Part shown: one piece after another, positions 1 through 64,000 of the stretch | Position numbering within the stretch: the stretch's first letter is position 1 | Layout of the letters: each line of letters starts with the position of its first letter | Assembly (NCBI RefSeq): GCF_000257665.1 | Contig: NZ_AJKR01000002.1 | Coordinates: 496,001 to 560,000, forward strand | Length of the DNA stretch: 64,000 bases | DNA from: Candidatus Aquiluna sp. IMCC13023 | Lineage (GTDB): Bacteria > Actinomycetota > Actinomycetes > Actinomycetales > Microbacteriaceae | Direction of reading: 5' to 3' | Position numbers and translations under genes: made by a program | Notes under the pieces: model-generated | Seen by the model: only the letters and a program-made list of their open reading frames with translations | Told to the model about the DNA's origin: nothing | Database searches by the model: none

Positions 1-332
1 GCCTAAAGCAAACTGACGAGCACATTCAGGACGAGATCTTTGGCCCAGTCATGACCGTCCAGAAATTCAAGGATGATGCCCAGGCATTGGAGTGGGCTAA
101 TGACATCAGATATGGCCTGGCATCTTCGGTTTGGACAACTAACCACACCAGGGCAATGCGTTTCGCTAAGTATCTGGATTTTGGAACCGTCTGGGTAAAT
201 ACCCACATTCCATTGGCCGCTGAAATGCCACACGGTGGCTTCAAGCACTCCGGATACGGAAAAGATCTATCTCACTACGGCTTCGAGGACTACACGAGAA
301 TCAAACACGTGATGCACTACATAGGAGATTGA
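1..332 (+). CDS. Aldehyde dehydrogenase, C-terminal part (likely gamma-aminobutyraldehyde dehydrogenase)
   Basis: The gene enters from the left edge; the first complete codon is at base 3 and about 109 residues remain. The visible part carries the EIFGPV motif of the aldehyde dehydrogenase superfamily and a C-terminus reading EMPHGGFKHSGYGKD, then a Y-T-R-I-K-H-V tail, which resembles the PatD/YdcW gamma-aminobutyraldehyde dehydrogenases. Those enzymes oxidise 4-aminobutanal, made from putrescine, to GABA with NAD. The catalytic cysteine and glutamate lie upstream of the window. A polyamine transporter and GABA transaminase follow, which supports the substrate guess. Family is certain; substrate is inference, since succinate-semialdehyde or betaine-aldehyde dehydrogenases are close relatives. 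Confidence 0.88.
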   Translation, partial: LKQTDEHIQDEIFGPVMTVQKFKDDAQALEWANDIRYGLASSVWTTNHTRAMRFAKYLDFGTVWVNTHIPLAAEMPHGGFKHSGYGKDLSHYGFEDYTRIKHVMHYIGD

Positions 333-467
333 AAAGTAAAGATTAGATTTCATTGCCTCTTTTTTGGTGAAAGTTGTGCAAAGCTTTCCCTTGCCTTTGG
401 ACCCTAAAGAAAATAGGACGTGAAAAACCGATAACCGCAGGAAGCTGCGTAAACCTAGGAGAATGCT
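333..467 (+). other. Intergenic gap before potD
   Basis: This gap of 135 bases holds a small CGCAG/CTGCG stem-loop near 436-449 and a clear ribosome binding site (AGGAG at about 459) before the potD start. I see no convincing terminator for the dehydrogenase and no promoter match I would defend. Confidence 0.4.
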
Positions 468-1712
468 ATGAAGCGAGGACTACCTCAAGACCCAATGTTG
501 GCTCAGCTTGTTCAGATGGCTAGACAGCACCAAATCTCTCGAAGAACGGCTCTTGCCGGCGTCGGTGGAACCGCCGCAGCGTTATCGCTTGCATCATGTG
601 CTGCCGCCGAAGAGACGGTTGTTGCGGCTACCGACCTTTCCGACAGTGAGAAGGTACTTACCTGGCACAACTGGGCGGCCTACATGGACGAAGATGATGA
701 CGGTAACTACCCAACCTTGCTTCGCTTCCAAGAACAGAGCGGAATCACTGTCGATTACCGCATTGAGATTGATGACAACGACACTTGGTACGCCAAGGTC
801 AAGGACCAGCTAGAGCTTGGCCAGGACATCGGTGCTGATGTTGCCTGTCCAACCACCTGGATGGCAGCTCGCCTTCGCGGTCGTGGATACCTTCAGGCGA
901 TGGACAACGCAAACATGCCAAACAAAGTTGCGAACCTAGCTCCTGGCTACCAGGGTAACCCGGATGACCCAGACCGCGTTTACTCAATTCCTTGGCAGGG
1001 TGGATTTGCTGGAATTGGCTACAACAAGCAGGCCTACAAAGAAGCAACCGGCAAGGATGAGCCGGCAACCATGTCCGACCTTTGGGCTGCAGAGCTAAAG
1101 GGCCGTGTCGGGTTGCTTTCCGAGATGCGCGACACCGTCGGGCTTGTTCTTTTGAGCCAGGGCATCGACATTGCTTCCGCGGACAGCCTCACTGAGGATG
1201 CTTTCAACGCAGCTCTCGAAGAGATCAAGACTCAGATTGGCAGCGGACAGATCTATAACGTCCGCGGAAATAGCTATCTTGACGACCTAACTACCGGAAA
1301 CATCATCGCTGCAACCGCTTGGTCCGGTGACATCACTGTCATCAACTACGAAAGCGGCACCGATGAAGACCCAGAACCATTCGGCTTCGTTTTCCCCGAA
1401 TCTGGTGCGACTCTTTGGGCTGACGAGTTCGTTGTCCCAATTGGCGCAACTCACAAACGCAATGTTGAAGCTCTAATCGAGTACTACTACGACCCAGTAA
1501 ACGCAGCTGAGCTTGCTCTTTGGGTGAACTACATCACTCCAGTAGTTGGAGCCAAGGAAATTGCCGCTGAAGCCGACCCAGAATTGGCAGAAAATCAGCT
1601 TATTTTCCCGAACGCTGACACTCTGGCTAAGAGCCATTCGTTCCGGAGCTTGACTGGACCAGAGGAGCAACGTTTCTCGGCTGCTTGGCAAAACCTTCTT
1701 CTAGGTTCCTAG
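468..1712 (+). CDS. potD: Spermidine/putrescine-binding lipoprotein of an ABC transporter
   Basis: Extracellular substrate-binding protein of a polyamine ABC importer, 414 residues. The N-terminus has a twin-arginine pair (R25-R26, in SRRTALAG), a hydrophobic stretch and a lipobox L-A-S-C ending at C44, so it is probably exported by the Tat route and lipid-anchored on the outer face of the membrane. The mature part has the PotD-type pattern (LTWHNWAAYMD near the start, then AATAWSGD in the second half). The ATG follows AGGAG at good spacing. The ATPase gene begins immediately after the stop, giving a potD-potA-potB-potC operon. Exact substrate (putrescine, spermidine or a related amine) cannot be read from sequence. 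Confidence 0.9.
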   Translation: MKRGLPQDPMLAQLVQMARQHQISRRTALAGVGGTAAALSLASCAAAEETVVAATDLSDSEKVLTWHNWAAYMDEDDDGNYPTLLRFQEQSGITVDYRIEIDDNDTWYAKVKDQLELGQDIGADVACPTTWMAARLRGRGYLQAMDNANMPNKVANLAPGYQGNPDDPDRVYSIPWQGGFAGIGYNKQAYKEATGKDEPATMSDLWAAELKGRVGLLSEMRDTVGLVLLSQGIDIASADSLTEDAFNAALEEIKTQIGSGQIYNVRGNSYLDDLTTGNIIAATAWSGDITVINYESGTDEDPEPFGFVFPESGATLWADEFVVPIGATHKRNVEALIEYYYDPVNAAELALWVNYITPVVGAKEIAAEADPELAENQLIFPNADTLAKSHSFRSLTGPEEQRFSAAWQNLLLGS

Positions 1713-2840
1713 GTGGCCACTGAGTTCATAGCCAGAGGTCAAGATCTGGAGCTAAAAGGTATTCGCAAGGAGTTCCCCGGTTTTGTTGCTGTCGATAATC
1801 TCGACCTCAAGATTCCTGCCGGGGAGTTCTTTGCTCTTTTAGGGCCATCGGGCTGCGGTAAGACAACGACTCTGCGCATGATTGCAGGGCTCGAGAGTCC
1901 CTCAAAGGGCGAAATATTACTGGGCGGCAAAGATATCGCCGGCATGAAACCTCATGAGCGACCCGTAAACACAGTCTTTCAAAACTATGCGCTGTTTCCG
2001 CACATGAGTGTTTTGGAAAATGTGGCTTTTGGAATTCGGCAGCGGAAGTTAAACGAACCACTTGCAAAGGCTGAAAAAGCTCTTGCGATGGTGGAGCTTG
2101 AACATCTGGCACAACGCAGGCCGCAGCAATTATCCGGTGGACAGCAGCAACGAGTCGCTCTTGCACGAGCCCTGGTTAACCGACCGTCCCTGCTTCTACT
2201 AGACGAGCCACTGGGAGCGTTAGACCTAAAGCTTCGTCGTCAGATGCAGATTGAGCTAAAGGCGATTCAGATGGAAGTTGGACTTACCTTCCTGCACGTA
2301 ACTCACGACCAGGAAGAAGCCATGGACATGGCCGATACTGTGGCGGTTATGAATCAGGGGCACATCGAACAGCTTGGTTCACCCGAGGTCCTTTATGACC
2401 GACCTAAGACTGCCTTTGTGGCCAAGTTCCTGGGTCAATCAAACATGTTTATCGGCAAGGTAACCGAAACTAACTCTGAAACCACAAGCATCGAATACAA
2501 GGGTAAGAAAATTACCGGCTTGACTAAGAGAAGTGAGAAGGTAACTGGAGTCATTGCAATCGGCGTAAGACCCGAAAAAACCTACTTCCACGAGACTCAG
2601 CCAATCGATGACCCAGGCCTGAACATTTTGGGCCCAGGAGAGATAACCGATATTCGATTCACCGGAGTTTCCAATCAGTATCAGATTGACATTCCAGGAA
2701 TCGGCGTCATGACTGTTTTCGCTCAGAACATCGGCCGTTCTCCGGTCGTTGAGCTTGGGGCGCAGGTTTATGTCAGCTGGAAAATTGAGCACAGCTTTGG
2801 GCTGTCCGATCTTCCCTCCGGAGTAGAAGAAGAGCAGTAA
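1713..2840 (+). CDS. potA: Polyamine ABC transporter ATP-binding protein
   Basis: Cytoplasmic ATPase that powers the polyamine importer, 375 residues. Walker A is GPSGCGKTT at 44-52, the Q-loop glutamine is Q90, the ABC signature LSGGQ is at 140-144 and Walker B is LLLLDE at 160-165, followed by the D-loop and an HVTHD switch histidine. The last 120 residues form the TOBE-type regulatory domain typical of PotA/MalK-like ATPases. The start is a GTG that begins directly after the potD stop codon, and the stop overlaps the potB ATG, so the genes are translationally coupled. Confidence 0.94.
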   Translation: MATEFIARGQDLELKGIRKEFPGFVAVDNLDLKIPAGEFFALLGPSGCGKTTTLRMIAGLESPSKGEILLGGKDIAGMKPHERPVNTVFQNYALFPHMSVLENVAFGIRQRKLNEPLAKAEKALAMVELEHLAQRRPQQLSGGQQQRVALARALVNRPSLLLLDEPLGALDLKLRRQMQIELKAIQMEVGLTFLHVTHDQEEAMDMADTVAVMNQGHIEQLGSPEVLYDRPKTAFVAKFLGQSNMFIGKVTETNSETTSIEYKGKKITGLTKRSEKVTGVIAIGVRPEKTYFHETQPIDDPGLNILGPGEITDIRFTGVSNQYQIDIPGIGVMTVFAQNIGRSPVVELGAQVYVSWKIEHSFGLSDLPSGVEEEQ

Positions 2841-3754
2841 TGGCTTTCGTGGCATTCGGGTCACAGACTCCGGCTAAGGAGCAGGGACCTTCAAAGACCG
2901 GTCGTGTGGCGCTGTTTTTATTGCTGCCAGGCTTGTTCTACCTAGCGCTATTTTTTATCACACCTCTGGTGTCTCTGATCATCACCTCGTTGAAAGCCCC
3001 CAGTGCTACCGGGGCTATCGGAAGGTATGACTTCGGTCTGGAATTTGGTAACTACGTGTATGCGGTCACGCAGTACGCTCCCCAGATTTTTCGTTCGTTT
3101 AGCTTCGCGGTCCTTGCAACCGTACTTGCCCTAGCCATCAGCTACCCCATTGCATACTTCATCGCCGTCAAGTCAAGAAACAGACCGCTTCTGAAAGGAA
3201 TCCTGCTAACCCTGGTTGTGGCGCCTTTCTTCATCTCGTTTTTGCTGCGTACTTTTGCCTGGAAGCAGATTTTCTCGAATGATTCGCTGGTCGTGAACGT
3301 TCTCAAAGACATCGGTATTTTTGGAGCGGACAGCTACATAATCGGCACTAACTTTGCGGTGGTTTTTGGTTTGGTTTATAACTTCATCCCGTTTATGACG
3401 CTGCCAATTTATGCCAACCTGGACCGACTTGATTTGAGCCTGGTTGAAGCCGGGTCGGACCTGTATGCAAGCCCGTCAAAAACCTTCCGGAAAATCACCC
3501 TTCCACTGTCACTTCCAGGAATCATCTCGGGAACTCTTTTGACGTTTATCCCGATTAGCGGAGACTATGTGGTGGCCAGCAGAGACTTCTTGGGAGGCCC
3601 AGATACTGCAATGATTGGCAACGTGGTTGAGGCTAACTTCCTTAGAATTCAGGATTACCCGACCGCATCGGCAATCTCGGTAATGCTAATGGCAACAATC
3701 GTGGTGTTGGTCTCAGCGTATGTTCGACGCAGTGGAACGGACGACCTACTATGA
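2840..3754 (+). CDS. potB: Polyamine ABC transporter permease, PotB type
   Basis: Inner-membrane permease of 304 residues with about six hydrophobic segments, the first near residues 25-48. The conserved EAA loop that docks to the ATPase reads EAGSDLYASPSKTF followed by ITLPLSLPGI. The ATG overlaps the potA stop by one base and the last four bases overlap the potC start. The partner permease is encoded next, as expected for the heterodimeric PotBC channel. Confidence 0.93.
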   Translation: MAFVAFGSQTPAKEQGPSKTGRVALFLLLPGLFYLALFFITPLVSLIITSLKAPSATGAIGRYDFGLEFGNYVYAVTQYAPQIFRSFSFAVLATVLALAISYPIAYFIAVKSRNRPLLKGILLTLVVAPFFISFLLRTFAWKQIFSNDSLVVNVLKDIGIFGADSYIIGTNFAVVFGLVYNFIPFMTLPIYANLDRLDLSLVEAGSDLYASPSKTFRKITLPLSLPGIISGTLLTFIPISGDYVVASRDFLGGPDTAMIGNVVEANFLRIQDYPTASAISVMLMATIVVLVSAYVRRSGTDDLL

Positions 3755-4551
3755 CACGTTTCTCACTGGGCAAGTACCTGCTTCCAACCTATGTGTTCCT
3801 GACGTTCTTGTTCCTTATGGTCCCAATCGGATACACCTTCGTGTTCTCCTTCAATGATTCTATTAAGTCGAACATAATCTGGCGCGGCTTCACTCTTGAT
3901 AACTGGCTAAACGTTTGCGATCAAGCGGATGTTTGTGGGGCTTTCGGTAACTCCCTGCTGGTTGCAGTAACTGCAACGGCAGTGTCGACAGTCCTGGGGA
4001 CAATGATTGCTATTGCGCTCGTGCGATACCGTTTTAAATTCCGCAGCGCGACCAACTTGCTGCTGTTTTTGCCGCTGGCAACCCCCGAGGTCGTCATGGG
4101 CGCAGGGCTCGCGGCTCAGTTTCTTGACTTTGGTTGGACCAAGGGTCTAACCACAGTGATCATCGCTCACGTCATGTTCACCCTGAGTTTCGTTGTTGTC
4201 ACCGTTAAGGCAAGGGTCGCAACTTTGGACCCGGCCTTAGAGGAAGCAGGCCGAGACCTCTATGCGTCTCCAATGCAGGTGTTTTGGAAGATTACGTTCC
4301 CACTATTGCTCCCCGGAATTCTTTCGGCGGCAATGCTTGCGTTCGCTCTGAGTTTTGATGATTTCATCATTACTCAATTCAACTCCGGCTCAGTTGACAC
4401 TTTTCCTAAGTTTGTCTACACGGCCGCAGCCAGAGGGATCCCGCCGGAGGCGAACGTCGTTGGCTCATTTGTTTTCATTGTCGCAATCGCAATTGTTATT
4501 GCGGTGCAGGTCAGATCGGCACTAAAGAAGCGAAAACTACTTAGCAAATAG
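3751..4551 (+). CDS. potC: Polyamine ABC transporter permease, PotC type
   Basis: Second permease subunit, 266 residues with about six membrane segments. The EAA loop reads EAGRDLYASPMQVF followed by ITFPLLLPGI. It is the last gene of the potDABC operon. Its 3' end overlaps, tail to tail, the last 15 bases of the aminotransferase gene on the other strand, and a terminator hairpin lies just past its stop, inside that opposing gene. Confidence 0.93.
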   Translation: MTRFSLGKYLLPTYVFLTFLFLMVPIGYTFVFSFNDSIKSNIIWRGFTLDNWLNVCDQADVCGAFGNSLLVAVTATAVSTVLGTMIAIALVRYRFKFRSATNLLLFLPLATPEVVMGAGLAAQFLDFGWTKGLTTVIIAHVMFTLSFVVVTVKARVATLDPALEEAGRDLYASPMQVFWKITFPLLLPGILSAAMLAFALSFDDFIITQFNSGSVDTFPKFVYTAAARGIPPEANVVGSFVFIVAIAIVIAVQVRSALKKRKLLSK

Positions 4552-5898
4552 TAGTTCCACCGCATCGCGAAAGTGGCGGTGGTGTTTTTCAATGTCGACG
4601 GCGGTGGTATCAGGCGAGACTAAAACCATATTGTGAAATGGCGTCATCAGAATGCCTTGGTTTATTGCGTGAAGCTGAAGGAACTGCCCCAATTCAAAGT
4701 CCTCGGCAGCCGCGGCTTCGGCTCCTGTTGAGGGCGCCGTTTCTCTAAAGCTATATTCGCCTCGGCAGCCAATTCTGGACACCTGCCAAGGTAATTGATA
4801 TTCATCGATGGTGGCCTGAATGTTTGCCTGCCAGGTCACTGCCAACTGCTCCATGCGAGCGAAGTTCTCGGGCGTTAGCACTTCTTCGAGGGTGGCACGG
4901 ACTGCGGCCATCGACAGGGCGTTCCCGGCCAATGTGCCGCCAACGCCTCCAACGTCGATGCTTTCAAGCTCAAGGCTGTTTGCTATCTTCTCTGAAAGCT
5001 CTTCCGAGAAACCAAGTGCGCCAACCGGAACTCCGCCACCTATGGTCTTGCCAAGGACAACTGCGTCGGGCTTGAGGCTATCCCGAGCCGTGATGCCGCC
5101 TGCGCCTGCGGAAAGAGTGTGGGTCTCATCAAGCGCAAAGATGACATCGTATTTTACGCACAGCGCTTGGAGGCCCTCTAGGTAGCCTGGCTCTGGTAAT
5201 ACGATGCCAATGTTTGTTAGCCCTGGTTCAATCAAGAGCAGTGCGACTTCGCCAGTCGCAAATGCCTTTTCGGCAGCAGCCAAGTCGTTGAATGGTAACG
5301 AGACGGTTGTGGTGTTTAGCTCCGATGGTTTGCCAATATTATTTGGCCTCGAAATTGTGTTTCCTTGATCATCAAGCACCGCAAAGGTCTCGTCAACGCT
5401 TCCGTGATAGCAGTAGTCGTGAACCGCGATCTTTGCCCTGCCGGTTACTTGCCTAGCAAAGCGTATTAGGTGGCGATTGGCGTCGGTCGCGCTAAGAGTG
5501 AACTGCCACTTTGGAAGACCGAACCTGGCTCCAAGCGTTTCGGCATTTCTTGACGCGTCGAGGGTCGGAAGCATAAAGGTGGCCCCCTTAGCTATCTGGT
5601 CCTGCACCGCCTTCACAGTCGGCGCTGAGGCATGTCCAGACATTGCTCCAGTGTCCCCAAGGCAAAAATCAGTGAAGTCATTGCCGTCAAGATCGGTAAA
5701 GTGAGCGCCTTTTGCGCTCTCTACGTAAACCGGAAAGGGTCCTGGCCATTTCGCCATCCAGAGCATTGGAACGCCATTGACCAACGACGCTTGAGATTTT
5801 TGGTGAGCCTTTTGCGAATTTGGATGGGTCGCGACGTAGGTGCTCACTTCTTTGGCAAATAGCTCAGCTAGAAGCCGGCGGTCCTCATATTGACTCAT
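4537..5898 (-). CDS. Class III PLP-dependent aminotransferase, glutamate-1-semialdehyde-mutase-like
   Basis: Fold-type I, class III aminotransferase of 453 residues. The PLP-binding aspartate is in LDETH (D257) and the Schiff-base lysine is in VVLGKTIGGG (K284). The phosphate/PLP loop, normally NSGTEA or similar, reads LSATDANR (about 135-142), an unusual variant. The GSA-aminomutase-like start (a YVE...G..FTDLDGN segment near 58-74) places it closer to HemL-like aminotransferases than to ArgD. It follows gabT on the same strand after a 68-base gap and lies against the polyamine transporter, so an amine or omega-amino-acid substrate is plausible. True substrate is unknown; a HemL role is possible but the altered loop argues against it. 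Confidence 0.8.
   Translation of the reverse strand: MSQYEDRRLLAELFAKEVSTYVATHPNSQKAHQKSQASLVNGVPMLWMAKWPGPFPVYVESAKGAHFTDLDGNDFTDFCLGDTGAMSGHASAPTVKAVQDQIAKGATFMLPTLDASRNAETLGARFGLPKWQFTLSATDANRHLIRFARQVTGRAKIAVHDYCYHGSVDETFAVLDDQGNTISRPNNIGKPSELNTTTVSLPFNDLAAAEKAFATGEVALLLIEPGLTNIGIVLPEPGYLEGLQALCVKYDVIFALDETHTLSAGAGGITARDSLKPDAVVLGKTIGGGVPVGALGFSEELSEKIANSLELESIDVGGVGGTLAGNALSMAAVRATLEEVLTPENFARMEQLAVTWQANIQATIDEYQLPWQVSRIGCRGEYSFRETAPSTGAEAAAAEDFELGQFLQLHAINQGILMTPFHNMVLVSPDTTAVDIEKHHRHFRDAVELLFAK
4557..4589 (+). terminator. Intrinsic terminator of the potDABC operon
   Basis: A seven-base-pair stem CCACCGC (4557-4563) pairs with GCGGTGG (4576-4582) and is followed by TGTTTTT. It sits 6 bases past the potC stop codon and lies within the 3' coding end of the convergent aminotransferase gene, so the same DNA both encodes that protein's C-terminus and ends the pot transcript. 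Confidence 0.7.
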
Positions 5899-5966
5899 GT
5901 CGTTCCAGTCTTAGCTTTGGTTTAGTGGTTATTCGTACAGTTTTTGGCCGGGAGCTGGCCACGGAG

Positions 5967-7292
5967 CTAGAGGGTTGCCAGGCCTTCTGAAATGACATCC
6001 AATGCCTCGTGGAGTAGTTCATCGGAGATGGAAAGCGGCGGAAGCAAACGAACGACGTTTGCATAGGTTCCGGCATTGAGAACCACGACACCATTTTTGT
6101 GGCAGTGCCTTAAGAGGGCGTCCGTGGCGGGCTGGTTGGGGTCAAGAGTGCCAGGCATCACTAGTTCAAATGCTTGCATGGCGCCAACTCCACGAACTTC
6201 ACCAATCACCGGATACATCGTCATCATCTCAGTTAGACGCTCTACGATTATGGCGCCAATTTCCTGAGCGCGATCTAGCCAGTTCCCTTGTTCAAGTTGT
6301 TCCATGACCGCCACTGCGGCCGCCACGGCAGTCGGTGAGCCACCAAAGGTACCACCTAGGCCACCGGCGTGTGCCGAGTCCATAATTTCGGCCCGGCCTA
6401 CAACGCCGGAAAGCGGCATGCCGCCTGCAATTCCCTTGGCAACGGTCACTAAGTCGGGGTCGAAACCTTCTTCCCACTGGCTAGCAAACCATTTTCCGGT
6501 CCTGGCCATACCGCTTTGAACTTCGTCGGCAACCATGACAATTCCATTCGCCTTGCACCAGCTGTCGATTGTTTTCAGGAATCCTGGGGCCGGCACTATG
6601 AATCCGGCTTCTCCCTGAATGGGCTCGATGAAAACGGCGGCAAGTTGGGAGGCACCAACTCTTTTTTCTAGATAGGTAATGGTCCTTGCTGCCGCCTGCT
6701 CGCCTGTCATTCCCTCAGGGTCGCGGAACGGGTAGCTCATGGGTGCGTGGTGAATGCTTCCGGGAAGTGGACCGAAGCCAGTGGCATAGGGATGCGCCTT
6801 GAAGTTCATCGCCATCGTAAGGCTGGTTCTACCGTGGTAAGCGTGGTCGAAAACTGCGATCTCAGTCCTGCCGGTCGCACGTCTTGCAATCTTCACTGCA
6901 TTTTCAACGGCTTCGGCACCTGAATTAAAAAAGGCGACTTTTTTTGGAAAAGAACCGGGGGAGTGAGCCGCTAGAAGTTCAGCTGCTCGAACATATTTCT
7001 CATAGGGGGCAACGGTGAACAGGGTGTGAGTCAGTTTTGCAACCTGCTCCTGAACTGCGGCAACCACGCCGGGGTTTGTGTGGCCGATTGTGACTACACC
7101 AATGCCTGTGCCCATGTCGATCAACTGGTTACCGTCGACATCCTCGAGGATCGCGCTGTGCGCTCGCTCAATGAACACCGGAAGCATTGTTCCGACACCC
7201 GAAGAAACAACCGCGGTTCGGCGCTTTTGAAGCTCTGCCGACTTAGGTCCTGGGATAGGGGTGTTCAAGATTCTTTTTTGTTCAAGGCTCAT
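5967..7292 (-). CDS. gabT: 4-aminobutyrate (GABA) aminotransferase
   Basis: PLP enzyme of 441 residues that moves the amino group of GABA to 2-oxoglutarate, giving succinate semialdehyde. Visible motifs are FNSGAEAVENAVK (122-134), AYHGRT (151-156), the aspartate of VADEVQSG (D256) and the Schiff-base lysine in TVAKGIAGG (K286). Length and motifs match actinobacterial GabT. With the upstream aldehyde dehydrogenase and polyamine importer it completes a putrescine-to-GABA-to-succinate-semialdehyde route. The ATG lies six bases after a TAGAAT -10 box, so the mRNA is probably leaderless. GabT enzymes can also accept beta-alanine or 5-aminovalerate. Confidence 0.9.
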   Translation of the reverse strand: MSLEQKRILNTPIPGPKSAELQKRRTAVVSSGVGTMLPVFIERAHSAILEDVDGNQLIDMGTGIGVVTIGHTNPGVVAAVQEQVAKLTHTLFTVAPYEKYVRAAELLAAHSPGSFPKKVAFFNSGAEAVENAVKIARRATGRTEIAVFDHAYHGRTSLTMAMNFKAHPYATGFGPLPGSIHHAPMSYPFRDPEGMTGEQAAARTITYLEKRVGASQLAAVFIEPIQGEAGFIVPAPGFLKTIDSWCKANGIVMVADEVQSGMARTGKWFASQWEEGFDPDLVTVAKGIAGGMPLSGVVGRAEIMDSAHAGGLGGTFGGSPTAVAAAVAVMEQLEQGNWLDRAQEIGAIIVERLTEMMTMYPVIGEVRGVGAMQAFELVMPGTLDPNQPATDALLRHCHKNGVVVLNAGTYANVVRLLPPLSISDELLHEALDVISEGLATL

Positions 7293-7304
7293 GTCTAAAT
7301 TCTA
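7293..7304 (-). promoter_or_regulatory. Leaderless-type -10 box for gabT
   Basis: On the minus strand TAGAAT (7299-7304) is followed by six bases and then the gabT ATG. Transcription would begin at or beside the start codon. No Shine-Dalgarno sequence is present. Confidence 0.55.
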
Positions 7305-7355
7305 GATACTTATATGGATTTTTATCATTCCTGACTCGCAATGCGGATGGAGTTC

Positions 7356-7368
7356 TAAGCTTTGGTAG
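7356..7368 (+). promoter_or_regulatory. Leaderless-type -10 box for dxr
   Basis: TAAGCT (7356-7361) lies seven bases before the dxr ATG. The nearest purine-rich GGAG is 16 bases from the ATG, too far for a normal ribosome binding site, so a leaderless start is favoured. Confidence 0.55.
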
Positions 7369-8454
7369 ATGCGCACTGTTTTGGTCTTAGGCTCCACCGG
7401 TTCTGTCGGTACTCAAACGCTGGAGTTGCTGGCGGCAAATCCCGACAAGTTTCAGCTCGTCGGGATCTCTGGAAACTCGAATATCGAGCTACTCGAATCT
7501 CAACGCGTCCAGTTCGGCTTGTCCAAGGAAAGAGCCGTCCTTGGTCCGGAGCTGGCCGCTGACTTAGCTGGTGAGCTGTCAGCAGATGTGGTGGTTAACG
7601 GAATAACCGGTTCTGCCGGATTGATGGCAACCCTTTCTGCTCTTCGCGCAGGAAGCAAGCTAGCGCTCGCCAATAAAGAGTCTCTGATAGTTGGTGGGTC
7701 GCTGGTTACTCAGCTTGCGGCGAAAGATCAAATCTTGCCCGTCGACTCCGAGCACTCGGCAATCGCTCAGTGCTTAATGGCAGGTCAAAAATCTGAAGTT
7801 TCGAGGCTCATATTGACTGCCTCCGGTGGTCCGTTTAGAAACATGTCGAGGGCCGAACTCGAGAACGTAACTCCAGCTCAGGCCCTCAAGCACCCGACTT
7901 GGAGCATGGGCAAGGTCATAACTACTAATTCGGCGACCATGGTAAACAAGGGCCTAGAGGTAATTGAGGCTCACATTTTATTTGGTATCGGGTTCGAAAA
8001 TATTGCCGTGACAGTTCATCCTCAATCGATTGTTCACTCTATGGTCGAGTTTTATGACGGTTCGGTTATTGCACAGGCATCCGTACCGGATATGAAGCTT
8101 GCGATTGGCTTTGCTATCGGTTGGCCAGATCGGCTTGCCCACTCGACAAAGCCGTTGGATTTCACTCAAAGTCATCGATGGGATTTTGAACCGCTTGACG
8201 AGGATGCCTTCAACGCCGTCAAGTTGGCAAGACAGGTTGGGCAGGCAGGGCTTACTTTTCCAGCCGTCTATAACGCAGCAAATGAGCAGGCTGTTGAGGC
8301 TTTTCACCGCGGTGAAATATCTTTCCTGGGTATCACCGACACGATCGATAAGGTGCTTCAGGTTCATACTCCCGGGCCCTTGAGTCTCGAAAGTCTCTTG
8401 GCTGCAGAAAGCTGGGCCAGACGGACTGCCGATTCGCTGATAGCACAGAGCTAA
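7369..8454 (+). CDS. dxr: 1-deoxy-D-xylulose 5-phosphate reductoisomerase
   Basis: Second enzyme of the MEP isoprenoid pathway: converts DXP to 2-C-methyl-erythritol 4-phosphate with NADPH. The 361-residue protein has the N-terminal GSTGSVG nucleotide loop (8-14), LANKESL, the metal and substrate motif VDSEHSAIAQCL, the ASGGPFR loop and the HPTWSMG...TTNSATMVNKGLE block of the catalytic domain. It is slightly shorter than E. coli Dxr. The site-2 protease and ispG follow on the same strand, an order common in Actinobacteria. Confidence 0.96.
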   Translation: MRTVLVLGSTGSVGTQTLELLAANPDKFQLVGISGNSNIELLESQRVQFGLSKERAVLGPELAADLAGELSADVVVNGITGSAGLMATLSALRAGSKLALANKESLIVGGSLVTQLAAKDQILPVDSEHSAIAQCLMAGQKSEVSRLILTASGGPFRNMSRAELENVTPAQALKHPTWSMGKVITTNSATMVNKGLEVIEAHILFGIGFENIAVTVHPQSIVHSMVEFYDGSVIAQASVPDMKLAIGFAIGWPDRLAHSTKPLDFTQSHRWDFEPLDEDAFNAVKLARQVGQAGLTFPAVYNAANEQAVEAFHRGEISFLGITDTIDKVLQVHTPGPLSLESLLAAESWARRTADSLIAQS

Positions 8455-8470
8455 AGCATCAAGTGTTAGG

Positions 8471-8482
8471 TACCCTTGAACC
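8471..8482 (+). promoter_or_regulatory. Leaderless-type -10 box for the site-2 protease gene
   Basis: TACCCT (8471-8476) is followed by exactly six bases and the GTG start codon at 8483; no Shine-Dalgarno sequence is seen. Confidence 0.5.
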
Positions 8483-9784
8483 GTGATCGACATCCTCTTA
8501 TACGCGGCCGGAATTGCAATTGTCCTAATTGGAATTGCTCTGTCAATTGGTCTGCACGAAATTGGTCACCTGATACCGGCGAAAATTTTTGGCATTCGAG
8601 TCAATCAATACATGATCGGATTTGGTCCGACCGTTAAGTCCTGGACCAGGGGCGATACCGAATACGGAATAAAGGCGATACCTCTGGGTGGCTATATCCT
8701 CATGACTGGAATGTATCCTCCCGAGTCCAAGCAGTATCGGGGCCCATTCGCGAGTTGGATTAGGGATGCCAGACAGCAAGTAAGACAGGGCATCGAGCCC
8801 AGCGATGAAAATCGCCAGTTCTACAAACTTTCCGCTCCAAAAAAGCTAACCATCATGCTCGGCGGACCGCTGATGAATCTTTTTTTGGGCATGCTGCTTA
8901 TTCTTTTGGCGCTCAGCGGTGTTGGAACAATGCAATCCACGATGAGCGTCAGCAAAGTCTATGAATGCATCGAGGCCGATTCTGCCGGTAATTGCCCAAG
9001 TGGATCACCCGTTTCGCCTGCTATTGCCGCCGGGCTGTTACCTGGCGACATCGTCAATCAGGTCAACGGCAAACCAGTTCTGAACTGGAACGAAGTAATT
9101 GCTGGACTGAGCAAGAACCAAACGAGTCAGTCAATGCTGGGGGTTGCTCGCGACGGGGCGAATGTCACCCTGGCAATTACGCCGTCGTTTATTGAGACCC
9201 AAGTTTTCCTAGAGTCGGGAGCGGCAGCTTTAGACGCGGCTGGAAATAAAGTCACTGAACTCAGGCCAATTTTGGGTATTCAGTTGGGGTCTGAGATGAC
9301 GCCACTAAGCATTAGAGAATCCGTCGGCTTCTCTCTCACCGCAACCGGCGGAATGCTTGCCTTCGTCGCTGATTTGCCGCAGCAGGTCTATAAGGTCGCG
9401 GCAAGTACCTTCGGAAGCACGGATCGAGATCCAAATGGTGCGGTCTCTATTTTGGGGGTGGGTCAGTTAGCGGGAGAGTTGACTGCAGCCGATATTGGCG
9501 TGGAGGCCAAGCTGGCCTCGCTGCTTTTGCTAATCGGATCTTTGAATCTCGCGCTATTTGTCTTTAATCTGATTCCGTTGCTGCCGCTAGATGGTGGACA
9601 CGTTCTTGGGGCGCTTTACGAAAGCGCGAAGAGAAGGTCTTGGATGCTTGTTGGAAAGAGCGACCCGGGACCAATCGATACTGCTAGAGCACTACCTGTC
9701 GCATACGCGGTGTGGATGCTGCTGATTGCGACGGGCCTGATACTAATATTAGCGGACCTTGTAAACCCAATAACATTGGGTTAG
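8483..9784 (+). CDS. RIP-family site-2 zinc metalloprotease (M50)
   Basis: Intramembrane protease of 433 residues, of the RseP/Rip1 family that releases anti-sigma factors or other membrane proteins by cleavage within the bilayer. The zinc motif HEIGH is at 25-29 in the first membrane helix, and the second metal-ligand motif, LPLDGGH inside NLIPLLPLDGGHVLG, is near the C-terminus. A PDZ domain lies between (LLPGDIVNQVNGKPV). The GTG start follows a -10 box and gives the usual short periplasmic tail before HEIGH. It sits between dxr and ispG, a common actinobacterial arrangement with no known functional link. Confidence 0.92.
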   Translation: MIDILLYAAGIAIVLIGIALSIGLHEIGHLIPAKIFGIRVNQYMIGFGPTVKSWTRGDTEYGIKAIPLGGYILMTGMYPPESKQYRGPFASWIRDARQQVRQGIEPSDENRQFYKLSAPKKLTIMLGGPLMNLFLGMLLILLALSGVGTMQSTMSVSKVYECIEADSAGNCPSGSPVSPAIAAGLLPGDIVNQVNGKPVLNWNEVIAGLSKNQTSQSMLGVARDGANVTLAITPSFIETQVFLESGAAALDAAGNKVTELRPILGIQLGSEMTPLSIRESVGFSLTATGGMLAFVADLPQQVYKVAASTFGSTDRDPNGAVSILGVGQLAGELTAADIGVEAKLASLLLLIGSLNLALFVFNLIPLLPLDGGHVLGALYESAKRRSWMLVGKSDPGPIDTARALPVAYAVWMLLIATGLILILADLVNPITLG

Positions 9785-9837
9785 GAAGCAACTTTCCTCC
9801 TTTGCTGTTGAAGCTTGGAGCAAACGAGAGGTAATAA

Positions 9838-10992
9838 GTGCCAGCTGTAAATCTTGGTCTTCCAGTAGGACCCCCTCCAACAATCGCCCCTAGGCGGAAG
9901 ACTCGCCAAATAATGGTTGGGAAGGTGCCTGTCGGCTCGGATTCTCCAATTTCGGTGCAGTCGATGACCACCACTCAGACCACAGACATCAATGGAACGC
10001 TTCAGCAAATTGCTGAATTGACTGCAACGGGCTGTGACATTGTTCGGGTTGCTGTCCCAACCAGTGATGATGCAAAAGCTTTGAGGGTAATTGCCAAGCG
10101 ATCCCAGCTTCCGGTGATCGCCGATATTCACTTCCAGCCAAAATATGTTTTCCAAGCTATTGAAGCTGGATGCGGAGCGGTGCGAGTCAATCCAGGAAAC
10201 ATTAGAAAATTTGATGACCAAGTTGGCGCAATTGCAAAAGCTGCCAAGGACGCCGGAGTTTCAATCCGCATCGGCGTGAATGCCGGATCTCTAGATCCAA
10301 GACTGTTGCAAAAGTATGGCAAGCCAACCGCTGAGGCCCTCGTGGAGTCCGCCGTTTGGGAAGCGAGCTTGTTCGAAGAGCATGATTTTCATGATTTCAA
10401 GATTTCCGTGAAGCACAATGACCCAGTTGTAATGGTCAAGGCCTATCAGCTACTTGCCGAACGGGGAGACTGGCCATTTCACTTAGGAGTTACCGAGGCC
10501 GGACCGGCATTCCAAGGAACAATCAAGTCCTCAGTGGCCTTTGGTGCTTTGTTGGCTCAAGGAATCGGTGACACGATTCGAGTCTCGCTGTCAGCTCCGC
10601 CGGTTGAGGAAATCAAGGTGGGCTCGCAGATCCTGGAGAGCCTGAACCTTCGTCCTAGAAAGCTAGAGATTGTCTCTTGCCCAAGCTGTGGGCGAGCGCA
10701 AGTAGATGTTTATACTCTTGCAAACGATGTTACCGAGGGGCTTTCTCACCTGACTGTTCCAATTCGCGTTGCCGTTATGGGTTGCGTTGTAAACGGACCG
10801 GGTGAAGCAAGGGAAGCAGATTTGGGAGTTGCCTCAGGAAACGGCAAGGGTCAGATTTTCGTTAAGGGCGAGATAATCAAAACGGTTCCGGAAAACGAGA
10901 TTGTTGCCACTTTGATTGAAGAGGCAAACCGAATTGCGGCCGAAATGGACAGCGCACTTATCGGAACCGCTCAGGTAAGCGTCGGGGAGTAG
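9838..10992 (+). CDS. ispG: 4-hydroxy-3-methylbut-2-enyl diphosphate synthase (flavodoxin)
   Basis: Iron-sulfur enzyme of the MEP pathway that makes HMBPP from MEcPP; 384 residues. The [4Fe-4S] ligands are visible as C281 and C284 (CPSCGR) and C316 (CVVNGPGE), with E323 as the fourth ligand known from the family. The N-terminal TIM-barrel part starts with [12 protein letters not shown]. The start is a GTG preceded by GAGAGGTAATAA. It stands with dxr in the same run of genes, so two of the seven MEP steps are encoded here. Confidence 0.96.
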
Positions 10993-10993
10993 C

Positions 10994-11006
10994 TAACATT
11001 GTGCTC
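10994..11006 (+). promoter_or_regulatory. Leaderless-type -10 box for proS
   Basis: TAACAT (10994-10999) is followed by seven bases and an ATG at 11007. This supports the ATG over the in-frame GTG at 11001, which would begin only two bases after the -10 box. Confidence 0.5.
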
Positions 11007-12770
11007 ATGCCATATCGCCTGAGCTCATTATTCCTAAGGACCCTTCGAGAAGACCCAGCTGACGCTGAGGTAGAAAGCCACAGGTTGCTTGTTCGCGCGG
11101 GCTACATACGGCGCGCGGCACCGGGAGTTTTCAGCTGGCTACCCCTTGGGCTGATGGTCAAATCCAAGATTGAACAAATCGTTAGAGAAGAAATGGCCGC
11201 CGCTGGTGCTCAAGAGGTTTTCTTTCCGGCTCTGCTCCCAAAAGAGCCCTATGAGGTAACCGGTCGGTGGGACGACTACGGAGATAACATTTTCCGCTTG
11301 AAAGACAGAAAAGACGCGGAGTACTTACTGGCGCCAACTCACGAAGAGGTTTTTACTCTTTTGGTGAAGGATCTTTATAACTCCTATAAAGATCTTCCAT
11401 TGAGCATCTACCAAATTCAAAATAAATACCGCGATGAGGCCAGGCCACGAGCCGGTCTTCTGCGTGGTCGCGAGTTCGTAATGAAAGATGCGTACAGCTT
11501 TGATGTGACTGACGAGGGCCTCGAGGTTTCTTATCAGGCCCAGCGCGCAGCCTACGAGCGCATTTTCACGCGCCTGGGTCTTGAGTATGTGATCGTGAGC
11601 GCGGATGCCGGAGCAATGGGTGGATCGAAATCGGAGGAGTTTCTGAGCCCTTCGGAAATTGGCGAAGACTCATTTGTTCGATCAGCATCCGGCTTCGCTG
11701 CAAATGTCGAGGCGGTTAGGTTTGCGCAGTCACCGGCCATAACTCCGGATAACCAAGCGGCGGTGGATCACGCATCGCCCAACACTCCAACAATTGCTAG
11801 TTTGGTTAGCTTTTCAAATGAGAATCACCCCAAGGCAAATGGCACCTGGCACGCCGCTGACACCCTGAAAAACGTGGTGCTTGCGCTAATAGCCGGAGAT
11901 GGAAAGCGAAGGCTGGTGACAGTTGGAATTCCCGGCGATCGAGAAGTTGACCAAAAGCGCGCCGAGGCCTGGTTTGGCTGCGATGTTGAGCCGGCCAACG
12001 AAGCCGATTTCAAGAGTCACCCCGAACTCGTCAAGGGCTACATCGGACCCCGTAAAGGCTCGAAACAATTTTTGGGCCTAAAAGCTGAGTCGAAGATCGA
12101 GTACCTTCTGGACCCCAGAATTGCTGAGGGAAGTTCGTGGATTACCGGTGCCAATAAGGATCAGATGCACACTTGGTACCTGACTTTTGGTCGAGACTTT
12201 TCTTCGGATGGAATTGCAGATATTGCCGAGATTCGCGCCGGAGATCCGGCCCCGGACGGTTCAGGGCCCTTGGAAATGGCTCGCGGCATCGAAATCGGTC
12301 ACATTTTTCAGCTGGGTCGTAAATACGCCGAGGCGCTGGGCCTAAAGGTGCTTGATTCAAACGGAAAGCTTGTGACAGTAACCATGGGCTCATATGGGAT
12401 TGGCGTGACCAGGTTGGTGGCAGTAATTGCTGAGTCGTTCCATGACGAAAAGGGTTTGATATGGCCAGATTCAGTGGCTCCTGCGAACCTTCACGTGATT
12501 GCGGCTGGTAAGGATGAGGCTGCCTTTGAGACCGCTGAGTCCCTGACCGTAGCCGCTGAGGCTCTTGGGCTTAGGGTCATGCTTGATGACCGACTAAAGG
12601 TCAGCCCCGGAGTGAAATTTGCGGACGCGGAACTGATTGGAAATCCTTGGATCATTATCTGCGGCCGAGGTGTCGCAGATGGCGAAGTGGAACTTTGGAA
12701 CAGAGTGACAGGCGAACGTTCTCAAGTAAAGATAGACTCAGTTCTCGCTGAGCTAATGGCTAAGCGCTAG
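11007..12770 (+). CDS. proS: Prolyl-tRNA synthetase, bacterial type
   Basis: Class II aminoacyl-tRNA synthetase that charges tRNA-Pro; 587 residues from the ATG at 11007. Motif 2 is in [19 protein letters not shown], motif 3 in [10 protein letters not shown], and between them lies a YbaK-like editing insertion of about 180 residues, marking the prokaryotic ProS form. The protein from the ATG starts [17 protein letters not shown], matching the usual start of the family; the in-frame GTG at 11001 adds only two residues and has poorer context. The nusA gene begins 20 bases after the stop. Confidence 0.95.
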
Positions 12771-12790
12771 AAACTAAAAAGAGGCGAGTC

Positions 12791-13768
12791 ATGGATATCG
12801 ATTTACAAGTTCTTCGTCTACTGGAGCGCGAGCGGGAAATCCCATTTGACGAGCTAGTCCTGATAATCGAGGCCGCCATTCTGGCTGCTTTCGCCAAGGG
12901 CTTTCCGGAACCCGTAAAGGGAGCGCGAGCCGAGCTTGATCGCAAAACTGGTCATGTTCGAATCTTCCAATCCACTCTCGATGAGGACCTAGAGCCCGTT
13001 GGTGAAGAGGAAGTGACCCCCGAAGGTTTTGGTAGAGTCGCCGCTTACGCCGCTAAGCAGGTTATTGCGCAGCGGATGCGGGACATCTCAGACGAAGGCT
13101 TGTTAGGCGAGTTCAAGGGCAAAGAGGGCGACATAGTCTCTGGCCAGATTCAACAGGGCTCCAGATCACACATGGTTTATGTGAATTTAGGCTCAATCGA
13201 GGCGCTTATGCCTCCCGAAGAGCAGGTTCCAACCGAAGAGTATCTGCACGGAAGTCGCATCAGAGTCTATGTAACGAGCGTTCAAATGGGAACCAGAGGT
13301 CCTCAGATTACTGTTTCCAGGACCCACCCGGGCTTGGTTAGAAAACTTTTCGCCATGGAGGTACCAGAGGTCGCTTCCGGCCAAGTGGAAATTGCTTCCG
13401 TTGCTCGCGAGGCGGGCCACAGAACCAAGATTGCTGTTTTTGCAAAAGAACCCGGAATCAATGCCAAGGGAGCTTGCATTGGCGAACTTGGCCAGCGAGT
13501 CCGGGCTGTTAGCGCGGAATTGAATGAGGAAAAAATCGACGTTGTTGATTTCTCGGAGGACTTGGCGACCTTCGTAGCTCACGCCCTGTCACCAGCCAGA
13601 GTCTCGGACAGCTTCGTTTTAGACGCTGCAACCAAGGCAGTTAGAGTATTAGTGCCTGATTTTCAGCTTTCGCTGGCAATCGGCAAAGAGGGTCAGAACG
13701 CCCGCCTGGCAGCGAAATTGACCGGTGCCAAAATCGACATTCAGCCAGATAGCATCCTTGAGGGATAG
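12791..13768 (+). CDS. nusA: Transcription termination/antitermination factor NusA
   Basis: RNA polymerase accessory factor of 325 residues, the short actinobacterial form without the C-terminal acidic repeats of E. coli. Order: N-terminal polymerase-binding domain (1-110), S1 domain (about 115-180, starting GDIVSGQIQQGSRSHMVYV), KH1 (about 205-260) and KH2 (about 270-325, with AIGKEGQNARLAAKL). It heads the nusA-rnpM-infB-rbfA-truB run. The gene usually found just upstream, rimP, is absent; proS is there instead. Confidence 0.94.
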   Translation: MDIDLQVLRLLEREREIPFDELVLIIEAAILAAFAKGFPEPVKGARAELDRKTGHVRIFQSTLDEDLEPVGEEEVTPEGFGRVAAYAAKQVIAQRMRDISDEGLLGEFKGKEGDIVSGQIQQGSRSHMVYVNLGSIEALMPPEEQVPTEEYLHGSRIRVYVTSVQMGTRGPQITVSRTHPGLVRKLFAMEVPEVASGQVEIASVAREAGHRTKIAVFAKEPGINAKGACIGELGQRVRAVSAELNEEKIDVVDFSEDLATFVAHALSPARVSDSFVLDAATKAVRVLVPDFQLSLAIGKEGQNARLAAKLTGAKIDIQPDSILEG

Positions 13769-13792
13769 CGTCATTAGGTAAGGGGCCCTAGA

Positions 13793-14050
13793 ATGGAGCC
13801 TATTCGGACCTGTGTTGGCTGCCGCCAACGAGATTCGATGAAGCACCTGCTAAAAATTGTTTCAGAGGATCAAAGTTTTGTTCTTGACCAGCGGCGAAAG
13901 CTAGCCGGAAGAGGGGCTTGGGTTCATGAAAAATGTTTGCGGCTGGCGCTTGATCGAAAAGGTCTAGTTCGCGCCTTGGGTGACTCTAATTCGGAGTCTC
14001 TTGAGACATGGCTTAGAAATCAGGCACAAAACATGGCTGACACACAATGA
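13793..14050 (+). CDS. rnpM: RNase P modulator / YlxR family RNA-binding protein
   Basis: Small basic protein of 85 residues with the family signature PIRTCVGCRQR at its start (residues 3-13) and GRGAWVH in the middle. YlxR (DUF448) proteins are encoded between nusA and infB in most Gram-positive bacteria; the Bacillus member binds RNase P RNA. AAGGGG lies at good spacing before the ATG. Family identification is firm; the function is carried over from distant relatives. Confidence 0.88.
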   Translation: MEPIRTCVGCRQRDSMKHLLKIVSEDQSFVLDQRRKLAGRGAWVHEKCLRLALDRKGLVRALGDSNSESLETWLRNQAQNMADTQ

Positions 14051-14123
14051 GTTTCTCGAAATGAGAACCCCTCAGAACTAAGGCCTTCCCTGTTTGGGGT
14101 CGGCCCCGAACAGGAGAAAAAAA

Positions 14124-16739
14124 GTGGCGCTTCCACGCGTATACGACATTGCCAGAGAACTTGGGATTGATACCAAGACAGCTTTGGCCAAATTAGAAGA
14201 GCTCGGCGAATACGTCAAAGGTGGCTCTTCAACAATCACACCACCGGTAGCTGCAAGGCTAAAGGGAGCTTTCCCAAAGAAGGAAGCTCCAGCCAAGAAG
14301 GAGCCAGCAAAGCCAAAGGCTAAGCCTGCCCCAGAAGCCCCGGCTGTTGCCGAGAGCCCAAAACCCTCAGACATTACTGAGCCTGCTGCCCCCGTGGCAG
14401 TCGAGCCAGAACCGGCTTCTGCGCCGGAAGCCGGAGAGCCAGTCGTGGAGGAGAAATCCGCCGCCGCAACAATGCTTGGCACACCTCGACCCGGCAACAA
14501 TCCATTTTCTTCGAACCAGGGCATGGGAATACCGCGCCCGATGGTTCGACCTGGAAACAACCCATTTGCTGCAAACCAGGGCATGGGGCGATCTCGACCA
14601 GGGGCACCAAGACCTGCCGGGTCAGCACCACGACCAGGAGCACCACGACCAGGGGCACCAAGACCTGCCGGCGGAGCACCGCGTCCAGGCGGCGGAGCAC
14701 CGCGTCCAGGTGGAGCGCCAGCGTTCGGAGCACCGGGACAGAAGCCAGGGTTTGGACCTCCGGCCGGAAGACCAGGCCCGGCCGGCCGTGGTGGTCGCGG
14801 AGCGGGCACCGCAGGAGCATTTGGTAGAGGCGGTTCCCGAGGAAAATCTCGTAAGTCAAAAAGAACAAAGCGCGAAGAATTTGAACAAAGAGATGTTCCT
14901 AGCCTTGGTGGCACAATGGTGCCTCGTGGCGATGGAACAACTGTGTTGCGAGTTCGTCGTGGATCTTCGATTCAGGACTTCGCAGACAAGATTGGCACTA
15001 ACTCCGCTCAGTTGATCACCATTTTGTTCCACTTGGGACAGATGGCGACTGCGACAGCGTCCCTGGACGAAGACACCTTCCAGATTCTTGGTGAAGAGCT
15101 TGGCTACAAGGTCGAGGTTGTTTCGCCTGAAGATGAAGAGCGAGAGCTATTCGAGGGCTTCGGTCTGGATATTTCGACTGGCATCGAAGAAGAAGAAGAT
15201 GAAGCGCTTTCCCCAAGACCTCCAGTCGTGACAGTCATGGGACACGTTGACCACGGAAAAACCAGGCTGCTTGACTCTATTCGTAATGCGAATGTTGTCG
15301 ACGGTGAGGCTGGTGGAATTACCCAGCACATAGGTGCCTACCAGGTTCACACAACTCACGAAGGTAAAGATCGAGCGATCACGTTTATTGATACGCCGGG
15401 TCACGAGGCTTTCACTGCCATGCGAGTCAGAGGTACCGAAGTCACAGACATTGCCATTTTGGTTATTGCTGCGGACGACGGCGTCATGCCTCAGACCATC
15501 GAGGCTTTGAACCATGCCCAAGCTGCAAGAGTTCCAATTGTGGTTGCCGTCAACAAGGTTGATAAAGAGGGTGCAAACCCTGCGAAGATTCGCCAGCAGC
15601 TAACCGAATTCGGCCTAGTTGCCGAGGAATTCGGAGGAGACGTTATGTTCGTAGACGTTTCTGCGCTGAAGGGTGACGGTATCGACAGGCTTCTTGACGC
15701 AGTGCTTTTGACTGCAGATGCAGCTCTAGATCTTCGAGCCAACCCCGACAGGGCAGCTCGTGGAGTTGCCATTGAGGCAAACCTAGACAAGGGCCGCGGT
15801 TCCGTTGCGACGGTTTTGATTCAGTCAGGAACCCTAGAGATTGGTAACGCAATTGTTGCCGGTGCAGCCTACGGCCGAGTCCGAGCGATGTTTGATGAGA
15901 ACGGAGATCCGGTTAAGTTTGCGACTCCATCAAGACCGGTTCAGGTTCTCGGTCTTCAGTCAGTCCCGCGCGCCGGAGATACTTTCGTGGTTGCCGAGGA
16001 CGAGCGCCAGGCAAGGCAGATCGCAGAAAAGCGTGAAGCTGCCGACAGAAACGCCATGCTGGCAAGGACCAGAAAGAAGCTTTCACTAGAAGACTTCACT
16101 CAGGCTCTCGAGGATGGCAAGGTCGAATCATTGAACTTGATCATCAAGGGTGACGTTTCAGGTGCCGTTGAGGCTCTGGAGGACAGCTTGCTCAAGATTG
16201 ACGTTGGCGACTCAGTGCAGCTGCGAATCATCCACCGCGGTGTTGGAGCAATCACTGAATCTGACGTAAACCTAGCAACTGTCGACTCGGCGGTAATTAT
16301 CGGATTCAACGTTCGCCCAGATAACAAGGCGAGGGAACGAGCAGACCGTGAAGGTGTCGACATTCGTCATTACACCGTCATCTACAACGTCCTTGAGGAC
16401 ATTGAGAACTCGCTCAAGGGAATGCTCAAGCCTGAATACGAGGAGGCTCAGCTGGGAACAGCCGAAGTTCGAGAAGTATTCAAGTCCTCCAAGTTCGGCC
16501 TCATCGCTGGTTCATATGTTCGAAGCGGCCTAATGCGTCGAAACGCTATGGCAAGAGTCTTGAGAAACGGCGAAGTAATCGGCGAGAACCTCAAGGTCGA
16601 GTCACTGAAGCGATTCAAGGACGATGCCACTGAGGTAAAGACTGATTTCGAGTGTGGAATCGGACTGGGTAGCTTTAACGATGTGCAGATCGATGACGTC
16701 ATCGAAACTTACGAGATGGTTGAGAAGCCGAGGGGCTAA
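14124..16739 (+). CDS. infB: Translation initiation factor IF-2
   Basis: GTPase that places initiator tRNA on the ribosome; 871 residues from the GTG at 14124, which has AGGAG seven bases upstream. An in-frame TTG at 14094 would add ten residues and destroys the usual start, so I reject it. The N-terminal IF2N domain ([13 protein letters not shown]) is followed by an acidic, alanine-rich linker and a repetitive P/G/R/A-rich stretch (about 120-245) built from PGNNPF..NQGMG and APRPG units. The GTPase domain has G1 GHVDHGKT at 373-380, then the G3 DTPGH and G4 NKVD motifs. The stop overlaps the rbfA start by one base. Confidence 0.96.
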
Positions 16740-17167
16740 TGGCAGATCACGCTAGAGCACTGCGTCTTGCAGAGCGGATTAAAGTATTGGCGGCCTCTGC
16801 GCTAGCGAAGGTTGTCAAGGACCCTGATTTGGGTTTCGTTACTTTCACTGACGCTCGAGTTACCCCCGATCTAATGCAGGCCCGACTTTTCTACACTGTT
16901 TTTGGTTCCGATGCCGACAAGGCTTCCACGGTAGCTATTCTGCAGAAAAACACCGGTCGACTCAGGGGAGAGATCGGGAAACAGCTGGGCATAAGAATGA
17001 CCCCAACCCTGGAACTTGTTCTCGACGATGTCCCAGAAAATGCTGGTGACTTGAACGAACTTTTGGCTGAGGCCAAAAGACGAGACGGGGAACTAGGGAA
17101 ACTTGCCAAGGGTGCCAAGCACGCGGGCGATGCCGACCCTTACATCCAAAAGCCGCAGGAAGACTAA
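16739..17167 (+). CDS. rbfA: Ribosome-binding factor A
   Basis: Small ribosome-assembly factor (142 residues) that binds the 30S subunit and is needed for 16S 5'-end maturation. The KH-like fold is recognisable from RLAERIKVLAASALAKVVKDP...LGFVTFTDARVTPD at the start and LRGEIGKQLGIRMTPTLELVLDD in the second half. The ATG overlaps the infB stop and its own stop overlaps the truB ATG, so all three are translationally coupled. Confidence 0.93.
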   Translation: MADHARALRLAERIKVLAASALAKVVKDPDLGFVTFTDARVTPDLMQARLFYTVFGSDADKASTVAILQKNTGRLRGEIGKQLGIRMTPTLELVLDDVPENAGDLNELLAEAKRRDGELGKLAKGAKHAGDADPYIQKPQED

Positions 17168-18030
17168 TGCAGCATGGCCTAGTTCTGATTGACAAGCCCC
17201 AGGACTGGACTTCTTTTGACGTTGTCGCAAAAATGCGGGGCATTCTCGGCACCAAAAAAGTCGGGCATGGCGGAACCTTGGACCCCTTAGCCACCGGTCT
17301 CCTGGTGCTTGGAGCAAACCAAGGCACCAAATTACTCCAGTTTCTGCTTGGTCAAGACAAGGCCTATACCGCTACCGTGCGGCTGGGGCAATCAACCCTC
17401 AGCGATGATTCTCAGTCGGAAGCCCTTGAGACTAAAGATGCTTCAGGCGTCACTGCCGACCAAATCGATAAGGTCATTTCGTCTTTGACCGGACCGCTTG
17501 ATCAAATACCGTCGAGTGTTAGCGCCAAAAAGATTGATGGCGTGAGGGCTTACGACTTGGTCCGACAGGGTAAAGAGGTTGACCTAAAGCCCAAGTCAAT
17601 AGCTATTCGTGAATTTACTCGCACCAGCCAGCCAAGACACCATGATGGTTTGGTTGATTTTGACATCAGCGTTAAGTGCAGTTCCGGGACCTACATCCGT
17701 GCACTAGCAAGGGACATGGGCCAAGCACTCGAAGTCGGCGGTCACTTGATTGAGCTTCGTCGAACTGAAGTAGCCTCCTTTTTGATTGGTGATGCGACGG
17801 CAATCACCGAGGAGCCTCGTTGGGTCAGCTTGGCTGATGCTGCATCGAAGTTGTTCCCGAGCTTCGAGATTTCCGGCGACCAGGAACGCGACCTTAGACA
17901 CGGCAAGAAAATCGAATTGGAATCAGCTGAGCCTGAAATCGCACTTATTCGCGAGCAGCAACTGATTGCTCTTGCCACAAAAACCGGTTCTCAATACAAG
18001 TCGATAGCAGTGTTCCAGGAGGAGCAGTGA
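17167..18030 (+). CDS. truB: tRNA pseudouridine(55) synthase
   Basis: Makes pseudouridine-55 in the T-loop of tRNAs; 287 residues. The catalytic aspartate is D39 in HGGTLDPLATGLLVLG, preceded by the family N-terminus LVLIDKPQDWTSFDVV. It follows rbfA with a one-base overlap, the standard order. The last four bases overlap the GTG of the next gene. Confidence 0.95.
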   Translation: MQHGLVLIDKPQDWTSFDVVAKMRGILGTKKVGHGGTLDPLATGLLVLGANQGTKLLQFLLGQDKAYTATVRLGQSTLSDDSQSEALETKDASGVTADQIDKVISSLTGPLDQIPSSVSAKKIDGVRAYDLVRQGKEVDLKPKSIAIREFTRTSQPRHHDGLVDFDISVKCSSGTYIRALARDMGQALEVGGHLIELRRTEVASFLIGDATAITEEPRWVSLADAASKLFPSFEISGDQERDLRHGKKIELESAEPEIALIREQQLIALATKTGSQYKSIAVFQEEQ

Positions 18031-18404
18031 TAGACGCCTTTTTCTTGATTCTGGCCTGGTATTCAGTCGCTGCCGGGTTGATTCTGATTTTTTTGGGGCT
18101 AATCGGCAAAGCACCGAGTGGATTTTCCCTTGGGCTAGCGATCGGAGTTGAGGCGGGTCTTCTAGTCCAGTTGATTCTCTCGATTGTTTTGGTTTCTCTT
18201 GGTCAGTTCGCCGTAATCGACACTTGGGAGTTTTTTGGTTACCTAATAGTCGCCCTGATGGTCCCGATTGCCGGAGCGGTTTGGGCTTTGGTTGAAAGAA
18301 ATCGCTGGTCAACCGTGGTCTTGGGCGCAGCAGTTCTTACGATCGCCGTGATGTTGGTCAGAATGCAGCAAATCTGGACCGGGGTCAACCCTTTCTCAAT
18401 CTAA
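18027..18404 (+). CDS. Small integral membrane protein, unknown function
   Basis: A 125-residue protein with about four hydrophobic segments (roughly 4-26, 35-58, 65-85, 95-112) and almost no soluble part. The GTG start overlaps the truB stop, which shows it is translated with that gene. I do not recognise a characterised family; small four-helix proteins between truB and ribF occur in other Actinobacteria. No catalytic motif is visible. Confidence 0.72.
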   Translation: MIDAFFLILAWYSVAAGLILIFLGLIGKAPSGFSLGLAIGVEAGLLVQLILSIVLVSLGQFAVIDTWEFFGYLIVALMVPIAGAVWALVERNRWSTVVLGAAVLTIAVMLVRMQQIWTGVNPFSI

Positions 18405-18423
18405 GATTGGTCTTGGAGAATTA

Positions 18424-18813
18424 ATGACAAAATCAATGGGTGTTGGCAGGGTTTTAGTCGCCGTCTATGGAGTCTTTGCACTTTCAGCGTCGGCCAGAGC
18501 CGGTTATCAGCTAATTCGAGAATTTGATCAGGCTCCGGTTGCTTATTTATTATCAGCTGTTGCCGCAGTGGTTTACATAGTCGCGACCTTTTCACTCGCT
18601 CAGCCTGCAAAGTATCGCGCGCTGGCGTTGTTGGCAGTTCGGTTTGAACTGGCAGGGGTAATAATCGTTGGCTTGCTCTCGATTTTGTTGCCAGAACTGT
18701 TCGGTCATCCATCGGTTTGGTCGGGCTTTGGCGTCGGTTATGGTTTTATCCCACTCGTGTTGCCAGTGCTGGGCCTGATTTGGCTGAGGAGGCAAAATGC
18801 TGAAGCTAAGTAA
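18424..18813 (+). CDS. Small integral membrane protein, unknown function
   Basis: A 129-residue protein with four predicted membrane helices (about 8-26, 37-58, 66-88, 98-118). GGAGAATTA gives a good ribosome binding site for the ATG. Its last 17 bases overlap the start of ribF. It resembles the preceding gene in size and topology, but I see no clear sequence similarity between the two. A role in flavin metabolism is conceivable only from position; nothing in the sequence shows it. Confidence 0.72.
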   Translation: MTKSMGVGRVLVAVYGVFALSASARAGYQLIREFDQAPVAYLLSAVAAVVYIVATFSLAQPAKYRALALLAVRFELAGVIIVGLLSILLPELFGHPSVWSGFGVGYGFIPLVLPVLGLIWLRRQNAEAK

Positions 18814-19720
18814 CTCCAGCTTGCCGGATGAATTCGCCGACACAGCAGTTGCAATAGGTAAATTCGACGGCATTCATTTGGGGCATCAGCAGTTGTTCCG
18901 TGAACTCGTGAATTTTTCTGAAGAGGCCGGTCTGGCAGCAGCGGTTCTAACTTTCGATCGCCACCCCGATGCTTTCTTGAAGCCGGGAACCGAGCCGGCG
19001 GCAATTATTGGACCAATTCAAAAATCGAGAATTTTAGAGTTGCTTGGGGCCGACGCCCTCATAACTTTGCGTTTTGACCAGCAGCTGGCAAACCTGTCCC
19101 CAGAGCAGTTTGTGGTGAGTCACTTGATGCCGATCAGGGCCAAGCTGGTTCTGGTTGGGCAAGGGTTTCGTTTTGGACACAAGGGATCCGGAAGCATTAT
19201 TGAGCTTCGGCAACTTGGTGAGCGCTTTGGCTTTGAGGCTAAAGAGGTTCCCACGGTGGTCTTTGGCGACCTTCCGGTTTCTAGCACCGAGATAAGAAAA
19301 GCGATTGCTTCTGGAAATATCAAGGCTGCAAACGCCATGCTTGGACGAAATCATCAAACCGAGGGCATGGTTGAACATGGCCGTAAGATCGGCCGAAAAA
19401 TAGGCTTTCCAACCGCAAACCTTGCTCGAGACAGCGAGGGGCTGTTGCCGATTGACGGTGTTTACGCCGGCTGGCTATACGCGGATGGTGTTCGCTATCC
19501 GGCGGCTCATTCGGTGGGGACTAACGACTCCATAGAGGCCGTTCCAAGGCTTCTGGAATCCCACGTTATCGGCCGTGATGATCTTGACCTTTATGACAAG
19601 ATCGTGACTTGTGAGTATGTCGAGCAAGTCAGACCCTGGGCCAAATATGAGTCCATGGAAAAACTAATCGAGCAGATCGGCTCCGACGTTGAAGCCTGCA
19701 GGCGAGTGCTAGGGGAGTAG
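18797..19720 (+). CDS. ribF: Bifunctional riboflavin kinase / FAD synthetase
   Basis: Makes FMN and then FAD from riboflavin; 307 residues. The N-terminal nucleotidyltransferase domain shows AIGKFDGIHLGHQQL (the HxGH motif) near 17-31 and ISSTEIR-like SSTEIRKAI later; the C-terminal flavokinase domain starts with GRKIGRKIGFPTANL (about 199-213). The start overlaps the upstream membrane gene by 17 bases, so expression is coupled. FAD supply is relevant to ThyX, encoded 7 kb downstream, which needs it. Confidence 0.94.
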   Translation: MLKLSNSSLPDEFADTAVAIGKFDGIHLGHQQLFRELVNFSEEAGLAAAVLTFDRHPDAFLKPGTEPAAIIGPIQKSRILELLGADALITLRFDQQLANLSPEQFVVSHLMPIRAKLVLVGQGFRFGHKGSGSIIELRQLGERFGFEAKEVPTVVFGDLPVSSTEIRKAIASGNIKAANAMLGRNHQTEGMVEHGRKIGRKIGFPTANLARDSEGLLPIDGVYAGWLYADGVRYPAAHSVGTNDSIEAVPRLLESHVIGRDDLDLYDKIVTCEYVEQVRPWAKYESMEKLIEQIGSDVEACRRVLGE

Positions 19721-19729
19721 GGTCTAGCT
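19718..19729 (+). promoter_or_regulatory. Leaderless-type -10 box for the DUF805 gene
   Basis: TAGGGT (19718-19723), which contains the ribF stop codon, is followed by exactly six bases and the ATG at 19730. An AGGGGAG further upstream (19711-19717) is 12 bases from the ATG and could be a weak alternative ribosome binding site. Confidence 0.45.
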
Positions 19730-20299
19730 ATGAGTTTTGTAGGAGCGATTTCAAGCGGGTTCAAGAACTACGTGAATTTCAAGGGCAAGGCCAGCCGGGC
19801 TCAGTACTGGTATTGGGTGCTATTCACTCTGCTGCTGGCGCTAGTGCTTGGGACAATTGAAGGCGTGATTTGGCCAACGGCTGCGACCACAGGCGACCCG
19901 GTGACCGATATACAATCGCTGAGCACTGACTTCACTCCGCTTACTACTATTTCTTCGCTCGTTCTTTTTTTGCCGAACCTCTCGATTCTGGCAAGACGTC
20001 TCCATGATGCCGGCTTCAGCGCAAAGTGGCTGTTCCTAATCATTGTTCCGGCGGCTTACTCCATTTTTGCGACCATCGGTGCAATCGTTTTGATTAATGA
20101 TTACCCTTCTGGGCAAGAGTTCTCTCCTGAGCTCTTGATATCATTGGTATTCCTGATTGTTCCGATCCTCGCGCTGGCTGCCATTGTCTTCATTATTTTC
20201 TTGGTTTTGGTTCTAAAGACCTCAAAGAGTTTTTATGACGGGAACAAATATGTTGAACCAGAGCCGCTTGATTCACTCGATGAGGGCACTACCGCCTAG
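19730..20299 (+). CDS. DUF805 family membrane protein
   Basis: A 189-residue protein starting with the DUF805 signature (a YVNFKGKASRAQYWYWVLF segment, about 14-32), then four hydrophobic helices and the usual LARRLHDAGFSAKWL motif around 85-99. DUF805 proteins are widespread small membrane proteins of unknown role. It stands alone between ribF and rpsO with its own apparent promoter. Family call is firm; no function can be given. Confidence 0.85.
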   Translation: MSFVGAISSGFKNYVNFKGKASRAQYWYWVLFTLLLALVLGTIEGVIWPTAATTGDPVTDIQSLSTDFTPLTTISSLVLFLPNLSILARRLHDAGFSAKWLFLIIVPAAYSIFATIGAIVLINDYPSGQEFSPELLISLVFLIVPILALAAIVFIIFLVLVLKTSKSFYDGNKYVEPEPLDSLDEGTTA

Positions 20300-20412
20300 C
20301 CAAAAACAGTTTTTATGCCTAGACTTCTGAGGTTGCCGTGTAACGGCCGCGGATTAAGAGAGCGACAGACAACCTGTTTGACGCGCCGCGCAGCGGATCG
20401 GAAGGATCAGCA
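20300..20412 (+). promoter_or_regulatory. rpsO upstream region
   Basis: The 113-base gap holds a TAGACT hexamer near 20318 that could be a -10 box, and a GC-rich segment (CCGCGCAGCGG, about 20389-20398) that can form a small hairpin just before the ribosome binding site GGAAGGATC. S15 represses its own mRNA in E. coli by binding a structured leader; whether that applies here is not shown. Confidence 0.35.
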
Positions 20413-20682
20413 ATGGCTCTAGACCCACAGGTAAAGACTCAAATCATCGAAGAGTATGCAACTAAGCCAGGCGATACCGGTTCGCCTGAAGTTCAGGTTG
20501 CAGTTATGACCTCTCGAATCATTGGCCTTACCGAGCACCTAAAAGACCACAAGCATGACCACCACTCACGTCGTGGTTTGCTGCTAATCGTTGGACAGCG
20601 CCGCCGCCTTCTTGGTTACTTGCAGCGCGTTGACATTAACCGTTATCGCAAGCTAATCGAGAGACTAGGACTTCGTCGCTAG
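20413..20682 (+). CDS. rpsO: 30S ribosomal protein S15
   Basis: Primary 16S-binding ribosomal protein, 89 residues, the usual length. It shows the conserved [25 protein letters not shown] and RRRLLGYL segments. It is followed by a strong terminator and then pnp, the classic rpsO-pnp order. Confidence 0.97.
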
Positions 20683-20706
20683 TTCCGTAAAATTTGAGAT
20701 TTGACT

Positions 20707-20733
20707 AACCCCGGCCGAAATGCCGGGGTTTTT
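20707..20733 (+). terminator. Intrinsic terminator after rpsO
   Basis: A nine-base-pair perfect stem (AACCCCGGC at 20707-20715 with GCCGGGGTT at 20722-20730), a six-base loop and a T run. It lies 25 bases past the rpsO stop. Confidence 0.9.
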
Positions 20734-20939
20734 CATTACTAGGCTTTTTACTCTTTGGTTGTTAGGCTTGTAACAACGAGGATTAGAAGGCGGGTCTTCG
20801 GTGGAAGTTTCTGGGTTCAGACCCAGAGTTTTTTACTGACGATCAGCACTTCATCGGGCAAGGTCCGACCTCTAGCGCGCACGAAACTTCACTGAAAGTG
20901 GATCGGGCTTTGCGCTGCGCAGATAAATAAGGAGGGGCC
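20734..20939 (+). promoter_or_regulatory. pnp promoter region and leader with a terminator-like hairpin
   Basis: Two TAGGCT hexamers (20740 and 20763) are candidate -10 boxes for pnp. About 45 bases later a perfect seven-base-pair stem TCTGGGT-TCAG-ACCCAGA (20810-20827) is followed by GTTTTTT, the form of an intrinsic terminator, still 110 bases before the gene. The pnp start has an ideal AAGGAGGGG ribosome binding site. E. coli pnp is autoregulated through a leader hairpin cut by RNase III; this leader may act in a comparable or an attenuation-like way, but that is inference. Confidence 0.55.
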
Positions 20940-23144
20940 ATGGAAGGCCCAGAGATTAAATTCGCAGAAGCCGTTATTGATAACGGAAAGTACGGAAAGC
21001 GCGTTGTGCGCTTTGAAACCGGACGCCTAGCCCAGCAAGCAGCTGGTGCAGCAGTTGTCTACATTGATGACGAGACCATGTTGTTCTCGGCCACCACAGC
21101 CTCAAAGGCACCGAAGGATCACTTCGATTTCTTCCCACTCACAATTGATGTTGAAGAGCGCATGTATGCCGCGGGTAAAATTCCGGGCTCATTCTTCCGT
21201 CGTGAGGGTCGCCCATCCACCGCCGCAATCTTGGCATGTCGTTTGATCGATAGGCCGCTTAGGCCTTCGTTTGTTGACGGCTTGCGCAACGAAATTCAGG
21301 TTGTTGTAACTGTTATGTCGATTGAGCCGGATGAGCTTTACGACGTAGTTGCTATCAACGCAGCGTCAATGTCCACTCAGCTAGCTGGCTTGCCATTCTC
21401 TGGCCCAGTAGCCGGTGTTCGCGTGGCACTGATCGATGGCCAGTGGGTTGCTTTCCCTAAGCATTCACAGCTTGCAAACGCCGTGTTCAACATGGTTGTT
21501 GCCGGTCGAGTTATAGACGGCGACGATGTTGCAATCATGATGGTGGAAGCAGAAGCTACTGAAAACAGCTGGGACCTAATTGCCGGTGGTGCTGTAGCGC
21601 CGAGCGAAGAAATCGTGTCTCAGGGACTTGAGGCTGCAAAGCCATTTATCAAGGAACTAGTTAGAGCACAGAACGATGTTGCCAAGCAGGCTGCAAAGCC
21701 AACAGCTGACTACCCAGTGTTCTTGCCATATACCGACGAGGTACTAGCAGCTGTTGAAAAAGCTGCCGGAGCCGAGGTCGCCAAGGTTTACCAGATTGCC
21801 GATAAGCAAGAGCGTCAGGATGCTGACGATGCACTTAAGGCGAGCGTCAAGGAAGCACTAGCTGCGAAGCTAAGTGAAGAAGACATGGCTCAGTTCTCAG
21901 CCGCATACAAGGCAGTTGCCAAGAAGGCAATGCGCACTAGGGTTCTAAAAGAGGGAATCCGAATTGACGGTCGTGGACTAAGTGACATCCGTCTAATCGA
22001 CTCCGAAGTTGGAGTGATACCAAGGACCCATGGTTCAGCAATATTCCAGCGCGGAGAGACCCAAATCTTGGGTGTCACAACGCTGAACATGCTGAAAATG
22101 GAACAGCAGCTTGATGCACTGACTCCAGAGAAGTCGAAGCGTTACATGCACCACTACAACTTCCCACCGTATTCAACTGGTGAGACCGGTCGCGTTGGTA
22201 CCCCTAAGCGACGCGAAATTGGTCACGGTGCCCTGGCAGAGCGGGCTCTAATGCCAGTTCTACCAGCACGTGATGAGTTCCCGTATGCAATTCGTCAGGT
22301 TTCAGAAGCTCTTAGCTCGAACGGATCAACCTCAATGGGTTCCGTTTGTGCATCGACCCTTGCACTTCTAAACGCCGGTGTGCCATTGCGCGCTCCAGTT
22401 GCTGGAATCGCGATGGGTTTGATCACGGACACCGTTGACGGCAAGACCCAGTACGCGGCACTAACTGACATCCTCGGCGCTGAAGACGCATTGGGCGACA
22501 TGGACTTCAAGGTCGCCGGTACTCGCAACTTCATCACCGCGATTCAGTTGGACACAAAGCTGGATGGAATTCCATCCGCAGAGCTAGCTAAGGCGCTTAC
22601 GCAGGCCAAGGAAGCTCGCTTGTTCATCTTGGATGTCATGGCGGAAGCTATCGACGAGCCAGATGAGCTGTCCAAGTACTCACCTCGCGTTATCGCAGTC
22701 AAGATTCCAATTGACAAGATCGGTGAAGTTATCGGGCCAAAGGGCAAGATGATTAACCAGATTCAAGAAGACACTGGCGCTGACATCTCAATTGAAGACG
22801 ACGGAACCGTTTACATCGGTGCAGTTGACGGACCAAGCGCTGATGCGGCCAAGGCTGCCATCAACGCGATTGCTAACCCTCACGTGCCAGAAATTGGCGA
22901 GCGTTTCCTAGGAACCGTCGTGAAGCTAGCAACATTCGGTGCATTTGTATCGCTGATGCCAGGCAGGGACGGGCTATTACACGTCTCCGAGCTCAAGAAG
23001 CTTTCGGCTGGCAAGCGCGTTGAAAATGTCGAGGACGTCCTGACCGTCGGTCAAAAAGTCTTGGTTGAAATCACCAAGGTTGATGACCGAGGCAAGTTGT
23101 CACTCGCACCTGTTGTTGAGGATGACGCAGCGAGCGAAGAGTAA
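20940..23144 (+). CDS. pnp: Polyribonucleotide nucleotidyltransferase (PNPase)
   Basis: Phosphorolytic 3'-5' exoribonuclease of 734 residues. Two RNase PH domains flank an alpha-helical linker (the second begins around residue 345 with [12 protein letters not shown]), followed by a KH domain with [12 protein letters not shown] and a C-terminal S1 domain (about 650-720). In Actinobacteria this enzyme works with RNase J and RNase E; RNase J is encoded 5 kb downstream. Confidence 0.97.
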
Positions 23145-23147
23145 TAA

Positions 23148-24464
23148 TTGAGGCTAGGTCTTTTAGACTCAAGCGATTTCACCGCTGAGGCATCACGGAT
23201 TTGTAGGACCGTGCTGCCCAGCGGTGTTCGCATTTTAAGTGAGGAAATTCCAGGGGCACCGTCTGTCGCGATAGCGGCTTCAGTGGCTGTGGGCTCGAGA
23301 GATGAGCTACCCGGAACATTTGGCTCCACGCATTTTCTTGAGCACTTGCTGTTCAAGGGAACTGACCGAAGAAATGCTAAAGATGTATCTGTCGCATTCG
23401 ATTCGGTTGGCGGATCCTCGAACGCTGCAACTGCCAAGGAATACACCAGCTACTACGCACGGGTCATGAACTCGGCTTTGCCGCTGGCGCTAGATGTAAT
23501 TCTTGACATGTTCACTTCGGCGAAAATTGGTCAGCACGACTTTGATGTTGAGCGGACTGTAATCCTCGAGGAGCTCGCCATGGGTGAGGATGATCCCGAG
23601 GACTTGGCTCATGAGGCACTGGCAAGTGCCCTGTTGCCCGATCATGAACTTGGTAGGCCAATTGGTGGCACTAAGGAAACAATCCTTGCTGTGACCCGTG
23701 AGCAGGTTATGGAGCATTACCGCCAGCACTATATTCCGCAGAACCTTGTGGTAACAGCTGCCGGAGGAGTCTCACACGAAGCGCTCGTCGAGCTGGTTCA
23801 GCAAGAGCTTGCGAAAGTCGGATGGCTAGATGCCGAGGCAAATCCAAATGAGCGCCGTTCTCAAGTGGCTTTTGAGATGCCTAAAACTATTCCATTCACC
23901 AACTTGGATCATGATTTTTCGCAGGCGAATCTTCTTCTTGGGTACCAGAGCATCAAGGGCATGGACAAGGACAGGTATGCGCTTGGTTTGATGAGCAGCA
24001 TCCTGGGTGGCGGAATGTCCTCAAGGCTTTATCAAGAAATCAGAGAAGAACGCGGTTTGGCATATTCGACCTACTCTTACCAGCAGGGCTATGCCGATGC
24101 CGGTTACTTTGGGCTCTACGCAGGAACCAGTCCTGAAAACGCCACTTTAGTGACTCAGCTAATGAAATCCGGGCTCGATTCAATCGCAGAGCACGGGGTT
24201 TCCCGCGAGGAATTTGATTTGGCTCTCGGTTCGCTTACCGGTGGATTAGCGCTTCGCTACGAAAGCTCGCTGGCAAGAATGAACCGGCTGTTGTCTGCCG
24301 AAATCGGCAGCGGAGAGTTTTTGTCTACCGAACAAATACTGCAGCGCTTCCAGGAGGTTGACATCTCGGAGATACAGACCGTCGCTGCTCGAATCGCTGC
24401 AAATAGTTCCGCTCTAGTTGCGGTTGGGCCTAACTTAGAAGCACTCAAACAATTAGCTGGATAG
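23148..24464 (+). CDS. M16 family zinc peptidase
   Basis: Pitrilysin/processing-peptidase-like protein of 438 residues. The inverted zinc motif HFLEH is at 62-66, and the downstream glutamate ligand lies in the ILEELAMGEDDPEDLAHE segment near 140-155. The C-terminal half has the regular second M16 fold with GGGMSSRLYQEIREERGLAYS. The TTG start lies three bases after the pnp stop and is the best in-frame choice but has a weak ribosome binding site. M16 peptidases directly after pnp are usual in Actinobacteria; the substrate is not established. Confidence 0.88.
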   Translation: MRLGLLDSSDFTAEASRICRTVLPSGVRILSEEIPGAPSVAIAASVAVGSRDELPGTFGSTHFLEHLLFKGTDRRNAKDVSVAFDSVGGSSNAATAKEYTSYYARVMNSALPLALDVILDMFTSAKIGQHDFDVERTVILEELAMGEDDPEDLAHEALASALLPDHELGRPIGGTKETILAVTREQVMEHYRQHYIPQNLVVTAAGGVSHEALVELVQQELAKVGWLDAEANPNERRSQVAFEMPKTIPFTNLDHDFSQANLLLGYQSIKGMDKDRYALGLMSSILGGGMSSRLYQEIREERGLAYSTYSYQQGYADAGYFGLYAGTSPENATLVTQLMKSGLDSIAEHGVSREEFDLALGSLTGGLALRYESSLARMNRLLSAEIGSGEFLSTEQILQRFQEVDISEIQTVAARIAANSSALVAVGPNLEALKQLAG

Positions 24465-24474
24465 GTTTTCTAAC
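24462..24474 (+). promoter_or_regulatory. Leaderless-type -10 box for dapB
   Basis: TAGGTT (24462-24467), overlapping the stop codon of the peptidase gene, lies seven bases before the dapB ATG. No Shine-Dalgarno sequence precedes the ATG. Confidence 0.45.
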
Positions 24475-25200
24475 ATGATTCATGTTTCAGTACTCGGAGC
24501 CACAGGTCGCATGGGAGCTCTTGCCAAGCAAGTAATCGATGCAGACAGCAATCTGAAGCTGCATTCCGCACTGGATTCCTCGTCACCCAAGGAGCAGATG
24601 CTGGGTGCCGACGTTGTGCTTGATTTTACTAACCCGGCAGTCTCTGAATCACTGGTCCTGTTCGCGATTGAGAGCGGTCTAAGAACCGTTGTTGGAACAT
24701 CTGGCTGGAGTCAGCAGAAGCTGGCAGTTTTAGAAAAAGCTTTGAAAGCAAACCCCAAGTCGGCCGTTGTAGTAGTGCCCAACTTTTCGGTTGGTTCGAT
24801 GCTTGCTCAGCGCTTCGCTGCGATGTCGGCAAAGTACTTCGACTCGATTGAGATTATGGAGGCCCACCACGAGCAAAAAGTTGATTCTCCTTCCGGCACT
24901 GCAATCCGTACCGCCGAGTTGATTGCCGATGCTAGAAAAGACTTGCCACAGCATCTAATTCCCGGGGTTGGGCAGCCTGGCAGGGGAGTAGTTCACGCAG
25001 GAGTTGTTATTCACTCCCTGCGTCAGAAGGGCATTTCTGCAAAGCAGGACACTATTTTTGGTGCTGACGGGGAACAGCTAGTTATTTCACACGACGTTTC
25101 CTCTCCAAGGGCCTACTCTCTTGGGATCCTTCGATCAATTGAGTTCGCGCAAACCGCAACCGGCTTGACTGTTGGCCTGGAGAACGTCCTGGCAAAATGA
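24475..25200 (+). CDS. dapB: 4-hydroxy-tetrahydrodipicolinate reductase
   Basis: Second enzyme specific to lysine and diaminopimelate synthesis, 241 residues. The nucleotide loop is GATGRMG at 8-14; the catalytic block reads EAHHEQKVDSPSGTA, giving the histidine pair and lysine of the family. dapA lies about 2 kb downstream and dapF 14 kb downstream, so several steps to meso-DAP are in this window. The stop overlaps the next start by four bases. Confidence 0.96.
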   Translation: MIHVSVLGATGRMGALAKQVIDADSNLKLHSALDSSSPKEQMLGADVVLDFTNPAVSESLVLFAIESGLRTVVGTSGWSQQKLAVLEKALKANPKSAVVVVPNFSVGSMLAQRFAAMSAKYFDSIEIMEAHHEQKVDSPSGTAIRTAELIADARKDLPQHLIPGVGQPGRGVVHAGVVIHSLRQKGISAKQDTIFGADGEQLVISHDVSSPRAYSLGILRSIEFAQTATGLTVGLENVLAK

Positions 25201-25649
25201 TCACCAAAATTTGGGTCGGCTTAATGCTGGCCCTGACTCTTTTCTATGTTTTCACCTTGCTCGGTAGGGGTATCATCTTGCTCCAAGAACCCAGCCTCAT
25301 AGCTGTTGCGATGGGCTTAGCGATTCTTGTGTTGCCGCTAGTAGCGCTCTGGGCGCTATTTGCTGAGCTGCAATTTGGCCTAAAAGCCCAGAGGCTCTCA
25401 CGGCGGCTAATTTCCCTAGATATCCCGGGGTTGGACCTTGAACTTCGGGCCAGCGGAAGAGCCACCAAAGATTCAGCTAATAAAGAGCTGGAGCGAATTC
25501 AAGATGCAGTTACTAAGGACCCGAAAAACTGGAGCCTTTGGTTCCAACTGGGTGAGGCTCATGATGCTGCCGGAGAGCGCAAGAATGCGCGTGCTGCCAT
25601 CAGGAAAGCAATCCAGCTAGCGAATGATCCCGACTCTGCGGATCAGTAG
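25197..25649 (+). CDS. Membrane-anchored protein with a TPR-like C-terminus
   Basis: A 150-residue protein with two hydrophobic helices (about 5-27 and 35-58) and a soluble C-terminal half whose KNWSLWFQLGEAHDAAGERKNARAAIRKAIQLA segment has the spacing of a tetratricopeptide unit. Its ATG overlaps the dapB stop, so the two are co-translated. Its last 33 bases overlap, tail to tail, the DUF4395 gene. It probably scaffolds something at the membrane; partner unknown. Confidence 0.72.
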   Translation: MITKIWVGLMLALTLFYVFTLLGRGIILLQEPSLIAVAMGLAILVLPLVALWALFAELQFGLKAQRLSRRLISLDIPGLDLELRASGRATKDSANKELERIQDAVTKDPKNWSLWFQLGEAHDAAGERKNARAAIRKAIQLANDPDSADQ

Positions 25650-26054
25650 ATAGAGCTGGCACCCTAGGCACAGTCCAAAAAAAGCATTCAGAAAAGCCGC
25701 AATAAAAATAAAGGCTGCTGAAACAGTTATTAGCGGCGCGCTAAAGATGCCGCCAATAATTCCAAGAAGCGCAAACGCTAGTCCGACTTGCTGGGCAAAT
25801 TTCAGTGGCCTTGGGTCCTCTAGTTCTTTGGGGGCAGCCAAGTTGGGCCGGATAAATTTGGCGAACGACCAGCCATATGGGTGGGTACTTGGGGAAACTA
25901 GCGACCAGGTGAAAAGCACCCCCAGCGCTACAACTATTCCGTAGGCAAGCGATTGGTTGGAAAGGCTTAGGTAAAAAGCTATTAGGGATAACACCGAGGT
26001 GATAGCGGCGCCAAATCTCGGTCCTCGTGGGTCTACGTGATTGTTAGTAGTCAT
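25617..26054 (-). CDS. DUF4395 family membrane protein
   Basis: A 145-residue membrane protein with four hydrophobic segments. It has the DUF4395 marks: a DPRGPRFGA start (residues 8-16), a DPRPLKFAQQVG segment, and a C-terminal FGLCLGCQLYLL with a C-x-x-C pair (C129, C132). The start overlaps the stop of the thioredoxin gene by four bases. In Actinobacteria DUF4395 genes often neighbour thioredoxin-like or sulfurtransferase genes, which suggests a membrane redox or sulfur role; this is inference from context. Confidence 0.83.
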   Translation of the reverse strand: MTTNNHVDPRGPRFGAAITSVLSLIAFYLSLSNQSLAYGIVVALGVLFTWSLVSPSTHPYGWSFAKFIRPNLAAPKELEDPRPLKFAQQVGLAFALLGIIGGIFSAPLITVSAAFIFIAAFLNAFFGLCLGCQLYLLIRRVGIIR

Positions 26055-26491
26055 TTCACTCCTAGTTTTTCTATTTCGGTTTCGATGGTCTTTGGTTTTG
26101 GTGTCCCGCCAATCCGGAAGCGAATCTCGCCAGCCGGATTCAAGATAAATACTGTTGGAGTCTGACTTATGTTGAAATGTGCAGCCAGGTTTATCCTGTG
26201 GGTGATGTCGACCTCAATAAATAAAAGCCCACCCTTTCGGTACTCGAGTTTTGTAAGCGATCTTCTAACCGCTGGGCATTGGCCACAGTATTCTGTGGAA
26301 AACAAAACGACCGTAGCTTCTTTACCGAACTCGGATATTTCTTCGCCGTCCTTGAGGATCTTAAGCTTTTGAAGCTTTATGCATTGTGCTCCTGAGACGC
26401 TGCGTCCACGACCTCGAAAAAATCGGTAGACAAGTCCAGCAATTGTTGCCAGAACGATTAGGGCGATTGAAAGGGCGATTGTTGAATCCAC
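26051..26491 (-). CDS. Membrane-anchored thioredoxin-like protein
   Basis: A 146-residue protein: one N-terminal membrane helix (about 4-23), a short linker and a thioredoxin fold with redox pair C-G-Q-C (C69, C72) and the cis-proline segment SQTPTVF. With only a short basic N-terminal linker its side of the membrane is uncertain; the positive residues after the helix (FFRGRGR) favour a cytoplasmic domain. It starts at a GTG seven bases after a -10 box and is the first gene of a two-gene unit with the DUF4395 protein. It is divergent from thyX. Confidence 0.83.
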   Translation of the reverse strand: MDSTIALSIALIVLATIAGLVYRFFRGRGRSVSGAQCIKLQKLKILKDGEEISEFGKEATVVLFSTEYCGQCPAVRRSLTKLEYRKGGLLFIEVDITHRINLAAHFNISQTPTVFILNPAGEIRFRIGGTPKPKTIETEIEKLGVK

Positions 26492-26504
26492 CTAACAAAG
26501 CGTA
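26492..26504 (-). promoter_or_regulatory. Leaderless-type -10 box for the thioredoxin-like gene
   Basis: On the minus strand TACGCT (26499-26504) lies seven bases before the GTG start codon. Confidence 0.45.
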
Positions 26505-26559
26505 GGTGACACAAAGACGAAAATACGGAGTGTTGCGCTTTTTTACTTTTGGGCTGGCT

Positions 26560-26571
26560 TAGGGTTATCAG
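26560..26571 (+). promoter_or_regulatory. Leaderless-type -10 box for thyX
   Basis: TAGGGT (26560-26565) is followed by exactly six bases and the thyX ATG. There is no purine-rich ribosome binding site. Confidence 0.55.
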
Positions 26572-27300
26572 ATGACCGAAATTCAATTCCGCAGCGATGT
26601 GACTGTTGAGCTTGTTAGATCAAGCGCTCAAGATGCCGACGTTCTTTTTGCTGCCCGGGTCTCGACTCAAGGGGAGCAGACTCTTGAGAGCGCTATGCAA
26701 TCTGGCGCCGAGGTTGAAAAGCGCGATAAGGGACTGATCAACTACCTCATGCGAGATAGACACGGCTCTCCTTTTGAGCACAACTCAATGACTTTTTATG
26801 TTCAGGCTCCTATTTTCGTTTTCCGCGAGTTCATGAGGCACCGAATCGCCAGCTACAACGAGGAATCTGGTCGCTACCGCGAACTGCAGCCAGTTTTTTA
26901 CGTTCCAGGTCCCGAGCGCAAACTGGTTCAGGTTGGAAAGCCCGGTGCCTATGATTTTGAGGACGGAACCATTGAGCAGACTGCTCTAGTAGTCCAGGAG
27001 ACACAGGCAATTACACGCGCTGCCTACGAGTCCTATCAGCGCATGCTGGAGGCCGGAGTTGCTCGCGAGGTTGCGAGAATCGTGTTGCCGGTAAATATTT
27101 ACTCCAGCATGTATGTGACGATGAACTCTCGCGCTCTAATGAATTTCCTGTCACTTCGCACCAAACGCGAAGGCACGCACTTCCCATCGTTTCCTCAGCG
27201 TGAAATAGAGATGTGCGCCGAGAAGATGGAAGATGCCTGGGCAAAGCTAATGCCACTGAGCTACGAGTCGTTCAATGAAAACGGTCGAGTCGCGCCTTAG
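26572..27300 (+). CDS. thyX: Flavin-dependent thymidylate synthase
   Basis: Makes dTMP from dUMP using FAD and methylenetetrahydrofolate; 242 residues. The ThyX signature RHRxxSxNExSxRY is intact at 89-102. ThyX is unrelated to ThyA and does not oxidise folate to dihydrofolate. The gene lies between dapB and dapA, a common actinobacterial order, although here a membrane gene and a redox pair are also present between dapB and thyX. Confidence 0.97.
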   Translation: MTEIQFRSDVTVELVRSSAQDADVLFAARVSTQGEQTLESAMQSGAEVEKRDKGLINYLMRDRHGSPFEHNSMTFYVQAPIFVFREFMRHRIASYNEESGRYRELQPVFYVPGPERKLVQVGKPGAYDFEDGTIEQTALVVQETQAITRAAYESYQRMLEAGVAREVARIVLPVNIYSSMYVTMNSRALMNFLSLRTKREGTHFPSFPQREIEMCAEKMEDAWAKLMPLSYESFNENGRVAP

Positions 27301-27320
27301 GCGCCCTGTTCCTCGAACGG

Positions 27321-27332
27321 TAGGCTATCGGG
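27321..27332 (+). promoter_or_regulatory. Leaderless-type -10 box for dapA
   Basis: TAGGCT (27321-27326) is followed by exactly six bases and the dapA ATG. Confidence 0.55.
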
Positions 27333-28313
27333 ATGGTTATAAAGGAACGCGACGTTTTCGGGCAAGTGCTGGTGGCACTCGTCACGCCAATGACTCACGA
27401 TGGTGAAGTCGATTGGGATGCAACCGAAAAACACATGGACTACGTCATTTCAAACGGAGCCGACGGCATTGTCATCACCGGCACCACCGGAGAAACATCG
27501 ACCCTCACTGATGCGGAGAAGATTCAGCTTGTGAAAGTTGGGAAGTCTGTAGCGGCTGGCCGGGCCAAGATTATCACCGGCGGAGGATCCAACGAGACCG
27601 CTCATGCGATTCAGCTTTATAAGGCCAGCGAGAAAGCCGGAGCTGATGGCGTGATGATCGTCACGCCCTATTACAACAAGCCGACTCAGGCTGGAATTCT
27701 CACCCACTTCAGGATGATTGCCGATGCAACTGATCTTCCGGTGATTCTCTATGACATTCCTGGTCGCACAGGGGTTGCAATTGGCTATGACACTTTTCAT
27801 CGAGCAGCCAAGCACCCAAATATTGTTGCGGTCAAGGATGCCAAGGGCGACCTTGCACAGGTTTCAAGGCTGATGCTGGAAACAGGTTTGATGTATTTCT
27901 CAGGGGATGACTCATACGCGCTGCCTCATCTTTCAGTGGGTGCCACCGGCCTGATCGGAGTCACTGCAAACATTGCTCCGCATGCTTACCGGGAAATGAT
28001 CGATGCCACCAATGCAAATGATTTCCACGCTGCCCTCAATGTGCATAACGCCCTTGAGCCGCTGCAGCGTGCAGTTATGAACCACGTTCCAGGTACAGTG
28101 GCCGCAAAGTACGTACTGCACGGCTTAGGGCTTATTGGTTCACCAAGAGTCAGATTGCCACTGGTGGGACCAGAGGACAGCGAGGCTGCTGCAATTGAAT
28201 CCGGCATTGACCAGGTTGAAAGCGTACCTGGCTTGAGTTTTGACAACTTCCGTCCTGATAGAAATGCCGCCGCTGGCGGTGCGCTGCCCAAGGTAGCTGG
28301 GACAACCAGATAG
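27333..28313 (+). CDS. dapA: 4-hydroxy-tetrahydrodipicolinate synthase
   Basis: First committed enzyme of lysine/DAP synthesis, condensing pyruvate with aspartate semialdehyde; 326 residues. The Schiff-base lysine is K168 (VAVKDAKGD), Y140 is in ILYDIPGRTG, and the GTTGET substrate loop is at 50-55. The last base of the stop codon is the first base of the RNase J start, so the two are coupled. Confidence 0.96.
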   Translation: MVIKERDVFGQVLVALVTPMTHDGEVDWDATEKHMDYVISNGADGIVITGTTGETSTLTDAEKIQLVKVGKSVAAGRAKIITGGGSNETAHAIQLYKASEKAGADGVMIVTPYYNKPTQAGILTHFRMIADATDLPVILYDIPGRTGVAIGYDTFHRAAKHPNIVAVKDAKGDLAQVSRLMLETGLMYFSGDDSYALPHLSVGATGLIGVTANIAPHAYREMIDATNANDFHAALNVHNALEPLQRAVMNHVPGTVAAKYVLHGLGLIGSPRVRLPLVGPEDSEAAAIESGIDQVESVPGLSFDNFRPDRNAAAGGALPKVAGTTR

Positions 28314-29995
28314 TGGAGCTGCAGTCTCCACCGGCACTCAAGCCGGGCACTCTGAGAATCATCCCACTTGGTGGTTTAGGAGAGATCGGTCGAAACATGA
28401 CCGTTTTCGAGCTCGATAAGCAAATCATGATCGTCGATTGCGGTGTGTTGTTTCCCGAGGAGACGCAGCCTGGAGTGGATGTAATCCTCCCTGACTTTAG
28501 TTACCTGGAAGACAAACTGGATCGCATCGTCGGGATGGTTCTTACGCACGGGCACGAAGACCACATAGGTGGAGTGCCGTATCTTCTCCGTCATAAAAAA
28601 GACATACCGATCTTGGGTTCCACTTTGACCCTGGCATTCCTTGAGGCGAAACTCAAAGAGCACCGTATTGCGCCGTTGACTCATACCGTTGCCGCCGGGC
28701 AAATAGAGCGCATGGGGCCTTTTGAACTTGAGTTTGTTGCAGTAAACCATTCAATCCCAGACTCCTTGGCCGTCATAATCCGGAGCGTCGCTGGCACAGT
28801 TCTTGCGACCGGAGATTTCAAGATGGATCAGCTGCCCTTGGATGGCAGGCTCACTGACCTTCGGGCGTTCGCGAAGATTGGCGAAGAGGGGCTAGATCTA
28901 TTCATGGTGGACAGCACCAATGCCGATGTCCCGGGCTTCACGCCCCTTGAGCGCGACATTGGGCCAGTTATCGAGAACGTTATTGCTAAGACTCCGGGAA
29001 GAGTCGTGGTTGCCTCATTTAGCTCACACGTCCACAGAGTTCAGCAGGTTATCGATGCGGCGCTCGCAAATAATCGCAAGGTTGTTTTCGTAGGCCGCAG
29101 CATGGTAAGAAACATGACCATCGCTGCTGAGCTTGGGTTTTTGAAGGTGCCGGATGGGCAGATAGTAGATATTCGAAAAGCTGGAAACTATCCGGATAAC
29201 AAGTTGGTCTTCATGTCCACCGGTAGCCAGGGAGAACCGATGGCGGTGCTTTCAAGAATGGCTAGACAGGACCACCAAATTCAAATCGGACCTGGCGATA
29301 CGGTATTGCTTGCAAGTTCACTGATTCCAGGCAATGAAAACGCTGTCTACCGCGTCATCGACGGGCTCACCAAAATTGGTGCCAACGTTGTTCACAAGGG
29401 AAACGCAAAGGTTCATGTTTCTGGCCATGCGGCAGCTGGTGAGCTTCTTTATTGCTACAACATCTTGAAGCCGAAAAACGTGCTGCCGATTCACGGCGAG
29501 TTCCGTCATCTGCAAGCAAATGCTGACCTCGCTATTAAAACCGGAGTTCCTGTGGAGCGAACTTTATTGGCTGAAGATGGTGCCGTAATTGACATGGCTG
29601 ACGGGATCTGCGAAATAGTCGGCCGAGTCGCCTGTGACATGCTTTACGTTGACGGTAAGACCGTTGGCAAGATTACCGAGGACGACCTCAAGGACCGCAG
29701 GATATTGGCCGAAGAGGGCTTTATTTCTATCTTTGTAGTTGTTGACAAGGCAAGCGGCCAGATTGTTGAAGGCCCGGAGATTAAGGCTCGGGCCTACGCC
29801 GAGGAGGATCACGTCTTTGACGACATCCTCCCGGAGGTTCGGACAGCCTTGATGCGTGCCGCAGCCGACGGCGTTAGAGACACCTATGGTTTTCAGCAGG
29901 TAATTCGGAAAACAGTTGGTTCCTGGGTTGCCAGAGCACACCGTCGCAAGCCAATGATTATCCCAATCGTTGTTTATTCTTCGCGCCCCGCCTAA
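28313..29995 (+). CDS. rnj: Ribonuclease J
   Basis: Metallo-beta-lactamase-fold ribonuclease (560 residues) with endonuclease and 5'-exonuclease activity in the family. The metal motif HGHEDH is at 79-84, and the beta-CASP part includes SFSSHVHRVQQ and the GHAAAGEL region. The GTG start overlaps the dapA stop by one base. In Actinobacteria RNase J takes part in rRNA maturation and mRNA decay together with PNPase, encoded upstream. Confidence 0.95.
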   Translation: MELQSPPALKPGTLRIIPLGGLGEIGRNMTVFELDKQIMIVDCGVLFPEETQPGVDVILPDFSYLEDKLDRIVGMVLTHGHEDHIGGVPYLLRHKKDIPILGSTLTLAFLEAKLKEHRIAPLTHTVAAGQIERMGPFELEFVAVNHSIPDSLAVIIRSVAGTVLATGDFKMDQLPLDGRLTDLRAFAKIGEEGLDLFMVDSTNADVPGFTPLERDIGPVIENVIAKTPGRVVVASFSSHVHRVQQVIDAALANNRKVVFVGRSMVRNMTIAAELGFLKVPDGQIVDIRKAGNYPDNKLVFMSTGSQGEPMAVLSRMARQDHQIQIGPGDTVLLASSLIPGNENAVYRVIDGLTKIGANVVHKGNAKVHVSGHAAAGELLYCYNILKPKNVLPIHGEFRHLQANADLAIKTGVPVERTLLAEDGAVIDMADGICEIVGRVACDMLYVDGKTVGKITEDDLKDRRILAEEGFISIFVVVDKASGQIVEGPEIKARAYAEEDHVFDDILPEVRTALMRAAADGVRDTYGFQQVIRKTVGSWVARAHRRKPMIIPIVVYSSRPA

Positions 29996-30018
29996 GCCCA
30001 AATCACCAAATAGATTGC

Positions 30019-30030
30019 TAGTTTTTCCTC
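30019..30030 (+). promoter_or_regulatory. Leaderless-type -10 box for ftsK
   Basis: TAGTTT (30019-30024) is followed by exactly six bases and the ftsK ATG; the gap from RNase J has no Shine-Dalgarno sequence. Confidence 0.45.
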
Positions 30031-32550
30031 ATGGCAGCAAAGACTCCACCACCCCGCAGACCGACTAGTAGCCGGTCTGCCAAAAAGCCTGCGACCTCAA
30101 GGTCGAGGGAGGCTGCCCGCAAACCCTCCGGCCCTTCGAATCAACGCTCAAATCTTGGCGCCACGCTAAGCGCCGGTTATCTTGGTGTCGCTCATTTTTT
30201 TGGTGGCATAATTCGGGCCTTCAGTACCGAAAAACTCTCGAACGAAGACCGTAGAGACGGCGCACCATTTTTTCTGCTGTTGCTCAGCATTTCTGGTGCC
30301 GCGAACGCCTGGTTCCTAATCGGAGAACCTTGGGCGCTAGCACTGCACAATTTCACTTTCGGGATGCTTTTCGGGTTAGTCGCTTACGCCTTGCCGGTTG
30401 TGTTTTTTGGTTACGCGCTTTATTTATTCAGGCACCCCGCCTCGGTCAGGGACAGTTCTAGATTCGCGCTGGGATTCTGGTTGCTTTTATCTGTTATCTC
30501 AGGGTTTTTCCACGTCTTTTCCAATATGCCTTCTCCACGGGATGGCGTCGATGCATTGGCAGAGGCAGGGGGTCTCTTTGGTTGGTTGGTTGGAGGCCCG
30601 CTTGCTGAGATTTTGAGTATTTACGTAGCTGTGCCCGCACTAGTTTTGTTGTCCGTAATTGCACTGCTAGTGATGACAGGAACCGCTCCCAATAAAATCA
30701 TTGTCAACTTCAAGAGGCTCTACGGATTTTTGTTTGCTGAAAACAAAAACTCAGTTGAGACCGACGCATTCGATGCCAAGAAGTCAAGCTGGTGGAAGAA
30801 AGAGCGTGAGCTAGAGCCCGCTTTTGATTCCCCCCTCGTGTCGGACATCGATGAGTTTGTTGCAGCCGAAATAGATGCTCCGATTGAATCGGTAGATGTC
30901 GCGGTCAATGGCGATGACTCGAGTGATGAGCCAGAGTTTTTCTCACAACCAGAAGGGGTGACCGAGCCAATCGACATACCTTCCTCAGAAAGAGCAAAAC
31001 GGCCCTATGTGCTACCGGCGCTTGGTCTGCTTTCGGCAGGTACACCCCACAAAGCGAAATCCGCGGTGAACGATCAGGTGGTTGCTTCCATCAACGAGGT
31101 TTTCAAAGAGTTCGATATTCAAGCCAGGGTGTCCGATTTCCAGCGTGGACCGACTGTGACTAGATACGAAGTTGAACTGGCACCGGGGGTGAAGGTCGAA
31201 GCTGTAACAAGGTTGGTCAATAACATCAGCTACGCGGTGGCTTCCAGTGAAGTTCGTATTTTGGCCCCAATTCCAGGTAAGAGCGCTATCGGCATTGAGA
31301 TTCCTAACACCGATAGGGAGACTGTTTCTCTTGGAGACGTTCTGAGATCTAAGGCTGCAACCGGTGTTCAACACCCCTTGACAATCGGCGTTGGAAAAGA
31401 TGTCGAGGGCGGTTACCTGGTAGCAAACCTTGCCAAAATGCCTCACTTATTGGTAGCCGGGGCTACTGGAGCAGGTAAGTCAAGCTTTATAAACTCTATG
31501 ATTTGCTCCGTATTGATGCGGGCTACTCCTGCCGAAGTTCGAATGGTGCTGGTTGACCCTAAGCGAGTTGAGCTCTCGGTTTACCAAGGGGTTCCGCACC
31601 TGGTTACTCCAATCATCACAAATCCTAAAAAGGCTTCTGAGGCTTTGCAATGGGTCGTCAGAGAGATGGAGTCGCGTTACGACGATCTGGCGTCTTTTGG
31701 TTTCAAGCACATCGATGATTTCAATCGCGCTGTTATCAGCGGAGACGTAAAGGTTCCGGAGGGATCCAAGCGAGACCTGCAACCATATCCTTATCTCTTA
31801 GTGGTGGTGGACGAGCTTGCGGATTTGATGATTGTTGCGCCACGGGACGTTGAGGATTCTATTGTTCGGATTACTCAGTTGGCCAGAGCATCAGGCATCC
31901 ACCTGGTGCTGGCAACCCAGCGACCTTCGGTCGACGTGGTGACCGGTCTAATAAAGGCAAACGTTCCTTCGAGGCTTGCTTTCTCGGTCTCTTCTTTGAC
32001 TGACTCTCGGGTAATTCTTGATCAGCCGGGAGCTGAGAAGCTGGTGGGGCAAGGTGATGCGCTTTTCGCGCCAATGGGAACGAATAAGGCAGTTCGCGTT
32101 CAAGGAGCTTGGGTGTCTGAAGCCGAGCTTCAAAAAGTAGTTGACCATGTCAAGGCTCAGATGAACCCTGAGTACCGAAGTGATGTAATACAGCGGGTAA
32201 CTTCTAAGGTCGTGGATAGCGACATCGGCGACGACATGGATATTCTCCTTGCGGCTTGTGACTTAATCGTCAATTCTCAATTTGGGTCAACCTCAATGCT
32301 TCAGCGGAAGCTGCGGATTGGCTTCGCGAAGGCGGGACGAATGATGGATCTTCTTGAATCCCGCGGGGTTGTCGGAGCTTCTGAAGGCTCGAAGGCCAGG
32401 GATGTTCTAGTTAAGGCAGAAGATCTGCCAGCTTTACTTAGCAAGATAAGCGGCCAAACCTCGGCTGTGGTCGAGGGCGATTCGCCGGGTTCCGATGACG
32501 AACCGGATGAAGACGCTTGGCAGCTAACCGGCAGGCGCGATGACTTCTAG
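30031..32550 (+). CDS. ftsK: DNA translocase FtsK/SpoIIIE
   Basis: Septum-located DNA pump for chromosome segregation, 839 residues. A basic, proline-rich N-terminus (1-45) precedes about four membrane helices (80-220), an acidic linker, and the motor. Walker A is GATGAGKS at 477-484, Walker B is [12 protein letters not shown], and the C-terminal winged-helix gamma domain (about 735-810, ending SKARDVLV) recognises polar sequences that guide movement. The stop overlaps the pgsA start by 11 bases. Confidence 0.95.
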
Positions 32551-33088
32551 AAGCTTTATTTACAGACAAACCCCCAACCTAATTACATTGACCAGGCTGG
32601 CAATGGTGCCAATTGTCCTTTGGCTAATCTTTGATTACTGGGATTTTTGGGGCCGGTTTGCCGCGCTGGTGCTGCTGGTGCTTGCGGCTTCGACCGATGG
32701 TATCGACGGTGCTATTGCTAGAAGGCGGAACCTGGTCAGTGATTTCGGCAAGCTACTTGACCCAATCGCAGATAAAGCCTTACTTACTGGAGCCCTTGTT
32801 GCGTTATCTGCTCAGGGCGCAGTTCCTTGGATAGCGACTTCGCTGATTCTTGGAAGAGAGTTGATTGTGACCGTTTACCGGTTGGTGGTTGCGAAGCGTC
32901 GAGTGATTGCAGCTACCGGGGGTGGAAAATTCAAAACAGTCATGCAAATCATCGCGGTTAGCCTGGCATTGGCGCCATTTGAAGTCTTGGGTGACTGGTA
33001 CGTGCTCTTTACCCAGGCTGTTGTCTGGTTTACCGTTGTGTTGACGCTTTGGAGCGGAAAGCAGATTCTATGGCCGAGCAAGTTATAG
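32540..33088 (+). CDS. pgsA: CDP-diacylglycerol-glycerol-3-phosphate 3-phosphatidyltransferase
   Basis: Membrane enzyme of phosphatidylglycerol synthesis, 182 residues with several membrane helices. The CDP-alcohol phosphotransferase motif is complete: D53, D56, G57, A60, R61, G70, D74 and D78 in the correct spacing. It overlaps ftsK upstream by 11 bases and cinA downstream by 19, so the three are expressed together. Confidence 0.93.
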
Positions 33089-33552
33089 CGCTGGCAAAAA
33101 AGGCCGGCCTCTCAATCGCTATTGCTGAATCGATTACTGGAGGCGCGTTAGCCTCCGCTCTAATAGGCGTCGATGGAGCCTCCGAGGTAGTGCTTGGAGG
33201 GATTGTTGCCTACCAGGACCGCATCAAGGAGCAACTCCTAGGGGTGTCACCGGCCCTGATAGCCAATCAGAGTGCGGTAGATGCCGAAGTTGCCGCACAG
33301 ATGGCTGAAGGCGTCCGAGAAAGGTTCTCCAAGGCTGCCGGCAAAGACTTAGGTTCGGTCATCGGAATAGCAACTACGGGTGTTGCCGGACCAAGCAGCG
33401 TGTCGGGGAGAATGCCAGGAGAAGTTTTCATCGCAATCAGTTCCTCTCAAGGCGTGACCGTCTACAGCGAAAACTTTGAGGGTTCAAGGAATCAAATCAG
33501 AATGCTTTGCCTGGATCGCGCAATCGAGATCCTTAGGGAACATTTAGCCTGA
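33070..33552 (+). CDS. CinA C-terminal domain protein (nicotinamide-nucleotide amidase type)
   Basis: Single-domain protein of 160 residues from the ATG at 33070, matching the PncC-like CinA C-terminal family: AIAESITGGALASAL at the start, GGIVAYQDRIKEQLLGV, and TTGVAGPSS later. PncC converts nicotinamide mononucleotide to nicotinate mononucleotide in pyridine recycling. An in-frame TTG at 33049 would add seven residues and overlap pgsA further; the ATG gives the usual N-terminus. Stand-alone CinA proteins between pgsA and clgR are normal in Actinobacteria. Confidence 0.88.
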   Translation: MAEQVIALAKKAGLSIAIAESITGGALASALIGVDGASEVVLGGIVAYQDRIKEQLLGVSPALIANQSAVDAEVAAQMAEGVRERFSKAAGKDLGSVIGIATTGVAGPSSVSGRMPGEVFIAISSSQGVTVYSENFEGSRNQIRMLCLDRAIEILREHLA

Positions 33553-33609
33553 GTAGTTGGTTATCAATCAGGAAACATTCAGTTACTTTGGGTATTTTTA
33601 GCAATAGAA

Positions 33610-33626
33610 GCCGATAGATTATCGGC
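33610..33626 (+). promoter_or_regulatory. Perfect inverted repeat just before the clgR ribosome binding site
   Basis: GCCGATA-GAT-TATCGGC (33610-33626) is a perfect seven-base inverted repeat whose last base touches CAGGAGG, the clgR ribosome binding site. It may be an operator for an autoregulator or an mRNA hairpin controlling ribosome access. It does not match the GCG-type ClgR box as I know it. Confidence 0.5.
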
Positions 33627-33638
33627 CAGGAGGAAACT

Positions 33639-33953
33639 TTGGTTCTGCTTAGACAAGAAATCGGTGACGTACTTCGTAACCACCGCTTAGAACAGGGTCA
33701 GACACTTAGGCAAGTGGCTGCCAAGGCTTCTGTTGCCCTCGGCTATCTTTCCGAGGTCGAACGCGGTCAAAAAGAAGCCTCCTCTGAGATTCTTGCATCC
33801 GTAACCGAGGCACTTGACGTGCCATTAGCGCAGTTGCTGCGCGAGGTTTCTGACCGTCTTGCACTGGTCGAAGGCGTTTATGCCGAAAAGACTTACATCC
33901 CGGACACCGTCCCAGATGCTTTTGTAACCGAAGCAGAGCTTTACTCTCACTAG
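33639..33953 (+). CDS. clgR: XRE-family regulator, ClgR type
   Basis: A 104-residue protein with a Cro/CI helix-turn-helix (about 5-60, containing [27 protein letters not shown]) and a short C-terminal tail. ClgR activates clp protease and other stress genes in Corynebacterium, Streptomyces and Mycobacterium, and its gene stands upstream of recA there as here. The TTG start is well supported by AGGAGG at good spacing. ClgR of other species is degraded by the Clp protease it controls; this tail ends ELYSH, so I cannot confirm a degradation signal. Confidence 0.86.
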
Positions 33954-34183
33954 TGAAGCTGAGTCAGTTCCGGCAACTAGTCGACGAGGAGTTTGGACCT
34001 AGCTTCGCCGCCGTGATATTGGCGGACACCAGACTCACAGACAAATCAGATAAAACCCCGCTGGAGCTAATCAAGTCTGGCGATGATCCCAAGGAAGTAT
34101 GGCTAGCGCTCTGCTCTCACCTTGGCGTTCCTAAGGAACGTTGGCACGGCAAACCTCGGACAAAGCAACACGCCGAAAACTAA
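33953..34183 (+). CDS. DUF3046 family protein
   Basis: A 76-residue soluble protein matching the actinobacterial DUF3046 family (MKLSQFRQLVDEEFGPSFAAVILADTRL at the start, VPKERWHGK near the end). The GTG start shares one base with the clgR stop. These proteins are almost always encoded just before recA, but no function is established. Coupled translation with clgR is visible in the overlap. Confidence 0.85.
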   Translation: MKLSQFRQLVDEEFGPSFAAVILADTRLTDKSDKTPLELIKSGDDPKEVWLALCSHLGVPKERWHGKPRTKQHAEN

Positions 34184-34187
34184 TCAT

Positions 34188-34203
34188 TCGAAATTTTGTT
34201 CGA
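34188..34203 (+). promoter_or_regulatory. LexA-binding SOS box upstream of recA
   Basis: TCGAAATTTTGTTCGA matches the actinobacterial LexA operator (TCGAAC-N4-GTTCGA) at 11 of 12 defined bases. It lies about 130 bases before the recA ATG. The lexA gene is in the same window. Confidence 0.85.
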
Positions 34204-34333
34204 ACGCCTATTGTTACTAACAGCTAAGAGTTTCTAAGACTTATCAAGAGGTTTCTTGCCAGGTCTGCAAAATGTCTTAGACGGAGCGTAGCTTCGTTGT
34301 AAACAAGGCGCCAGGCGTCGGAAAGAGGTTGTA

Positions 34334-35422
34334 ATGCCAAGTGCATCAGATAGAGAAAAGGCCCTAGACACTGCTTTAGCGCAGATTGATCGCCAGTTCG
34401 GCAAGGGGTCAGTTATGCGATTGGGATCCGAAGAGCGCGCCCCAATAGCATCGATCTCAACCGGCTCAATCGCGTTGGACGTCGCATTGGGAATTGGTGG
34501 GCTTCCAAGAGGTCGAATCGTGGAGGTATACGGGCCAGAGGCCTCAGGTAAGACAACCATTGCTCTTCACGCTATCGCTAGCGCTCAGAAAGCCGGCGGT
34601 ACAGCCGCATTTATTGATGCCGAGCACGCTCTAGACCCTATTTACGCCGCCAAGCTTGGTGTAGACATCGATGCACTTCTTGTTAGCCAGCCAGACACCG
34701 GAGAGCAGGCGCTCGAGATTACTGACATGTTGATCCGATCCGGATCAATCGATGTCATCGTGATTGACTCTGTCGCCGCGCTAGTGCCCCGTGCCGAGAT
34801 CGAAGGCGAAATGGGAGACACTCACGTGGGTCTTCAGGCTCGTTTGATGTCTCAGGCTCTGCGTAAGCTAACCGGCGCAATCAGCAACACGGACACCACC
34901 GCAATCTTTATCAACCAGCTGCGTGAAAAAATCGGAGTCTTCTTCGGTTCACCAGAGACCACTTCGGGTGGAAAGGCTTTGAAGTTCTATGCGTCGGTCC
35001 GATTGGACATTCGTCGAATTGAGACCCTAAAGGACGGACAGAACAACGCCGTGGGTAACCGCTCAAGAGTTAAGGTCGTAAAGAATAAGCTTGCGTCACC
35101 ATTCAAGCAGGCAGAGTTCGATATCATCTTCGGCGAGGGAATCTCCCGCGAGGGTAGCTTGATCGACTTTGGTGTCGAGCAGGACATTGTTAATAAGTCT
35201 GGAGCCTGGTACACCTTTGACGGCGAACAACTGGGTCAAGGAAAAGAAAATTCGCGCAAGTTCTTGAAGGAAAATCCGGAGATTGCAGCCACCATCGAAC
35301 AGAAGATCAAGGCGAAGCTTGGCGTGGGAGTTCCACGACCTGTTGCTGACCTTCCGGTTGAGGAAATTGCAGATGCAGTAGAGGGCACTAAGCCGGTCGC
35401 TAAGGCCGCAAACGATGCCTGA
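34334..35422 (+). CDS. recA: Recombinase A
   Basis: DNA strand-exchange protein and co-protease for LexA self-cleavage, 362 residues. Walker A is GPEASGKT at 67-74; the [21 protein letters not shown] segment with the L2 region is intact, and the C-terminus is a short acidic/variable tail. The ATG has AAGAGG at usual spacing. An SOS box lies in the leader. The stop lies inside recX, which overlaps recA by 8 bases. Confidence 0.98.
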
Positions 35423-35927
35423 TATAAAGCCTCAAGAAGCACAGCCTCAAGAAACACGGTCTCAAGAGAAGCTGGAAAAGCGCGCACGTAACGTGCTGCT
35501 TTTCCAGCTTTCTCGAAGCATGAAGACTAAATGGCAGCTAGCCCAAATTCTTGAAAAACGAGAGATTCCTCCGGAGATAGCACAGCCTCTTCTGGATCGG
35601 TTCGAGGAAGTCCAGTTGATTGACGACTCAGTTTTTGCCGCTGCCTACGTTCGCTCCAGAGTCGAAAAAGGGAAATCTTCAAGAATTATCAGCAGAGAAT
35701 TACAACAAAAGGGCGTGGATAGGTCTTTAGTTGAAGAGGCTGTTTCGGGTATAACTAGAGAAGATGAAGAGAAGCTGGTTCTGGAATTAGGTAGGGCTCG
35801 TTGGGACCGGCTGGCAAGTTTAGAACTCGATGCGAGATACAGAAGAGTCTCGGGATTCTTGATGAGGAGAGGCTTCAGCTCGTCAATGGTTTCTAGCGCA
35901 CTTCGCGAAATTAGGTCTAACGACTAA
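35415..35927 (+). CDS. recX: Regulatory protein RecX
   Basis: RecA modulator of 170 residues. After a glutamine-rich N-terminus (about 1-22) come the three-helix repeats of Rec[52 protein letters not shown] and [25 protein letters not shown]. It overlaps recA by 8 bases, the normal coupled arrangement. RecX family members limit RecA filament growth. Confidence 0.92.
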
Positions 35928-35940
35928 AATCAAGCCTGTC

Positions 35941-37410
35941 ATGTCTCTTACCTACGAAGTCCGCACCTTTGGGTGCCAAATGAACGTTCACGATTCTGAG
36001 CGTATCTCTGGACTGCTTGACTCAGCTGGCTATGAGGAAAGTAAGGGGAAAGACCCGGACATAGTTGTTTTTAATACTTGCGCCGTTCGTGAGAACGCGG
36101 ACAACAAGCTTTATGGAACGCTCGGTATGTTGCTTCCCAAAAAAGAGGCTAATCCTAAGCTGCAGATTGCCGTTGGCGGCTGTTTGGCGCAGAAGGATCA
36201 GGACGTAATCTTGCAGCGGGCGCCTTGGGTGGACGTGGTGTTCGGAACCCACAACATGGGCTCCCTGCCGGTTCTGCTGGAGCGAGCAAGGCACAATGCT
36301 GAGGCTCAAATCGAAATCCTGGAATCCTTGGAGGTTTTCCCCTCTACTCTTCCAACCAAGCGTGAGAGCCCGTTTAGCGGCTGGGTGTCGATTTCGGTGG
36401 GTTGTAATAACACCTGCACCTTCTGCATAGTCCCAACGCTGAGGGGCAAGGAGAAGGACCGACGCCCCGGGGAGATTTTGGCCGAAGTCGAAGCACTCGT
36501 TGCTGATGGGGCAATCGAAGTTACCCTGTTGGGCCAAAACGTCAATGCATACGGAGTTGAGTTCGGTGATCGCGGTGCATTCGCCAAATTGTTGAGGGCG
36601 TGTGGTGAAATCAAGGGGCTTGAACGGCTCAGATTCACATCTCCTCACCCTGCGTCATTTACGGACGACGTGATTGCCGCGATGGCTGAAACCTCGAACG
36701 TTATGCCCCAACTACACATGCCAATGCAGTCTGGTTCGGACAAGGTTCTGAAGGACATGAAGCGCAGTTACCGAGCGTCAAAGTATCTGGGGATTCTCGA
36801 TCGCGTTCGCGCGGTAATGCCGGAAGCTGCGATAACAACCGACATAATTGTGGGCTTTCCGGGCGAGACAGAACAGGATTTTCAGGACACCATAGACGTC
36901 GTTAGAAAATCGAGGTTTGCAGCCTGCTTCACCTATCAATACTCGAAGCGGCCGGGAACTCCAGCTGCCGAAATGCCCGATCAGCTTCCTAAGGAAGTAG
37001 TTCAAGAAAGATACGAACGCCTTCTAGCAGTCGTCAACGAAGTTGCTTGGGAGGAAAATAAGCTCCTGGTTGGGACAGAGGTTGAGGTGCTGGCTTCAGC
37101 CAATGAAGGTCGCAAGGACTCTCAGACCGATCGCCTAACTGGAAGAGCGAAAGATAACCGACTTGTCCACTTCGATGTTCCAGAGGGCCAGGAAGCTCCT
37201 CGTCCAGGTGACGCCGTGAGGCTCAGAATCACCAGAGCGGCTCCATATTTCCTTGTTGCCGACTACGCGCCTGGCGGGCTATACGAGGTCCGTAGAACTG
37301 CCGGTGGGGACGCCTATGACCGTCGTCAGCTCGAGAGCTGCGGTGTCCCGGGTCCCGGGGAGTCCAAAGTTTCACTTGGCTTACCGATCAGAGTGAAAAG
37401 TGGGGTTTAG
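35941..37410 (+). CDS. miaB: tRNA-2-methylthio-N6-dimethylallyladenosine synthase
   Basis: Radical-SAM methylthiotransferase (489 residues) that adds the methylthio group to i6A37 of tRNA. The N-terminal cluster ligands are C12, C47 and C81; the radical-SAM ligands are C155, C159 and C162 (CNNTCTFC); a TRAM domain follows at about 375-445. Its substrate modification is made by MiaA, encoded next. A TAAAAT hexamer ten bases before the ATG could give a near-leaderless transcript. Confidence 0.95.
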
Positions 37411-38320
37411 CGCCCTAGCTATCGTTGGCCCTACTGCCTCGGGCAAGTCCGGGCTGGCCTTATCTTTAGTCGAAGCGCTGGAATCGTCTGGGCAGCCGGC
37501 CGAAATTATTAATGCGGATGCGATGCAGCTTTATCGGGGCATGGACATCGGAACAGCAAAATTGCCCAAAAATCAGCGTCGGGGTATTGAACATCACTTG
37601 ATAGACGCGATTGAACCAAGCGCGGAAATGACAGCGGCCGAATATAGCAAGCTGGCAATAGACACTGCCAACGAGATAAGGGTTCGAGGGAAGTTGCCGG
37701 TGTTTGTGGGCGGGAGCATGTTCTACCTAGCGGCCGCTCTCGATTATTTTGATTTCGCTCCAACCGATAAGGAAATTCGAGACCAACTCGAGTCTCAGGC
37801 GGAGGTTGTTGGCAACCTTGAAATGCACAACCAGCTTGCGAGGCTAGATCCAGAGTCTGGAAAGAAAATCCACAGCAATAATGTTCGAAAGGTCATCAGA
37901 GCACTCGAGGTGATTCAGATAACAGGACTGCCATTTGTCTCTACGCTTCCGGACCCCGAGTACCTTGTCCCCACTCTCACCATTGGCATCGATGTTGACA
38001 GAGACGTTCTGAAGCCACGCATTGCAGACCGTGTGGCAGGAATGTGGTCGCAGGGCTTAATTGACGAGGCGGGGCGACTTCTAGAGGGCAAAACGCTGCT
38101 ATCCAAAACCGCACGTGCTGCTATCGGCTATCAACAAGTCTTTCAACAAATCTCCGGAGAACTTGATGAAGCTTCGGCAATTCAAGACACGATTCGCCTA
38201 ACTAACCGATATGCGAGAAGGCAAATGTCCTGGTTTAAGCGAGATCGTCGCACTCATTGGTTGCCGGACTCCCCGGAATTGCTCCAGTCCGCATTGGAGC
38301 GAATTAGGCTTGGGGTATGA
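37400..38320 (+). CDS. miaA: tRNA dimethylallyltransferase
   Basis: Transfers the dimethylallyl group to A37 of tRNAs reading UNN codons; 306 residues. The P-loop is GPTASGKS at 10-17, with [18 protein letters not shown] next. The GTG start overlaps miaB by 11 bases and the stop overlaps dapF by 4. The isoprenoid donor DMAPP comes from the MEP pathway, two enzymes of which (dxr, ispG) are encoded in this window. Confidence 0.95.
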
Positions 38321-39186
38321 AAATCGAATTCACAAAAGGGCACGGAACGGGTAACGACTTCATCCTCGTGCTTGATAAGGCCGGACAAGTCGATCTGAGT
38401 GCAGATCAGGTTGCCGCAATGTGTGACCGGCATTTTGGAATTGGTGCCGACGGCCTAATTATTGTGAAGCCCACCGCCAAGGATTCCGAGGTGGCGGAGC
38501 TGCTGGAGGACGAGCCGGAAGCTATTTGGTTCATGGACTACAGAAACTCTGACGGTTCTAGGGCAGAGATGTGCGGAAATGGCATTCGAGTTTTTGCCCG
38601 CTATTTGCTGGAAAATGGATTGGCGACGCTAACAGATGGCAGCACTTTGCCGGTCGCTACGAGGAACGGCATCAAGGATCTAACTGCAACGGTGAATGGG
38701 TTGGCGGTTGACTTGGGTCTATTTTCAATCGGGGACGACCAAACCCTTGTCAGCACTCAAGGGCTTCAAGTCTCCAGGCCTGGTCTTTCTGTGAATGTTG
38801 GCAACCCTCACGTTGTGGTTGCGCTTGCGGATCTCGAGGAGCTGCAGGGCTTAGAGCTTGTGAAAGCCCCAGTCCTAGAGCCCCTGCCGGAAGACGGCGC
38901 GAACGTTGAATATGTGGTCCTGGATGAGCCTCTTATCAATAAAGGTGTTGCAGGGCTAACCATGAGGGTCCACGAACGCGGCTCCGGGGAGACCATGAGT
39001 TGTGGTACCGGCATAGCGGCTGCAGCCCTTGCAATTCGACACTGGGCTGGGGGGACTCAAAACTTTTGGAAGGTGAAAGTTCCTGGGGGAGAGGTTGCTG
39101 TCAGGATGTTTCCAACCGAGGACGGCGAACACGTTTCAATCAGTGGCCCGGCAGTACTTACTTACTCTGGGACTTGGCAGGATTAA
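38317..39186 (+). CDS. dapF: Diaminopimelate epimerase
   Basis: Converts LL- to meso-diaminopimelate for lysine and cell wall; 289 residues. The two catalytic cysteines are C86 (EMCGNGIR) and C229 (MSCGTGIAA). The start overlaps miaA by four bases. The 3' end overlaps the methyltransferase gene on the other strand by 29 bases. Confidence 0.95.
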   Translation: MKIEFTKGHGTGNDFILVLDKAGQVDLSADQVAAMCDRHFGIGADGLIIVKPTAKDSEVAELLEDEPEAIWFMDYRNSDGSRAEMCGNGIRVFARYLLENGLATLTDGSTLPVATRNGIKDLTATVNGLAVDLGLFSIGDDQTLVSTQGLQVSRPGLSVNVGNPHVVVALADLEELQGLELVKAPVLEPLPEDGANVEYVVLDEPLINKGVAGLTMRVHERGSGETMSCGTGIAAAALAIRHWAGGTQNFWKVKVPGGEVAVRMFPTEDGEHVSISGPAVLTYSGTWQD

Positions 39187-39781
39187 CCACTTCGATAATT
39201 CTGTAGGTCTTTGCTGTCCCTAATCTGGAAACATCATGACTCGGGTATTCCTCTGCTAGCCAGCGCACCAGTGAATCGGCCCCCAAATTCTTCTGAACTA
39301 CAAAAACAGCTTTTCCGCCGGCCTCGAGCCGAGGAATGTAGGTTCTTAATAATTCGTGCAGCGCAACTTTGCCAATTCGAATTGGTGGGTTTGACCAGAT
39401 CGCGTCAAATTTCAAGTCCGAGGGTAGGTCGTCGGCAAGACAGATGCTGAGATTTGTAAGTCCAATTCGATCGGCGTTCGCTCGGGTCTGCTCGATGCTC
39501 CGCTGGTTGATATCTACCGCATGAACTTTTGCAGCTGGACATAGAGTTGCAATCACGATCCCTATCGGACCCCACCCGCAACCTAGATCGAGTACGTTTC
39601 CATCTTTTGGTAGTAGCGAAGTTTGGGAAAGAAGAACCTTGGTACCGGGGTCTAGTTGTGTGGAGCTAAAGGTTCCGCTTGCGGCAGCCATGTCAAATCT
39701 CACACCGTCAACTTCAAATGAAACCTCAGTTTCAATTTTCTTCGCTGTCGGCTCTGAGCTGAAATAGTGCTCCATCGCCAT
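39158..39781 (-). CDS. RsmC-like class I methyltransferase
   Basis: A 207-residue SAM-dependent methyltransferase corresponding to the C-terminal catalytic half of RsmC (16S rRNA guanine-N2 methyltransferase). Motif I is VLDLGCGWGPIGI and the catalytic NPP motif reads SNPPIRIG. It lacks the N-terminal pseudo-catalytic half of E. coli RsmC, as is usual in Gram-positive bacteria. It overlaps dapF tail to tail and is divergent from hflX. The rRNA position modified is inferred from the motif, not shown. Confidence 0.85.
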   Translation of the reverse strand: MAMEHYFSSEPTAKKIETEVSFEVDGVRFDMAAASGTFSSTQLDPGTKVLLSQTSLLPKDGNVLDLGCGWGPIGIVIATLCPAAKVHAVDINQRSIEQTRANADRIGLTNLSICLADDLPSDLKFDAIWSNPPIRIGKVALHELLRTYIPRLEAGGKAVFVVQKNLGADSLVRWLAEEYPSHDVSRLGTAKTYRIIEVVNPAKSQSK

Positions 39782-39793
39782 GCGCCAAATCTA
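39782..39793 (-). promoter_or_regulatory. Leaderless-type -10 box for the RsmC-like gene
   Basis: On the minus strand TAGATT (39788-39793) is followed by exactly six bases and the ATG. Confidence 0.5.
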
Positions 39794-39817
39794 ATACAGG
39801 CTTAGTCTTAAACAACA

Positions 39818-41251
39818 ATGGAACCAGAATCTACTATCGACCGAATTTTACGCCGCGGCTCCCTAGCGCCCGCGTCCGAGTATGACGGCGACCAGCTCGA
39901 GCTGGAAGAGCGGGCGTCGCTTAGACGAGTCCCCGGGCTTTCGACCGAACTAGAAGATATTTCAGAGGTCGAGTACAGACAGCTGCGCCTCGAAAAGGTG
40001 GTCCTAATTGGTGTTTGGGGGACTGGCACAGTGACCCGAGCCGAAAACTCGCTCCGTGAACTGGCTGCCCTTGCCGAGACTGCTGGAGCTGAAGTGCTGG
40101 ACGGACTTCTGCAAAGACGCGCAAAGCCCGACCCCGCGAGTTACTTTGGAAAGGGAAAAGCAGAAGAGCTCAGGGAGTTAGTCAAGGAAGTTGGCGCCGA
40201 CACCGTCATAGCTGATGCCGAGCTTGCCCCATCGCAGCGAAGAACCCTGGAAGACATAGTCAAGGTCAAGGTAGTGGACCGAACTGCGATCATTCTTGAT
40301 ATTTTTGCCCAGCACGCCAAGAGCAAAGAAGGAAAAGCCCAAGTCGAACTTGCGCAGCTTGAGTATCTACTCCCAAGATTGCGCGGTTGGGGCGAGTCGA
40401 TGTCCAGGCAAGCCGGAGGCCAGGCTGCCGGTGGTGTTGGAATAGGGTCGCGTGGGCCCGGTGAGACCAAGATCGAACTTGATAGAAGACGAATCAACAC
40501 CAAGATGGCCAAATTGCGTCGTGAAATTGCCTTGATGAAGAGCGCTCGAGATACCAAAAGACTCAAGCGGGAAAAAGCGAGAGTGCCTCAGGTGGCAATC
40601 GCCGGCTACACCAACGCAGGAAAATCCTCTCTGCTTAACAGGCTCACCAAGGCCGGTGTTTTGGTGGAGAACGCACTTTTTGCGACTCTTGACCCAACAA
40701 TCAGGAGGCACGAGACACCGGACGGAAGAAGTTATACGCTTGCCGACACCGTTGGTTTTGTGCGCTCGTTACCTCACCAATTGGTCGAGGCATTTAGGTC
40801 TACCCTCGAAGAAATTGCGGGTGCAGATTTGATTGTTCATGTCGTGGACGCGACCGACCCCGACCCACTCGGACAGATCCAAACCGTCCGCCTAGTAGTC
40901 GCCGAGGTAGATGCTTCCGCAATCGAAGAGTTGATTGTTTTCAATAAAGCCGATTTAGTTTCCGAAGAGGAGCACATCAGGCTGCGAGGCCTTTGTCCCG
41001 GGGCATTTTTAGTGTCTTCGAGGACGGGCCTAGGTATCGCAGAACTTGAGGCCGCCATTGCGTCTTCATTGCCCCGACCAGAGGTCTTGTTTGACGGGCT
41101 GATTCCCTATGACCGCGGAGATTTAGTGTCAAGAATTCACGTGGCCGGAAAAGTGCAGTCCATTGAATACGTAGAGGGTGGTACCAAGGTCAAAGCGTTG
41201 GTGCGGGAAGACCTAGCTGCGGAATTGGCAAGCCTTACTAGACGGCCCTAA
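39818..41251 (+). CDS. hflX: GTPase HflX
   Basis: Ribosome-associated GTPase of 477 residues. The N-terminal HflX domain and coiled-coil (with the glycine-rich [20 protein letters not shown] linker) precede the G domain: G1 GYTNAGKS at 263-270, G3 DTVGF, G4 NKAD. HflX splits or rescues stalled ribosomes in other bacteria. TAGTCT (39803-39808) nine bases before the ATG could give a near-leaderless start. Its last 14 bases overlap the 3' end of lexA on the other strand. Confidence 0.95.
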
Positions 41252-41858
41252 GGACAGCAACTACCTTGCCGAGAATTACGGCGTGCTCCCCAGGAATTGG
41301 CTCGAATGCCGAGTTTCTTGGAAGCAACCAGGTGTTTCCGTCGCGTTGTTTGAACATTTTGACTGTCGCCTCTTCTTCGAGCATTGCGGCTACTATGTCG
41401 CCGTTCTCAGCGGTCTGCTGCTGACGAACCACTACCCAGTCGCCGTCACAAATAGCGGCATCAATCATTGACTCTCCGACGACCTTTAGCAAAAACAAGT
41501 CGCCCTGCCCCACAAGCTGGCGGGGGAGAGCAAAGACATCTTCAACGTTTTGTTCTGCCGTTATCGGACCACCGGCTGCGATTCGACCTACAAGCGGAAC
41601 CATCGCCGCGTCGGGGTTGATGATTTCTCCGGCTGGCTCTAGTCCTAGCAAGTCGATTGTTCGAGGGCGTCTTGGATCTCTACTAATAAATCCAAGAAGC
41701 TCGAGCTTGTTTAGTTGATGAGAGACGCTCGCCGTTGAGGATAGCCCGACGGCCTCACCAATCTCTCTCATTGAGGGCGCGTAATTGCGGCCAGCCATCG
41801 ATTCGGCTATGACAGTGAGAATTCTCTGCTGAACATTAGTCAAGTTCGAGGTGTCCAT
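41238..41858 (-). CDS. lexA: SOS repressor LexA
   Basis: Repressor of the SOS response, 206 residues. The N-terminal winged helix-turn-helix has [24 protein letters not shown] (27-50). The self-cleavage site is A95-G96 (in GRIAAGGPI), and the catalytic Ser-Lys pair is S130 (VGESM) and K167 (ATVKMF), 37 residues apart as in E. coli. The start is an ATG with GAAGGGG upstream. An operator half-match lies in its own promoter region, consistent with autorepression. It is divergent from the LysM gene. Confidence 0.96.
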
Positions 41859-41906
41859 GCGTGCCCCTTCTTCAAAATGTCTGAGGGTAGCTGTTTACTA
41901 CCTGTA

Positions 41907-41922
41907 TCGAAACTGTATTCGT
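41907..41922 (-). promoter_or_regulatory. LexA-binding SOS box at the lexA promoter
   Basis: TCGAAACTGTATTCGT (plus strand) matches TCGAAC-N4-GTTCGA at 9 of 12 defined bases. It lies about 50 bases upstream of the lexA start, next to a minus-strand TATAAA (41924-41929) that could be the -10 box. A weaker match than at recA fits a repressor that should respond early. Confidence 0.7.
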
Positions 41923-41981
41923 ATTTATAGCAAATACCAAACACATTTTCGATAAAGCCACAAATATTCATTCAGAAATGC

Positions 41982-42025
41982 TTGCTTTTTCGAAAAGGCT
42001 GCGTAAACTTAGAACAAGTGTTCGA
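41982..42025 (+). promoter_or_regulatory. SOS-controlled promoter of the LysM gene
   Basis: TTGCTT (41982-41987) and TAAACT (42004-42009), 16 bases apart, form a plausible -35/-10 pair. The LexA box TAGAACAAGTGTTCGA (42010-42025), 11 of 12 matches to the consensus, starts at the base after the -10 box and would cover the transcription start. Confidence 0.8.
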
Positions 42026-42054
42026 AACAAGTATTCGGACTGAAGGGACACAAC

Positions 42055-42348
42055 ATGTTAGTTCTTGGAAACTATCGGCTTACAAATCCGAGGCGTTTGG
42101 TACGCGCAGTTGTAATTCTCGCTCTCAGTTTTGCAATCAGCATCTTAGGAATCACCGGCTCTTTTGCTGGAAGCGCCCCTGGGGGAACTCTTGAATTTGT
42201 CACGGTGCAGTCAGGTGACTCGCTTTGGGAGCTGGCGGACAAGTACGCTCCTTCTCAGGATCCCAGAGACTGGATTGCGCGGGTTGTTATGGTAAATGCT
42301 CTTGAAACTGTCGAATTGACTCCTGGTCAGCAAATAGCTCTTCCCTGA
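42055..42348 (+). CDS. LysM-domain membrane protein, likely SOS cell-division inhibitor (YneA/DivS/ChiZ type)
   Basis: A 97-residue protein with one N-terminal membrane helix (about 16-36) after a basic start (RRLVR), then a LysM peptidoglycan-binding domain from about residue 47 (VQSGDSLWELADKYA) to the C-terminus. It is divergent from lexA and has a strong LexA box over its promoter. The same position and architecture hold for Bacillus YneA, Corynebacterium DivS and Mycobacterium Rv2719c (ChiZ), which delay division during DNA damage. Sequence similarity outside LysM is too low for certainty; position and operator carry the call. Confidence 0.78.
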   Translation: MLVLGNYRLTNPRRLVRAVVILALSFAISILGITGSFAGSAPGGTLEFVTVQSGDSLWELADKYAPSQDPRDWIARVVMVNALETVELTPGQQIALP

Positions 42349-42373
42349 GTCGCTTGGGTTCCAACTCATTCGC

Positions 42374-42385
42374 TAATCTTGAGGG
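42374..42385 (+). promoter_or_regulatory. Leaderless-type -10 box for hisC
   Basis: TAATCT (42374-42379) is followed by exactly six bases and the GTG start of hisC. A TGAGGG immediately before the GTG is too close to act as a Shine-Dalgarno sequence. Confidence 0.5.
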
Positions 42386-43456
42386 GTGACTAACCTCGAT
42401 GATCTGCCCATACGACCAGACTTGGTCGGACAGCTGCCCTACGGCGCCCCTCAAGTCGATGTTCCAATCAGACTTAATGTAAATGAAAACACCTTTGGAA
42501 TTCCCGAAGATGTCGCGCTGAGAATTGTCCAGCGAACTGCGGAAGCCGCTCTAACACTTAACAGGTATCCCGATCGTGAGTTCATGGAGCTTCGTAAAAT
42601 GCTCGCTGAGTTCCTGGGTGGAAACTTGGCGGCAGAGCAAATTTGGGCTGCAAACGGCTCGAATGAAATTTTGCAGCAGTTTTTTCAAGTCTTTGGGGGT
42701 CCAGAGGCAAAGGCAATGAGCTTTGGTCCTACTTATTCGATGTACGCGAACATTGCAAGAACGACCCTAACCGAATACCAGTTGCTTCCCCGGCTCGATG
42801 GTTATTCTCTGACCAGTGAGTATGTGCGTGAGGAAATCCAAAGAGCGGAGCCTCAAGTAGTTATCCTTTGTTCGCCAAATAACCCAACTGGAACCGGTAG
42901 CTCGCTGGACGTAATTGAAGCGGCCTACGAGAGCTTCGAGGGAATGCTGCTTATTGATGAGGCCTATCAGGAGTTTTCTGACTCTCCAAGCGCTATATCG
43001 CTACTACCTGGACGACCACGTCTAGTAATAAGCCGCACCATGAGCAAGGCATTCGCCTTTGCCGGAGCGAGGGTTGGCTACATGGCTGCCGATGCTGCCG
43101 TGGTTGATGCCATGCGCATTGTTAGGCTGCCGTATCACTTGTCTGCACTGACTCAGGCGGCAGCCATGGCGGCGCTGGAGACAAGCGGTCAACTGCTGGC
43201 TAATATCGAGCAGATTAAAGTTCAGCGCGATCGAATTATGGTCGGCGTCTTAAAAATGGGCCTCAAGCCCTTGCCATCGGATGCGAACTTCGTCCTAATT
43301 CAAGGGTTCGAAGACACTCAAGTTATTTTTGAGAGCCTGCTGGCCAAGGGGATTATCGTGAGGGACATCGGAATTCCGGGCTGTCTGCGAGTCACAGCCG
43401 GAACCGAAGCCGAGACCACAAAATTACTTGGCGAGCTGGCATTGCTGCTTGACTAA
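42386..43456 (+). CDS. hisC: Histidinol-phosphate aminotransferase
   Basis: PLP enzyme (356 residues) that makes histidinol phosphate. Substrate and cofactor motifs are LNVNENTFG, AANGSNEI and the Schiff-base lysine K221 in SRTMSKAFAFAGARVGY. It opens the hisC-hisB-hisH-priA run. hisD, which normally precedes hisC in Actinobacteria, is not here. Confidence 0.94.
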   Translation: MTNLDDLPIRPDLVGQLPYGAPQVDVPIRLNVNENTFGIPEDVALRIVQRTAEAALTLNRYPDREFMELRKMLAEFLGGNLAAEQIWAANGSNEILQQFFQVFGGPEAKAMSFGPTYSMYANIARTTLTEYQLLPRLDGYSLTSEYVREEIQRAEPQVVILCSPNNPTGTGSSLDVIEAAYESFEGMLLIDEAYQEFSDSPSAISLLPGRPRLVISRTMSKAFAFAGARVGYMAADAAVVDAMRIVRLPYHLSALTQAAAMAALETSGQLLANIEQIKVQRDRIMVGVLKMGLKPLPSDANFVLIQGFEDTQVIFESLLAKGIIVRDIGIPGCLRVTAGTEAETTKLLGELALLLD

Positions 43457-43486
43457 ACTAGAGGCACTAGAGCCAAAGGAACAGCT

Positions 43487-44086
43487 GTGAATCGGGAAGC
43501 AAAAATCAGTCGCAAGACAAGTGAATCGTCGGTTGAGTTATCAATCAATCTTGACGGCACCGGAAAGAGTGAAATCTCAACCGGTGTGCCCTTCTATGAC
43601 CACATGCTGACTGCATTCTCTAAGCACTCTCTAATAGACCTAAATGTTGTTGCTAGCGGCGATGTTGAAATCGACGCACACCACACCGTTGAGGATGTTG
43701 CGATTGTTTTGGGTCAGGCGCTTGCTCAGGCACTCGGTGAGAAGCAGGGAATTAGTCGCTACGGAGACGCAACCGTTCCGTTGGACGAGGCATTAGCTCG
43801 AGCAGTCGTGGATGTTTCAGGCAGGCCTTTTTTGGTTCACTCAGGCGAGCCAGCTGGGTTTGAGTACCACTTGATTGGCGGGCACTTCACTGGGTCATTG
43901 GTACGGCACGTGTTTGAGGCAATTGCACACAATGCTGGCCTTACGGTCCACATAAATGTTTTGGCGGGTCGAGATGCCCACCACATAGCCGAGTCTCAGT
44001 TCAAGGCTTTTGCGCGAGCGCTAAGGCAGTCGGTAGCTCTGGATCCTCGCGTTGTAGGCGTGCCATCGACCAAGGGGAGCTTGTGA
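43487..44086 (+). CDS. hisB: Imidazoleglycerol-phosphate dehydratase
   Basis: Dehydratase of histidine synthesis (199 residues), single-function form without the phosphatase domain seen in enterobacteria. The two metal-binding histidine motifs are HHTVEDV and [16 protein letters not shown], with the GVPFYDHML start. The GTG start has AAAGGAA at good spacing. It overlaps hisH by four bases. Confidence 0.95.
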
Positions 44087-44712
44087 CCAAATCGGTCACA
44101 GTTCTTGATTACGGCAGTGGCAACGTCCATTCCGTCTGCAAGGCGCTAACCGAAGCTGGCGCGGATGTAACTCTCACGGACAACGCCAATAACATCTATC
44201 AATCTGACGGCTTAGTAGTTCCCGGTGTTGGGGCCTTTGGTTCGGTTATGGAAAAGCTAACTGCGCATGGTGCCGATCGCCTCATTGATAAGAGGCTGAC
44301 TGCTTCTAGACCGGTGCTTGGGATCTGCGTTGGCATGCAGGTGATGTTTGAAAACGGTTTGGAGCACGGCGTTGAAACTCAGGGCCTAGGGCAATGGCCC
44401 GGGACTGTAACTTTGCTCGATGCTCCAAGATTGCCCCACATGGGGTGGAGCACAGTCGAGGCACCCTCGGACTCGATTTTGTTTAGTGAAGTTGAAAAGG
44501 AGCGTTTTTACTTCGTTCACTCCTATGCTGCCGTGGCTTGGGAACTTGATATCCGACCTCCATTTATCCCGGCTCACTTGACCTGGTCTAACCACGGCGA
44601 ACGATTTCTCGCGGCAGTTGAAAATGGTCCGCTGTCAACCACTCAGTTTCACCCCGAAAAATCTGGCCCAGCCGGTTTGAAGTTACTTTCAAATTGGATT
44701 GAATCTATCTAG
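44083..44712 (+). CDS. hisH: Imidazole glycerol phosphate synthase, glutaminase subunit
   Basis: Class I glutamine amidotransferase (209 residues) that feeds ammonia to HisF. The nucleophile is C82 in GICVGMQ, and the catalytic His-Glu pair is in TQFHPEKSG. The GTG start overlaps hisB. Its partner HisF is not encoded in the window, so the pair is split in this genome or lies elsewhere. Confidence 0.95.
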
Positions 44713-44720
44713 GAGACACC

Positions 44721-45449
44721 TTGAAGCTTGAGCTACTACCCGCGGTCGACGTTGCATCCGGCAAGGCTGTGCGTCTTACTCAGGGTGAGGCAGGGACCGA
44801 AGAAGATTTTGGGCACCCTATTACGGCAGCGCAAGATTGGATTGCGGCCGGGGCAGAGTGGATTCACCTGGTTGATCTTGATGCCGCATTTGGTCGCGGG
44901 CACAATCGAGAGGTGATCGCTGACGTGGTAGCCCAAAGCGGTTCAGTAAAAATTGAACTTTCTGGAGGCATTCGCGACGATCACTCGCTTGAGGCAGCTC
45001 TGGAGCTTGGTGCTGCGCGAGTTAATCTCGGAACCGCCGCACTTGAGGATCCGGAGTGGACATCAAAAGTAATCGGCAAATACGGTGACCAGATTGCCGT
45101 TGGTTTAGATGTGCGGGGAAGCACGCTGGCTGCTCGAGGGTGGACCAAAGAGGGCGGAGACCTGCTTGAGGTTTTGGCGAGGCTGGAAGCGGATGGCTGC
45201 GCCAGATATGTCGTGACGGACGTTACCAAAGATGGAACCCTGAAAGGCCCGAACCTCGAGCTCTTGAAGTTAGTGATGAAGCACACCAAAAAGCCTGTCG
45301 TGGCTTCCGGGGGTATTTCTACTCTCCAGGACATTCAGGACCTAGTTGATTTGGTTCCGCTTGGCCTGGAGGGTGCGATTTTAGGCAAGTCGCTTTACGC
45401 AGGCCGCTTCACGCTGGAGCAAGCCTTGGCGATAGCGACCGGCCATTGA
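44721..45449 (+). CDS. priA: Phosphoribosyl isomerase A (PriA, HisA/TrpF)
   Basis: Beta-alpha barrel isomerase of 242 residues. The sequence follows the actinobacterial PriA form ([62 protein letters not shown]), including the tryptophan of ARGW in the flexible loop used by PriA for both substrates. Such enzymes serve histidine and tryptophan synthesis, replacing HisA and TrpF. The dual role is inferred. The TTG start has AGGAGA upstream and the stop overlaps the next gene. Confidence 0.92.
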
Positions 45450-46195
45450 CTGAAAGCCCGTTTGTCGATTCGGCTGGCGTCCCTTGGAAGGGACGCTCAT
45501 TTGAGGAGAATCCTTGGGCAGAAGATGACGGTGAAACTCCAGAACTAATTGCGGCGGCTCTGTCAGCCACTCCGTTTGTCAAAATGAGTTTCATTGAGTC
45601 ACTTCGTGGACAGCGTCTGCTGGTCCCGCTAATTGCTGAGATTGGACAGACCGGTATTGGCCCCCACGGTCAAACAGTTGATAAAAGTGCGGACTTGGCA
45701 ATAGTCGCTGTGGCGACTCCGGATGACAGAACTGCAATCCCTGCCTTTACTTCGGTCGCAGATATGCTTTCTTGGAAGCCCGATGCGCGTCCCGTGCCGG
45801 TGTCGATAAATAAGCTTTGCGTCGCAGCAGTCGGTGAGGGTCACACGCGAGTAATTATTAATCCAGGAACTCATGCACGGGCCCTTCGCAGGACTGAACT
45901 CGCGGCTTTGGCTCAAGACCTGGAGATAATTGACGCGGTTTCTGGCCCCGAAGTGAAGCGTGTGATTGCCCATGCCGTCAAGGAGGTAGAAGACGTTGTT
46001 ATGGCCGGAGTGTCGGCCGGCGACCCAGAGGCAAGGCTTGTAGCGGAGGAAATAGTAATTGAGGTCGGCATGAGGCCAGGCTTGACCGCCGAAGATCTAG
46101 AGAGTGCTCTGACCAGTTTTGTCGCGCACCTAAGGGCTGAGAGCCTTGATGACTTCGTCGATTCTTTTAAGCTGAAAATAATTTCCGTTATTTAG
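45446..46195 (+). CDS. SseB-family protein
   Basis: A 249-residue soluble protein with an SseB N-terminal domain (about 20-120: [29 protein letters not shown], then [13 protein letters not shown]). The TTG start overlaps the priA stop (start at 45446, stop ends at 45449), so it is co-translated with the his genes. SseB-like proteins follow priA in many Actinobacteria, without a known role. I cannot assign a function. Confidence 0.8.
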
Positions 46196-46196
46196 G

Positions 46197-46517
46197 TCAG
46201 GAAACTGGTCCCGTGTATTTCTCTCCGGGTCCTTGACCGGGGGCATCTTTTATAAACGAGGCTTCCCGGAAGGCAAGCTGCAAGGATCTAAGACCGTCTC
46301 TCAGGGGGCGAGCGTGGTGGTCGCCGATTTCTCCTGCAGCAGCGCTAACTAGACCTGCCAGCGCAGTGATCAGCTTTCGTGCCTCGGCTAGGTCACCTGG
46401 AGTGTCGTCGGACAGCCCGCACTGAACCGCAGCAGCACTCATTAGGTGCACCGCGGTTGTGTTAATAACCTCGACAGCTGGAACTTCAGCGATGTCACGA
46501 GCTAAATCTTCTTCCAC
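46197..46517 (-). CDS. DUF1844 family protein
   Basis: Small soluble protein of about 106 residues of the DUF1844 family (VEVINTTAVHLMSAAAVQCGL, LAEARKLITALAGLVSAAAGEIG, LRDGLRSLQLAFREAS). The GTG at 46517 has AGAGG just upstream; an in-frame TTG at 46532 would add five residues. The gene is divergent from infC and ends one base from the convergent sseB-like gene. DUF1844 proteins next to infC are usual in Actinobacteria; no function is known. Confidence 0.8.
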   Translation of the reverse strand: MEEDLARDIAEVPAVEVINTTAVHLMSAAAVQCGLSDDTPGDLAEARKLITALAGLVSAAAGEIGDHHARPLRDGLRSLQLAFREASFIKDAPGQGPGEKYTGPVS

Positions 46518-46548
46518 TTTTCCTCTTCTCAATATTCAAATGCTCTGC

Positions 46549-46692
46549 TAGGCTACCTGAGGCTCCGAGCTATTGCTCGGTCAGAAGTGGATTACAATCC
46601 CACCTGTCAGCCGCCTTCTAAATAGGCTGCCGGGTAAGAGAGTTGATTTATTTCTGCACGCTTGCGTGGTCAAAACCAGTTATTAAGGAGAA
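46549..46692 (+). promoter_or_regulatory. infC promoter and structured leader
   Basis: TAGGCT (46549-46554) is a candidate -10 box. The roughly 130-base leader holds several stem-loops: CCGAGC-TATT-GCTCGG (46565-46580), GTGGATT pairing with ATCCCAC with one bulge (46587-46603), CAGCC with GGCTG (46608-46629) and CACG-CTTG-CGTG (46656-46667). AAGGAG (46685-46690) is the ribosome binding site. In other bacteria the infC-rpmI-rplT leader is controlled by L20 or by attenuation. Which applies here is unknown. Confidence 0.55.
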
Positions 46693-46695
46693 ATT

Positions 46696-47268
46696 ATCAG
46701 CGATCCTCGCATTAATGAGCGTATTCGGGTGGCACAGGTTCGTCTTGTGGGACCAGCTGGAGAGCAAGTAGGCGTTGTTGATATTGATCAAGCACTCAAG
46801 TTGGCTAGAGAGGCCGACCTTGACCTAGTCGAGGTTTCGCCTGGCTCAAGCCCTCCTGTTTGCAAGATTATGGATTACGGCAAGTTCAAGTACGAAGCTG
46901 CCCAAAAGGTCCGTGAGGCTCGCAAGAACCAGGTCAACACAGTTTTGAAGACTGTTCGATTTGGTTTGAAGATTGATAGCCATGACTATGAGACAAAGGC
47001 GGGACAGGTTCGAAAGTTCCTCAAGGCCGGCGACAAAGTCAAGGTAATGGTTGTATTTCGCGGTAGAGAGCAGTCTCGACCCGAAATGGGTGTCAAGTTA
47101 CTCAGGAATTTAGCTGACCAAGTTACCGAATTTGGAACAGTTGAGTCGAATCCATCAATCGATGGCCGAAGCATGGTCATGGTTATAGGTCCGCTCAAGA
47201 ACAAGGCCGAAGCTCGAGCAGAGGCTAAAAAGGCACAGCAGAAGCCTGCTGTGGAGCAAGAGAACTAA
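46696..47268 (+). CDS. infC: Translation initiation factor IF-3 with a non-canonical ATC start
   Basis: IF-3 prevents initiation at wrong codons and keeps 30S subunits free. The conserved protein begins [19 protein letters not shown], which requires a start upstream of the first GTG (46729). No ATG, GTG or TTG is in frame there; the candidates are ATC at 46696, five bases after AAGGAG, and ATT at 46693. I choose ATC (190 residues). Non-canonical starts let IF-3 repress its own synthesis, as with the AUU of E. coli infC. infC is followed by rpmI and rplT, the standard operon. Confidence 0.93.
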
Positions 47269-47279
47269 AAGGAGAGCTC

Positions 47280-47474
47280 ATGCCGAAGATGAAGACCCAT
47301 TCGGGCGCCAAAAAGCGTTTCCGCTTTACTGGCAGCGGCAAGCTGATGAAGCAGCAGATCAACATGCGACACAACCAGGAGCACATGTCCTCCAGGCGCA
47401 AGCGTCGCCTGAATGCAGACCAGGTCGTTTCCCCAGCAGATTTCAAGAAGCTTAAAAGGCAGCTCGGCCGCTAG
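47280..47474 (+). CDS. rpmI: 50S ribosomal protein L35
   Basis: Small basic ribosomal protein, 64 residues, the usual length, with [14 protein letters not shown] at the start and the [15 protein letters not shown] segment. AAGGAG lies just before the ATG. It is the middle gene of infC-rpmI-rplT. Confidence 0.97.
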
Positions 47475-47498
47475 GGCTGACTAAGAAGGAGTAAGAAC

Positions 47499-47882
47499 AT
47501 GGCAAGAGTAAAAAATGCTGTCAACTCGCACAAAAAGCGCAGAGTCGCTCTAGAGCGCGCCAAGGGTTACCGCGGACAACGCTCGAGACTGTATCGTCAG
47601 GCAAAGCAGCAGTTGCTGCACTCGCTTGTCTACGCGTACAACGATCGTCGTAAGCGCAAGGGTGATTTCCGCAGACTATGGATTCAGCGAATCAACGCTG
47701 CGGCTCGTCTAAACGGTATGACTTATAACCGCTTCATCCAGGGGCTCAACCTCGCTGGTATTGAGGTAGACCGCAGAATTTTGTCCGACATGGCAATTCA
47801 TGACCCTAAGTCTTTCGCAACCTTGGTTGCCTCGGCGAAGGCAGCATTGCCAAAGGACGTGAACGCTCCAAAGGCTAGCTAA
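47499..47882 (+). CDS. rplT: 50S ribosomal protein L20
   Basis: Early-assembling 23S-binding protein, 127 residues. Conserved blocks are [36 protein letters not shown] and [16 protein letters not shown]. It is the known autogenous repressor of this operon in E. coli and Bacillus. AGAAGGAG precedes the ATG. Its stop overlaps the methyltransferase start by one base. Confidence 0.97.
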
Positions 47883-48682
47883 TGTTGGATGATCCCAGAT
47901 CCAACAGGGTCAAGGGGATTGTTCGACTGAACCAAAAAGACGCCCGGTATGAAACCGGGCTCTTTTTGCTTGAAGGGCCACAGGGCCTAAAAGAGCTAGA
48001 GAAATCTCCCCGTCTAGTTGAAGAGGTCTTCGTGACCTCCTCGGCTTGGGAGCGGTATCGTGAAATCTTGGCTGGACTATCCGATTTGGGTGTCGCCATC
48101 GAAGAAGTCACCGACGAAGTTATGAGCAAAATTTCCGACACCAGAACCCCGCAAGGGGTGGTGGCAGTCGTTCATCACTTGGACATCAAGCTCGACAAGC
48201 TTCTTTCAACAGAGCCGGTTTTGTTGGCACTTATCGATCAAGGTCGGGATCCCGGTAATCTCGGCTCGATAATAAGGGCCGCTGATGCGGCCGGTGCGGA
48301 CGCGGTTATTCTGAGCCCTGACTCGGTGGATGTTTATAACCCGAAGGTAGTCAGGTCAACCGCAGGAAGCATCCTGAATGTGCCTATCGTCGTAGATCAG
48401 GACCTAGTTGAGGCGATCAGCAAGATAAAGGCGTCCGGCATTCAAGTGTTTTCTTCTAGCTCTTCAGGTCAAGATGTCACTGAAGTTTCTGTGGCGGAAA
48501 TGGCAAAGCCAACCGCTTGGGTTTTTGGTAATGAGGCTCATGGTGTTACCGATGAGGTTGCTAAAAAAGCGGATAAGACCATGTCTTTGCCTATTTATGG
48601 TGCCGCCGAATCATTGAACCTAGGTATAGCGGCTTCAATTTGCCTGTATCTCACTGCGGTCGCTCAGCACACTAATCGCTAA
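47882..48682 (+). CDS. SpoU/TrmH-family RNA 2'-O-methyltransferase
   Basis: A 266-residue SPOUT-class methyltransferase: an N-terminal L7Ae-like substrate-binding domain, then the three TrmH motifs DQGRDPGNLGSIIRAADAAG, VFGNEAHGV and LPIYGAAESLNLGIAASICLY. The ATG overlaps the rplT stop by one base, so it is coupled to the ribosomal protein operon. The family usually modifies 23S rRNA at this genome position; the exact nucleotide is not determined. Confidence 0.9.
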   Translation: MLDDPRSNRVKGIVRLNQKDARYETGLFLLEGPQGLKELEKSPRLVEEVFVTSSAWERYREILAGLSDLGVAIEEVTDEVMSKISDTRTPQGVVAVVHHLDIKLDKLLSTEPVLLALIDQGRDPGNLGSIIRAADAAGADAVILSPDSVDVYNPKVVRSTAGSILNVPIVVDQDLVEAISKIKASGIQVFSSSSSGQDVTEVSVAEMAKPTAWVFGNEAHGVTDEVAKKADKTMSLPIYGAAESLNLGIAASICLYLTAVAQHTNR

Positions 48683-48692
48683 ACTTGTCCCG
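48680..48692 (+). promoter_or_regulatory. Leaderless-type -10 box for pheS
   Basis: TAAACT (48680-48685), overlapping the stop of the methyltransferase gene, lies seven bases before the pheS ATG. Confidence 0.45.
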
Positions 48693-49727
48693 ATGTCAGA
48701 GAAATTAACTCCCGAAGTAGTAGCCCAGGCGCTGCAAGAGTCCCTAAGCGCTTTGGCGGCTGTTGAAGATGCGGCGACCCTAAGAAGCCAGAAGGCCCAG
48801 ATTGTTGGAGAGAACTCCCCAATTAGCAGGCTAAATGCTTTGATCAAGGCAGTCCCGAATGAGCAAAAAGCCGAGGCTGGCAAGTTAGTTGGAGGGGCAA
48901 GGGCACAGCTAAATCAAGCGTTTGAGGAAAAAGAAGTCAAACTCGAGTCGCTAGCGGCCAACGAGGCTCTTGCGAACGAAAAAGTTGACATGACTGCTGC
49001 ACCGAAGTTTTTAAGGCTCGGCGCAAGGCACCCGTTATCTCTTTTGATGGATCAGGTCAGCGATGTGTTCGTTGGCATGGGCTGGGAGATAGCCGATGGC
49101 CCTGAGCTTGAAAACGAATGGTTTAATTTCGACGCCTTGAATTTTCACCCGGACCACCCAGCCAGGGCAATGCAGGACACTTTCTTTGTGAAGCCAGTTG
49201 AGAATCACCTACTGTTGCGGACTCACACTTCTCCTGTTCAGGTTAGATCCTTGCTCGAGCGTGAACTACCGGTTTATGTGCTGTGCCCGGGCAGGGTCTT
49301 TAGAACCGATGAGTTAGATGCAACCCACACACCGGTTTTCCATCAGGTGGAGGGTTTGGCGATCGATAAGGGTCTGACCATGGCCGACCTTCGGGGAACT
49401 TTGGAGCACTTTGCAAGAGTGATGTTTGGCGATGAGGCCAAAATCAGATTGCGGCCGAGTTTTTTCCCTTTCACTGAGCCCTCTGCAGAACTGGATGTTT
49501 GGCATCCGGACGCCAAAGGCGGACCGCGGTGGGTCGAGTGGGGTGGCTGCGGCATGGTCAATCCAAACGTGTTGCTCGCCGCAGGAATTGATCCCGAGGT
49601 CTATTCCGGATTCGCATTCGGGATGGGTATTGAGAGAACTTTGATGTTTAGAAACGGCGTGAAAGACATGCACGACATGGTCGAAGCCGATGTTCGTTTT
49701 AGCGCTCAGTTTGGATCGGTGATCTAG
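48693..49727 (+). CDS. pheS: Phenylalanyl-tRNA synthetase alpha subunit
   Basis: Catalytic subunit of the alpha2-beta2 enzyme, 344 residues. An N-terminal coiled-coil (about 1-100) binds tRNA, and the class II core shows HPARAMQDTF, LRTHTSPVQVR (motif 2 region), FHQVEGLAID and GFAFGMGIER (motif 3). The stop is directly followed by the pheT ATG. Confidence 0.96.
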   Translation: MSEKLTPEVVAQALQESLSALAAVEDAATLRSQKAQIVGENSPISRLNALIKAVPNEQKAEAGKLVGGARAQLNQAFEEKEVKLESLAANEALANEKVDMTAAPKFLRLGARHPLSLLMDQVSDVFVGMGWEIADGPELENEWFNFDALNFHPDHPARAMQDTFFVKPVENHLLLRTHTSPVQVRSLLERELPVYVLCPGRVFRTDELDATHTPVFHQVEGLAIDKGLTMADLRGTLEHFARVMFGDEAKIRLRPSFFPFTEPSAELDVWHPDAKGGPRWVEWGGCGMVNPNVLLAAGIDPEVYSGFAFGMGIERTLMFRNGVKDMHDMVEADVRFSAQFGSVI

Positions 49728-52208
49728 ATGAGAATTCCACTTGGATGGCTCGGCGAAATGGTTGAGCTTGGCTCTAAAGCCACCCCGAATGACGTGATGG
49801 CTGAACTCGTGAAAGTTGGCCTCGAAGAAGAAGGCTCCCACGGTGGGGACATTTCCGGACCGGTGGTCGTCGGGGAAGTGGTGTCCTTCGAGGTCGAAGA
49901 GCAGAAAAATGGGAAAACTATTCGTTGGTGCCAAGTCCGAGTTGCAACCAGCGGCGACGAAGAGATCAGGGGCATCGTCTGTGGTGCAGCTAATTTCGTG
50001 GCAGGAGACAAGGTTGTAGTAAGCCTGCCAGGTGCGGTTTTGCCCGGAGGGTTCGAGATTGCGGCCAGAAAAACCTACGGACACGTGTCTGATGGAATGA
50101 TCGCGTCGGCTAAAGAACTAGGGCTGGGAGATGAGCACGAAGGAATTCTTGTCCTCAGCTCTATAGGTCTTGACCCTGAGATTGGCCTGGATGCAATAGC
50201 ACTGCTGGGTTTGGACGAGTCTGCCGCAGAGGTCAACGTGACTCCGGACCGCGGCTACTGCCTGTCAATTAGAGGCATAGCAAGAGAGTATTCGCATGCA
50301 ACCGGAGTGAAGTTCCAAGACCCGGTTCTTGCCATTGAGCCGGTAATGGGTTCCGGCTTTACGCTCGAAGTGAAGGACAGTGCCCCCATCCACGGCAAGG
50401 CTGGCTGCAGTCAGTTTGTCCTGGTTGGAGTTGCTGGCCTGGACGCTGAGGCGAAGGTTCCGGATTGGATGGTAAGCCGTCTCAAGCTGGCCGGTATGCG
50501 CTCGATCTCAATAGCAGTGGACATCACTAACTATGTGATGCTCGAGCTCGGTCAGCCACTGCACGCTTACGATCTTGACAAGCTAGTTGGCGGCATCAGT
50601 GTTCGCCGGGCAAAGGCCGGCGAAGAGCTCGTAACCCTAGATCAAAAAACCAGAAAGCTTCACGAAGAAGACTTACTAATCTGTGATGAGCAGGGTCCGA
50701 TAGGAATCGCCGGCGTGATGGGTGGCGCCCGGACCGAGGTTAGTTCGACCACTAAGTCGGTTCTTATAGAGGCGGCGATTTTCGATCCGATCTCGATTGC
50801 AAGAAGTGCGAGACGCCATAAGCTCCCGTCCGAAGCATCAAAGCGGTTTGAGCGTGGAGTAGATAGTTCGATCTCCAGGGCTTCGGCCTCAAGGGCAGCT
50901 GGGTTGTTGACTGAGCTTGCCTCTGGGAGTTTTAGCGGCGTCGGGGCCGAATACGCAAGCGTGTTTGAACCCGCAGCTATAGAGATGAAACTTGATTATC
51001 CTGGCCAATTGGTGGGTGTCGAGTACTCGGCGGACCAAGTGATTGCAAGCCTCGAGGAAATCGGATGCACGGTTACCAAAATTGACGATCTCGTTCAGGT
51101 CATTGTGCCTAGCTGGCGTCCTGACATTACTCATAAGACGGACTTGGTTGAAGAGGTCGCAAGGCTTATCGGATACGACAAAATTCCAGCCAGGCTGCCG
51201 GTTGCGCCTCCGGGGCGTGGCCTTACATCAAGGCAGAAACTTCGACGCCGGGTGCTATCAGGACTCACCGGTGCTGGATTCATCGAGGTTCTGAACTACC
51301 CGTTTGTATCTGCTGAGCAAAACGGCTGGATGGGCTCAGTTGTTGGTGTGGAGCTTGAAAACCCAATGCAGTCTGAGGCGCGTTTCTTAAGAACGTCATT
51401 GGTTCCAGGATTGATTTCCGCTGCCGCCAGAAACATTTCTCGCGGATCCACCGACATAGCTTTACTAGAAGAGGGTTCGGTATTTCTGCCAAATGGCGGC
51501 AGTGCCGTGACCGCTTTGCCCGCGGGTAATGAGCGACCCTCGGAAACAACTCTGGCCGCGCTAAAGGCGGCAATACCAATGCAGCCGAGGTTGGTTTCTG
51601 GTCTACTTGCGGGCGACTGGTTACCTCAAAGCCCAGGGCAGCACTCGATACCGGCAGGCTACCCACAGGCCTTGGGCGCAGTAGAGATAGTTATGCAGCA
51701 GGCTGCGGTTTCTTTTGAGCTAAAGCAACTTGAGATTGCTGGCCTTCACCCGGGACGAGCCGCGAACGTGTTGGTGGCTGGAAAAGTGGTGGGATTTGTC
51801 GGCGAAGTTCACCCGGAGCTAGCTTCACAAAACCACCTACCCAGATCCGTTGGAGTGTTTGAGTTGAATCTGGATGAAATTTTTGCTTTGGCTCCGGACT
51901 TGGTTCAGGCCCAGGAGCTTGGCGTTATGACTTTCTTGACGCAGGACATTTCTCTTGTGGTTGATGTCCAGGTCAGTGCCGCCGATTTGACCAAGAGCAT
52001 CGTGACCGGTGCCGGAGATCTACTAGAAGAAATCCGCTTGGTTGATGACTACCGGGGTAAAGGTTTAGACGCTGGCCAAAAATCCCTGACTTTCGCGCTT
52101 CTATATCGAGCTCATGATCGCACTCTTACCCAGGCGGAGGCTACTGCAGCCAGGGATCAGGCCGTCGAGCTTGCAAACCAACAATTCGGCGCAACACTAA
52201 GGGGCTAA
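49728..52208 (+). CDS. pheT: Phenylalanyl-tRNA synthetase beta subunit
   Basis: Second subunit, 826 residues, with the usual order: tRNA-binding (EMAP-like) domain at about 40-160, B3/B4 editing domain in the middle, B5 DNA-binding-like domain (about 405-475), core, and C-terminal ferredoxin-fold anticodon-binding domain (about 730-826). It starts at the base after the pheS stop; argC starts at the base after its own stop. Confidence 0.96.
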   Translation: MRIPLGWLGEMVELGSKATPNDVMAELVKVGLEEEGSHGGDISGPVVVGEVVSFEVEEQKNGKTIRWCQVRVATSGDEEIRGIVCGAANFVAGDKVVVSLPGAVLPGGFEIAARKTYGHVSDGMIASAKELGLGDEHEGILVLSSIGLDPEIGLDAIALLGLDESAAEVNVTPDRGYCLSIRGIAREYSHATGVKFQDPVLAIEPVMGSGFTLEVKDSAPIHGKAGCSQFVLVGVAGLDAEAKVPDWMVSRLKLAGMRSISIAVDITNYVMLELGQPLHAYDLDKLVGGISVRRAKAGEELVTLDQKTRKLHEEDLLICDEQGPIGIAGVMGGARTEVSSTTKSVLIEAAIFDPISIARSARRHKLPSEASKRFERGVDSSISRASASRAAGLLTELASGSFSGVGAEYASVFEPAAIEMKLDYPGQLVGVEYSADQVIASLEEIGCTVTKIDDLVQVIVPSWRPDITHKTDLVEEVARLIGYDKIPARLPVAPPGRGLTSRQKLRRRVLSGLTGAGFIEVLNYPFVSAEQNGWMGSVVGVELENPMQSEARFLRTSLVPGLISAAARNISRGSTDIALLEEGSVFLPNGGSAVTALPAGNERPSETTLAALKAAIPMQPRLVSGLLAGDWLPQSPGQHSIPAGYPQALGAVEIVMQQAAVSFELKQLEIAGLHPGRAANVLVAGKVVGFVGEVHPELASQNHLPRSVGVFELNLDEIFALAPDLVQAQELGVMTFLTQDISLVVDVQVSAADLTKSIVTGAGDLLEEIRLVDDYRGKGLDAGQKSLTFALLYRAHDRTLTQAEATAARDQAVELANQQFGATLRG

Positions 52209-53255
52209 ATGACTATTCAGGTGGCGGTTGCTGGAGCAAGCGGGTACGTTGGCGGCGAGCTTTTGCGCCTAATAGCAGCGCATCCGATGCTCGACCTAGG
52301 AGCCGTCACTGGACACAGCAATGTGGGTCAAAGTCTTGGCCAGCTCCAGCCTCATATCCCGGAATTTGCCGATCGAGTCTTAGTAGAAACTTCGGTTGAG
52401 AGTCTGGCGGGACACGAAGTTGTATTTCTTGCCTTGCCGCACACCAAAAGTGCGGAACTGGCGGCGCAGCTTCCTACCCACGTCATGGTGATTGACTGCG
52501 GAGCTGATTTTAGATTGCAAGACGCAGCCGCTTGGGAAACTTATTACCAAACTACTCACGCCGGCTCATGGCCCTACGGCCTCCCAGAGCTAATGCTTGC
52601 AACCGGAGGTAAACTCAGGACTGAACTTCGTGAAGTTAGGCGCTTAGCAATACCGGGCTGCAACGTGACCGCGGTTTCTCTTGCATTGGCACCGGCGCTG
52701 GCAGCGGGGCTTATCGAACCCGATGACATCGTTTCAGTGTTATCGGTTGGAACCTCTGGAGCTGGAAAAGCAAGCAGCATCGATCTGTTGGCAGCCGAGG
52801 TTCTTGGATCTGCGAGAGCTTACGGGGTTGGTGGAACTCATCGACACACGCCGGAGATTGAGCAGAACCTGTCCTTGGCAGCGGGCAAACCGGTGACAGT
52901 TTCTATGACCCCGGTTCTGGTCCCGATGTCCAGAGGAATTTTGGCAGTTAATACTGCAAAGCCTTCGAGTCGTTTTTCGCTTGAGTATCTCCGAGATGTT
53001 TATCAGAGCGCCTACGGGGAAGAAAGTTTTGTCCAGCTGCTTCCGGAGGGTCAGCTTCCAAGAACCGCTAGCGTATTGGGCACGAATAACGCCCAGATAT
53101 CTCTCGCCTTTGATGAGCACGCTCAGAAAGTTGTTGTGGTGAGCGCGATCGATAATTTGGTCAAAGGAACCGCTGGCGCCGCCATTCAGTGCATGAACAT
53201 TGCTCTTGGTTTGACGGAGCAGGTTGGCTTGAGCTCGATTGGGGTCGCCCCATGA
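52209..53255 (+). CDS. argC: N-acetyl-gamma-glutamyl-phosphate reductase
   Basis: NADPH reductase of arginine synthesis, 348 residues. The nucleotide loop is [10 protein letters not shown] at 8-17 and the catalytic cysteine is C151 in IPGCNVTA. It directly follows pheT with no gap, so arginine and phenylalanyl-tRNA synthetase genes are likely on one transcript. The stop overlaps the argJ start (ATGA). Confidence 0.95.
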
Positions 53256-54406
53256 GCGTTGTAGGCCCCAAGGGATTTGTAGCCTCCGGAGTCGCCGCTG
53301 GCCTGAAAGCCAGTGGCGGTCTTGATGTTTCCCTTGTAGTAAACCAAGGACCTAATAATGCCGTGGCCGCGGTGTTCACGACAAATCGCTGTCTTGCGAA
53401 TCCAATCCTGTGGTCTAAGCAGGTTATTGCTGGTGGCCAGGCAAGGGCCATCGTTTTGAACTCCGGCGGAGCCAACTGCTACACCGGCGTGCAGGGTTTT
53501 CAAACGACGCATGCGACCGCAGAAAAACTTGCGGAACTTAGCGGATTCCCCGCAGCTGAAATTGTTGTTTGCTCGACCGGCTTAATAGGCGAGCAGCTGG
53601 ACAGGCCTAAATTATTGAGCGGGGTAACCTCGGCATTTGATGCGCTTTCGGAAACAGGTGGACAAGACGCAGCTCACGCAATTATGACCACTGACACCGT
53701 GGCAAAGCTTGGATCGAGATCAAGCGCTGACGGTTGGGCTTTGGGCGGGATGGCAAAGGGAGCTGGCATGCTGGCCCCGGGCCTTGCAACAATGCTTGTG
53801 GTTATCACCACCGATGCCGTTTTGAATAGTGAACAGCTGGACGCTGCCCTAAGGGCTGCCACCCGAGTGAGTTTCGATCGACTTGATTCGGATGGCTGCA
53901 TGTCGACCAACGACCAAGTGACTTTGATGTCCTCTGGAGCAAGCCAGAAAACCCCGGACTTAGCAGAGTTCACAGCATTGCTAACTGAGCTTTGCAAGGA
54001 GTTGGCGCTGAAGTTATTAGATGACGCCGAGGGGTCGAGTCATAACATTCACATCACCACTCAAGGCGCCAAGACTGAGGATGACGCCCTTGAGGTTTCT
54101 AGGGCAGTAGCTCGCAACAACCTGTTCAAGGCTGCAATATTTGGCAAAGACCCGAACTGGGGCAGAATCTTGGCCGCGGTTGGAACAACTTCAGCGGAAT
54201 TTGATCCCTACGGAATAGACGTGTCTATCAACTCCATATTGATTTCTTCCAAGGGGGAGCCGGCCGAAGATCGGTCAAAGGTTGACTTGAGCGGTAAAGA
54301 GGTTCAGGTGGTTATAGACCTTCATGCCGGCAGCCTCAGCGCTACGGTTGTTACCAATGACCTAACCCACAGCTACGTCGAAGAGAACAGCGCATACTCA
54401 AGCTAA
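53252..54406 (+). CDS. argJ: Bifunctional glutamate N-acetyltransferase / ornithine acetyltransferase
   Basis: Recycles the acetyl group from N-acetylornithine to glutamate; 384 residues from the ATG at 53252. The autocleavage site is A179-T180 in LATMLV, which makes T180 the nucleophile of the beta chain. A longer in-frame start at 53189 lies inside argC and is rejected. A working ArgJ removes the need for ArgE and lowers the need for ArgA. argB starts at the last base of the stop. Confidence 0.95.
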
Positions 54407-55293
54407 TGATTCCAGCGAATACAGACCAAGCACTTGCAAGGCTCAAGGCCGAAACTCTGATCGAGTCGCTGGATTGGCTTAGAGAGTTCCACGGGCGAAT
54501 AGTTGTGGTGAAGTTCGGCGGGAATGCGATGGTTGACGAGCAGCTGCAACTGGCATTTGCTCAGGACATGGCATATCTTCGGTTCGTGGGCATTAAGCCG
54601 GTCGTGGTGCACGGCGGAGGGCCACAAATAACTGCCAGGCTCGCTGAAATTGGAATTGAAAGCGAGTTCAGGGCCGGAATGCGCTATACCGACGAAAAGA
54701 CCATGTCGGTTGTCAGAGACGTGCTTAGAAATCAGATCTCTAAAAACTTAGCGGATCTAATTGAGGAATCGGGAGCACAGACCGTCGTGCTTTCTGGTGA
54801 AGACGACTCCCTGTTTAGGGCCGTGAAGGTAAAGGGTCACACTTCGGAGGGTGAAGTCGATTTGGGCCTTGTCGGTGAAGTGAAGACTGTCAATCCAAGG
54901 GCGGTGCTTCAAGCACTTGACCAGGGCAAGGTGCCCGTTATTTCTTCAGTTGCGCCGTCTAACTCAGGGCAACTGTTAAATGTCAATGCTGACCTAGCTG
55001 CATCGGCGCTCGCGATAGCGCTCGGTGCTGACAAGTTGATGGTGCTAACTGATGTCCCAGGTCTCTACGCGAACTGGCCGGAAATAGACTCGCTTTTGTC
55101 TGAGATAAGTGTCGAGGAGCTAACCGAACTAATGCCTAAGCTTGAATCCGGGATGATTCCAAAAATGGAGGCTTGTTTGCGGGCGGTTCAAGGTGGAGTT
55201 CCAAAGGCCCACATCATTGACGGCAGACAACCGCACAGCATCCTGCTGGAAATCTTCACAAAAGCCGGTGTCGGAACCCAGGTAACGAGTTAG
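54406..55293 (+). CDS. argB: N-acetylglutamate kinase
   Basis: Phosphorylates N-acetylglutamate; 295 residues. Visible features are VVKFGGNAM (about 31-39), the VVHGGGPQI loop, and NVNADLAASALAIALGADKLMVLTDVPG near the C-terminal half. The ATG overlaps the argJ stop by one base. In most Actinobacteria argD follows argB, but here argF follows after a 7-base gap. Confidence 0.95.
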   Translation: MIPANTDQALARLKAETLIESLDWLREFHGRIVVVKFGGNAMVDEQLQLAFAQDMAYLRFVGIKPVVVHGGGPQITARLAEIGIESEFRAGMRYTDEKTMSVVRDVLRNQISKNLADLIEESGAQTVVLSGEDDSLFRAVKVKGHTSEGEVDLGLVGEVKTVNPRAVLQALDQGKVPVISSVAPSNSGQLLNVNADLAASALAIALGADKLMVLTDVPGLYANWPEIDSLLSEISVEELTELMPKLESGMIPKMEACLRAVQGGVPKAHIIDGRQPHSILLEIFTKAGVGTQVTS

Positions 55294-55300
55294 GGACAGA

Positions 55301-56224
55301 TTGACCAAGCACTTTTTGAAAGACGATGACATCACTCCGTCCCAGCAGGCCCAGATTATTGATAGCGCCATCAAGCTAAAGGCGGACCGATTTAGCCAGA
55401 GGCCGTTTGCTGGACCTCAAACCGTGGCGGTTATCTTTGACAAGACTTCTACAAGGACAAGAGTTTCTTTCGCCGTCGGTATTGCAGAACTAGGGGGAGT
55501 TCCTTTAATCATTGATAGCGGTGTCTCGCAGTTGGGCAAGAAGGAATCGGTGGCTGACACGGCCAGGGTGCTAGAGCGCCAAGTAGCTCAGATCATCTGG
55601 CGGACATATGCGCAGGCCGGGCTGGATGAAATGGCGGCCAATTCATCGGTTCCAGTTATAAACGCACTGAGCGACAGTTGGCACCCATGTCAGTTGCTGG
55701 CAGATCTGATGACAATAAAAGAATGTTTCGGGAAAACCGAGGGCCTAAAGCTTGCCTACGTGGGCGATGCCAATAACAACATGGCAAATAGTTACCTTGT
55801 TGCCTGCGCCATGGCGGGTATGGATGTTTCGATCGCCGCTCCAGAAGGCTATGGGCCAGACTCGGCTGTGCTGGATCGAGCCCGAGAAATTGCGGGTAAT
55901 CAAGGAGGCAAGATTTCCTCGTCTAATGATCCTGTCGAAGCTGTATCCGGTGCTCACGTTGTCGTTACTGACACCTGGGTATCAATGGGCATGGAGGATC
56001 AAGCTCGAGAGCGTGCCCTGGTGTTCCAAGCCTTCACGGTGGACTCGGCTTTGATGTCTGGGGCGGAAAAAGACGCAATATTTCTTCATTGCCTCCCTGC
56101 TTACCGAGGCTTTGAAGTCAGCGCGGATGTTATTGATGGCAGCCAGTCAAGAGTTTGGCAGGAAGCCGAAAACAGGCTTCATGCGCAGAAGGCCTTGATG
56201 GTCTGGCTTGCCGAACAAAACTAA
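55301..56224 (+). CDS. argF: Ornithine carbamoyltransferase
   Basis: Makes citrulline from ornithine and carbamoyl phosphate; 307 residues. The carbamoyl-phosphate motif STRTR is at 50-54; HPCQLLAD and FLHCLPAYRG supply the ornithine and catalytic residues. The start is a TTG with AGGGACA upstream. argH follows after a 29-base gap; argR and argG, usual here, are missing. Confidence 0.95.
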   Translation: MTKHFLKDDDITPSQQAQIIDSAIKLKADRFSQRPFAGPQTVAVIFDKTSTRTRVSFAVGIAELGGVPLIIDSGVSQLGKKESVADTARVLERQVAQIIWRTYAQAGLDEMAANSSVPVINALSDSWHPCQLLADLMTIKECFGKTEGLKLAYVGDANNNMANSYLVACAMAGMDVSIAAPEGYGPDSAVLDRAREIAGNQGGKISSSNDPVEAVSGAHVVVTDTWVSMGMEDQARERALVFQAFTVDSALMSGAEKDAIFLHCLPAYRGFEVSADVIDGSQSRVWQEAENRLHAQKALMVWLAEQN

Positions 56225-56253
56225 ACTTTAGAGAAATAGGAAATTGGGTAGAA

Positions 56254-57654
56254 ATGGCGCAAAGTAAAGACTCACTATGGGGAGGCCGGTTTGCTGGCGG
56301 CCCGAGCGAGGCGCTCGAGGCTCTTTCCAAGTCGACTCATTTTGACTGGCGACTTGCGACCTATGACCTAAAGGGCACTTCCGCCCACCTGGTGGCTCTT
56401 CATGCCGGAGGCTATCTCACTAAAGATGAGCTTGCGGTGCTGAACAAAGCAGTTGCTGAGCTAACCAAGCGAGTTGAAGACGGTTCCTTCGTGCCAAAGG
56501 CAACCGAAGAGGATGTCCACGCTGCTCTTGAACGCGGGCTTATTCAAATAGCCGGGGCTCAGCTTGCCGGAAAGATTAGGGCCGGTCGCTCACGCAATGA
56601 CCAGATTGCCACCCTGATCAGAATTTTTATGTTGGACGCAGCCGACGCAATTGAGGCACAGGTCCTTGATTACCTGGACGCTCTTTGCAGCCAGGCTGAG
56701 AATCACATTGGTGTTGCAATGCCCGGTAGAACACATTTCCAGCTCGCGCAGCCGGTTTTGCTCTCGCACCACTTGCTGGCGCATGCTTGGCCACAGGTTC
56801 GAAACCTGCAGCGCCTAGAGGATTGGCGGAAAAGAGCGAATCGTTCGGCCTACGGTGCCGGCGCTTTGGCCGGAAGCACGTTGGGTCTTGATCCAAAGCT
56901 TGTTGCCGAAGAGCTTGGGCTCAAGGGCGTTAGCGAGAACAGCATGGATTCCACCAGCAGTCGCGACTTAGTTGCGGAGTTCGTGTTCATCTTGAGTTTG
57001 ATCGGGATCGACCTTTCAAGAATTAGCGAAGAGGTGATTGCCTGGGTTTCTTATGAGTTCGGGTACGCGACTCTTGCAGACGAGTTTTCAACTGGATCCT
57101 CGATAATGCCTCAGAAAAAAAACCCAGACATCGCCGAATTGACCAGAGGCAAATCCGGAAGGCTCATTGGAAACTTAACTGGACTTCTAGCGACTTTCAA
57201 GGGCTTGCCGCTTAGTTACAACCGAGACCTGCAGGAGGACAAGGAGCCAATGTTCGACTCCTTTGACTCTCTCATGCTTATTTTCCCGGCCTTTATCGGA
57301 ATGATCTCTACTCTGACCTTTGATAAGGAACGATTGGAATTCCTGGCGCCCAAGGGCTTCTCGCTTGCGACTGACGTTGCGGAGTGGCTCGTCAAGCAGG
57401 GCGTTGTTTTCAGGGATGCCCACGAAATTACCGGTCAGTTGGTCCAGTTCTGCGAGGCGAATGAGCTTGAGCTTGATCAGGTCAGCGATGAGCAACTAGC
57501 AAATGTTTCTAAGCACCTAAAGCCTGAAGTTAGAAAAGTTCTGAAGGTTTCCGGTTCGATTGAGGCAAGAAATGGTGCGGGAGGAACTTCTTCCTCCCAG
57601 GTAATCGATCAGCTAGTTGCTCTTCGCAAGCTTGCGCCGCATCGGAGGAGCTAA
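56254..57654 (+). CDS. argH: Argininosuccinate lyase
   Basis: Last enzyme of arginine synthesis, 466 residues from the ATG at 56254, which gives the typical start (MAQSKDSLWGGRFAGG). An in-frame start at 56155 lies inside argF and is rejected. The signature GSSIMPQKKNP is at 281-291, with the catalytic loop serine S282 or S283. The ribosome binding site is weak (AGGA 13 bases upstream). The last base overlaps the tyrS start. Confidence 0.95.
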   Translation: MAQSKDSLWGGRFAGGPSEALEALSKSTHFDWRLATYDLKGTSAHLVALHAGGYLTKDELAVLNKAVAELTKRVEDGSFVPKATEEDVHAALERGLIQIAGAQLAGKIRAGRSRNDQIATLIRIFMLDAADAIEAQVLDYLDALCSQAENHIGVAMPGRTHFQLAQPVLLSHHLLAHAWPQVRNLQRLEDWRKRANRSAYGAGALAGSTLGLDPKLVAEELGLKGVSENSMDSTSSRDLVAEFVFILSLIGIDLSRISEEVIAWVSYEFGYATLADEFSTGSSIMPQKKNPDIAELTRGKSGRLIGNLTGLLATFKGLPLSYNRDLQEDKEPMFDSFDSLMLIFPAFIGMISTLTFDKERLEFLAPKGFSLATDVAEWLVKQGVVFRDAHEITGQLVQFCEANELELDQVSDEQLANVSKHLKPEVRKVLKVSGSIEARNGAGGTSSSQVIDQLVALRKLAPHRRS

Positions 57655-58949
57655 TGGCCGACTCATCAACACTTTCAGCTCAAAGGAACGACTCTGCATT
57701 CACTCACGTGTTAGATGAGCTCAATTGGCGAGGTCTGGTGGCCCTGTCGACTGATGCTGCCGCGCTCAAGGAAGCCTTGAATGAACCGATTACTTTTTAT
57801 TGCGGCTTTGACCCAACTGCACCGAGTCTTCACCTGGGAAACTTGGTCCAGTTACTCACCATGCGCCGATTGCAATTAGCCGGGCATCACCCGCTCGCGT
57901 TGGTCGGGGGAGCAACTGGGTTGATCGGCGACCCAAAGCCGACTGCGGAGCGAACGCTGAACGATCGAGAGACCGTTGCTAGTTGGGTTATCAAGCTAAG
58001 CGATCAGAATCGAAAGTTTTTATCATTCGAGGGTGAAAACAAGGCGGAAATGGTGAATAACCTTGATTGGACCAGCCAATACAGTGCGATTGACTTCCTG
58101 AGAGATATCGGGAAGCACTACCGGGTCGGCAAGATGCTTGCAAAAGATGCTGTGAGCGCGCGGCTGAACTCGGACAGCGGTATCAGCTACACCGAGTTCA
58201 GTTACCAAATTCTTCAGGGGTTAGATTTCTTGGAGCTTTATAGGCGTTTCGATTGTGTTCTTGAAACCGGCGGCAGCGATCAATGGGGAAACCTTACCTC
58301 TGGGGCAGATCTGGTTCATCGGGTTGAGGGCAAGAGCGTTCACTTGATCGCGACACCATTGATTACAAACGCAGATGGTAAAAAGTTCGGTAAGTCCGAG
58401 GGCAACGCAGTTTGGCTCGATAAGGACCTCACTAGCGCCTACGCGATGTATCAGTTCTGGCTAAATACCGATGACGCTGATGTTGTGGACCGCCTAAAGG
58501 TATTTACTTTCCTAACTCGCAAAGAGGTTGAGGATTACGAGCAACAAGTCTTAGCCGAACCGCATAAGCGAGCAGCCCAGCGCAGGCTGGCACTCGAGGT
58601 TACCGAGCTAGTGCACTCTGAAAAAGAGGCCATGGCCGCGGAGAAGGCCTCTCAGGCGCTATTTGGGCAAGGTGAGCTGGCCGAGCTTGAGCCGGAAACA
58701 TTGCGAGCTGCCCTAAAAGAACTGCCAAATATCAGTTGCGAAATTGGCATTACGGTCGTGACCGCCTTGGTGGAGTCGGGTCTAGTGGAATCTAATGGCC
58801 AAGCTCGCCGTGCAATCGCCCAAGGTTCGGTTGCCGTCAACAAAAACAAGGTTACCGACGAGCTTGCCCTGATAGACCAGTATTTACCCGGAAAAGTAGC
58901 TGTTTTGTCGCGCGGAAAAAAGTCTCTGGCGGGCTTGTTTTTCAACTAA
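57654..58949 (+). CDS. tyrS: Tyrosyl-tRNA synthetase
   Basis: Class I synthetase of 431 residues. The HIGH motif reads HLGN (60-63), the KMSKS equivalent is KFGKS (244-248), and a C-terminal S4 RNA-binding domain (about 360-425) follows. The ATG shares a base with the argH stop. It ends the pheST-arg-tyrS run; the rRNA operon control region follows. Confidence 0.96.
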   Translation: MADSSTLSAQRNDSAFTHVLDELNWRGLVALSTDAAALKEALNEPITFYCGFDPTAPSLHLGNLVQLLTMRRLQLAGHHPLALVGGATGLIGDPKPTAERTLNDRETVASWVIKLSDQNRKFLSFEGENKAEMVNNLDWTSQYSAIDFLRDIGKHYRVGKMLAKDAVSARLNSDSGISYTEFSYQILQGLDFLELYRRFDCVLETGGSDQWGNLTSGADLVHRVEGKSVHLIATPLITNADGKKFGKSEGNAVWLDKDLTSAYAMYQFWLNTDDADVVDRLKVFTFLTRKEVEDYEQQVLAEPHKRAAQRRLALEVTELVHSEKEAMAAEKASQALFGQGELAELEPETLRAALKELPNISCEIGITVVTALVESGLVESNGQARRAIAQGSVAVNKNKVTDELALIDQYLPGKVAVLSRGKKSLAGLFFN

Positions 58950-58971
58950 AACACGCCGGTTGATCTTGGAT

Positions 58972-59001
58972 TTGACAAGGTTATAAAAACGTGACTAAGC
59001 T
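58972..59001 (+). promoter_or_regulatory. rRNA promoter P1 candidate
   Basis: TTGACA (58972-58977), an 18-base spacer and TAAGCT (58996-59001). It lies 23 bases after the tyrS stop codon and is the most distant of the three. Confidence 0.6.
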
Positions 59002-59084
59002 TTCCCGAGTTAGCCAAAGTTAGGCAAGATCCGATTGAGATCGCCGGCTCAAGTACAACACTTCCAAGTACTAAATATTGGCCC

Positions 59085-59113
59085 TTGTGGCTTGGTGTTT
59101 TAGTGTCTAGGAT
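59085..59113 (+). promoter_or_regulatory. rRNA promoter P2 candidate
   Basis: TTGTGG (59085-59090), a 17-base spacer and TAGGAT (59108-59113). The -35 box is weaker than in the other two. Confidence 0.45.
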
Positions 59114-59163
59114 TTAGGTCTCCCAACTAGGGAAATCGCAAAAAATTACTGGGTAACCAGGAG

Positions 59164-59191
59164 TTGACAGCGGCCCCAAAATCGGTAGACT
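59164..59191 (+). promoter_or_regulatory. rRNA promoter P3 candidate
   Basis: TTGACA (59164-59169), a 16-base spacer and TAGACT (59186-59191). It is nearest to 16S and has a perfect -35 box. Transcription would start about 240 bases before mature 16S. Confidence 0.65.
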
Positions 59192-59284
59192 TGAAAAGTT
59201 GCTCTGCGTAGGACCCGGAAGGGAAATCACAGAAGCATCCGATCTTTGAGAACTCAACAGCGTGCACTATGTAATGCCAAAAAC

Positions 59285-59319
59285 CTTGGTAGGAACTTGT
59301 TCCTGCCAAGATCCTTTTT
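59285..59319 (+). other. Terminator-like hairpin in the rRNA leader
   Basis: CTTGGTAGGAA (59285-59295), loop CTTG, and TTCCTGCCAAG (59300-59310) form an 11-bp stem with one G-T pair, followed by ATCCTTTTT. It lies between the CTTTGAGAACT element and 16S. rRNA transcription must read through it. Confidence 0.65.
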
Positions 59320-59433
59320 GGATAAAGATATGAAACAGAATTGTCAGTAGACAGTTCGAAAGCCAAATCAAATTGATCGCCTCATTTCCGAGGCGTTCGT
59401 AAAAGCTTTGCCGATTTATCGGCAGAATTGATT

Positions 59434-64000
<4,567 letters not shown>

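Follow-up and report, generated by a model that had tools for sequence, protein, structure and literature searches.

The lexA-LysM locus of Aquiluna

The DNA considered here (the window) is a 64-kb stretch, positions 496001-560000 of contig C2, from the 1.36-Mb, 99.5% complete genome of an Aquiluna (Microbacteriaceae). Its open reading frames, together with domain and profile matches, place lexA and a gene for a 97-residue LysM protein back to back across a gap of 196 bp, in the divergent arrangement that an earlier note on this DNA had described. The same lexA-divergent position is seen in every genome of the genus having the LysM gene, and a genome scan recovers Aquiluna MAGs of the Microbacteriaceae as the nearest named relatives of its product (92-94% identity). 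The features of the locus, in window coordinates, are:

41241-41858, minus strand: lexA, SOS repressor, 206 aa (TIGR00498 227 bits against a cut-off of 111 bits; Peptidase_S24 and LexA DNA-binding Pfam domains)
41878-41899, plus strand: candidate PafBC-type (RecA-NDp) bipartite element, TGTCTGAG-N8-TTTACT, directed towards the LysM gene (genus alignment)
41907-41922, unstranded: LexA box 1, TCGAAACTGTATTCGT, 9/12, over the predicted lexA -10 and at the predicted distal LysM start site
41940-41912, minus strand: lexA promoter predicted from sequence (-35 TTGGTA 41940-41935, 17-bp spacer, -10 TACAGT 41917-41912)
41937-41952, unstranded: LexA box 2, CCAAACACATTTTCGA, 9/12, overlapping the predicted lexA -35
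41982-42009, plus strand: predicted proximal LysM promoter (-35 TTGCTT 41982-41987, 16-bp spacer, -10 TAAACT 42004-42009)
42010-42025, plus strand: LexA box 3, TAGAACAAGTGTTCGA, 11/12, adjoining the -10 of the LysM promoter
42055-42348, plus strand: LysM gene, 97 aa, YneA/ChiZ-type by Pfam LysM, the YneA model and predicted fold
42372-42386, plus strand: predicted leaderless hisC promoter, TAATCT-N6-GTG

LexA boxes in the intergenic region

Scoring against the 12 positions of the LexA box consensus TCGAAC-N4-GTTCGA predicts, by sequence match, three boxes in the gap and not two. The earlier note had proposed boxes shared by the two genes, an 11/12 box right after the -10 on the LysM side and a weaker 9/12 box on the lexA side (41907-41922); both are present as described, but the third (41937-41952) had escaped it. 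The -35 and -10 elements assigned to the lexA and LysM promoters are predictions. In the case of the proximal LysM promoter, the TTG of the -35 and the -10 are conserved in the genus alignment, the latter reading TATACT in many relatives. Overlap with the likely lexA -10 and -35 would explain why the boxes at 41907 and 41937 depart from the palindrome.

Only six sites with at most one mismatch to the consensus occur in the whole genome, the one at 42010 among them, and therefore about 0.001 would be expected by chance in the 196-bp gap; a chance origin of this box is thus rejected. Three of the six precede recA, the dnaE2 operon (12/12) and the LysM gene, and the other three, which fall inside genes with no part in the damage response or at the margins of such genes, were taken as chance occurrences. 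Sites scoring 9/12 are frequent (27 in 64 kb), so the case for the weak boxes at 41907 and 41937 rests on their conservation, through which alone a chance origin was rejected for them. In the intergenic alignment of 21 genus genomes, the box at 42010 scores 11/12 in all 21, and the sequence and 30-bp spacing of the other two are kept almost everywhere, the box at 41937 dropping below 9/12 in two genomes; the remainder of the gap is ~57-70% conserved. Downstream of the box at 42010 a TCG/TCGAAC half-site at 42032-42040 is conserved as well, reading ATTCGGAC in this genome and ATCGAACAG in relatives; it may be a fourth half-site for LexA.

The promoters of recA and dnaE2 provide a reference for these sites:

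34188-34203, plus strand: LexA box upstream of recA, TCGAAATTTTGTTCGA, 11/12
34270-34294, plus strand: candidate PafBC-type element upstream of recA, AAATGTCTTAG-N8-TAGCTT (sequence; pattern search)
locus L084, 1429-1478 (contig C3, ~294.8 kb): composite promoter of the dnaE2 operon, PafBC-type TGTCTTAG-N8-TACACT followed by a perfect LexA box

The recA box scores 11/12 and the dnaE2 box 11-12/12 in 12/12 genus genomes each, which validates the LexA motif for the genus. Taken together with the box at 42010, this places the LysM gene almost certainly under LexA control.

The LysM protein

The protein consists of a short, putatively cytoplasmic tail, a predicted membrane helix (residues ~12-34) and a LysM domain (~48-97), which bears out the earlier description of a 97-residue LysM protein with one membrane helix. 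Pfam LysM matches at 22.9 bits against a cut-off of 20.9, and the AlphaFold2 model has the helix at 12-34 followed by a strand-helix-helix-strand LysM domain, with pLDDT ~70-85 over most of both; the domain matches LysM structures in the PDB by predicted structure as well as by sequence. The model is consistent with a single N-terminal membrane helix and a LysM domain predicted to face the outside.

The same note saw no recognisable similarity beyond LysM and suggested a possible reduced form of the class, neither of which is supported. The NCBIfam YneA model (NF010723) matches residues 20-97 with 49 bits (E=4.4e-13), short of the 60-bit equivalog cut-off, so that on sequence the protein is best described as YneA-like, though it falls outside the YneA equivalog as NCBI defines it. 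A scan of genomes seeded with this protein alone recovered 15 actinobacterial loci, along with two Anoxybacillus proteins of 99-100 aa, both encoded divergent from lexA; the one that was run against the YneA model scored 94 bits, above the cut-off. Degeneration is rejected given the normal length, the intact gene in 21 genomes and a dN/dS of ~0.06 against close relatives, from which purifying selection follows. The actinobacterial signature DPRDWIAxVV is present, which sets the protein apart from YneA. Directly after the helix, a small-x-A motif, S36-x-A38, is invariant in the genus (21/21 proteins) and compatible with signal-peptidase cleavage.

Distribution in Actinomycetes

The arrangement reaches far beyond the genus, a conservation that the earlier note, though correct about the locus itself, had missed: members of the family are encoded divergent from lexA in 75/98 sampled Actinomycetes genomes, with a median gap of 432 bp. 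Among matches above 36 bits there are two exceptions to lexA adjacency, each on a contig separate from the one with lexA; none of the family matches below 30 bits in the class survey adjoins lexA. In 35/37 lexA-LysM gaps across the class a LexA box scores 10/12 or better, with 0.63 expected from shuffles. This indicates that lexA and its LysM partner form an actinobacterial pair that is widespread and probably ancestral, not a set of scattered analogues.

Eighteen of the sampled Actinomycetes genomes encode lexA with no match to the LysM family; many of these, coming from a few families, are large (several of 7-10 Mb). Such large genomes without the partner would agree with the statement that Streptomyces is without clear homologues of the known division inhibitors (PMC9380542).

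A candidate PafBC-type promoter element directed at the LysM gene

Beyond the LexA boxes, the gap contains a second candidate control element (41878-41899) which the earlier description of the region did not include. It reads TGTC.G[AT]G-N8-TTNNCT across the genus genomes, one of them having TGTA. In Mycobacterium tuberculosis the PafBC promoter motif is TGTCGG or TGTCAG, N10, TA-N3-T (PMC8151990), and it is rv2719c (chiZ), not lexA, that PafBC reportedly drives there (PMC8151990, Figure S6 legend). The Aquiluna element is a relaxed match (8/11), its -10 TTTACT being without A at position 2. The strict consensus has zero matches in the ~0.88 Mb of genome scanned, and the PafBC claim therefore depends on the relaxed form and on how well this form is conserved. 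A relaxed pattern built from the recA and LysM elements matched, over the same ~0.88 Mb, these two plus one site found independently, at the dnaE2 operon. There were no further matches, and reversed patterns gave none at all.

In the class as a whole, elements scoring 9/11 or better point towards the LysM gene in 27/39 gaps and towards lexA in 6/39, and those scoring 10/11 or better do so in 14/41 and 2/41, respectively, where 0.12 would be expected. Counted from the first base of the -10, a LexA box starts at a distance of 0-16 nt downstream in 17/35 cases against 5.2 expected; for the distal LysM element of Aquiluna this distance, to the box at 41907, is 13 nt. A reading of the invariant AAATGTC block as a lexA-leader element was set aside because the TGTC element, followed by N8 and a -10, recurs class-wide in the LysM direction at other distances, and also precedes recA and dnaE2.

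The candidate regulator is encoded in the genome. A tandem-ORF search located adjacent pafB and pafC genes in a pafB-pafC-(103-aa ORF)-tatA-tatC-helY-like cluster (locus L137, 2417-8058; G000 contig C3, ~82-88 kb). Both products have WYL and WCX domains and PafBC 6sj9 as best PDB match, the HTH of PafC being weak (31.6 against 32 bits). Upstream of pafB lie genes resembling an FKBP-type isomerase and a tRNA methyltransferase; no pafA was seen directly adjoining pafB.

On this evidence it is probable that PafBC also drives the LysM gene, and the conserved PafBC-type promoter element aimed at that gene is what is new here. The LexA boxes at the predicted start sites suggest a joint gating by PafBC and LexA. 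At the dnaE2 operon the -10 start is followed at 15 nt by the LexA box, and the composite arrangement is kept in genus relatives: the automatic call gives a spacing of 13-15 nt in all genus genomes but one, and inspection by eye finds it in the remaining one too. More tentatively, one might propose that in Aquiluna, and more widely in Actinomycetes, the checkpoint gene and dnaE2 have composite promoters, with PafBC as activator and LexA as repressor of one and the same start site, i.e. an AND gate, a doubtful but conceivable extension. If true, division arrest and mutagenic repair would be started only when both damage sensors agree, and not by two parallel pathways, and the LysM gene would additionally retain a LexA-only proximal promoter. 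In this compact, conserved promoter region, how LexA and PafBC share the control could be tested directly.

Two side observations concern the reference promoters. Upstream of recA, the PafBC-type element lies further downstream than the LexA box (34188-34294). The dnaE2 operon consists of a small DUF6504-like ORF followed by DnaE2; DUF6504 is usually found together with imuA/imuB, and neither was seen adjoining dnaE2 (loci L031 and L084).

Proposed mechanism and alternatives

The lines of evidence above lead to the proposal, to which we assign a probability of roughly 0.78, that the product of the LysM gene, as a protein of the YneA/ChiZ kind, inhibits division under the control of DNA damage. 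The earlier note had arrived at the same class; its LexA boxes, membrane-anchored LysM protein and lexA-divergent position stand, here in an actinobacterium with a small genome. Its comparison with DivS, the reduction and the supposed lack of similarity are not supported.

We infer regulation, topology, division block, target and removal of the protein as follows. In the undamaged cell, LexA on the box at 42010 would cover the proximal LysM promoter at its start and, on the boxes at 41907 and 41937, the -10 and -35 of lexA, keeping both genes off or low. Upon damage, RecA-driven cleavage of LexA would free both promoters, and PafBC activated by ssDNA would fire the distal promoter, at 41878-41899, in the direction of the LysM gene. 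The resulting protein of 97 aa would then be inserted via its N-terminal helix with the LysM domain outside, bind nascent septal peptidoglycan at FtsW, which the genome encodes, and stall septum synthesis until repair is complete, septal wall synthesis being taken as the target from its relatives. Thereafter it would be removed, most likely by a YlbL/SepM-type PDZ-Lon protease, possibly aided by signal-peptidase cleavage after S36-F37-A38. Such a protease is present here and in 38/39 genomes searched; it is favoured because CtpA was not found: no CtpA/Prc-type protease scored above cut-off in 39 Micrococcales genomes, the weak matches covering mostly the PDZ part, and CtpA was accordingly rejected as the recovery protease. 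Under this proposal, even the very small genomes of this lineage would have preserved a division brake reserved for DNA damage, with none of its control sites lost. Counting against it are the YneA score below the cut-off, the relaxed match of the PafBC-type element, the missing tail with D97, the missing CtpA, the chance that the helix is a cleaved signal peptide, and the report that ChiZ can do without its LysM domain.

The readings to be weighed against this one differ in what they do with the helix, the wall and the boxes. The protein might be SOS-controlled yet secreted or wall-bound, the helix being a signal peptide cleaved at S36-F37-A38|G39, and remodel or protect peptidoglycan instead of blocking FtsW. 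The invariant motif after the helix in all 21 genus proteins, with similar motifs in most relatives, speaks for this, but Bacillus-type relatives of YneA have a comparable one (VYA|S in Anoxybacillus), and B. subtilis YneA is itself cleaved, its full-length form being active, which counts against the cleaved-signal-peptide alternative. The requirement of YneA for its helix as well as its LysM domain (PMC13396833) points the same way, leaving this reading unlikely. Very improbable is a wall hydrolase that impairs division by cutting the septal wall, as has been proposed for M. tuberculosis ChiZ: ChiZ shares the gene position and the LysM domain, and the literature presents it as an enzyme that hydrolyses the cell wall (PMC3989709, PMC6851548), but the 97 residues accommodate only a LysM domain and a helix, and no catalytic domain was found.

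The slightest chance of all is given to the boxes serving lexA autoregulation only, with the LysM gene a constitutive neighbour. Two of the three boxes do sit on the predicted lexA promoter, but the best and most conserved one (42010) adjoins the LysM -10 and stands ~100 bp upstream of where lexA transcription is predicted to start, and the pair is kept across the class. The damage-controlled division inhibitor remains the preferred reading.

Comparison with known SOS division inhibitors

In Bacillus subtilis the helix of YneA binds TM7 of FtsW, and septal synthesis is stopped only if the LysM domain of YneA binds peptidoglycan (PMC13396833); D46, T47 and I81 are important for peptidoglycan binding, and ChiZ has been modelled as binding FtsW in a similar way (PMC13396833). 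By motif match only, these residues correspond to D55 (20/21 genus proteins), S56 in place of T (20/21) and I94 (21/21). YneA of Bacillus and relatives is likewise lexA-divergent, LexA-controlled and of ~100 aa with an N-terminal helix and a single C-terminal LysM domain. Two proteases are known to remove it, one of YlbL type and one of CtpA type (PMC6051672). YneA localises to midcell. Unlike YneA, the Aquiluna protein scores below the equivalog cut-off and ends at the LysM domain, without the tail bearing the turnover residue D97, whose mutation stabilises YneA; the genome has no CtpA match above cut-off, and the missing tail and missing protease may be linked. The locus differs too in its extra PafBC-type promoter element and in having hisC as neighbour instead of a recombinase gene.

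ChiZ/Rv2719c of M. tuberculosis is, similarly, an actinobacterial LysM protein divergent from lexA, with PafBC reported to drive its gene away from lexA (PMC8151990). Whereas ChiZ has a long disordered cytoplasmic region (residues 1-64; PMC7355643), only ~16 residues precede the Aquiluna helix, and Pfam, NCBIfam and fold searches gave no sign of a hydrolase catalytic domain in the Aquiluna protein. ChiZ is also reported not to need its LysM domain, unlike YneA (PMC3989709). DivS of Corynebacterium glutamicum, which the earlier note had set beside YneA and ChiZ, is an SOS-induced division suppressor encoded near lexA but has no LysM domain (PMC6851548), so the comparison fits YneA and ChiZ only. 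SosA of Staphylococcus aureus, a small membrane protein divergent from lexA that blocks septum completion, is also without a LysM domain and is turned over by CtpA (PMC6851548), in contrast to the LysM-bearing protein of Aquiluna, where CtpA was not found.

Downstream of the LysM gene, hisC is apparently leaderless with a promoter of its own, TANNNT standing exactly 6 nt before the GTG in 21/21 genus genomes (42372-42388); the his genes can therefore be independent of the putatively SOS-controlled gene upstream.
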